Shown here piece by piece: positions 1 through 32,798 of a stretch of DNA of 32,798 nt. Origin of the DNA: Candidatus Hydrogenedentota bacterium (GTDB lineage Bacteria; Hydrogenedentota; Hydrogenedentia; Hydrogenedentales; JAGMZX01); NCBI GenBank assembly GCA_018005585.1, contig JAGMZX010000031.1, forward strand, positions 13,606 to 46,403, in the 5' to 3' direction. Each line of letters opens with the position of its first letter. The first letter of the stretch is position 1. The position numbers and the translations under genes were made by a program. The notes below the pieces were generated by a model. The model was not told the origin of the DNA, did not search any database, and was given only the letters and a program-made list of their open reading frames with translations.

Positions 1-126
1 GGTGAAGGAGAGGGTGAAGGAGAGGGTGAAGGAGAGGGTGAAGGAGAGGGTGAAGGAGAGGGTGAAGGAGAGGGTGAAGGAGAGGGTGAAGGAGAGGGTG
101 AAGGAGAGGGTGAAGGAGAGGGTGAA
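1..126 (+). repeat. Perfect 12-bp tandem repeat coding for Gly-Glu
   Basis: Ten back-to-back identical copies of ggtgaaggagag fill bases 1-120, with a partial eleventh (ggtgaa) to 126. Each unit encodes G-E-G-E in the frame of the downstream protein. The array touches the window edge, so its full length is unknown. Units of 12 bp change protein length but not frame. Long identical copies suggest recent slippage or unequal exchange and are a common place for assemblies to break. Confidence 0.97.
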
Positions 127-1137
127 GCTGTCGAACCGATCGATTGTGCGAATGCGACAGTCAAGGACAATCTGGGCGACGCCTCCGGCACCTCAATTGA
201 GATCGGGTATCTGGACCCCGCCGTCGGAGGCAGCGGCGGGTCATTGACGTTCACGTTTGACGTTCCTGAAGCCGTGGACCGGATTGTGATTCTGGGCAGT
301 GACGGCTACTTTGGCCTGGTTGCCGACCCGGGCACTTCCGCCACTCTGAATGTCAGCACGGCCGCCGACGGCTCACCCGGCGCAACGGCCGACGCCGTGA
401 CTTACACCGTGACCTACGAGATTGAGTCGCCGCAGGGGTCGGGCCAGTACGTAGCGGGCGATGACTGTGTCCTTGTCACGACGTGGGCGCCGCCGTCATG
501 CGAGGTCAATTTTGACCCGGCGACGCCTGTGCCCGGCGCAGCCGCGGAGATTAGCGTCGTGCTGCGGAACGCGCACTACGACGGCGTGAACGGCCGGTTT
601 GGGGTGCTGACGTCTGACGCGGCGGGCTGGACGGCCGACGTGCAGCTTGCCGCTGGAGCGCCGGGCCTCACGACCAGCGCAAATGCCGTGCAATACGACC
701 CGGCGTTCACGTGGCCAAGCTGGAACGCGCCGCAGCACGAGGGGTTGTACCAGGTGGCTGTCCCAGGCCCCGGCACGGACAATGCGAGCGAGTGCGCCAG
801 GCGGGCCGGCGAGACCCCGACGGGCATCCACACGTCCGACCGGAACGAAAACCACCGCATCGATCTCACGGAACTGCTGCGCGTGATTCAGTTTTACAAT
901 TCGGGCGGATTTCAGTGCGCGGCAGAGCCGGGCAGCACGGAAGACGGGTACGTGCCCGGTGCGGGCGGCAACCAGGGTTGCTCGCCGCATGACAGCGACT
1001 ACAATCCGGGCGGACCGGACTGGGATGTAGACATCGTAGAATTACTTCGGATAATACAATTCTACAACAGTGGTGGATACCATTATTGCCCGGGCGACGG
1101 CACGGAAGACGACTACTGCCCGGGGCTTGTGAATTAG
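1..1137 (+). CDS. Secreted protein with GEGE linker and two dockerin-like hands (5' partial)
   Basis: The reading frame is open from base 1 and its start lies outside the window; 378 residues are visible. It begins with a Gly-Glu tandem linker (about residues 1-42). A beta-rich region follows, resembling extracellular Ig/cohesin-type domains ('SLTFTFDVPEAVDRIVI' and later 'CEVNFDPATPVPGAAAEISV'). The C-terminus carries two EF-hand/dockerin-like units. The first, from about residue 280, reads DRNENHRIDLTELLRVIQFY. The second is DWDVDIVELLRIIQFYNSGG. Each ends in NSGG-[FY] followed by cysteine. D/N-rich loops followed by an amphipathic helix are the usual Ca2+-binding dockerin layout, so the tail may bind calcium or a partner on the cell surface; that role is inferred. 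A clear terminator follows the stop codon. An internal ATG at 244 is not needed because the frame continues upstream of it. Confidence 0.8.
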   Translation, partial: GEGEGEGEGEGEGEGEGEGEGEGEGEGEGEGEGEGEGEGEGEAVEPIDCANATVKDNLGDASGTSIEIGYLDPAVGGSGGSLTFTFDVPEAVDRIVILGSDGYFGLVADPGTSATLNVSTAADGSPGATADAVTYTVTYEIESPQGSGQYVAGDDCVLVTTWAPPSCEVNFDPATPVPGAAAEISVVLRNAHYDGVNGRFGVLTSDAAGWTADVQLAAGAPGLTTSANAVQYDPAFTWPSWNAPQHEGLYQVAVPGPGTDNASECARRAGETPTGIHTSDRNENHRIDLTELLRVIQFYNSGGFQCAAEPGSTEDGYVPGAGGNQGCSPHDSDYNPGGPDWDVDIVELLRIIQFYNSGGYHYCPGDGTEDDYCPGLVN

Positions 1138-1150
1138 GCGGCTTCGAAAT

Positions 1151-1200
1151 GATGCGTTTCCCCTCCCGCGGACGGTGAGGGAGGGGGCGCATCTTTTCTT
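1151..1200 (+). terminator. Rho-independent terminator after the dockerin-like gene
   Basis: A GATGCG...CCCCTCCC left arm pairs with GGGAGGGG...CGCATC (1179-1193) across a short loop. It is followed directly by a T-rich tail (1193-1200, tcttttctt). It sits 14 bases after the stop at 1137. Confidence 0.85.
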
Positions 1201-1209
1201 GTCGTCGGG

Positions 1210-1238
1210 TTGTGATTCCGGGGCCGCGCCCGTATAGT
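1210..1238 (+). promoter_or_regulatory. Sigma-70-like promoter for the SGNH-TPR gene
   Basis: TTGTGA (1210-1215), a 17-base spacer, then TATAGT (1233-1238). The boxes match 4/6 and 5/6 of the sigma-70 consensus. The implied start near 1245 leaves about 30 bases before the ATG at 1277. Confidence 0.5.
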
Positions 1239-1276
1239 TTTCTTCAAACCCATTGGGCTCAAGGTCAGCAAGCGTT

Positions 1277-4200
1277 ATGACCAACCAGACGACTTCCCCG
1301 CTGCCGCCGGCCCGGAATCCCGGCGCTCTGATGCGCGCGGCGCGGCGTCTCCTGTCCTGGGTTGTGGGTGTCCTGCTCATACCCGCCGTGATACTCGTGG
1401 GCCTTGAAGGGACCTTGCGCGCCGTCGGCTATGGCATGGATGTCGCGCCCTTCATCAAGAAGACGATCGACGGGCAAGTAGTGTATTTCCGCAACCGGGC
1501 GTTCATGGAACAATTCTACGGCCTACCCATCCCGCCGGACCTTTGGGAACCGGCGGCGTGGGCCATTACGGCCGAGAAGCCGGAGAATACCTGCCGCATC
1601 TTCGTGTTCGGCGAGTCCGCCGCAATGGGTTGGCCCTCTTATGAGTATTCCTTTTCGCGCATTCTGGAGATCATGCTCAAGAACAAGTATCCAGGTGCGC
1701 GCTTTGAGGTCTACAACGCGGCCTATGTCGCGCTGAACTCGCATGCATTGCGCCGCGTCGCGACCGCATGTGCCGCGTTTGACCCCGATCTCTATATTCT
1801 GTATGTCGGGAACAATGAGTTTGGGGGACCCTTCAGCGCCAATGCGATTGCCGCGAATGGCGACGTGCCGGATGCGGACCTGGTACAACTCTTCTTCGCA
1901 ATGACTGAATTCCGCGTTTTCCAGCTGTTGCGGGCGCTGCATGAGCAAGTGTTTGGCGCGCAACCGGCGGACACTTTCGTTATTTCCGGAGAAGCGATTG
2001 CGAATTTGCGCATTACGCAGCCCGGGGTCGAAAAGATATACGGGAATTTTGCCGCTAATCTCGAAGCGATGTGCCGGACGGCGCACCGGGCGGGCGGGCG
2101 CACGCTGCTCGCGACGGTAGGCGCGAATCTACGCCACTGGTCGCCGAAAGACTCCGCACATTATCGTGAACTGTCGCCCGAGCAACTGGCCCAGTGGGAC
2201 CAGGCTTTTGCCGAGGGCCGGAACTTGCAGGAGCAGGGCAAGTTCCGGGAAGCGCTTTCCGCTTATCAGCAGGCGCTGGGTCTCGACGACACCTATGCCG
2301 AACTGCGCTTCCGCGTGGCGCAATGCTACTGGGAATTGGGGGAGTACGATCAGGCGCGCGAGCACTTCACGGCGGCGCTGGACTGGGATGGATTCTTCTG
2401 GGCGCGCAGCAAGACGCGACACGGCCAGATCATCCGGGAAACGGCCGCGCGTTTCGCTAGCGAAGACGTGACGCTGGTTGATGTTGCGGGGGCGCTCGCC
2501 GCAGTGAGCCCTCATGGCGTAGTAGGGGCGGAATTCTATCCCGACTCCTGCCACAGCAATTTTGAGGGGAGCTATTTCATTGCGAAAGCGCTGTTCGACG
2601 ACTTGCGCCCCGTGCTGCCCGAATGGATAGTCGCACACGAGAACACGGCTGCGGACGAGTTGTCCGCGGCGCGCTGTGCGGAACTGCTCGGCTATTTCAG
2701 CCGGATTCAAGACCTGCAGGCCGTGCTCGACGGGAATAAGGCCGCGGGCGTCGGCTCACTGCCGTATCTCGAGGAGCAGACCGCCGCATTGCACGACGAA
2801 CTGACTCCGCCGTCGCTGGAAGAGCAGTCAGAAACCCTGCGGCATTCGCTTGAGGAGTTCGGCGAAGACTATTTTCTGCGGGCGCGTTATGTCAACGCGC
2901 TCTTGCAGATCGGCAAGGTCCAGGAAGCGAAGGAGCAGGCGCGTCTCGTGGCCGAGCATCATCCGTACCGGCCGCGCGGCTATCGGCTTCTGGGCGAGTG
3001 TCTGGCCGGTGAGGGCGATTACCGGGGGGCAATTGCATATTGCGAACAAGCGCTGGCGCTATGCCCGGAGGACCCCGATACGCTGACCCTGTACAGCCAC
3101 TGCCTTCATACGGACGGGCAGGACGCACGCGCGTTGGCCGTGTTGCGTGACGCAATCGCAAAATTCCCGACGTTTGGTCCACTGCGCGGGGCGGAGGGGG
3201 ACCTGCTGCTCGCGATGAACCAACAAGGAGAAGCCATGCAGGCCTATCGTGCGGCCATCGAGGCGCAGCCCGAAAACCCGTTCTATTGCGAGAAACTCGC
3301 GTCTATTTACTTGAAACGCGGCGATTGCGCAGGCTTAATCGAAGAATGGCGACGCGCTACCGCGGAGCATCCGGAATCCGCGCTGGCGTGGATGTTCCTG
3401 GGCCGCGCACACGTGGCCGCAGGCGACCCGGAGGCGGCCTTTCAGGCCTATATACAGGCTGCAGCCCTTGGCCCGTCTGACATCGGTCTCAACGCCTCGA
3501 TGGCCGCCGAATTCCTTGCCCTCGGCCGCGCATTTCTGGACAGGGAAGCGCCGCAACGGGCTCTGGAAACAGTCCGTGAGGCGAGAGCGTTGCGCCCCGA
3601 CCCTGTAGCGCTTGCCGTCCTGGAGGCGGATGCCTGGATTCAGGCGGGAGAACCGGAACGTGCGGAAGCAGTGTATCTCGAGACGGCGCGGGAACACCCG
3701 TGGGAGTATGACCTGCTGGACCGCTTGGTGGCTTTCTATCGACAGCGCGACGCGCTGCGGGATTGCGCCCGGATGCTCGAATCGCTGGCGCGTGAACGGC
3801 CTGATGAGCCCATGCCGCGGCTTTTCTTGGGATTGGTCCTGGGACAGACCGGGGACGAAATCGGTGCCGAGCAGGCGCTTCGCAACGCTTGCGCTCTTGC
3901 GCCGAAAGACGCACGGTGTACAACGGCGCTGACGACGTTGTTGGCGCGGCGCGTGCAAGCGCGGGCAGCGCGTGGGAATCCACAGGAAGCGGCCAGTCTC
4001 TGTCTTGATGCCTTGGGCGAATTCCCGGAGAGCGATTTGCTTTGTGCGGTCTTGTACAGGCTGTTTCCGGCAGGACAAGGAGACGAGGCGCGCATCGCCG
4101 CATTCGAGGAGGCTGCTGCGCGTTATCCAGACTCGCAGACCGTTCGCCGGTACCTGGGAGCGGCGCAACGAAAGGACACGACGGGGCCGCCGCCACCGCC

Positions 4201-4930
4201 GCCCCTGCTGGCCGGTGGCGGAACGGGTGGAAAGATGACCGCGAGGGCGAAAGAAGCAAGTCGCGCAGGGCGCCTCGAAGAGGCTCTCGAACTGTTTGAG
4301 CAGGTGCGGCAGGCATCGCCCGGCAACCCGGAGGCTGTTCTCTACATGGTGGATGTCCTGGTCGCGCTGGGACGCACATCGGAAGCGGTCAATAGGTGTC
4401 TTGCGGCGCTGCGCGAGTCGCCCGTTGGCGAAATGACGTTTCCGGTCAAGACCCGGCTGGGCTCGCTCTATCTGGAGACGGGCCGCTTGGAGGAGGCCCT
4501 GACGACCCTGAGCGAAGTGGCCGATGCGTATCCCCACCGGGTGCTGCCCTTCTTGAACCTGGGCCGGGCATACGCCGACGCGCAGCGCGGGGAGGAGGGC
4601 ATCGCCCGCTTCGAAGCACTGATCGCTCAACAACCGGACCAGCCTGGCGGCTATATGGGTCTTGCAGGCGCTTACGAGCGCATGGGGCGGCAGGAAGAGG
4701 CGCTGCGTTACTTTCAGGATGCCGCGGCGCGCGCGTCGCAGGACAAAGTCACCGCGCTTGTTGCCTTGGGCAAGGCATTCGAGCGCGTGGGGCGGCTTAA
4801 CGACGCTTGCCAGGCGTATCGCGACGCGCTGCTGGTTGATCCCGCTAACGTACCCGTGGCGGACATGCTTCGGGACGCAACGGCGCGCGCGACCACGGGG
4901 CCTGAAGCCTCCGAAGCACCGAAACCCTGA
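1277..4930 (+). CDS. Membrane-anchored SGNH/GDSL hydrolase-like protein with many TPRs
   Basis: 1217 residues from ATG 1277. A TTG 24 bases upstream is possible, but it would lie almost at the predicted transcript start. An N-terminal hydrophobic segment (about residues 18-40, LLSWVVGVLLIPAVILVGLE) suggests a membrane anchor with the bulk outside the cytoplasm. The SGNH fold is marked by F-G-E-S114, the Y-V-G-N-N-E block (N179/N180) and D423-S-C-H426, which fit the nucleophile, oxyanion and Asp-His positions. Two TPR units (about residues 310-380) lie between these blocks. After residue 500 the protein is almost entirely TPR, broken by a poly-proline/glycine hinge near residue 970. SGNH proteins hydrolyse esters or act on polysaccharide acyl groups; TPRs bind proteins. 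The substrate is unknown. A role in envelope polysaccharide modification or scaffolding is inference. Confidence 0.8.
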   Translation: MTNQTTSPLPPARNPGALMRAARRLLSWVVGVLLIPAVILVGLEGTLRAVGYGMDVAPFIKKTIDGQVVYFRNRAFMEQFYGLPIPPDLWEPAAWAITAEKPENTCRIFVFGESAAMGWPSYEYSFSRILEIMLKNKYPGARFEVYNAAYVALNSHALRRVATACAAFDPDLYILYVGNNEFGGPFSANAIAANGDVPDADLVQLFFAMTEFRVFQLLRALHEQVFGAQPADTFVISGEAIANLRITQPGVEKIYGNFAANLEAMCRTAHRAGGRTLLATVGANLRHWSPKDSAHYRELSPEQLAQWDQAFAEGRNLQEQGKFREALSAYQQALGLDDTYAELRFRVAQCYWELGEYDQAREHFTAALDWDGFFWARSKTRHGQIIRETAARFASEDVTLVDVAGALAAVSPHGVVGAEFYPDSCHSNFEGSYFIAKALFDDLRPVLPEWIVAHENTAADELSAARCAELLGYFSRIQDLQAVLDGNKAAGVGSLPYLEEQTAALHDELTPPSLEEQSETLRHSLEEFGEDYFLRARYVNALLQIGKVQEAKEQARLVAEHHPYRPRGYRLLGECLAGEGDYRGAIAYCEQALALCPEDPDTLTLYSHCLHTDGQDARALAVLRDAIAKFPTFGPLRGAEGDLLLAMNQQGEAMQAYRAAIEAQPENPFYCEKLASIYLKRGDCAGLIEEWRRATAEHPESALAWMFLGRAHVAAGDPEAAFQAYIQAAALGPSDIGLNASMAAEFLALGRAFLDREAPQRALETVREARALRPDPVALAVLEADAWIQAGEPERAEAVYLETAREHPWEYDLLDRLVAFYRQRDALRDCARMLESLARERPDEPMPRLFLGLVLGQTGDEIGAEQALRNACALAPKDARCTTALTTLLARRVQARAARGNPQEAASLCLDALGEFPESDLLCAVLYRLFPAGQGDEARIAAFEEAAARYPDSQTVRRYLGAAQRKDTTGPPPPPPLLAGGGTGGKMTARAKEASRAGRLEEALELFEQVRQASPGNPEAVLYMVDVLVALGRTSEAVNRCLAALRESPVGEMTFPVKTRLGSLYLETGRLEEALTTLSEVADAYPHRVLPFLNLGRAYADAQRGEEGIARFEALIAQQPDQPGGYMGLAGAYERMGRQEEALRYFQDAAARASQDKVTALVALGKAFERVGRLNDACQAYRDALLVDPANVPVADMLRDATARATTGPEASEAPKP

Positions 4931-4990
4931 TTGCGGTTCGCGCGCCGCGGTTTTTGCAGTGCTGCGCCGGGGCCGTGCTATGCTGCGCCC

Positions 4991-6394
4991 ATGGAGAAGA
5001 CGCCGCGCGAAATCCTGGAATTGCAGGCGGTGCTTGACAGCATGGCCGACGGCGTCATGGTCATGGACGCCGGCCGGCGCATCCGCCGCTGGAACCGCGC
5101 GATGGAACGGCTTACCGGCTACACGGCGGCGGAGGCGCTGGGCCAGTCCTGCGCGTTCCTGCGTCATGACCGGCCCCAGATCGAGGGCCGCATTCTGGGC
5201 TTCATCGATTGCGGCGCGGCCATCGAGGGCAGGGTGGAAGGCGAAGAGGTTTTCGTTCGGCGCAAGGACGGGGTTGAGGCGCCGCTGCTGGTGTCGGCGC
5301 GCGTGTTGCGAGACGAGCGGGGCGAGACCGTCGGGAGCGTGACGACCTTCACGGATTTGTCGCGCTTGCGCGAACTACAACGCGAGAACCGGTTGCTTCG
5401 CGAGGAAGCGCGCGAAATCGCCGCGTTTCACAACATCGTTGGCCGCGGCGCGCGCATGCGCGAGGTGTTCCGGCTCATTGAACTCGCCGCGGCGTCCGAG
5501 GAGACCGTGCTCATCCTGGGCGAAACCGGCGCGGGCAAGGAACTCGTGGCGCGGGCGACCCATCATCACAGCGCCCGCAAGGATGGCCCCCTGGTTACGG
5601 TAAACTGCACTGCGCTGTCCGAGCCGTTGCTGGAGAGCGAACTGTTCGGGCACGTGCGCGGTGCATTCACCGGCGCCATCCACGACAAGGTAGGGCGATT
5701 TGAGAGCGCGCACGGCGGCACGCTATTCCTTGACGAGGTGGGCGAGATGCCGCCGGTCATCCAGGTCAAGCTGCTGCGCGTATTGCAGGAGCGGACCATT
5801 GAGCGCGTGGGCGAGAGTCTCACGCGCCGCGTGGACGTGCGGGTTATCGCGGCGACGCACCGTGACCTGACGGCGCTCGCGCGCGAGGGTCTGTTCCGGG
5901 AGGACCTGTACTACCGGCTCAAGGTTTTCCCGATACACCTGCCGCCGTTGCGCGAGCGCAAGGAGGACATCGGCCCGCTGACGGAGCATTTCGTGCGCCT
6001 GTTTCGCGAGCGGACGGGCAAGGCCATTACAGGCCTGACGCCGGATGCGATGCGGATGGTGATGGACCACGCATGGCCGGGCAACGTGCGCGAACTGGAA
6101 AACGCGATTGCACACGGGTTCGTGACCTGCGCCGGGGGGCTGATCGGCCCCTTCGACCTGCCGGTCGAGTTGCGGCGTGCCGGGGTATGCGCGGCAGAGC
6201 CCGAGAATGCGCGGCGCGCGGCGTACGAGGGTCCTGCGCGGCGCGGGAAGGTTACGCGCGATGTGTTGGTGCAGGCGCTGGAAGCAACCGGCTGGAACAA
6301 GGCCGAGGCCGCGCGGCGGCTGGGCATGGACCGCACGTCGGTGTGGCGTCACATGAAAGCGCTGGGCGTGCCGCTGCGGCCTGAGCCGCCCTGA
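4991..6394 (+). CDS. PAS-containing sigma-54-dependent transcriptional activator
   Basis: 467 residues from ATG 4991. The open frame reaches back to a TTG at 4931, but the PAS homology begins only after the ATG. Domains: PAS sensor (about 8-125), a short coiled linker (128-145), AAA+ sigma-54 interaction module (148-380) and a Fis-type helix-turn-helix (421-460). Visible motifs are Walker A GETGAGKE (177-184), the sigma-54 contact loop GAFTGA (224-229), Walker B LFLDEVGE and the WPGNVREL segment. All key residues are present, so it should be an active ATPase that remodels sigma-54 holoenzyme at -24/-12 promoters. There is no receiver domain; the signal presumably enters through PAS (ligand, redox or a partner kinase). 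It follows the SGNH-TPR gene by 60 bases, so co-transcription is possible. Its targets are unknown; I found no convincing -24/-12 promoter in the intergenic regions I checked. Confidence 0.95.
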
Positions 6395-6471
6395 AGAAGC
6401 CGGGGCAAGTGAACCAAAATCGCGCCCGGGGTATGGTATACGCAGCAAACCGCAAGTTTGGGAGATGAACC

Positions 6472-7146
6472 ATGCGAAACCTGTTCGGGATGGGATTGTT
6501 CTTGGCCGTGGTCCTGGTGCTGGCCCTTTACGGATGTTCGCAGCCGGCCCCGCCGCCTGCGGGGGCGACCGACAACGCCGCGCCGCCGCCTGACGCGGCT
6601 CCCGCTGCGGCGCCCACGGGCGCGCCGGCCGCGGTTGCGGGGCCGCTGCTCAGTGCGGAAGGCACGGCGAAACGTAACGGGCTCGAACTCGCGCTGCACA
6701 CGGCCTGCGCCGTGTGGCACCGGCGTGAACAGACCCTGCGCGTTACGCTGTATCCGTTTGAGCTCACGGACGACGAGCGGAACCAGGTGATTGGAGGCGC
6801 CGATATCGAGGCGCTGCGCAAGGTCAAACCCAACCCAAATCCGGATGTCTGGAGCACGAGCAAGCCCCACGCCGAAATACTCTTGCGTTTCAAGGCGGGC
6901 GCACCGAAACTGGATTTGTCGAACATCGAAGATTTGCGTATGGGATTCACGGACTTCGATGCGGAACCGACCGTCTCGGCGAGCCAAGTATACGTGCGGC
7001 CCGAGACCGAATACCTGCAGTCGCTGTCTGTTTCCGGCACGGCGGAAGGCGACACGGCGCAATTATCGTTTGTGACGCCGGCGGGCAAAGACCAGCGCGG
7101 CGCGGTCACCGTGCGCGTGGATACGGTCATTGTGAAGGTCCAATAA
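6472..7146 (+). CDS. Putative lipoprotein, function unknown
   Basis: 224 residues, ATG preceded by a GGGAGA ribosome site. The N-terminus is a lipoprotein signal: a hydrophobic stretch ending L-A-L-Y-G-C22, so lipidation at Cys22 is expected. Tyr at -2 of the lipobox is a little unusual. A proline/alanine-rich low-complexity linker (about 24-55) leads to a folded C-terminal region of about 165 residues rich in beta-type sequence, with no motif I recognise. It is probably held on the outer membrane or periplasmic face. The GNAT gene starts 16 bases downstream, so the two probably share a transcript. Confidence 0.75.
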   Translation: MRNLFGMGLFLAVVLVLALYGCSQPAPPPAGATDNAAPPPDAAPAAAPTGAPAAVAGPLLSAEGTAKRNGLELALHTACAVWHRREQTLRVTLYPFELTDDERNQVIGGADIEALRKVKPNPNPDVWSTSKPHAEILLRFKAGAPKLDLSNIEDLRMGFTDFDAEPTVSASQVYVRPETEYLQSLSVSGTAEGDTAQLSFVTPAGKDQRGAVTVRVDTVIVKVQ

Positions 7147-7162
7147 GCCGCGGGGAAGTCTC

Positions 7163-7783
7163 ATGGAAGTCGTCCCGTTGACTCCCGGCGCCTATGCTGC
7201 CGCCGGGGCGGTAACCGCGCGCGCGTTCGCGGACGACCCGCTGATGCGGTTCATGCTGCCCGACGCTGGGGCGCGTCAGCGGCAATTGGCGTGGATTCAC
7301 GCGCGATGGTTTCGCGTCGTGGCGCCGCTCGGCGGCAATTTCACCACTTGCGGCGGCGAAGGCGTTGCGGTGTGGTGGCCGCCGGGCGGGCGCGAGCGCA
7401 TCACGTTCTGGCGTATCGCGTGCGCGGGCCTGCTGGGAACGCCGCTCCGCGTCGGTTGGCGGGCCATGCGCCGGATGCAGCATTCCTATGAGGACGTCGA
7501 GTCGCACGCGGCCGCGTTTCAGGCGCCCTATTGGTACCTGGATATTCTGGCCGTGGACCCGCCACACCAGGGCAAGGGTGCGGGCGGGTCGCTGATCCAC
7601 CGGGTTACGCAGCAGGCCGACGCCGGGCGTCTCCGGTGCTACGTGATCACGCATAATCCGCGCAATGTGGCCTATTACGAGCGCTTCGGGTTTCGGTTGA
7701 TGCGCGAGACTCCGCTCGCCCCGGAGGTACGGACGTTCTCGCTGGGCCGCGAGCCGGAACCCGCGGCCCTTGCGCGAGGATGA
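7163..7783 (+). CDS. GNAT-family N-acetyltransferase
   Basis: 206 residues, ATG with ggggaag upstream. The acetyl-CoA-binding motif A is visible in the C-terminal half: LAVDPPHQGKGAGGSLI (about residues 130-146), matching the family V-x-P-x-x-Q-G-x-G-x-G pattern. It is followed by the terminal N-P-R-N-V-A-Y-Y-E-R-F-G-F segment that forms the last strand-helix of GNAT enzymes. Such enzymes move an acetyl group from acetyl-CoA to an amine of a small molecule, peptide or antibiotic. The substrate cannot be read from sequence. It ends 12 bases before the convergent pilin gene. Confidence 0.9.
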   Translation: MEVVPLTPGAYAAAGAVTARAFADDPLMRFMLPDAGARQRQLAWIHARWFRVVAPLGGNFTTCGGEGVAVWWPPGGRERITFWRIACAGLLGTPLRVGWRAMRRMQHSYEDVESHAAAFQAPYWYLDILAVDPPHQGKGAGGSLIHRVTQQADAGRLRCYVITHNPRNVAYYERFGFRLMRETPLAPEVRTFSLGREPEPAALARG

Positions 7784-7795
7784 GCAGCCCCGCCG

Positions 7796-8653
7796 TTAGA
7801 ACAAGAACGACAGCAACATGCCCAGCGTGTCCGCCGGGAATTCGCTCGGCCAGCGCAGGTATCGCACGTGGCCATCCAGGTACAGGCAGTTGCCGCCGCC
7901 CGGCACGTGATTGAACGTCTCGGCCTTGCCGTACACCGCGATCTCGTCCCAAGTGATGGGTATCTCGCTCGCGGCCTTCGCGCTTGCCGCGGGATTGTTG
8001 ATGTCCGTGATGAAGAAGCGCTCGATGCCCATCCGCAGACGGGGGACCGGCCCCAGATCATTCATTTTGTCTTCTATGGTGTACGTGCCGCTTACCAGCT
8101 TGTCGTAGACCGCATCGACCAGTTCCGGATTCAGGAAGGCGAGGATCGTGCCCAGGTCATTGATGCTCACGGATGCCGGGTCCTCGGGGACCACGCCGCC
8201 GGGGCGTACCACCGCGTGCCGGCAGAACGCCCAGCCCAGATAGTAGTAGCTGCCCCGCGCCAGCCGGCATGGCTCCACGGGTTCGTCCAAATCATTGTTC
8301 CGGTGGAATGCCTTCCGCACTTCGGCATGGTCGCTGTCTGACGGGCAGACACAGATGTCCGGGTCGTTCAGGTACTCGGGGTAGACCATTGGCCCGTCGA
8401 ACGAGCAGTCCTTGGCGATATTGCCGCCGCAATCGTAGAGCTTCATCGGCGGGAAGAGCTCGCCCGGGTCTTCGTTCGCGTACATGTTGAAGACCAGGCC
8501 CAGTTCCTTGAGATTGTTCTGGCAACTGGCCCGCCGTGCGGACTCGCGCACCCGCGCCAGCGCCGGCAAGAGAATGGCGGCCAGAATGCCGATGATCGCA
8601 ATGACGACCAATAGCTCTATGAGTGTGAATCCCTTGATACGCAACATGCTCAT
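7796..8653 (-). CDS. Prepilin-like protein with H-x10-DG C-terminal motif
   Basis: 285 residues from the ATG at 8653, which has a strong AGGAGGA ribosome site upstream; the frame extends 27 codons further but that segment overlaps the promoter. The N-terminus is a class-III prepilin signal: [14 protein letters not shown], with Glu at position 5 of the mature form and a hydrophobic helix, so processing and methylation by PilD-type peptidase are expected. The C-terminus has [16 protein letters not shown], a one-residue-longer form of the H-x9-DG motif that marks the large pseudopilin families of Planctomycetota and relatives. Ten cysteines are spread through the globular part. These proteins occur in many copies per genome and most have no known function. 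Confidence 0.9.
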
Positions 8654-8706
8654 GATAAGTCCTCCTGCGTTTACCTTCGAGGCAACTTCTTCGCAGCCCC
8701 CCTTTG

Positions 8707-8734
8707 AGTATACCTCACCGCCGTTGAGGTGCAA
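8707..8734 (-). promoter_or_regulatory. Promoter of the prepilin-like gene with an inverted repeat in its spacer
   Basis: On the minus strand TTGCAC (8734-8729) and TATACT (8712-8707) are separated by 16 bases. The spacer side carries CCTCA...TGAGG (8713-8717 with 8725-8729), a 5-bp inverted repeat that could be an operator. The -10 box matches 5/6 of consensus and the -35 only 3/6, which would fit an activated promoter. Confidence 0.4.
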
Positions 8735-8737
8735 AGG

Positions 8738-8769
8738 CCCATTATCTGTCTGGAAGTTATCCCATTATC
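8738..8769. repeat. Two direct CCCATTATC repeats upstream of the prepilin promoter
   Basis: CCCATTATC occurs at 8738-8746 and again at 8761-8769, a period of 23 bases (about two helical turns). Both lie just upstream of the minus-strand -35 box of the prepilin-like gene. This is the geometry of tandem activator sites; the binding protein is unknown. Confidence 0.6.
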
Positions 8770-8870
8770 CATATGACGGGCAGAATTGCACGTTCGATAG
8801 GAAGATACCGCTTAAAGAGCCGGGTCGCCTTGCCCGCGCTTCGTAGGGGCGAGGCGTGCATCCGCGGAAT

Positions 8871-10043
8871 CTAACGGAGTATGTCTATCGCCCTGTCGAG
8901 TTCTTCTTCCGTGTTGTAGCAGTGGGGGGAGAAGCGCAGAAACGCGACGCCGCGGCGGTTTCGACGCAGTGAGACAATGATCCCCCCCGTTTGGAGTTTG
9001 CGGCAGACCGTGTCCATGTCGCGGCCGGGATGGCGAATCGAGATAATTGCGCTGCGGTGTGCGTCGGATGCGGCGGCGGACTGGTCCCACTCTTCGAGAT
9101 ACAGCTGGTAGCCGAGCGGGCGCACGCGTTCGAGGAAATAGCGGCGCAGTTCGAGCACGCGTGCCGCTATCGTATCGATCCCAAAATCCAGAAGCAATTC
9201 GAGCGCCGCGGCCATGCCGAATATGCCTGGCAGATTGAGCGACCCGGTTTCGTAACGGCGGCCGCCCTGGTGATATTGCCTGGTTTCCTGGGCGACGTAG
9301 TCCGGCGAGTGAACATTCCATGAGCCGAGCAGCGGCGGCGGCAGGAGTTCCTGCCGCGACTGTTTCACATAGAAGATGCCCGCGCCGATGGGTCCGAGCA
9401 GCCACTTGTGCGCGTCGGCGCTCAAGAAATCGACGTGGCGCACGGAGACCGGGAACGCGCCAAGGGTCTGGATGCCGTCGAGGCAGAACAGGATGCCGCG
9501 CTCGTGCAGGCGCCGGCCGATTGCGTCGATGTCGATGCGGTATCCGCTCATGAAATGGCATGAGGCGAGCGCGACGAGCCGGGTCCGTTCCGTGAGGGCC
9601 GCCTCGACAACTTCCCAAGTCAGGACTCCCGGCTGCTCAGGCGCCAGACCGACGGGCCGCACACCGCGCCGCGCAAGCGCTGCCCAGGGATACACGTTCG
9701 CGGGGTAGTCGTCGGCGTAGAAGACTACCTCTTCGCCTGGTTGCCACCCGAGGCCGAGCGCCACGATATTCAGGCCCAGCGATGTGGGCCCAATCAGCGA
9801 AATCTCCTCGGGCGCGGCCCCGACCAGCGCCGCGGCAAGCGCGCGGGCCTGACGGTCCACCGCTTCGGTGCGCGCGTTTTCCTGGCTGGCGCGGGACCCG
9901 GCGCGGCCGAACCCGGCGAGCGCCTCCGCCGCGACGCGCGGCAGCGGCGCCACGCCCGCGTTGGCGAAGAAGGCGCAGGTTTCCGCGACAGGAAATTCGC
10001 GGCGGCGCATGGCCTCGTCGTGAATGATGTCATGCAGTGTCAT
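8871..10043 (-). CDS. Class-V PLP-dependent aminotransferase (cysteine desulfurase/epimerase-like)
   Basis: 390 residues from ATG 10043. The fold-type I PLP pattern is complete: GPTSLGLN phosphate-binding region (about 85-92), F-C-L-D189-G-I-Q for the ring-nitrogen Asp and its Gln partner, and S-A-D-A-H-K213-W for the Schiff-base lysine. The ending, with F-L-R-F-S-P-H-C-Y-N-T-E-E-E, is typical of the kynureninase / isopenicillin-N-epimerase / cysteine-desulfurase group. The loop that holds the catalytic cysteine in true desulfurases is not evident, so a desulfurase call is not safe. It is monocistronic as far as can be seen, with no iscU or sufE neighbour. The substrate is unknown. Confidence 0.9.
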   Translation of the reverse strand: MTLHDIIHDEAMRRREFPVAETCAFFANAGVAPLPRVAAEALAGFGRAGSRASQENARTEAVDRQARALAAALVGAAPEEISLIGPTSLGLNIVALGLGWQPGEEVVFYADDYPANVYPWAALARRGVRPVGLAPEQPGVLTWEVVEAALTERTRLVALASCHFMSGYRIDIDAIGRRLHERGILFCLDGIQTLGAFPVSVRHVDFLSADAHKWLLGPIGAGIFYVKQSRQELLPPPLLGSWNVHSPDYVAQETRQYHQGGRRYETGSLNLPGIFGMAAALELLLDFGIDTIAARVLELRRYFLERVRPLGYQLYLEEWDQSAAASDAHRSAIISIRHPGRDMDTVCRKLQTGGIIVSLRRNRRGVAFLRFSPHCYNTEEELDRAIDILR

Positions 10044-10148
10044 GGCGCGGCAGTGTAGCGAATTGAGGGGTGGAAGTAAACCCGTGTTTGTCCGAAAACC
10101 GTTGCTCGGGACCCGGCCCCAGGCGGGATTGACTGTGGGATTGAGCTG

Positions 10149-10178
10149 TGGACACGCGCGCTGCGTTTCGCGTATACT
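10149..10178 (+). promoter_or_regulatory. Sigma-70-like promoter for pckG
   Basis: TGGACA (10149-10154, 5/6 match), 18-base spacer, TATACT (10173-10178, 5/6 match). The transcript would begin near 10185, inside the palindrome described next, leaving a long leader before the pckG ATG. Confidence 0.5.
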
Positions 10179-10194
10179 TCTTTTTCAAGTATAC
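10172..10194. promoter_or_regulatory. Palindromic operator candidate GTATACTT-N7-AAGTATAC
   Basis: A perfect 8-bp inverted repeat, GTATACTT (10172-10179) and AAGTATAC (10187-10194), with a 7-base T-rich centre. It covers the -10 box and predicted transcription start of pckG, which is where a dimeric repressor would block initiation. Confidence 0.6.
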
Positions 10195-10453
10195 CCTTTG
10201 AAATCCGGGTCTGAATGGGCGCAGGCGGCGTGGCGATGGGGTTTTCGCGGCCGTGAGCGGCGGGCGGTGTGACAAGGGCCATCTGTCCCGAAAATGCGCA
10301 TCCCAGGGAGCACGATCAGGAAGTGAGCCATATCTGGTCGGGGGAACGAGGGAGGCAGCGGCGCGAACGCAGCATGGGAAACACTCCCGTGCAGGCGAGG
10401 AACGGGCGTGGTCAGGATGGTTGTTGCGGCAAAGACAGGAAGGAGCAAGCCAC

Positions 10454-12298
10454 ATGCAATGTCCGAGCTATGTACACAATGCGGGCGCGATAGCCTGGAT
10501 CGAAGAAATGGCTGCGCTCTGCAAGCCAGACCACGTGCATTGGTGTGACGGTTCCCAGGAAGAATACAACCGGCTTGCCGCGGAACTCGTCGCCAACGGG
10601 GCCGCGATCAAGCTGAATGAGAAGAAACGCCCCAATTCCTATTATTTCCGGTCGGACCCGGCGGACGTCGCGCGCGTCGAGGACCGCACGTTCATTTGCA
10701 GCCGCAACCGGGATGACGCGGGGCCGACGAACCACTGGGTCGAGCCCGCGAAGATGAAAGCGGAACTGCGCGGATTGTTCGACGGATGCATGCGCGGGCG
10801 CACCATGTACGTCATTCCGTTCAGCATGGGCCCGCTCGGATCGAATATCGCGCACATCGGCATCGAGATTACAGACTCGGCCTATGTCGTGATGAACATG
10901 CGGATCATGACGCGCATGGGCCAAGCTGTTTGGGAAGTGCTCGGCGACGGCAAGTTCATCCCCTGTCTTCACTCCGTCGGCGCGCCGCTGGGACCGGGCC
11001 AGCAGGACGTGCCCTGGCCCTGCAACAAGGACAACAAGTATATCGTCCATTTCCCGGAAGAGCGGGCTATCTGGTCGTTTGGCAGTGGCTACGGCGGCAA
11101 CGCCTTGCTGGGCAAGAAGTGTTTTGCGTTACGCATTGCGTCGGTCATGGCCCGGGAAGAGGGCTGGCTCGCCGAGCACATGTTGATTCTGGGCATCGAG
11201 GACCCGCGCGGAGAGAAGACTTATGTCGCGGCGGCGTTCCCGAGCGCGTGCGGCAAGACGAACCTTGCCATGTTGATCCCGCCTCCCGCATTCGAGGGTT
11301 ACAGAGTGACCACGGTCGGTGACGATATTGCCTGGATCAAGACCGGGGCCGACGGGCGCCTTTACGCCATCAATCCCGAGGCCGGTTTCTTCGGTGTTGC
11401 GCCCGGCACTTCGTACCAATCGAACCCGAACGCCATGGAGTCGGTCAGCCATGACAGCATCTTCACGAACGTGGCGCTCACCGAGGATGGCGACGTCTGG
11501 TGGGAGGGCATGACCGAAGAGCGGCCCGCGCGGCTTACTGATTGGCGCGGACAAGCATGGACGCCGGACTGCGGCCGGCCTGCGTCGCATCCCAATGCGC
11601 GGTTCACGGCGCCGGTGTCGAACTGCCCTTGCGCCGACCCGAACTGGGAGAACCCGAAGGGCGTGCCGATCAGTGCGTTCGTGTTTGGCGGCCGCCGCAG
11701 CGACACGGTGCCGTTGGTCATGCAGGCGTCCAGTTGGACGCACGGCGTCTATCTGGCCGCGACTATGGGCTCGGAACAGACGGCCGCCGCCGCGGGCCAG
11801 GTCGGCGTGGTGCGGCGCGACCCCTTCGCCATGCTGCCCTTCTGCGGCTATCACATGGCGGAGTACTGGAACCACTGGTGCGACATGGCGCGGAGGATCG
11901 CGCACACGCCTCTGATCTTCAGCGTGAACTGGTTCCGGAGAGACGCAGAGGGCGAATTCGCGTGGCCCGGTTTCGGCGAAAACATGCGCGCCCTCAAGTG
12001 GATTGTCGACCGCGTGCACGGCCGCGCACGCGCCGAGGAAAACCCGCTGGGCTGGACTCCGCGCTACTGCGACCTTGAATGGGGCGGCCTCCAGGGATTT
12101 ACGCCCGAGAAGTTCAACCAGGTGATCCTGGTGAATCGTCGCGCGTGGGAAACGGAACTTGAGTCCCACGCCGAACTTTTCAAGCTCATGGGCGACAAAC
12201 TGCCCGAAGAGATGGAGCTGCAGCGCCGGCTTACGCTGGCGCAACTGCGCCGGTCGCCCGAGGAATGGTTGCCCAGCAACGGGGGTGAATCGGAATAA
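10454..12298 (+). CDS. pckG: Phosphoenolpyruvate carboxykinase (GTP)
   Basis: 614 residues from ATG 10454, which has GGAAGGAG 9 bases upstream; the frame extends 67 codons further without homology. The length fits GTP-PEPCK (about 600-620). Visible family motifs: the kinase-1 P-loop with active-site cysteine, F-P-S-A-C266-G-K-T-N-L; the oxaloacetate/Mn region around [20 protein letters not shown]; and the [11 protein letters not shown] segment. It converts oxaloacetate plus GTP to PEP, CO2 and GDP in the cytoplasm and so controls entry to gluconeogenesis, or runs anaplerotically in some anaerobes. It stands alone with its own promoter and a possible operator. The class-V aminotransferase upstream is divergent. 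Confidence 0.97.
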
Positions 12299-12474
12299 GA
12301 TGCTCTGAAGGCGTGACTCCAGGGCGCAGGGGAGCGGTTTTCGCCGTTGGAGGGCAGTACGCCGCTTCTTTCGTATGTTACAATAACGGCGTAACCGTGT
12401 GGTGCTTTCGCTGTTTCTCTCACATGTGACGCGGCCATGTCCCCCCCGGCCGTCTCACGAAGGAAGAGGTGTCC

Positions 12475-15400
12475 ATGCTTCGTTCCGCTGCCTGTTGCTC
12501 CGTCTGCGTGGCGCTGTTTCCCTTTCTGACGCACATGGCGGCCGCGGACGCCTTCCTGCTTGAACTCGAAACCCCGCCCGCGGCGGCGGCGCATGCGCAG
12601 GGCATGGAGGCGGGCGGAACGTTCGCAAAGGCTGCCAGCGCCGTGAAGGCGAGGCTGGCGGTTATCGATGTGGAGCAGCAGCGGGTCCTGAGCGCTTTGG
12701 CGGCGAAGAGTCCCGGCGCGCGCGTCTTGTACCGGGTGCAGCGTGTCTATAACGGCATCGCCGTAAGCGCCGACCCGGCTTCCGTCGAGGCGCTGCGGGC
12801 GTTGCCGGGGGTGCGTGCCGTCCACAGGCTGCGCCGCATTCACGTGCAGCACACGACGAGCATGCCGTTTCTCGACGTGCCGGCAGTGTGGGACGGCGCG
12901 GGAATGGCCTTGACCGGCACGGGCGTACGGGTCGGCGTTATCGACACGGGCATTGACTACCTGCACCCGGATTTCGGCGGCAGCGGCGCGGCGCAGGACC
13001 ACGCGAACAACAACACGCGCGTGATCACGGACGGATTCTTCCCCACCGCGAAAGTAGCGGGCGGCTTTGACTTTGTGGGCGACGACTATGACCCCGATGA
13101 CCCGGTCCTCTCCGTTCCAAGGCCGGACCCGGACCCCATGGACCAGCACGGCCATGGCACGCATGTGTCGGGCACCGTCGCGGGTTTCGGTGTGGACACG
13201 CAGGGCAAGACCTATGTGGGCGGTTACAATCCCGATGTGCCGATGGCGACTCTTCAGATCGGTCCTGGCGCGGCCCCAAACGCAACGCTTTACGCGCTAA
13301 AAGTCTTCGGTGAAACCGGAGCTTCGCAAGTGCTGATACCCGCCATCGAATGGGCCGTTGATCCCGATGGCGATGGCGATTTTGCCGACCACTTGGACGT
13401 GATCAATCTTTCTCTCGGCGACGACTACGCGCCGCACGATGCGCCCGAGGCGGCCGCATGCGACAATGCGGCGCTGGCCGGCGTCGTTGTGGTCGCTTCC
13501 GCGGGCAACGACGGGGATATCTATTTCGCGACCGGCGCGCCGGGCTGCGCGCCCCGCGTCATCAGCGTCGCGGCATCCGAGGACGACGACCCCACGGAGA
13601 CGGACCTGTCCCCCGACCGGCTGGCTTCCTTTTCTTCGCGCGGCCCGTCGCAGGGAGCCGCGGGCCTGATTGTGAAGCCGGACGTAGCCGCGCCGGGCAA
13701 GCGCATCCGGTCGGCCCGCCTGTTCAACCCTTCCGACCCGGACAGCCTTACCTCGGTGCTCAGCGGCACCTCGATGGCCGCCCCGCATGTTGCGGGCGTG
13801 ATGGCGCTCTTGCGCGAATTGCACCCGGACTGGACCGCGGCGGAATTGAAGGCCCTGATCATGAACACGGCCATCAACAACGTGTATCGCTACGACGCGG
13901 ACGTCAACCCCACGCGCGAAGCGCCGGCACATGCGGGCGCGGGCCGCATCGACCCTGTCAGCGCGGCAACGAACGGGGTGATCGCGTATGACCTCGAGCA
14001 TCCCGAGCGCGTCAGCCTCACATTCGAAACGCGTGAAGCGGCGGCCATGGTAGTCGAGCGGCGTCATGTGCGCGTGGAGAACAAGGGCGCGATCGCGGCG
14101 TCATACGATGTGGCGCTGGATGTGCTGACCTATCTGCCTGGCCTCAGCATATTCGTCTCGCCGCAAGAAACCGGCCAGATCGCGCCGGGGGCGTATGCAG
14201 ATATCGAGGTGGGATTTCAGGCGGACTACACACGCATGAAGCACCCGCGCGACCCCGCGGCGCGCGAATTGCTCAATGAACACACACGGCACTGGATCAG
14301 CGAATTGTCGGGTTACGTAACGTTTACGCCGGATTCGCCGGACCTCGTGCCTCTGCGGACGCCTTTCTACGCCACTATGCGGCGCGCGTCGGACATGCGC
14401 ACGGCGGCGGGCGGACTCCGTTTCGAGGAGACGACGGACGCGAATATCCAGCTCACGGGCGCCGGCATCAATACGGGCGAAGACTATCCTGTGGACGTCG
14501 TGTCGCTGGTAACGCCCTTTGAACTCCTGACGTTCGACGAAGACGAGGCGGATATTTCAGGTTTGGATGACGCCGGGGACATCAAGTATGCCGGCGTTAC
14601 GAGCGATTATGTGGCGGGCAAGACCGTGGCCGATACGATGCTGTATTTCGGCATCGCGACGTGGTCGCCCTGGTACTCGCTCAACTGGATCCGCTTCGAG
14701 ATTAGCATCGATGTAAACCAGGACAACGCCGCGGATTACCTGTTGTACAGCTCGTCGAACGTTTTTCCGGCGAACACCCCCCTCGATTCCGACGTGTTCG
14801 TGTCCCGGCTCAGCAATTTCGCCGGCCAGGACGAAGTGGAGGGTTACATCAACGGCTACTCGGCTCAGCGCTACGATTCGGCGCTGTTCCTGTCCGACGT
14901 GTTGTGCCTGCCCGTCTCCGCGGGGTCGCTCGGATTGACCGATGCGCACGCCGCCTTCGGTTTCCGCGTGCGCTCCGTGGTCCGTTACGACGAAGAGAAG
15001 GTGATGGACACATGCGCGTCCGCCTCGTACGATGTGACCCGGCCCGGCCTCGCGTTCACGGTCGCGGACGACGGACAACCCACCCATTTCGATCTGAACG
15101 GGCGTAGCATCGGCGTGATATACGACGCGGAGGCGTTCGCTGCGCGCGGCGCGCTGGGCGCATTGCTGCTGCATCATCACAACATCGCGGGGAAACGCGC
15201 TGTTTGGATGCCCATCCTTACCGCGGGCGACAGTGACGGCGACCAGATCCCCGACTTGACCGAAGACGGACAGGATGCCGACGGCGACGGCTTGCCCAAT
15301 GCGTTCGACACCGACGCCGACGGCGACGGCATCACGGACGCCATCGAGGGCACGAATGACCCGGACGAGGACACGGTTCCGAATTTCCTCGACCTGGACT

Positions 15401-16275
15401 CGGACAACGACGGGCTTGCCGATACCTTCGAATGGGAACAACCGCGCACGGACCCCTACTCCCCTGACAGTGACGGCGACGGCATAGACGACAAGACGGA
15501 AGGCCGCACCGATTGGGACGGCGACGGCGTCATTAATGCGTTGGATACGGATTCCGACGACGACGGCATTCCGGACATCCTGGAGGGCGCGGGGGACTCG
15601 GACAACGACGGCGATGCGAACTACTTGGACCTCGACTCCGACGGCGACGGCATTCCCGACGCGGAGGAAACCGTGCTGGACGCGGACGGCGACGGCCTTC
15701 CGAACTACGTGGATACCGATTCTGATGATGACACGCTGCCCGACGCGGACGAGCTATCTCTTTATCTGACGGACCCCTACATGCGCGATTCGGATGAAGA
15801 CGGGCGCACCGATGATGTGGAAGTCGGCGCGGGCTCGGATCCGAACGTGCCGCAACCGCCCCCGCCAGCGGCTAATCTGGCCGCTTCGGATGGGACCTCG
15901 GTGCAGCACGTGCTGGTTACGTGGAGCGACGTGCCGGGGCGCACGGAATACCGCGTCCACCGCGGAACGGACGCCAATCTTGCGGGCAGCGCGCCTGTCA
16001 GCGGCTGGATTACGGAAACGCAATTTGAGGACACGACCGCGGCGGTGGCCACAATGTCCGGCGGCGGCGCGTGCAGCGAGGCGACGCCCCAGTACACGCG
16101 CTACACCTATTGGGTGCTCACGCGCAACGCAGGCGGCGAAGGCGGCTACAGCGCGCCCGACGAAGGCTACCGGGGCGCCGCGGCCAGGTTCGCGGATGCG
16201 CTCGTATTTGGTGTGGTCGGCGCGGCGTTTCTTGGCCTGCGCAGGGGAAAGAGACAAGAACGCCGGAACGGCTGA
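12475..16275 (+). CDS. Large secreted subtilisin-like (S8) protease with TSP3 repeats and C-terminal anchor
   Basis: 1266 residues from ATG 12475; a GTG two codons earlier is less well spaced from AGGAAGAGG. Order: signal peptide (about 1-25); inhibitor-I9-like prodomain (about 45-125); S8 catalytic domain with D157 (VIDTGIDYLHPDF), H227 (GHGTHVSG), N345 (ASAGNDG) and S433 (SGTSMAAPH), all intact; beta-sandwich regions (about 510-900); thrombospondin-type-3 calcium repeats (about 919-1125); a fibronectin-III-like domain (about 1130-1230); and a C-terminal hydrophobic segment plus basic tail (ADALVFGVVGAAFLGLRRGK). The tail resembles CTERM-type sorting signals (transmembrane helix, then Arg/Lys cluster), though I cannot name the class. 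It is likely an active, calcium-stabilised surface or secreted protease for protein degradation. It stands alone between pckG and a convergent TPR gene. Confidence 0.93.
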   Translation: MLRSAACCSVCVALFPFLTHMAAADAFLLELETPPAAAAHAQGMEAGGTFAKAASAVKARLAVIDVEQQRVLSALAAKSPGARVLYRVQRVYNGIAVSADPASVEALRALPGVRAVHRLRRIHVQHTTSMPFLDVPAVWDGAGMALTGTGVRVGVIDTGIDYLHPDFGGSGAAQDHANNNTRVITDGFFPTAKVAGGFDFVGDDYDPDDPVLSVPRPDPDPMDQHGHGTHVSGTVAGFGVDTQGKTYVGGYNPDVPMATLQIGPGAAPNATLYALKVFGETGASQVLIPAIEWAVDPDGDGDFADHLDVINLSLGDDYAPHDAPEAAACDNAALAGVVVVASAGNDGDIYFATGAPGCAPRVISVAASEDDDPTETDLSPDRLASFSSRGPSQGAAGLIVKPDVAAPGKRIRSARLFNPSDPDSLTSVLSGTSMAAPHVAGVMALLRELHPDWTAAELKALIMNTAINNVYRYDADVNPTREAPAHAGAGRIDPVSAATNGVIAYDLEHPERVSLTFETREAAAMVVERRHVRVENKGAIAASYDVALDVLTYLPGLSIFVSPQETGQIAPGAYADIEVGFQADYTRMKHPRDPAARELLNEHTRHWISELSGYVTFTPDSPDLVPLRTPFYATMRRASDMRTAAGGLRFEETTDANIQLTGAGINTGEDYPVDVVSLVTPFELLTFDEDEADISGLDDAGDIKYAGVTSDYVAGKTVADTMLYFGIATWSPWYSLNWIRFEISIDVNQDNAADYLLYSSSNVFPANTPLDSDVFVSRLSNFAGQDEVEGYINGYSAQRYDSALFLSDVLCLPVSAGSLGLTDAHAAFGFRVRSVVRYDEEKVMDTCASASYDVTRPGLAFTVADDGQPTHFDLNGRSIGVIYDAEAFAARGALGALLLHHHNIAGKRAVWMPILTAGDSDGDQIPDLTEDGQDADGDGLPNAFDTDADGDGITDAIEGTNDPDEDTVPNFLDLDSDNDGLADTFEWEQPRTDPYSPDSDGDGIDDKTEGRTDWDGDGVINALDTDSDDDGIPDILEGAGDSDNDGDANYLDLDSDGDGIPDAEETVLDADGDGLPNYVDTDSDDDTLPDADELSLYLTDPYMRDSDEDGRTDDVEVGAGSDPNVPQPPPPAANLAASDGTSVQHVLVTWSDVPGRTEYRVHRGTDANLAGSAPVSGWITETQFEDTTAAVATMSGGGACSEATPQYTRYTYWVLTRNAGGEGGYSAPDEGYRGAAARFADALVFGVVGAAFLGLRRGKRQERRNG
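15229..15852 (+). repeat. Thrombospondin-type-3 calcium-binding repeat tract (coding)
   Basis: About 208 codons in which D-x-D-x-D-G-x-x-D units recur (for example DSDGDQIPD, DADGDGLPN, DSDDDGIPD). They alternate with N-[FY]-L/V-D-x-D spacer units. The pattern is that of TSP3 repeats, which bind many Ca2+ ions and form a rigid stalk. At DNA level the tract is rich in gacggcgac-type words, so it is prone to recombination and misassembly. Confidence 0.92.
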
Positions 16276-16311
16276 TCCGCGCGCATTCCTCCCCGGGTTT
16301 GCTGACGCCGC

Positions 16312-16779
16312 TCACGGCTGTTCCGGCGGCGCGGCGTGCCGCAGCCTGGCCAACCGCGGGTCGCTGACCAGCTGGCTGCGGAGATTGGGGTCGCATTCGA
16401 TGGCCTTCGCGAGAGCAGCGGACGCTTCCGGCCCTTTCCCCGGAACGTGACAGGCGTAGAAAAGCGCGAGGGCCAGATGCCCGCCAGGCCGTTTAGGCTC
16501 CAAGTCCGCCGCCATCTTCCACTGTTCTTCCGCGTCGTCCAGCCGTTGCTGCTGTGTCAGCACCGCCGCAAGCATCGAGCGCCCATTGGCCCACGCGGGC
16601 AGAATGCGCACGCATTTGCGGAAGGCGGCCTCCGCTTCGTCGAGCCGGCCCGCGCGCAACGCCGCGTGGCCGCGCTCCCAGGCGCGCTTCATTCTTCTGA
16701 ACTGAACCTGGCGCGAAATCACCTGATACGCCACCAAGCTCAGCAGCAAAATGGCGCCCGCCAGAATGTTTGTGCTCAT
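16312..16779 (-). CDS. Small membrane-anchored TPR protein
   Basis: 155 residues from the ATG at 16779; the frame is open 50 codons further upstream, but that part runs into the hslV promoter region and looks non-coding. One hydrophobic helix lies at the N-terminus ([17 protein letters not shown], about 5-21). It is followed by a basic stretch and about three TPR-type helix pairs with A[13 protein letters not shown] and D-D-A-E-E-Q-W signatures. It is probably a cytoplasmic-facing or periplasmic scaffold; the partner is unknown. It is transcribed divergently from hslV and converges on the S8 protease gene. Confidence 0.75.
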
Positions 16780-16934
16780 GATGGTTTGCGACACCTCGCG
16801 CGCAAGCCTAACCGAAACGGCGTCCCGGCGCAATGCGCGCGACCCGTGGGGCGCCCCGGCCACGAGCATGGGCAAGATGACCATGCCACGAAAAGATGCC
16901 CATGCCACGGTACGGATAATGTGCGGCATTTCAC

Positions 16935-16963
16935 TTGTACGCGTGGCGAGGTTGTGCTACAAC
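16935..16963 (+). promoter_or_regulatory. Possible promoter for hslV
   Basis: TTGTAC (16935-16940), 17 bases, TACAAC (16958-16963). The matches are weak (3/6 and 4/6). GTTGT-GCT-ACAAC (16951-16963) is a small inverted repeat overlapping the -10 box. Confidence 0.3.
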
Positions 16964-16986
16964 CATGCGTTGAGAGGAATTCGAGG

Positions 16987-17532
16987 ATGAGGAACATGAC
17001 GGGACAGGTACGCGCGACGACGGTGCTTGCCGTGCGCAAGGATGGCAAGGTGGCGATGGGCGGCGATGGTCAGGTGACGGTCGGCGAGACGGTCATGAAA
17101 TCGAAGGCGATAAAGATACGGCGACTCGCGGATGGGCGCGTGCTTGCCGGGTTCGCCGGTTCGGTTTCCGACGCATTCGCGCTGTTCGAACGCTTCGAGA
17201 AGAAGTTCAAGGAATTCAACTACAACATTCTGCGGGCCGCGGTCGAATTGGGCAAGGAATGGCGCACGGACAAGTACCTGCGCAGCCTTCAGGCGATGCT
17301 AGCCGTCTGCGACAAGGAACGCTCGCTGCTGATCTCGGGCACGGGCGATGTGATCGAACCGGACGACGGCCTGCTGGGGATTGGGTCGGGCGGCCCGTTC
17401 GCGCTCGCGGCGGCGCGCGCGCTGATGAAGCACTCGGTGCTGGACGCGGAAGGCATTGCGCGGGAGGCCTTGGGCATTGCGGCGGAAATCTGCATCTACA
17501 CGAACGGCCATGTGACCATCGAGACGCTGTGA
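16987..17532 (+). CDS. hslV: HslV (ClpQ) peptidase subunit of the HslUV protease
   Basis: 181 residues from ATG 16987, with GAGAGGA well placed upstream; ATG 16996 is an alternative with poorer spacing. The open frame upstream is a chance extension. Family core: [24 protein letters not shown], then [18 protein letters not shown] and the I-Y-T-N-G-H C-terminus. The nucleophile should be the first Thr of TTVLAV, here Thr11, so a ten-residue propeptide (or a later start) must be removed. The enzyme forms a double hexamer that degrades proteins unfolded by the HslU ATPase. No hslU gene is adjacent, which is unusual because hslV and hslU are commonly paired. Confidence 0.95.
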
Positions 17533-17559
17533 AGCGCCGGCAAAGCGCGGACAGCCGGT

Positions 17560-17588
17560 TTGACGCTTCGTGTGCCGCGTGGTATACT
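17560..17588 (+). promoter_or_regulatory. Strong sigma-70 promoter of the infC operon
   Basis: TTGACG (17560-17565), a 17-base spacer ending in TGG, then TATACT (17583-17588). Both boxes match 5/6 of consensus at ideal spacing; this is the best promoter in the window. The transcript would start near 17595, giving a leader of about 225 bases before infC. Confidence 0.75.
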
Positions 17589-17594
17589 CCCGTC

Positions 17595-17819
17595 GATTTG
17601 CGTCCCTATCGGGACGATGCAAGCAGGAGGTTTCGCTCCTCACCATGAGGCGATGCGTCAACCGCGCATCTGTTATCATGGTCGTTGCCAGAGGCACGTG
17701 TCGTTTTACGGCAGAGGAGTACTTCCCTCTGCCGTTTTTGTTTGGGTGCGCGGCGACCGGCGTCGCGGGCCCGCGAACGTTTCAGTCTGGGGCGCGGGGC
17801 CCCAAAGGAGGTTCACGCT
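17595..17819 (+). ncRNA. Structured infC mRNA leader (attenuator candidate)
   Basis: The leader holds a chain of hairpins: AGGAG-GTTTCG-CTCCT near 17630; CCTCA-CCA-TGAGG overlapping it at about 17638-17650, so the two compete; GATGCG...CGCATC near 17653-17671; and a terminator at 17708-17739. A CAGAGG upstream of the terminator (in ttgccagaggcac, near 17690) could pair with its 3' arm and act as an antiterminator. Attenuated leaders ahead of infC-rpmI-rplT, controlled by ribosomal protein L20, are established in Bacillus. This one does not obviously match the known consensus. Confidence 0.45.
17708..17742 (+). terminator. Intrinsic terminator inside the infC leader
   Basis: A perfect 10-bp stem, ACGGCAGAGG (17708-17717) with CCTCTGCCGT (17726-17735), 8-base loop AGTACTTC and a following T run (17735-17739, then gttt). 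It lies between the promoter and infC, so it must be conditional if it works. Confidence 0.8.
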
Positions 17820-17822
17820 ATC
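17804..17822 (+). promoter_or_regulatory. Shine-Dalgarno plus ATC start of infC
   Basis: AAAGGAGG (17804-17811), 8-base spacer TTCACGCT, ATC (17820-17822). The ribosome site is the strongest type possible, and the only start-like codon at right distance in the IF-3 frame is ATC. This is the hallmark of IF-3 autoregulation. Confidence 0.8.
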
Positions 17823-18350
17823 GCACGGAAAGTCGAGGACACCGTCCGCGTCAATGAACGGATTCGCGCGCGGCAAGTGCGGGTGATCGATGAGGAAGGC
17901 AACCAGCTCGGGATCATGAGTCCCGATGATGCCTTGAGGGAAGCGCAGGAACGCAGCTTGGACCTCGTTGAAGTCGCTTCGGGCGCGACACCGCCGGTGT
18001 GCCGGATCATGGATTATGGCAAGTACCGGTATCAGCAGACGAAGCGCGCCAAGGAATCCAGGAAGCACCAGCATACGATCGCGCTCAAAGAGATCAAGTT
18101 TCGTCCTAAGATCGACAAGCACGACTTCGAGTACAAGACGAACCATGTGCGGCAGTTTCTCGAAGAGGGGAACAAGGTCAAGGTTACGATCATGTTCCGC
18201 GGCCGGGAGACGGCGCACCCCGAATTCGGAACGGAACTGCTGGTACGGGTGGTGGAAGCGACCAAGGACCTGTGCGCGGACTCGCCTGACCCGTCCGCGA
18301 CGCGCCTGGAAGGGCGTATGATGACACTGGTCCTGTCGCCGACGAAGTAG
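17820..18350 (+). CDS. infC: Translation initiation factor IF-3 with apparent AUC start codon
   Basis: 176 residues. No ATG, GTG or TTG precedes the homologous region at proper spacing. A consensus Shine-Dalgarno AAAGGAGG (17804-17811) lies 8 bases before ATC GCA CGG AAA, so ATC at 17820 is the likely start. This fits the known use of AUU/AUC/AUA by infC, which lets IF-3 repress its own translation by rejecting non-canonical starts. The N-domain (VRVNERIRARQVRVIDEEG, SLDLVEVA, PPVCRIMDYGKYRYQ) and the C-domain (EIKFRPKIDKHDF, KVTIMFRGRE) are both complete. IF-3 binds the 30S subunit, prevents 50S joining and proofreads initiator tRNA. It leads the infC-rpmI-rplT operon. Confidence 0.96.
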   Translation: MARKVEDTVRVNERIRARQVRVIDEEGNQLGIMSPDDALREAQERSLDLVEVASGATPPVCRIMDYGKYRYQQTKRAKESRKHQHTIALKEIKFRPKIDKHDFEYKTNHVRQFLEEGNKVKVTIMFRGRETAHPEFGTELLVRVVEATKDLCADSPDPSATRLEGRMMTLVLSPTK

Positions 18351-18381
18351 CCGCGCCACTTGCTCGAACCGTTTCCAGCGT

Positions 18382-18422
18382 GACGGAGAAGGACATTTCC
18401 GTCGATAGTAAGGACCTTTTTT
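18382..18422 (+). promoter_or_regulatory. Hairpin and T tract between infC and rpmI
   Basis: GACGGAGA (18382-18389) pairs with TTTCCGTC (18396-18403), 8 bp including one G-U, loop AGGACA. A T6 run lies at 18417-18422, too far from the stem for a classical terminator. It may be a partial attenuator or an L20-binding structure; the evidence is weak. Confidence 0.3.
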
Positions 18423-18451
18423 GCCCTGGTATGCCCCAAGGAGGCACGTCT

Positions 18452-18649
18452 ATGAAGAAAGCGAAATCGAATCGGTCCGCCGCCAAGCGCTACAAGCCGA
18501 CGAAGCGCGGCGGCTTCAAACGCCGGCATGCGTATACGGGCCACCTGCGCACGGCGAAGACGGCCAAGCGCCGGCGCAATCTGCGGAAAGGCGACATGGT
18601 CAGCGCGGAGGACGCGCGCGCGATCAAACGCCTGTTGCCGTATTCGTAG
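18452..18649 (+). CDS. rpmI: 50S ribosomal protein bL35
   Basis: 65 residues from ATG 18452, preceded by AAGGAGG at good spacing. The open frame continues 24 codons upstream without homology. Typical L35 sequence: MKKAKSNRSAAKRYKPT, K-R-R-H-A-Y-T-G-H, K-R-R-R-N-L-R-K-G and the closing I-K-R-L-L-P-Y. It is strongly basic, as expected for an rRNA-binding protein of the large subunit. It lies between infC and rplT in the conserved order. Confidence 0.97.
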   Translation: MKKAKSNRSAAKRYKPTKRGGFKRRHAYTGHLRTAKTAKRRRNLRKGDMVSAEDARAIKRLLPYS

Positions 18650-18676
18650 CGAGCGCGACGGACAAGGAGCACTATC

Positions 18677-19042
18677 ATGCCCAGAGCAACGAATAATCCG
18701 GCTTCCCGCCAACGCAGGAAGCGCATTCTGAAACTGGCCTCGGGATTCCGGGGTTCGCGCCACCGCCTGAACAAGATGGCCTCCCAGGCTATCATGCGCG
18801 CCGGCCTCAACTCGTTTCGGGACCGGAAGAAGCGCAAACGCGACTTCCGCCAGTTGTGGATCGCGCGCATCAACGCGGGCGCCCGTGCCAACGGCCTGAC
18901 GTACAGCCGCTTCATTGCGGGGCTGAAAATGGCCAACATCGACGTCAACCGCAAGATGCTGGCGGAAATCGCCGCGACGGACGAGGCGAGTTTCGCCCGG
19001 ATCGTCGAGCAGGTCAAGGCAGCGCTCGACACCGCGTCTTGA
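18677..19042 (+). CDS. rplT: 50S ribosomal protein bL20
   Basis: 121 residues, ATG with AAGGAG upstream, 27 bases after rpmI. Family motifs: R-R-K-R-I-L-K-L-A-S-G-F-R-G-S, F-R-D-R-K-K-R-K-R-D-F-R-Q-L-W-I-A-R-I-N-A, G-L-T-Y-S-R-F-I-A-G-L and N-R-K-M-L-A-E-I-A. L20 binds 23S rRNA early in assembly and, in several bacteria, represses its own operon by binding the infC-rpmI-rplT mRNA. The hisA start codon follows after only 2 bases. Confidence 0.98.
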   Translation: MPRATNNPASRQRRKRILKLASGFRGSRHRLNKMASQAIMRAGLNSFRDRKKRKRDFRQLWIARINAGARANGLTYSRFIAGLKMANIDVNRKMLAEIAATDEASFARIVEQVKAALDTAS

Positions 19043-19044
19043 TT

Positions 19045-19776
19045 ATGCGCGTCTTGCCCGCGGTGGACATTCGCGGCGGCCTGTGCGTCAATCTCGTCCA
19101 GGGCGACTACGCCCGGGAAACGGTGTTTTCCGAGGACCCGGCGCAACAGGCGCTTGGCTGGTGGCGCGAATTGGGCGAGGGTCTGATCCACGTGGTGGAC
19201 CTGGACGGCGCGAAGGCCGGCCGGTGTTGTATTGCGCCCCAGTTGCGCGCAATGGCGGCGGCGGGCGTACCCTTTGAAGCCGGCGGGGGCATCCGCAACC
19301 TGGAAACGGTGGGCGCCGTCCTGGAGGCGGGCGCGCAGCGCGCGATTCTGGGCACAGCCGCCTACCGGGACCCGGCACTGTTGCGCGCCGCCTGCGCCGC
19401 GTTCCCCGGCCGGATTGCCGTCGGCATTGATGCGCGCGCGGGCAGGGTCGCCCTCGAAGGCTGGACCGAGGACACCGCGATGGACGCCGTGACATTCGCG
19501 AGACAGGTCGAGGCAGCGGGCGCCGTGCGGATCATCTATACGGACATCCTGAGCGATGGCATGATGCGCGGCCCGAACCTCGAAGCCACCGCGGCCGTGG
19601 CGCAGGCCGTGACCATTCCGGTCACGGCTTCCGGCGGCGTTGCGCGGCTGGACGACATCCGGAACCTGCGCGCCCTGGAGCCGGACGGCGTCGACGAGGT
19701 GATCGTCGGGAGAGCCCTGTATCTGGGTGCGTTTACCGTTGCCGAAGCCCAATGGGCCGCGCGAGGCGCGCCATGA
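19045..19776 (+). CDS. hisA: ProFAR isomerase HisA (histidine biosynthesis)
   Basis: 243 residues from ATG 19045, 2 bases after the rplT stop; an ATG further upstream would lie inside rplT. It is a (beta/alpha)8 barrel with HisA signatures: LPAVDIRGG with D8 as acid/base, H-V-V-D-L-D-G-A, PFEAGGGIRNLE, Y-T-D-I-L-S-D-G-M-M-R-G-P-N and the C-terminal phosphate site TASGGVA...VIVGRALY. It isomerises the aminoaldose of ProFAR to the aminoketose PRFAR in the cytoplasm. It is separated from any other his gene in this window and sits in a ribosomal operon. In lineages lacking trpF a HisA-like enzyme can do both jobs (PriA), but nothing here shows that. Its end overlaps tyrA by ATGA. Confidence 0.96.
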   Translation: MRVLPAVDIRGGLCVNLVQGDYARETVFSEDPAQQALGWWRELGEGLIHVVDLDGAKAGRCCIAPQLRAMAAAGVPFEAGGGIRNLETVGAVLEAGAQRAILGTAAYRDPALLRAACAAFPGRIAVGIDARAGRVALEGWTEDTAMDAVTFARQVEAAGAVRIIYTDILSDGMMRGPNLEATAAVAQAVTIPVTASGGVARLDDIRNLRALEPDGVDEVIVGRALYLGAFTVAEAQWAARGAP

Positions 19777-20630
19777 CAACCCCGTTTCAACGCGTGACCA
19801 TCGTCGGGCCCGGCCTGCTGGGCGCATCGCTTGGTCTCGCGTTGAAGGCGCGCGGGCTCGCCGCGCATGTCGTGGGCGCGGGCCGGCGCATGTCTTCGTT
19901 GGAAACGGCCTTGGCCCGGGGCGCCATAGACGAGTCATCGCTGGAAGTCGCGCCCGCCGTACAGGGCGCGGACCTGGTGGTCCTGTGCACGCCGGCGGCG
20001 CGCATTGTCCCCTTGCTTGACGTGGTCCGGCTGCACTGCGCACCTGGCGCGGTGATCACGGACGTGGCGAGCACGAAGGCCGCGCTTTGCGCGCGCGCCC
20101 GCGCGACCTGGCCCGCGCCGCGCCGGTTCGTCGGAAGTCATCCCATGGCCGGTTCGGAGCAGTTTGGCCCGGAACACGCGCGGGCGGACTTCTACGAGGG
20201 CAGCGTGTGCCTCGTAGAAACAGGGGACGACCTGGACCCGGACGCGCGCGCGGCCGTGCTCGGCTTGTGGCGCGCCGTCGGAGCGCGGGTCGTGGATATC
20301 GACCCGGAAGACCACGACAGGATTCTGGCGCGCACCAGCCACGTGCCGCATGTGGTTGCGAGCGAACTGGCGCGGATGGCCTTGCGTCACGGCGCCGTGC
20401 GCGACCTCATCGGCAACGGGTTTCGGGATGCGACCCGCATCGCCGAGTCGCGCCCGGAGATTTGGACCGAGATTTGCCTCATGAACCGCGCGGCCATCCT
20501 GGACGCGCTCGCGGAGTACGAGCGCGACCTCGACGTGTTTCGCGCCGCTCTCGCGGAAGAGGAGCAGGGTGCGGTGGAACGCTTTTTTGAAGAGGGACGG
20601 CAGGCCCGCCTGGGGATCATGGAGTCATGA
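19773..20630 (+). CDS. tyrA: Prephenate/arogenate dehydrogenase (tyrosine biosynthesis)
   Basis: 285 residues from ATG 19773, which overlaps the hisA stop by ATGA, so translation is probably coupled. A Rossmann nucleotide site lies at the start (VTIVGPGLLGASLGLALKA). The TyrA core F-V-G-S-H-P-M-A-G-S-E is present, as is the helical C-terminal domain with D-P-E-D-H-D and H-V-P-H-V-V-A-S. It oxidatively decarboxylates prephenate (or arogenate) towards tyrosine with NAD(P)+. No chorismate mutase or ACT domain is fused. The length matches the monofunctional form. Confidence 0.95.
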   Translation: MTTPFQRVTIVGPGLLGASLGLALKARGLAAHVVGAGRRMSSLETALARGAIDESSLEVAPAVQGADLVVLCTPAARIVPLLDVVRLHCAPGAVITDVASTKAALCARARATWPAPRRFVGSHPMAGSEQFGPEHARADFYEGSVCLVETGDDLDPDARAAVLGLWRAVGARVVDIDPEDHDRILARTSHVPHVVASELARMALRHGAVRDLIGNGFRDATRIAESRPEIWTEICLMNRAAILDALAEYERDLDVFRAALAEEEQGAVERFFEEGRQARLGIMES

Positions 20631-21271
20631 AGGGATTGTTTATCACGTTTGAGGGCATCGAAGGCTGCGGAAAGACGACGCAGTTGAAACGCGCTCAACG
20701 CTATCTGGAAGAGAGTGGCCACAAGGTCGTGGTCACGCGCGAGCCTGGCGGCACGGCTGTCGGAGAAGCGATTCGCGACGTATTGCTGGACCCGTTGCAC
20801 GTGAGCCTCGCTCCGGCAACCGAACTGCTCCTTTACGCGGCGGCGCGCGCCCAGCACGTGGCCGAGAAGATCGCGCCCGCTCTCGAAGAGGGACGCATTG
20901 TCTTGTGTGACCGTTTCGCGGACTCGACCACCGCCTATCAGGGAGGCGGGCGCGGCCTGTCCCTCGAGGACATCCGCATGCTGCACGCCATTGCGGTGGG
21001 CGGATTGGCGCCGGACTTGACCGTGCTGCTCGACCTGTCCGCTAGCGCGGGGCTGGAACGGGCGCGGGCGCGCGGGCGCTATGACCGGCTGGAACGCGAA
21101 GCGATTCTGTTCCATGAACGTGTGCGGGACGCCTTCCTGCAACTTGCGGCGGAGGCCCCGGAGCGGATCAAGGTGGTGGACGGGAGCCAAAGCGTGGACG
21201 AAGTAGCCGCCGCGGTCCAGGCGCGCCTGGATGCGCTGTTGCGGGAAACGTGCGGAGCGGCCGGGGCATGA
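20627..21271 (+). CDS. tmk: Thymidylate kinase
   Basis: 214 residues; the ATG overlaps the tyrA stop by ATGA. P-loop FEGIEGCGKTTQ (about 8-19); VVVTREPGGT; D-R-F-A-D-S-T-T-A-Y-Q-G-G-G-R with the DR[YF] motif; and the lid region R-A-R-G-R-Y-D-R-L-E. It phosphorylates dTMP to dTDP with ATP. The basic residues lie both in the P-loop neighbourhood and in the lid; I do not assign type I or II. It is followed by holB, as in many bacteria. Confidence 0.97.
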   Translation: MKGLFITFEGIEGCGKTTQLKRAQRYLEESGHKVVVTREPGGTAVGEAIRDVLLDPLHVSLAPATELLLYAAARAQHVAEKIAPALEEGRIVLCDRFADSTTAYQGGGRGLSLEDIRMLHAIAVGGLAPDLTVLLDLSASAGLERARARGRYDRLEREAILFHERVRDAFLQLAAEAPERIKVVDGSQSVDEVAAAVQARLDALLRETCGAAGA

Positions 21272-22356
21272 GTTTCGCGGTTGTTCGCGATCAACCTGTG
21301 GCGCTGCGCCTGTTGCGGCAGCTCTTGCACCGCGGCCGCGTGCCTCACGGCCTTATGTTCTGGGGGCCGGACGGAGTGGGCAAGCGCTTGACCGCCGGGG
21401 AGATGGCGAAGGCTGTAAACTGCACGGGCGGCGCGGGTGACGACGCCTGCGACACCTGCCTGTCTTGCCGCAAGACGGTTCAGCACAATCACCCGGACGT
21501 CATGACCGTGGTCCCGGTGAAGCGGTCGCGCACGATCGTCGTGGAGATGGTCGAGCAGGTCAACGAAATGGCCGCGCTGCGTCCGCACGAGGGGCGCCGG
21601 CGCGTAGTGCTGTTCGAAGACGCGGACCGGATGAACCTGCCGGCCCAGAACCATTTCCTGAAGACCTTGGAAGAGCCGCCGGGCAACTCCTTGTTTGTTC
21701 TTATAACGGCGTCTCCGCGGGCGTTGCTGCCGACAATCCGTTCGCGTTGTCAGCAGGTGCGCTTCGGGGCGTTGCGGCCCGAGACCGTCGTGGCGCTGCT
21801 CCGCGAACAGCGCGCATTGCAGCGCGAGCATGCAGAGGCGATCGCCGCGCTCTCGCAGGGGCAGATGGCCCGCGCGCTCGACTTGGCCGATACCGACCGG
21901 CGCGACGTGGTGCTCGACATTGCGCAGCGTCTGGCCGCGGGCGCGGACCCGGTCGCGCTTAGCGAGGAATTCGCCAAGTATCTCGCCAGACTGAAGTCGG
22001 CCGCGGAATCCGACGTCAAAGACGAGATGGCTCCCGACGACCCCGGGGATCTTACCCGGGAAGACCGGGAGGCATTGAAAGCCGAGCAGGCTTCGGCGGC
22101 GGAAGCGCGGTTTCGCCGCGAACTGATGGAGCTGTTGTATCTGTTTGAAACATGGTACCGGGACGCGATGCTCATGCGCGCCACGGGCGAGACGGCGCAC
22201 ATCCTCAATCGCGATCAAATGGCGCGGTTGGGCAAGGCGCCCGACGGCGACTACCACCGTAAACTGGAAGCTATCGAGAAGACGCGCGTTTATCTCGAAC
22301 GATTCCTCAACGAAGAGCGCGTGTTCCGCGATCTCTTCTTTGTTCTGGCGGCATGA
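21268..22356 (+). CDS. holB: DNA polymerase III delta' subunit
   Basis: 362 residues from ATG 21268, overlapping the tmk stop by ATGA. AAA+ clamp-loader features: P-H-G-L-M-F-W-G-P-D-G-V-G-K (Walker A, 33-39); a zinc site C52-x8-C61-x2-C64-x2-C67; A-Q-N-H-F-L-K-T-L-E-E-P-P; and the S-R-C motif (T-I-R-S-R-C-Q-Q-V-R-F) that supplies the arginine finger. Its length and C-terminal helical region fit delta' rather than the longer tau/gamma (DnaX). It takes part in loading the beta clamp on DNA. The segment after the AAA+ core is long and charged (about 235-280). Confidence 0.94.
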   Translation: MSFAVVRDQPVALRLLRQLLHRGRVPHGLMFWGPDGVGKRLTAGEMAKAVNCTGGAGDDACDTCLSCRKTVQHNHPDVMTVVPVKRSRTIVVEMVEQVNEMAALRPHEGRRRVVLFEDADRMNLPAQNHFLKTLEEPPGNSLFVLITASPRALLPTIRSRCQQVRFGALRPETVVALLREQRALQREHAEAIAALSQGQMARALDLADTDRRDVVLDIAQRLAAGADPVALSEEFAKYLARLKSAAESDVKDEMAPDDPGDLTREDREALKAEQASAAEARFRRELMELLYLFETWYRDAMLMRATGETAHILNRDQMARLGKAPDGDYHRKLEAIEKTRVYLERFLNEERVFRDLFFVLAA

Positions 22357-22395
22357 ACCCCGTTCGGCATGTCCGCGCCAGAAGGAGGCGGCTGT

Positions 22396-23349
22396 ATGCA
22401 GATAGTCAAGGTCCGGTTGCGCAAGCCGCGCCGGGTGTTTTCCTTCTTGAGCTACGATCTCGTGCTGAAACGGGATGACGCGTGCATTGTGCAGAGCGAC
22501 CGCGGCCTGGAATACGGCATCTGCATCTTGCCGCCGGAACCGGTCACGGACGACGCCCACACGCGCACGAACATGCGCGTGGTGCGCAGGGTGAACGAGG
22601 AGGACGAGCGGACGCACCAGCAGCTGGTCGAGGAAGAGAAGCGGGCGTACGGCATCTGCCTCAACAAGATCAAAGAACGGCGCATGCCGATGAAACTGGT
22701 CGATGTCGAGTACACGTTCGACAAGCGCAAGGTCGTTTTCTACTTCACGGCGGAAGACCGGGTTGATTTCCGGGAACTGGTGCGCGACTTGGCGCATGAC
22801 CTGAAGACGCGCATCGAGCTTCGGCATATCCAGGTGCGCGACGAGGCGAAGATGGTCGGCGGCATCGGTTCGTGCGGACGCGAATTGTGCTGCAGCACGT
22901 GGCTGAACGAGTTCAAGCCCATCTCGATGCGCATGGCGAAACGGCAGAACCTGTCGCTGAATCCGTCGAAGATCAGCGGGCAGTGCGGCCGTCTCCTCTG
23001 CTGCCTCAGCTACGAAAACGAGATGTATGAGGGCATGAAAAAGCGGCAGGCCAAGGTTGCGCAGGAAGCCGGCGCCGAACCGGACCGGGAAGAAGAGGAC
23101 CTTCCCGCGGACATCGAGGAACTCCCGGAAGAACCGGAAGAAAGCTTCGACGGGGAAACCGAAGTGGGCCTGACGGGTGACGAATTTGAAGAACCCGGGG
23201 AAGCGCCGGTCAGCGGCCCCGGAACGCCGCCGCGGGAAGCCGCCGCGGATTCCGGCGGCGAGCGGTCGCGGCGCCGCCGCAAGCGCAAGCGCAGGTTCAG
23301 CGGCGCGCCGCGCGCGAACGGGACGGGCCCCGGAACCGGCCCGGCCTGA
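22396..23349 (+). CDS. ricT: PSP1-domain protein RicT (YaaT family)
   Basis: 317 residues from ATG 22396 with GAAGGAGG 7 bases upstream; an earlier ATG at 22369 lacks such a site. The PSP1 C-terminal domain is clear. Six cysteines form C160-x4-C165-C166 and C197-x4-C202-C203, matching the cysteines that bind an iron-sulfur cluster in the B. subtilis RicA-RicF-RicT (Y-complex). That complex aids RNase Y in mRNA maturation. After residue 225 there is a lineage-specific acidic tail (E/D-rich) ending in a basic cluster (R-R-R-R-K-R-K-R-R), perhaps for RNA or partner binding. The holB-ricT-tatD order is as in Bacillus. RicA, RicF and RNase Y are not in the window. Confidence 0.93.
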   Translation: MQIVKVRLRKPRRVFSFLSYDLVLKRDDACIVQSDRGLEYGICILPPEPVTDDAHTRTNMRVVRRVNEEDERTHQQLVEEEKRAYGICLNKIKERRMPMKLVDVEYTFDKRKVVFYFTAEDRVDFRELVRDLAHDLKTRIELRHIQVRDEAKMVGGIGSCGRELCCSTWLNEFKPISMRMAKRQNLSLNPSKISGQCGRLLCCLSYENEMYEGMKKRQAKVAQEAGAEPDREEEDLPADIEELPEEPEESFDGETEVGLTGDEFEEPGEAPVSGPGTPPREAAADSGGERSRRRRKRKRRFSGAPRANGTGPGTGPA

Positions 23350-24110
23350 TGCGTCCCGTCGACTCGCATTGCCACTTGCAGGACCACCGCTTTGATGAAG
23401 ACCGCGAAACCGTAATCGAGAGCGCCCTGGAAACGCTTGAGTGGCTCGTGGTTATCGGCGATGACCTCGAGAACAGCCGTAAAGCCGTGGCGCTGGCGCG
23501 TCCGCGCGTCTATGCGGCCGTCGCGCTGCATCCCTACCACGCGACACAGGCGGATGATGAGGCGATCGCAACATTGCGCGAATTGGCGGTCCAGCCGGGC
23601 GTTGTCGCGATTGGCGAGATCGGCCTCGATTATTACAATGAGTTCTCGCCGCGCGACGCGCAGTCCCGCGCCTTCGATCGTCAACTCAGGCTGGCGGCGG
23701 AACTCGCGTTGCCCGTCGTGGTGCACAATCGCGACGCCGATGCCGACACGCTCGCGCTGCTGCAGCCCTATTCAGAACGCGTGCCGGGTATTGTCATGCA
23801 TTGTTACGGCAGCGATGCCGCCTATGCGCGCAAGTGCGTGGACCTCGGCCTCTATATCTCTTTTGCGGGCAACGTGACCTACCCGAAGGCCGCGCAACTG
23901 CGCGAAGCGGCGGCGGTCGTGCCGTCCGAGCGGTTGCTGGTGGAGACCGACGCGCCCTACCTTGCGCCGCAGCCGGTGCGCGGGAAACGTTGCGAACCCG
24001 CGCACGTGCGGTACACAGTAGAAGCGCTGGCCGCGTTGCGCGGTTCTGCCGCCGCGGACCTGGCCGGGCAGACCGCGAAGAACGCGCGCCGGTTGTTCCG
24101 CGTGCCGTGA
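23349..24110 (+). CDS. tatD: TatD-family metal-dependent DNase
   Basis: 253 residues; TGATG overlap with ricT (stop and start share one base). The amidohydrolase-like TIM barrel has all TatD metal ligands in place: D-S-H7-C-H9 at the start, G-E-I-G-L-D-Y, V-V-H-N-R-D, M-H-C-Y-G and L-V-E-T-D-A-P-Y-L. These proteins are divalent-metal 3'-5' exonucleases or phosphodiesterases. Despite the name the family is not part of Tat export. Confidence 0.95.
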   Translation: MRPVDSHCHLQDHRFDEDRETVIESALETLEWLVVIGDDLENSRKAVALARPRVYAAVALHPYHATQADDEAIATLRELAVQPGVVAIGEIGLDYYNEFSPRDAQSRAFDRQLRLAAELALPVVVHNRDADADTLALLQPYSERVPGIVMHCYGSDAAYARKCVDLGLYISFAGNVTYPKAAQLREAAAVVPSERLLVETDAPYLAPQPVRGKRCEPAHVRYTVEALAALRGSAAADLAGQTAKNARRLFRVP

Positions 24111-24134
24111 CCCGGACGGCGCAGGGAGACGCCG

Positions 24135-25856
24135 GTGTACGTGGCTGACCAATACGGATTCGCCTTCTTTTCCACGCCGGAAGCGCCGCTCGTCTTCACG
24201 GAACCCGTTGCCGTGGAGCAGGCGATGCGCGTGGAAGATGTGCTGCCGGCGCTCGAGCGTGTCGGCGCGGCCGTCGAGTCCGGGCTTTGGGCGGCGGGGT
24301 TCCTGGCCTACGAAGCCGCGCCCGCCTTCGATACGGCCTTGCGGGCGCACGCGCCGCAAGCAGGGTTGCCGCTGCTCTGGTTCGGGCTGCATGACGGGCC
24401 CGCGCGCGGACTTCAAATAGAAGAACGGCCCTGGCATGCCGGCCCGTGGGAGGCGCGCGTTTCAGAGGCTGCCTACCGCGACGCCGTTGCGCGCATTCGC
24501 GAGCACATCGCCGCGGGCGATACGTACCAGGTCAATTACGCCTTCCCGATGCGCGCCCCCTTTTCCGGCGACGCCTTCGCCTGGTTCCTGCACTTGCGCC
24601 GCGCGCAGCAGACCCCATACGGCGCTTTTCTGCACGCGGGACGCCACCGCATCCTGTCACTGTCGCCCGAACTGTTCTTTGACATCAGCGGCGAGCGCCT
24701 CACGACGCGGCCCATGAAGGGCACGCGACCCCGGGGCCGCTGGCCCCAGGAAGACCGGGACCTGGCCGCGGAAATGCGCGCGTCCGCGAAAGAGCAGGCG
24801 GAGAACGTCATGATAGTGGATTTGTTGCGCAACGACATGGGCAGGATCAGCTTGCCCGGATCGGTGCGGGTGGAGCGGCTCTTCGAAGCGGAACGTTATG
24901 AGACCGTGTGGCAGATGACCTCGACGGTCACGTCGCGCACGGTCGCGCCCATGCCGCGGATCCTGGAGGCGTTGTTCCCGTGCGGGTCCGTGACGGGCGC
25001 GCCGAAGGTCTACACCTCGGGCATCATCCGCGCGGTCGAGCCGCACCCGCGCGGCGTGTACTGCGGGGCCGTTGGCTGGTGGGCGCCGGGCCGCCGCGCG
25101 TGTTTCAACGTCGCGATCCGCACCGTCACCGTGGACACGGAATCGGGGAGAGCGTCTTACTACGTGGGCAGCGGCGTTACGTGGGACTCGGAAGCGGAGA
25201 ACGAGTATGCGGAATGTCTGGCCAAGGCGGCGGTGCTGCGCCAGGCGCGGCCTGATTTTGAATTGCTGGAAACGCTCCGGTGGGATGGCGGCTTTGCACT
25301 GCTCGAAGAACACATCGAGCGGCTTGCCGCGAGCGCCGGGTATTTTGATTTCGTGGTGGACAGAGGGCGCGTAGTAGCGGCGCTCGAGAGCGCCGTGCGG
25401 GATGCGCGCAATCCCGTGTGCGTGCGGCTGTTGCTGAGCCGCGGCGGGGAACCGCGCGTCGAGACACGCGCGCTCGATGCGCCGCGCGCGTTTCGCGTGG
25501 CTCTCGCCTCGGCGCCGGTCTGCTCACGCGACGTGTTCCTCTTCCACAAAACCACGCATCGGGCGGTCTACGAGGCGGCGCGCGCCGCGCGCCCGGATTG
25601 CGACGACGTGCTGCTCTGGAACGAAAGGGGGGAACTTACGGAAAGCACCATCGCGAACGTGGTGGTCGAAAGAGACGGAGAACTGATAACGCCGCCCGTG
25701 CCGTGCGGCCTGCTGCCCGGAACGATGCGCGCGCGGCTTCTGGCGGAGTCACGCATCCGCGAGGCGCGCGTTCTTAAGGAGGAATTGCGCCGCGCGGGGC
25801 GCATCCGCCTCATCAATTCCCTACGCGGCTGGATCGACGCGACGCTTATTGATTGA
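24135..25856 (+). CDS. pabB: Fused aminodeoxychorismate synthase component I and 4-amino-4-deoxychorismate lyase
   Basis: 573 residues, GTG start at 24135 with AGGGAG upstream, 24 bases after tatD. Residues about 1-375 are PabB: the R-P-M-K195-G-T-R-P-R-G motif carries the lysine that marks PabB (PIKGT family) and separates it from anthranilate synthase; S-x-T-G-A-P-K and Y-V-G-S-G follow. Residues about 378-573 are a class-IV PLP lyase (PabC) with Schiff-base lysine K472 in L-F-H-K-T-T-H-R and the N-E-R-G-E-L-T-E-S-T-I-A-N segment. Together they turn chorismate and ammonia (from a separate PabA glutaminase) into p-aminobenzoate for folate. No pabA is present in the window. It is the last gene of the operon. 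Confidence 0.95.
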   Translation: MYVADQYGFAFFSTPEAPLVFTEPVAVEQAMRVEDVLPALERVGAAVESGLWAAGFLAYEAAPAFDTALRAHAPQAGLPLLWFGLHDGPARGLQIEERPWHAGPWEARVSEAAYRDAVARIREHIAAGDTYQVNYAFPMRAPFSGDAFAWFLHLRRAQQTPYGAFLHAGRHRILSLSPELFFDISGERLTTRPMKGTRPRGRWPQEDRDLAAEMRASAKEQAENVMIVDLLRNDMGRISLPGSVRVERLFEAERYETVWQMTSTVTSRTVAPMPRILEALFPCGSVTGAPKVYTSGIIRAVEPHPRGVYCGAVGWWAPGRRACFNVAIRTVTVDTESGRASYYVGSGVTWDSEAENEYAECLAKAAVLRQARPDFELLETLRWDGGFALLEEHIERLAASAGYFDFVVDRGRVVAALESAVRDARNPVCVRLLLSRGGEPRVETRALDAPRAFRVALASAPVCSRDVFLFHKTTHRAVYEAARAARPDCDDVLLWNERGELTESTIANVVVERDGELITPPVPCGLLPGTMRARLLAESRIREARVLKEELRRAGRIRLINSLRGWIDATLID

Positions 25857-25883
25857 AGAAGGCGAGTCCTCGGTGCGCGGCGC

Positions 25884-27149
25884 TCACGCCAGCGGCGTGG
25901 GCAGCACGCGCAGCAGTTCCTCGACCGTCGTAATGCCCTTCTTCGCCTTCTTGAACCCGTCTTCCTCGATGGTTTCCATGCCGTGCGTCACCGCCGCCGC
26001 CTGAAGCCGCGCCGTGGTCGGGCGTTGCAGCACCAGTTCGGACAGGGCCTGGTTTACCACGAGCAGTTCGCCGATGGCGGCGCGGCTGCGGTAACCGATA
26101 CCCTGGCAGCGCTCGCAACCGGCGCCCCGGAAATAGCGCTGCGTGTCGCCGGAACGCGCGAAACGTTCCAGCATAATGTGGTCAGGCGAGTACGGCTCGG
26201 TACAGTCGGGGCAATTCAGGCGGACGAGCCGCTGCGCGAGCACGCCCGTCACCGACGACGCCACAAGAAATGGCTCGATGCCCATGTCCAGCAGGCGCGT
26301 GAACACGCCCGCGGCGGTCCCGCTGTGGATGGTGCTGATGACGTAGTGCCCGGTCAGGCCCGATTGGACGGCCATCTTGGCGGTCTCGAGGTCGCGGATT
26401 TCACCGACCATGATCACTTCCGGGTCTTGGCGCAGGATCGAGCGCAGCGCGTTCGCGAAGGTGAATTCCACGTGCGGGTTCACCTGGATCTGCGAGATCT
26501 TGTCCATGCTGTACTCGACCGGGTCCTCGATAGTCACGATGTTCGTCGTTCTCTTCTGCAGCGCCATCATCTCGTGGAGGATTGCGTAGATTGTCGTCGT
26601 TTTGCCGCTCGAACTGGGGCCTGTCAAAAGAAGCGTTCCCTGCGAGCGGATAATATTTTCGCGCAGGGCATCGACCACATGCGGCTGGAACCCCAGCGCG
26701 TCCAGGATGAGCAGTTCCTGCAGATCGCCCAGCAGGCGGATGACGGTGCTTTCGCCCTTGATGGTCGGCACGGTGGAAACACGCATGGGCCGCCCGCACG
26801 AGGTTTTCTCCGCGTCGAGGCGCCCGTCCTGCGGCACATCTTTCCGGTAGACCACCAGCTCCGCCAGCACCTTGATGCGCGCGATGATCTTCGCCTGGTA
26901 CACCCGCGGCACCAGCGCGATGTCTTTCAGGATGCCGTCGAGCCGGTACCGCAGCGAGAGCACCTCGCTCCACGGCTCGAGGTGCACGTCGCTCGCGTTG
27001 TGATACGCGGCCTGACTCACCATGATATCGACCGCGTCGCCCACGCCCGAATCGTCCTTGAGTTCAAGGGCGGCCAGCGCGCAGCTCTGTATGTCCTTCA
27101 AGGGAATCGCGCGGATTTGCGCCTCTTCCACTATGGCGGGTTTGGCCAT
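25884..27149 (-). CDS. Short GspE/PilB-type secretion or pilus ATPase
   Basis: 421 residues from the ATG at 27149, which has AAGGAG upstream; the frame extends 20 codons further without homology. The core is complete: A-S-D-V-H-L-E-P-W (about 52-60), Walker A GPSSSGKTTT (177-186), Asp box I-E-D-P-V-E-Y, Walker B R-Q-D-P-E-V-I-M-V-G-E-I-R-D, the H-S-G-T-A His box and a CPDC...CERCQGIGYRSR zinc site. It lacks the roughly 150-residue N-terminal MshEN/T2SSE-N domain of normal GspE/PilB. It could power pseudopilus or pilus assembly for the prepilin-like protein in this window, but no gspF/pilC, pilT or pilD gene is nearby, so its system is unknown. Confidence 0.92.
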   Translation of the reverse strand: MAKPAIVEEAQIRAIPLKDIQSCALAALELKDDSGVGDAVDIMVSQAAYHNASDVHLEPWSEVLSLRYRLDGILKDIALVPRVYQAKIIARIKVLAELVVYRKDVPQDGRLDAEKTSCGRPMRVSTVPTIKGESTVIRLLGDLQELLILDALGFQPHVVDALRENIIRSQGTLLLTGPSSSGKTTTIYAILHEMMALQKRTTNIVTIEDPVEYSMDKISQIQVNPHVEFTFANALRSILRQDPEVIMVGEIRDLETAKMAVQSGLTGHYVISTIHSGTAAGVFTRLLDMGIEPFLVASSVTGVLAQRLVRLNCPDCTEPYSPDHIMLERFARSGDTQRYFRGAGCERCQGIGYRSRAAIGELLVVNQALSELVLQRPTTARLQAAAVTHGMETIEEDGFKKAKKGITTVEELLRVLPTPLA

Positions 27150-27247
27150 GCGTTGCTCCTTGCGCACCGTCAACCGGCGCGGACGTTGCGCATCATGGTG
27201 CGCTATCACTTCGGCGAAGTCAAAGCAGCAACCCCAGATGGGCGGCC

Positions 27248-27545
27248 TCAGGCCTCGCCCAGCCGGGCATAGGCTGTTTCGAGGTATGGCAGGACTTGGC
27301 GTTCGTAATCACCCCGGGCGCGGAAGAAGGTCATGGCGCCCCGCGCCATTGGCTCGACGATGGCCGCTGCCGGCGTAGTAGGCTTGCCACATCCCGGTCT
27401 CGGAAGGCGCCAGACGCGCCGGGTCGAAATCGAAGTTGAGCCCGCGGTCGTGACACCCGACATACCAGCCCGCGGCGCCCACGAGCGTAATCAACGCCAG
27501 GAACAGCGTCAGGAGGACATAGGCCGCCAGTCGTAGTCTTGACAT
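27248..27545 (-). pseudogene. Frameshifted small membrane-protein gene
   Basis: Two overlapping minus-strand frames read as one gene. The first starts MSRLRLAAYVLLTLFLALIT at 27545, a clean transmembrane helix, and continues through L-N-F-D-F-D-P-A-R-L and G-M-W-Q-A-Y-Y-A-G. The second, in a different frame, contributes E-P-M-A-R-G-A-M-T-F-F-R-A-R-G-D-Y-E-R-Q-V-L-P-Y-L and ends at 27248. The switch lies near 27365-27375 in ggccgctgccgg. The W-x-x-Y-Y and D-Y-E-x-x-L-P-x-L elements recall a family of small envelope proteins in which about 50 residues separate them; that comparison is from memory. It is either a decayed gene or an indel error in the assembly. Confidence 0.6.
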
Positions 27546-27567
27546 ACTCTGGTTCCGGCGCTCCCTG

Positions 27568-28461
27568 TCAGTATTTCGGGGCCGGCGTCTGCCCGTCGTG
27601 CGGTTCCGCGCCTTGCGTGAGCTTGCGCCAGGCGGTGAGGGACCGCGTCAGGTATTCGCGGGCGTCGCCCGGAATGCCGTAGCACTGCAAGCCAATCGGA
27701 CCGCGAAAACCGTGCTCGTCGAGCACGGACAGGAAATGCCGCACGTCGAAAGAGCCGCTGTCGAGCGGTTGAATCCAGTTGCCCGTGCCCGTGTGGATTT
27801 CCGCGGCGCGGTCCGCGCCGTGAATGCTCACGGCAAAGAGGTAGGGCGCGGCCTCCGCGACCAGCGCTTCCAGGTGTTCTTCTTCGTCGACCTTCAGCCA
27901 ATGGCACAGGTTGAACATGACGCCGACGTTGGGGCGCCCGGCCTTGCGCGCGAGGCGGATGGCGTCCTCGACGCGTTCCAGCCAGTCGTTCGCGTGCGGG
28001 TACAGCGCCACGCGCGCGCCGAAAGGCCGCGCCTTGTCCGCGATCTCGCGGATGATCGCCACGCCGCGCTCGTCGCCGCCCGGATCCGAGGGCGGCAGCC
28101 CGGTCATGAGCAGCGCGAGCATCACGTCGCGGTCCTTCAACAGGGGAAGCGCGCTGTCGAGCCGCGCGTCGTAGGGCGCGTCCTGCGCGGCCAAGTCGAC
28201 GCGCAGGTAGACCTGAAACAGTTTCAGGCCCACGGCGTCAAGCGTCTTGATGCGCTCTTCGAGATTATCGAGCCAGAGATGGCCGGCGCCGTCGTAGCCA
28301 AGTTCCTTCAGCAGGGCCGCCTGCTGCTCGAGTGTGCGCTTGGCGCTGTCGTGCGTGTCCATGCAGAAGGCGAAGAAGGGACGAACGGGGGGGGCTTGAG
28401 CACACGCGGCCGCACACAGCGCGAATGCAGTCACAAATCCCATCCATGCCGCATGGCGCAT
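27568..28461 (-). CDS. Exported xylose-isomerase-like TIM-barrel protein (sugar phosphate isomerase/epimerase family)
   Basis: 297 residues from the ATG at 28461. The frame continues upstream, but that part overlaps the neighbouring gene. The N-terminus is a signal peptide (MRHAAWMGFVTAFALCAAAC), possibly a lipoprotein signal with Cys at about 20. The remainder is an AP-endonuclease-2/xylose-isomerase-type barrel: F-C-M-D-T-H-D, L-K-E-L-G-Y-D-G, V-A-L-Y-P-H-A-N-D-W, G-V-M-F-N-L-C-H-W, S-I-H-G-A-D and G-L-Q-C-Y-G, where the His/Glu/Asp positions usually bind a divalent metal. Such exported proteins often epimerise or cleave 3-keto sugars produced by Gfo/Idh/MocA oxidoreductases, which fits the neighbours; that role is inferred. 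It starts 23 bases after the aldo/keto-reductase-like gene, so the two are probably co-transcribed. Confidence 0.87.
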   Translation of the reverse strand: MRHAAWMGFVTAFALCAAACAQAPPVRPFFAFCMDTHDSAKRTLEQQAALLKELGYDGAGHLWLDNLEERIKTLDAVGLKLFQVYLRVDLAAQDAPYDARLDSALPLLKDRDVMLALLMTGLPPSDPGGDERGVAIIREIADKARPFGARVALYPHANDWLERVEDAIRLARKAGRPNVGVMFNLCHWLKVDEEEHLEALVAEAAPYLFAVSIHGADRAAEIHTGTGNWIQPLDSGSFDVRHFLSVLDEHGFRGPIGLQCYGIPGDAREYLTRSLTAWRKLTQGAEPHDGQTPAPKY

Positions 28462-28484
28462 CGGGCGTGTTCCGGGCGGGTTTG

Positions 28485-29459
28485 TCAACTGCGCCACGGG
28501 CGTGTCCGTTGCACGCCCATCAACGCCTCGCGGATCAGCGCGGCGTCCCCGGCTATCTCGAAGTCGAACATGCCCGCGAGAATGTGGTCGGCGCCGTTCT
28601 CGAAGACGTGCGTGAACGCGTCCTTCGGCGGGATCGCGCCCGCGGCCATGACCTTGAACGCGATCCACGGCTTCTCGACGCTCTTCATCACCTCGATGGT
28701 CTCTTCCGGGTCACGGCACCAATACCCGGGAATCTCGCGGATGGGGTCGGTCAATTCCTCGGGCCGCGGCGCGGTCTGATAGTGGTGGTGATGATATGTC
28801 TTGATGTAGAAATCCCCCGGGATGCCCCGCGCTTCGCATTCCTGGACGACGCGCAGGTCATGCCCGCCTATGCCGGAAGGCATCCCCTGCTCCTTCACCC
28901 ATTCGACCGCTTTCACGATTACATCGAACTTCCCTTCCTTCACCAGGCGGTCCGCCGTCACGCCCCAGAGATAGACCGATTCGACGCCATTCTCGATCAG
29001 GCCGTCGACCTGCTTCCTGTAATCGTCCCACTGCGTGTCCGGCGCGGCGGTAGGGCACACGATCCACTGCATGGTCCCGCCGCGTTCGCGGTGATGGCGA
29101 ATAATGGAGTCCACCGACGGCACGGTATGGATGACCGTTGTGTTGACACCGTGCTGCACGGCCAGGTCCAGCGTTTCGAGGATTTTTTCGTGCGTATTGT
29201 AGTGCGCGGCAAGGTCGTAGACGTACATGAGGTCGCGGCTGTGCGTGAAGTGCGTGAGCAGGTTCCCGCCCAGGAGCAGCCGGCTCACGGACATGCCCGC
29301 GATATTCCCCTGCGGCAGCGCCTCCACCGCCGCGCCCGGGGCAGGCGCCGCCCCGGCCGCGCTTTCCTGCGCCGCCGCCATGCGCGCGGCCAGCGTCGCC
29401 GCAGCCGACAACCCCAGCGATTGCTTCATGAACCCCCGGCGACTGGTCCCACGTTCCAT
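28485..29459 (-). CDS. Tat-exported aldo/keto-reductase-like protein
   Basis: 324 residues from the ATG at 29459, preceded by AAAGGAA. A twin-arginine signal, S-R-R-G-F-M-K-Q-S-L, is followed by a hydrophobic stretch and A-x-A cleavage site (M-A-A-A-Q). The mature part begins with S-V-S-R-L-L-L-G-G-N, as in aldo/keto reductases, and continues as a TIM barrel (V-Y-L-W-G-V-T, K-P-W-I-A-F-K-V-M-A-A-G-A-I-P). The classical Asp-Tyr-Lys-His tetrad is not obvious, so it may be a divergent or non-redox barrel. Tat export implies folding with a cofactor before export. It is divergently transcribed from the Gfo/Idh/MocA gene. Confidence 0.8.
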   Translation of the reverse strand: MERGTSRRGFMKQSLGLSAAATLAARMAAAQESAAGAAPAPGAAVEALPQGNIAGMSVSRLLLGGNLLTHFTHSRDLMYVYDLAAHYNTHEKILETLDLAVQHGVNTTVIHTVPSVDSIIRHHRERGGTMQWIVCPTAAPDTQWDDYRKQVDGLIENGVESVYLWGVTADRLVKEGKFDVIVKAVEWVKEQGMPSGIGGHDLRVVQECEARGIPGDFYIKTYHHHHYQTAPRPEELTDPIREIPGYWCRDPEETIEVMKSVEKPWIAFKVMAAGAIPPKDAFTHVFENGADHILAGMFDFEIAGDAALIREALMGVQRTRPWRS

Positions 29460-29529
29460 GTCTTGATTTCCTTTCACTATTACCTGGCATCTGCTTCATC
29501 GAAGAGACCCAGGACGGCTACCTGCGGCT

Positions 29530-29535
29530 ATTATA
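29530..29535 (-). promoter_or_regulatory. Consensus -10 box for the Tat aldo/keto-reductase-like gene
   Basis: TATAAT on the minus strand, preceded by GCTGG. No good -35 box is seen at 16-18 bases, so it may depend on an activator. Confidence 0.45.
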
Positions 29536-29614
29536 CCAGCGAGTTTCGCGGAAAAGACTGTCCTGAATTCTCCATAAACACGCCTTGTGACCAGAGAATA
29601 CACTGAGAAGGCTA

Positions 29615-29651
29615 CCTTGAAGATTCGATGATTGCAACCGAATCTTCAAGG
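29615..29651. repeat. 13-bp perfect inverted repeat
   Basis: CCTTGAAGATTCG (29615-29627) and CGAATCTTCAAGG (29639-29651) are exact reverse complements around an 11-base centre. It lies midway between divergent promoters. No T tract follows on either strand, so an operator or an RNA hairpin is more likely than a terminator. Confidence 0.8.
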
Positions 29652-29777
29652 CAAGCCAAGCACTGCACATTCCTGTTCTCCCCGTGCGGACGCGGAATTC
29701 CGGCCTTGCCGTCGCTCAGGTCACTTACGTCCCGTAAGCTTGTCGCCTTTTGCAGGCCCTTGAACCTGTATCGCGGG

Positions 29778-29806
29778 TTGATGTTCCCGCGCGCCGGTGC
29801 TACCCT
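29778..29806 (+). promoter_or_regulatory. Weak promoter candidate for the Gfo/Idh/MocA gene
   Basis: TTGATG (29778-29783), 17 bases, TACCCT (29801-29806). The boxes match 4/6 and 3/6 of consensus. Confidence 0.25.
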
Positions 29807-29855
29807 GAACGCGTTCGGTAAGCGGCGGGAAAACAACGATTCGGGAGGTCTTCGC

Positions 29856-31247
29856 ATGCTGAATCGCAGGGAGTTTCTCAAGACGGCGGCCGTGGCGACG
29901 GTGCCGTTGTTCATCTCCTCCAGGGCGCTTGGAATGAAGAAACCGGGCGCGAACGACATCATCAACGTGGGTCTGATCGGCCTCGGCGGCCGCTGCCGCG
30001 ATATCGTGCGGACGTGCCTGCAGATTCCGCAGATGCGCGTGGCCGCGATTTGCGACTGTTTCAAGCCGCGCATCGCGGCGTTCATGAAGGAGAAGCCCGC
30101 CGACGCCCAGTGGCAGGTCTATACGGATTTCCGGAAGATGATCGAGACGGAGCAACTGGACGGGGTCATGGTGGAAACGACGACCCATGCGCGGGCGTGG
30201 ATCGCGTGTATCGCGATGACGATGGGCATGGACGTCTATATCGAGAAGCCCATGTGCCTGACGATTGCCGAGGGGCGTGAAATGGTCACCTGCGCGCGCA
30301 ACTGCAAGCGCGTCACGCAGGTCGGCACGCAGCAGCGGTCCATGCCCCTGAACAACTGGGCCAGCGACCTCGTGAAAAACGGCGCGATCGGCCGAGTGAA
30401 GGAAGTGCTCGCGCCGAATTTCGTCAGCCCGCTTGTCTGGGATGCCCGGCCTGCCGAGGAAATGCCCGCGGGCGGCGACGAGGGCTGGTGGGACATCTGG
30501 ACGAATCAGGCGGAGTTGCGCCCGTATCATTCCGAAATCCATCTCGGCTGGGCCAAGTGGCGCGACTACGACGGCGGCGGCATCTCGTTCGGCGTCACGG
30601 GCTGGGGCACGCACAGCTACGACCAAATCAACCGCGGCTTGGGCACGGACGAAACGGGCCCCGTCGAGATAGTCCTTGAAGAAGCCGTCCAGGACATTCC
30701 GACGGGCAAGTTCGAGGAACGTCACATCTCGGAGGACGAAACCGGCGCCGCCTACTACCCCATGTGCAAAGGCACCGTGGGCCCGCGCGCGAAGACGCGC
30801 ATGAAATTCGCGAGCGGCACGGAACTCAATCTCGGCCTCGATGGCGATTGGGGCCCCGGTCTTGGCTGCATCTTTGTGGGTGAAAAAGGCAAGATCGAGA
30901 TTAACCGCGACAAGATATCCGCCGACCCGAAGGAATTGGTCGCGTCGCCGGACCGCCCGCCCGCGCTGACGGTGCTCGAGACGCAGCCGCATATCGAGAA
31001 CTGGCTGGCGTGCATGCGAACCCGCGAACGGTGCACGGCGGATATCGAATGCGGCCAGCGCAGTTCGACGCTGTGTTATCTCGTCAATATCGCGCGCGAC
31101 CTTGGCCGCGTGGGCGAGAAACTTCTCTGGGACCCCGAAAAGGAGCGGTTTACCAACTGCGACGAGGGCAACGCAATGCTTTCACGCCCGCGTCGCGCGG
31201 GATACGAGCTTCCCGCGCCGCGCCGGCAACGCCGCGGCACAGACTGA
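29856..31247 (+). CDS. Tat-exported Gfo/Idh/MocA-family oxidoreductase
   Basis: 463 residues from ATG 29856 with GGGAGG upstream; the open frame further 5' is non-coding leader. A twin-arginine signal, N-R-R-E-F-L-K-T-A-A, starts the protein. The NAD(P) Rossmann site follows (I-N-V-G-L-I-G-L-G-G-R), then the family motif E-K-P-M with the catalytic lysine, and the C-terminal beta-sheet domain (W-G-T-H-S-Y-D-Q, G-E-K-G-K-I-E-I). The usual G-x-G-x-x-G is altered to G-L-G-G-R-C. Tat export with a tightly bound nucleotide is known for glucose-fructose oxidoreductase and for many Planctomycetota relatives. The substrate is probably a sugar or glycoside; the exact one cannot be told. Confidence 0.94.
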   Translation: MLNRREFLKTAAVATVPLFISSRALGMKKPGANDIINVGLIGLGGRCRDIVRTCLQIPQMRVAAICDCFKPRIAAFMKEKPADAQWQVYTDFRKMIETEQLDGVMVETTTHARAWIACIAMTMGMDVYIEKPMCLTIAEGREMVTCARNCKRVTQVGTQQRSMPLNNWASDLVKNGAIGRVKEVLAPNFVSPLVWDARPAEEMPAGGDEGWWDIWTNQAELRPYHSEIHLGWAKWRDYDGGGISFGVTGWGTHSYDQINRGLGTDETGPVEIVLEEAVQDIPTGKFEERHISEDETGAAYYPMCKGTVGPRAKTRMKFASGTELNLGLDGDWGPGLGCIFVGEKGKIEINRDKISADPKELVASPDRPPALTVLETQPHIENWLACMRTRERCTADIECGQRSSTLCYLVNIARDLGRVGEKLLWDPEKERFTNCDEGNAMLSRPRRAGYELPAPRRQRRGTD

Positions 31248-31265
31248 ACCCGCCCGCCAACATTC

Positions 31266-31298
31266 GCCGCTCTCCATCGCCGCGCGGTGGAGAGCGGC
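31266..31298. terminator. Bidirectional hairpin between convergent genes
   Basis: GCCGCTCTCCA (31266-31276) and TGGAGAGCGGC (31288-31298) form a perfect 11-bp stem with an 11-base loop. It lies between the Gfo/Idh/MocA stop and the convergent flavoprotein stop. There is no T tract, so termination is only likely. Confidence 0.5.
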
Positions 31299-31316
31299 CT
31301 GCATATGCGCGTCAGG

Positions 31317-31946
31317 CTAACGCCGCGCCGCGAGCTTCTTGCCGAGGCGGCGTGCTTTTCGCACCAGACGCTCGTTCAGGGGTTGGGCCTTCTGCTGGGC
31401 GCTCAACCCGGCGAAAAGCACGCCAACCGTGCGCGCACCAAGCAGCCCCGCCACGTTCTTCAGGAAGCCGGTCATGCGGGTCGTCAGACGCGCCAGAAGC
31501 GCCGGCGCCGCGGCCGACACGACGATCACGGCTTTTTTGTCCTTGCGCGTGTTACGGGTGCGCGGCGCACCCATGCCCCAAGGCCAATAAGCGAAACAGA
31601 CCGTGCGTTCAATGAATCGTTTCATGACGGCAGTGACGGTCCAGTAATTCATCGGCGACGCGAGCACGAGGGCGTCGGCGGCGCGAATTTCGGCAAGGAG
31701 TCCCCGCATGTCATCCTTCAGGAGGCATTCGCCAGGTTCCGTCCCTTCCTCCTGCGTGCAGGAGCGGCAGTTCGTGCAGAACTCGATATGACGGTCAATC
31801 AGATAGACCTTCCCGGTCGTGGCCCCGGCTTCCCGGGCGGAGGACAACACCTCGTCCACCAGCCGATCGCTGACGCCGCCTTTGCGGTATGTGCCGACAA
31901 TGGCCACTATCTTGGGTGGGACTGTCCCGCTCATGTCCGTGTTCAT
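31317..31946 (-). CDS. Flavodoxin-fold iron-sulfur flavoprotein-like reductase
   Basis: 209 residues from the ATG at 31946, which overlaps the upstream gene's stop by ATGA; a second ATG at 31934 is also possible. The N-terminus has an FMN-binding flavodoxin-like start (I-V-A-I-V-G-T-Y-R-K-G-G-V-S-D), and A-L-V-L-A-S-P-M-N-Y-W-T-V follows. Between them four cysteines lie as F-C-T-N-C-R-S-C-x10-C, followed by K-D-D-M. This matches the cluster-binding insert of archaeal and bacterial iron-sulfur flavoproteins, with a somewhat longer last spacing. It is probably a cytoplasmic electron carrier or quinone/nitro reductase. The C-terminus is basic. Coupling to a glycosidase gene is unexpected. Confidence 0.87.
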   Translation of the reverse strand: MNTDMSGTVPPKIVAIVGTYRKGGVSDRLVDEVLSSAREAGATTGKVYLIDRHIEFCTNCRSCTQEEGTEPGECLLKDDMRGLLAEIRAADALVLASPMNYWTVTAVMKRFIERTVCFAYWPWGMGAPRTRNTRKDKKAVIVVSAAAPALLARLTTRMTGFLKNVAGLLGARTVGVLFAGLSAQQKAQPLNERLVRKARRLGKKLAARR

Positions 31947-32797
31947 GCCTCCGTCCATGCGAGGTCCAGGCAAAACGCCGTTTCAGGGTCAGGCGGCGCG
32001 TCGCACCAGCGCGTCGCGCCGTCCGCTTGGAATGGGCCCGCCGGTTCTGCGCTGCCGCCGGTCCACGCGCCGCCCGGCGGCGGGACAAACACGAGTCTCC
32101 GCCGATTGCCGCCGCGCCATGTGCCTGAGAGACGGCCCCGCTCGCCGTTCAGCGCAATCCGGCCCTCACCAATCGCAAGGCGCGCTTGCCAGCCGGCGGC
32201 CCACCATTCCCGCGGCACTTGCGGCGCGATCCGAAGCGCACCCGCCGCGTCCGGCTCCACGCCGAGCAGAAAGAGGTTCACGATGCGGACCAGGTTCGCG
32301 GGATACTCGCAATACGTCATGGGTCCGCCGGGACGGGGGCCGGCCCCGGACGGGAAATACCGTTCCTGCCACGAATAACCGTTCGCCGCGCCGATGTCCG
32401 CAACGGCGCGCATCGCGTCGAGCAGGCCCGCGATATCGCCCCAGCGCGCGCGCGCCCACGATTCCAGGTACCAGACGCGGCCCATCGCGGCGAGGTCGTG
32501 CCGCCGGTCGTGATTCGGGAACTGGTCCGCCGGGATGAACTCCCAGTCTTCATAGCTTTCCGGATGGGTGGAGATGCCCGTGGGCATGCCGCCGTAGCGG
32601 AAGCCGCGTTCGTCTTTTGCACGCTGCCAGAGGCGTTGTGCCTCCGCCTCGGGCAGCATGCCAATCGCAAGCGCGGCCCAGTCCACATCGGTGAGGCCAT
32701 GCGTGTCTATCGCGCCGCGCGCCGGGTGGAGGTATTCGACGCAGTGGTCGCCACGCCAGAACTCGCGCGCGAAATTCGCGCGGATGCGTTGCGCGAG
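31943..32797 (-). CDS. Six-hairpin glycosidase-like protein (5' partial)
   Basis: 284 residues are visible; the gene continues beyond the right edge of the window. The visible part starts LAQRIRANFAREFWRG and continues D-T-H-G-L-T-D-V-D-W-A-A-L-A-I-G. It has an alternating helical pattern with many Trp/Tyr (Y-E-D-W-E-F, V-W-Y-L-E-S-W-A-R), as in (alpha/alpha)6 glycosidases of the alpha-L-rhamnosidase/glycogen-debranching type. A short beta-sandwich ends the protein (L-R-I-A-P-Q-V-P-x-x-W, F-V-P-P-P-G-G). It probably hydrolyses a plant- or microbe-derived glycan; family and linkage specificity are unknown. The catalytic acid residues cannot be placed with confidence from the visible part. Its stop overlaps the next gene by ATGA. 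Confidence 0.65.
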   Translation of the reverse strand, partial: LAQRIRANFAREFWRGDHCVEYLHPARGAIDTHGLTDVDWAALAIGMLPEAEAQRLWQRAKDERGFRYGGMPTGISTHPESYEDWEFIPADQFPNHDRRHDLAAMGRVWYLESWARARWGDIAGLLDAMRAVADIGAANGYSWQERYFPSGAGPRPGGPMTYCEYPANLVRIVNLFLLGVEPDAAGALRIAPQVPREWWAAGWQARLAIGEGRIALNGERGRLSGTWRGGNRRRLVFVPPPGGAWTGGSAEPAGPFQADGATRWCDAPPDPETAFCLDLAWTEA

Positions 32798-32798
32798 C

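Follow-up and report, generated by a model that had tools for sequence, protein, structure and literature searches.

A dockerin-like double-hand domain as a putative docking tag on secreted proteins of Hydrogenedentota

Introduction

What is the duplicated domain that ends the first open reading frame of this stretch of Hydrogenedentota DNA, how many other proteins carry it and what might hold on to it? The whole stretch that was analysed, 32,798 nucleotides of one contig, is called the window here. An original prediction had read the tail as a dockerin-like double hand, possibly a sorting or docking tag of many secreted proteins in the lineage, and had named a cohesin-like or sortase-like gene as a partner that might co-occur with it. 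C-terminal tags carried by dozens of secreted proteins per genome are well known from the PEP-CTERM/exosortase, sortase LPXTG and T9SS CTD systems. Our search of largely open-access literature showed no account of the tag described below. Genomes, contigs, loci and families are referred to by our handles (G, C, L and f), and all window positions are on the forward strand.

Results

The open reading frame spans positions 1-1137, with an open 5' end and a stop codon at 1135-1137. It consists of a GEGE linker containing 21 GE dipeptides (1-126), a passenger region of 234 aa for which Pfam gave no match (127-828) and, at the extreme C-terminus, a 102-residue dockerin-like double F-hand domain (829-1134), hereafter the tag. 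An assembly gap of 100 N (C31:13506-13605) lies immediately 5' of the window and cuts the linker on that side, so the reading frame represents the C-terminal part of a gene that extends beyond it. A relative of the same genus encodes the whole protein in one reading frame of 1,496 aa (L139), which shares 57% identity with the middle domain of the window protein (127-828) and, in its N-terminal part, 75% identity over 1,021 aa with the reading frame beyond the gap. L139 has a signal-peptide-like start, followed by BNR repeats, a galactose-binding-like domain, GEGE linkers, a beta-rich domain and the tag. Because Pfam finds the BNR repeats and the galactose-binding-like domain in L139, we read the window reading frame, by homology, as most likely the C-terminal end of a secreted BNR-repeat protein.

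Two side observations concern the window itself. The Pfam family TrAA12 (PF22807) has a match below its cut-off in the GEGE linker, at residues 35-76 of the reading frame, and this match may mislead the automatic annotation of such proteins. Judged by eye, the product of positions 12469-16275 is a large, secreted protein of subtilase type with an extended D-rich (thrombospondin-3-like) repeat run; at its C-terminus a hydrophobic segment and the basic residues after it (ALVFGVVGAAFLGLRRGKRQERRNG) resemble a CTERM-type membrane tail.

The tag is built of two near-duplicate units, HTSDRNENHRIDLTELLRVIQFYNSGGFQC and HDSDYNPGGPDWDVDIVELLRIIQFYNSGGYHYC, each of which runs from a Ca2+-type loop through an ELLR(V/I)IQFYN helix to a short hairpin, and both have the ending originally predicted, NSGG-aromatic and then a cysteine. 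The loop of unit 1 (838-873) has the canonical 12 residues (D1, N3, N5, I8, E12); it leads into the helix with ELLRVIQFYN (865-900), which displays a polar E-R-Q-N stripe, and the hairpin then runs from F-x-C, with its cysteine at 916-918, to the TEDGYVPG segment (910-957). Unit 2 has an expanded loop of 15 residues that includes a tryptophan (997-1041), the helix with ELLRIIQFYN (1033-1068) and a hairpin from GGYHYC to the TEDDYC segment (1078-1122). An AlphaFold2 model of the tag from 45 sequences (pLDDT 80.6, pTM 0.72) places helices at model residues 28-39 and 84-95 and strands at 43-45 and 56-58 and at 99-101 and 111-113, and each unit is therefore a predicted loop-helix-hairpin.

Among 164 copies with two readable hands, the first loop has D at position 1 in 161, N, D or S at position 3 in 155, D, N or S at position 5 in 163 and I or V at position 8 in 163, followed by E at position 12; by this residue pattern it is a canonical EF loop. 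The second loop has D, N or S at the matching fifth position in all 164 and W at the next in 162, and its first Asp sits one to three residues further out than that of loop 1. Its length varies from the 15 residues of the window copy to 13 in many relatives. Hence, of the two Ca-loops first described, one is the canonical 12-residue EF loop, and the description of the other has to be amended to a longer loop with a nearly invariant Trp. In 173 complete copies, a set partly preselected by the helix motif, D57 is conserved in 100%, W65 and E71 in 99%, the helix residues R18, Q21, R74 and Q77 in 98-100%, with R at 99% and Q at 98% in unit 1 and both near 100% in unit 2, N24 and N80 in 94-95% and the cysteines Cys30 and Cys51 in 98%; the same four R and Q residues are also invariant in profile A1. 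The ten-residue helices of unit 1 and unit 2 are on average 88% identical within the same copy (166 copies), compared to 84% when the units are shuffled among copies.

Searches of family catalogues with the tag matched no family in Pfam (E <= 1) or NCBIfam, gave nothing significant among PDB sequences (best E 0.21, with profile A2) and nothing at E <= 0.001 in a viral fold library. Dockerin_1 (PF00404) left the tag unmatched, and none of the six Dockerin_1 places in the same genome falls among its 78 tag places. Comparing the tag with 20 dockerins of the phylum, HHalign returned probabilities of 27% and 16% over 19 and 21 columns. Foldseek returned no match at E <= 0.001 (E 2 and above), and dockerins recur among the 42 entries listed. 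VIA-align, which re-aligned Foldseek's best 90 only, retained 14 entries, 12 of them dockerins by title; the other two, 4fl4_J and 3kcp_A, are scaffoldin entries that we take to contain a dockerin. The best entry, 2ozn_B, aligned over 54 residues (Z 4.3, rmsd 2.5), a weak structural likeness. The duplicated Ca2+-type loop and helix (F-hand) units by which dockerins are recognised are found in the tag, as judged from the 164 copies and the AlphaFold2 helices, with Ca2+ binding itself a prediction. Since the sequence and structural evidence is weak, we describe the tag as working like a dockerin without classing it as one.

A search of the window's own genome with the tail found 78 places, 63 of them with E below 1e-20 and some of them two pieces of one protein; this number of places in a single genome excludes a chance resemblance. 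Together with the model, they bear out the near-duplicate loop-helix units and the double hand. With regard to position, 61 of 77 copies end no more than 35 residues before the stop, 13 end farther from it and 3 are truncated where a contig or stretch ends. Nine copies stand, by our reading, directly behind a signal peptide (C85, C19, C73:13846, C139, C203, C130, C41, C63 and C49), with a GEGE run following the N-terminal tag in four of them (C85, C19, C203 and C130); one of these four, C130, lacks a Met start and fails our signal-peptide rule. Such copies disfavour a C-terminal sorting signal that is cleaved off. Of the 65 copies with at least 30 aa upstream, 37 are preceded by a GEGE run whose end lies no more than 25 aa before the tag, and a signal-peptide-like segment was recognised, by a simple hydropathy rule that is heuristic, in 32 of the 35 carriers with a complete N-terminus.

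The carriers are diverse. Forty-one of them in this genome match 54 Pfam families at E <= 1e-5, some of which overlap, including Ig-like, P-domain, LRR, Kelch, beta-helix, Peptidase_C25 (2 of 41), PKD and CBM96. The most frequent family, TrAA12 (nine members), is however an artefact of the GEGE linker, and the Kelch and LRR entries overlap mutually. A tail restricted to a single protein family is thus refuted, and the many architectures and the wide use on secreted proteins that had been foreseen are visible in the counts, docking being the putative purpose. Grouping the passengers by single linkage told us little, as the repeat domains they have in common linked 114 of 145 carriers into a chain. 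In the pool of 177 distinct carriers from all loci gathered, preselected by the helix motif, the tag is C-terminal in 160, N-terminal in 9, internal in 5 and undecided in 3. As a side observation, many tag genes of the window's genome are found at the ends of contigs, where the GEGE-coding repeat has probably interrupted the assembly, and tag counts in draft genomes may therefore be misjudged.

Across the phylum, profile A1 (E <= 1e-4) detected the tag in 41 of 68 Hydrogenedentota genomes, in a survey that scored at most 75 places per genome; a separate search counted 77 places in G000, 110 in G001, 123 in G021, 95 in G015 and 37 in G009. Eleven genomes have at least 10 copies: G000 and G001 (f1), G021, G015 and G009 (f9), G025, G006, G019 and G013 (f6), G050 (f11) and G007 (f7). 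All 17 genomes of f10 and the other six of f11 have between one and six copies, and nine genomes hold a single match. Family f4 has the tag in 2 of its 25 genomes (G051 and G060), and G039 gave one weak match in another search. Among the best matches listed by a contig search, all titles naming a phylum read Hydrogenedentota or Hydrogenedentes, the others being uncultured bacterium, and no match was found in plasmids and phages.

Two of the carriers that we read recur in the low-copy genomes. One is a trypsin-like secreted protease whose complete copies have about 850 aa (L225, L226, L227, L230, L231 and L242), which bears the sole tag match of G027 and of G035 and may be the founding carrier of the tag; the other is a small protein of about 260-400 aa that combines a cohesin-like domain with the tag. 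A diverged internal tag ahead of a C-terminal membrane helix was found in four proteins of f3, f4 and G016. These four (L238, L239, L240 and L241) also share an IPEPG/IPQPG start behind the signal peptide. Beside the protease-tag gene of four f10 genomes (G043, G038, G027 and G035; L226, L227, L230 and L231) we noticed an adjoining gene for a secreted protein of about 460-500 aa and, in three of the four, an RpoN-like gene nearby, with nothing in common at that place in the other stretches.

Searches for known sorting machineries gave the following picture. Sortase (PF04203) matched in 1 of 68 genomes; this one, G061, lacks the tag in our survey, and no sortase-like partner gene was found. Exosortase (PF09721) was unmatched in 7 of the 11 tag-rich genomes (G000, G001, the four f6 genomes and G050, which is just 60% complete), strong in G007, G009 and G015 and, in G021, partial and weak yet over the cut-off. 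SprA_N (PF14349) exceeded its cut-off in 0 of 68 genomes, a weak test given that 14 control genomes were likewise without a match, and produced one stop-riddled match below threshold in G019.

The suggested cohesin-like gene fared better, in that cohesin genes do co-occur with the tag, their pairing with it being a candidate one. They were found in 33 of 40 relatives using Pfam and in 55 of 68 genomes using profile A5, which matched 33 of the 41 tag genomes and left eight without a match. In three of those eight (G022, G038 and G047) the tag is joined to a cohesin-like domain that has diverged, and so it is in G043, judging by likeness to G038. Small cohesin proteins ending in the tag occur in f1, f6, f9, f10 and f11 (12 rows). 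Single-cohesin proteins of about 335-460 aa that terminate in a membrane helix are present in many genomes, tagged and untagged, and are common in the tag-less genomes of f4; the 23 fetched rows of these anchored proteins form one branch (support 100/97) and include none from f6, f7 or f9. Gene clusters combining dockerins and cohesins contain two dockerin proteins in G000:C133, G001:C33, G013:C26 and G006:C62, with one seen in G021:C113, and two or three cohesin proteins were gathered from each, one of them ending in the tag. Three of the clusters (L245 in G000:C133, L252 in G001:C33 and L324 in G013:C26) have three single-cohesin proteins, one ending in the tag and two in a membrane-helix-like segment.

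In a cohesin tree of 89 rows and 131 columns, in which 40 of 86 forks are open and the bootstrap had not settled, the tag-ending cohesins fall into more than one group; four label changes are required, at least three of them forced. A cohesin-tag pair from the window's own genus stands beside cohesins of G040 and G041, one of which has a terminal membrane helix (support 82/77). The pattern hints, weakly, that tag and membrane anchor can substitute for each other on cohesins, and hence at an anchoring role for the tag. Across genomes the number of tags does not track the number of cohesins.

Classical dockerins offered a further comparison. G065 has 20 of them and no tag, and one cohesin of a similar cluster there ends in a classical dockerin. 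A swap of tag for dockerin in the same slot was considered and is weakened, as this dockerin-cohesin groups with other, mostly membrane-anchored cohesins; because it falls outside the tag-cohesin branches, G065 does not provide a clean same-gene swap. Likewise, tags are missing from the seven genomes with at least 10 dockerins, and none of the 11 tag-rich genomes has more than 8 dockerins, but mutual exclusion is not evidenced by this alone, because the empty overlap has, by our arithmetic, a chance near 0.27 and all seven genomes belong to f4. These seven (G018, G033, G039, G063, G064, G065 and G067) each have between 10 and 63 classical dockerins, with no tag reaching the survey threshold, and some of the seven encode proteins with several cohesin stretches (L338, L340, L257 and L258). 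A dockerin-based system may run in family f4.

Discussion

We favour, as fairly probable, the reading of the tag as a module, probably stabilised by calcium, that docks or anchors its carrier non-covalently in the manner of a dockerin. In this reading it probably keeps dozens of secreted proteins, otherwise unrelated, attached to the cell surface or to one another via a receptor. Ca2+ would fill the canonical loop 1 and probably the expanded loop 2, folding both units, whose twin E-R-Q-N helix stripes would form a recognition surface of near two-fold symmetry. A shared surface receptor would bind this stripe without covalent processing, and Kelch, LRR, beta-helix, Ig-like, BNR and protease passengers would thus be held at the surface or in an extracellular assembly. 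Linkers ahead of dockerins provide reach, and the flexible, acidic GEGE linker would do the same here. As receptor, the candidates most open to testing are the single-cohesin proteins encoded in the same genomes, several of them with a membrane helix at the end. In favour of docking stand the many copies on unrelated secreted proteins, the two predicted loop-helix units with dockerins among their structural neighbours, the conserved helix stripe, the cohesin-tag proteins beside membrane-anchored cohesins and the missing sortase and, in 7 of 11 tag-rich genomes, exosortase. Against it count the weak structural likeness, the lack of a Dockerin_1 match and the low HHalign probabilities, tag and cohesin numbers that do not move together, the eight tag genomes unmatched by A5, the nine single-match genomes, in which a shared tag makes less sense, and the strong exosortase of three tag-rich genomes (G007, G009 and G015).

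The likeness to type I dockerins (PF00404) lies in two duplicated loop-helix units with near two-fold symmetry, placed mostly at the C-terminus behind flexible linkers on many secreted proteins, and in a predicted fold that is nearest to dockerins among the Foldseek candidates. One canonical and one atypical, longer loop are also combined in the group 1 dockerins of R. flavefaciens, where, as reported in PMC5429695, the second Ca2+ site is coordinated by n, n+6 and n+12. In contrast to type I dockerins, the tag is larger (about 100 residues versus 57 model positions in PF00404), adds after each helix a hairpin with TEDGYxPG and conserved cysteines, has its own helix signature, ELLRVIQFYN, shows no Dockerin_1 match and has in cohesin only a candidate partner; at loop position 12 it has E where the phylum's own dockerins have D. 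On balance we see, by resemblance, a domain outside Pfam and NCBIfam that would be a variant of dockerin-like docking tags.

If the tag docks, its receptor might be a cohesin, the tag then being a diverged type of dockerin and the single-cohesin proteins a small scaffold akin to the anchoring scaffoldins and monovalent adaptors of cellulosomes; we regard this as possible, albeit short of probable. A small protein combining cohesin and dockerin is the 'monovalent adaptor' layout of PMC11557425, and the cohesin-tag and membrane-anchored cohesin proteins match the monovalent adaptor and anchoring scaffoldin layouts given there, except that the tag stands in the dockerin's place. A cohesin receptor would also fit the fusions of cohesin to tag in five families, the scatter of tag-ending cohesins among the others with the own-genus pair beside those of G040 and G041, the clusters of dockerin proteins with two to four cohesin proteins, many having a C-terminal hydrophobic helix, the G065 cluster cohesin that terminates in a classical dockerin and the fold itself. 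However, the classical dockerins of the same clusters may be the true cohesin partners, anchored cohesins occur in tag-less f4 genomes too, the G065 protein lies outside the tag-cohesin branches and tag and cohesin counts do not move together; A5 also leaves 8 of 41 tag genomes unmatched, though four of these (G022, G038, G047 and G043) have a cohesin-like fusion with the tag. A docking tag with its own, non-cohesin receptor would amount to a second dockerin-type display system, separately evolved or diverged beyond recognition, in which a Ca2+-dependent double hand is the main surface holder in several Hydrogenedentota families and replaces the classical dockerins or exosortase tags of relatives; this we hold to be doubtful.

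Readings without docking appear weaker. The conserved cysteines and loop residues and the one or few copies in many genomes would suit a structural or adhesive Ca2+ module that serves self-association, matrix building or stability and has no dedicated receptor, but the R, Q and N of the helix, which are not loop ligands, are conserved as strongly as the ligands (in the partly preselected set). Their conservation across unrelated passengers indicates a common partner, self-association through the stripe being compatible with it as well, and we consider a purely structural module unlikely. Less likely still is a C-terminal secretion or sorting signal that, like the T9SS CTD, is read by an outer-membrane machine. 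The extreme C-terminal position of 61 of 77 copies, the up to more than 100 copies per genome and the Peptidase_C25 carriers would agree with it, and PEP-CTERM, LPXTG and T9SS CTD tags are indeed similar in standing at the C-terminus of dozens of secreted proteins per genome. Unlike these, the tag is also found N-terminally, in nine copies of one genome by our reading, so that the strictly C-terminal placement of a T9SS CTD does not apply, and diverged copies are found internally ahead of a membrane helix; in contrast to PEP-CTERM and LPXTG, it is a predicted loop-helix domain, whose window copy has neither a membrane helix nor an LPXTG-like motif. The near-absence of sortase (1 of 68), the unmatched exosortase in f1 and f6 and, as a weak test, the lack of SprA_N above cut-off also argue against a sorting signal.

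The tag would matter in several ways. A single domain accounts for how about 19 to 123 proteins end in each tag-rich genome of this uncultured phylum and predicts one shared receptor, and annotators gain a family to name. If the tag docks, it would form part of a new Ca2+-dependent affinity pair, and these Hydrogenedentota would apply a cellulosome-like display logic to proteases, adhesin-like proteins and BNR-type proteins.
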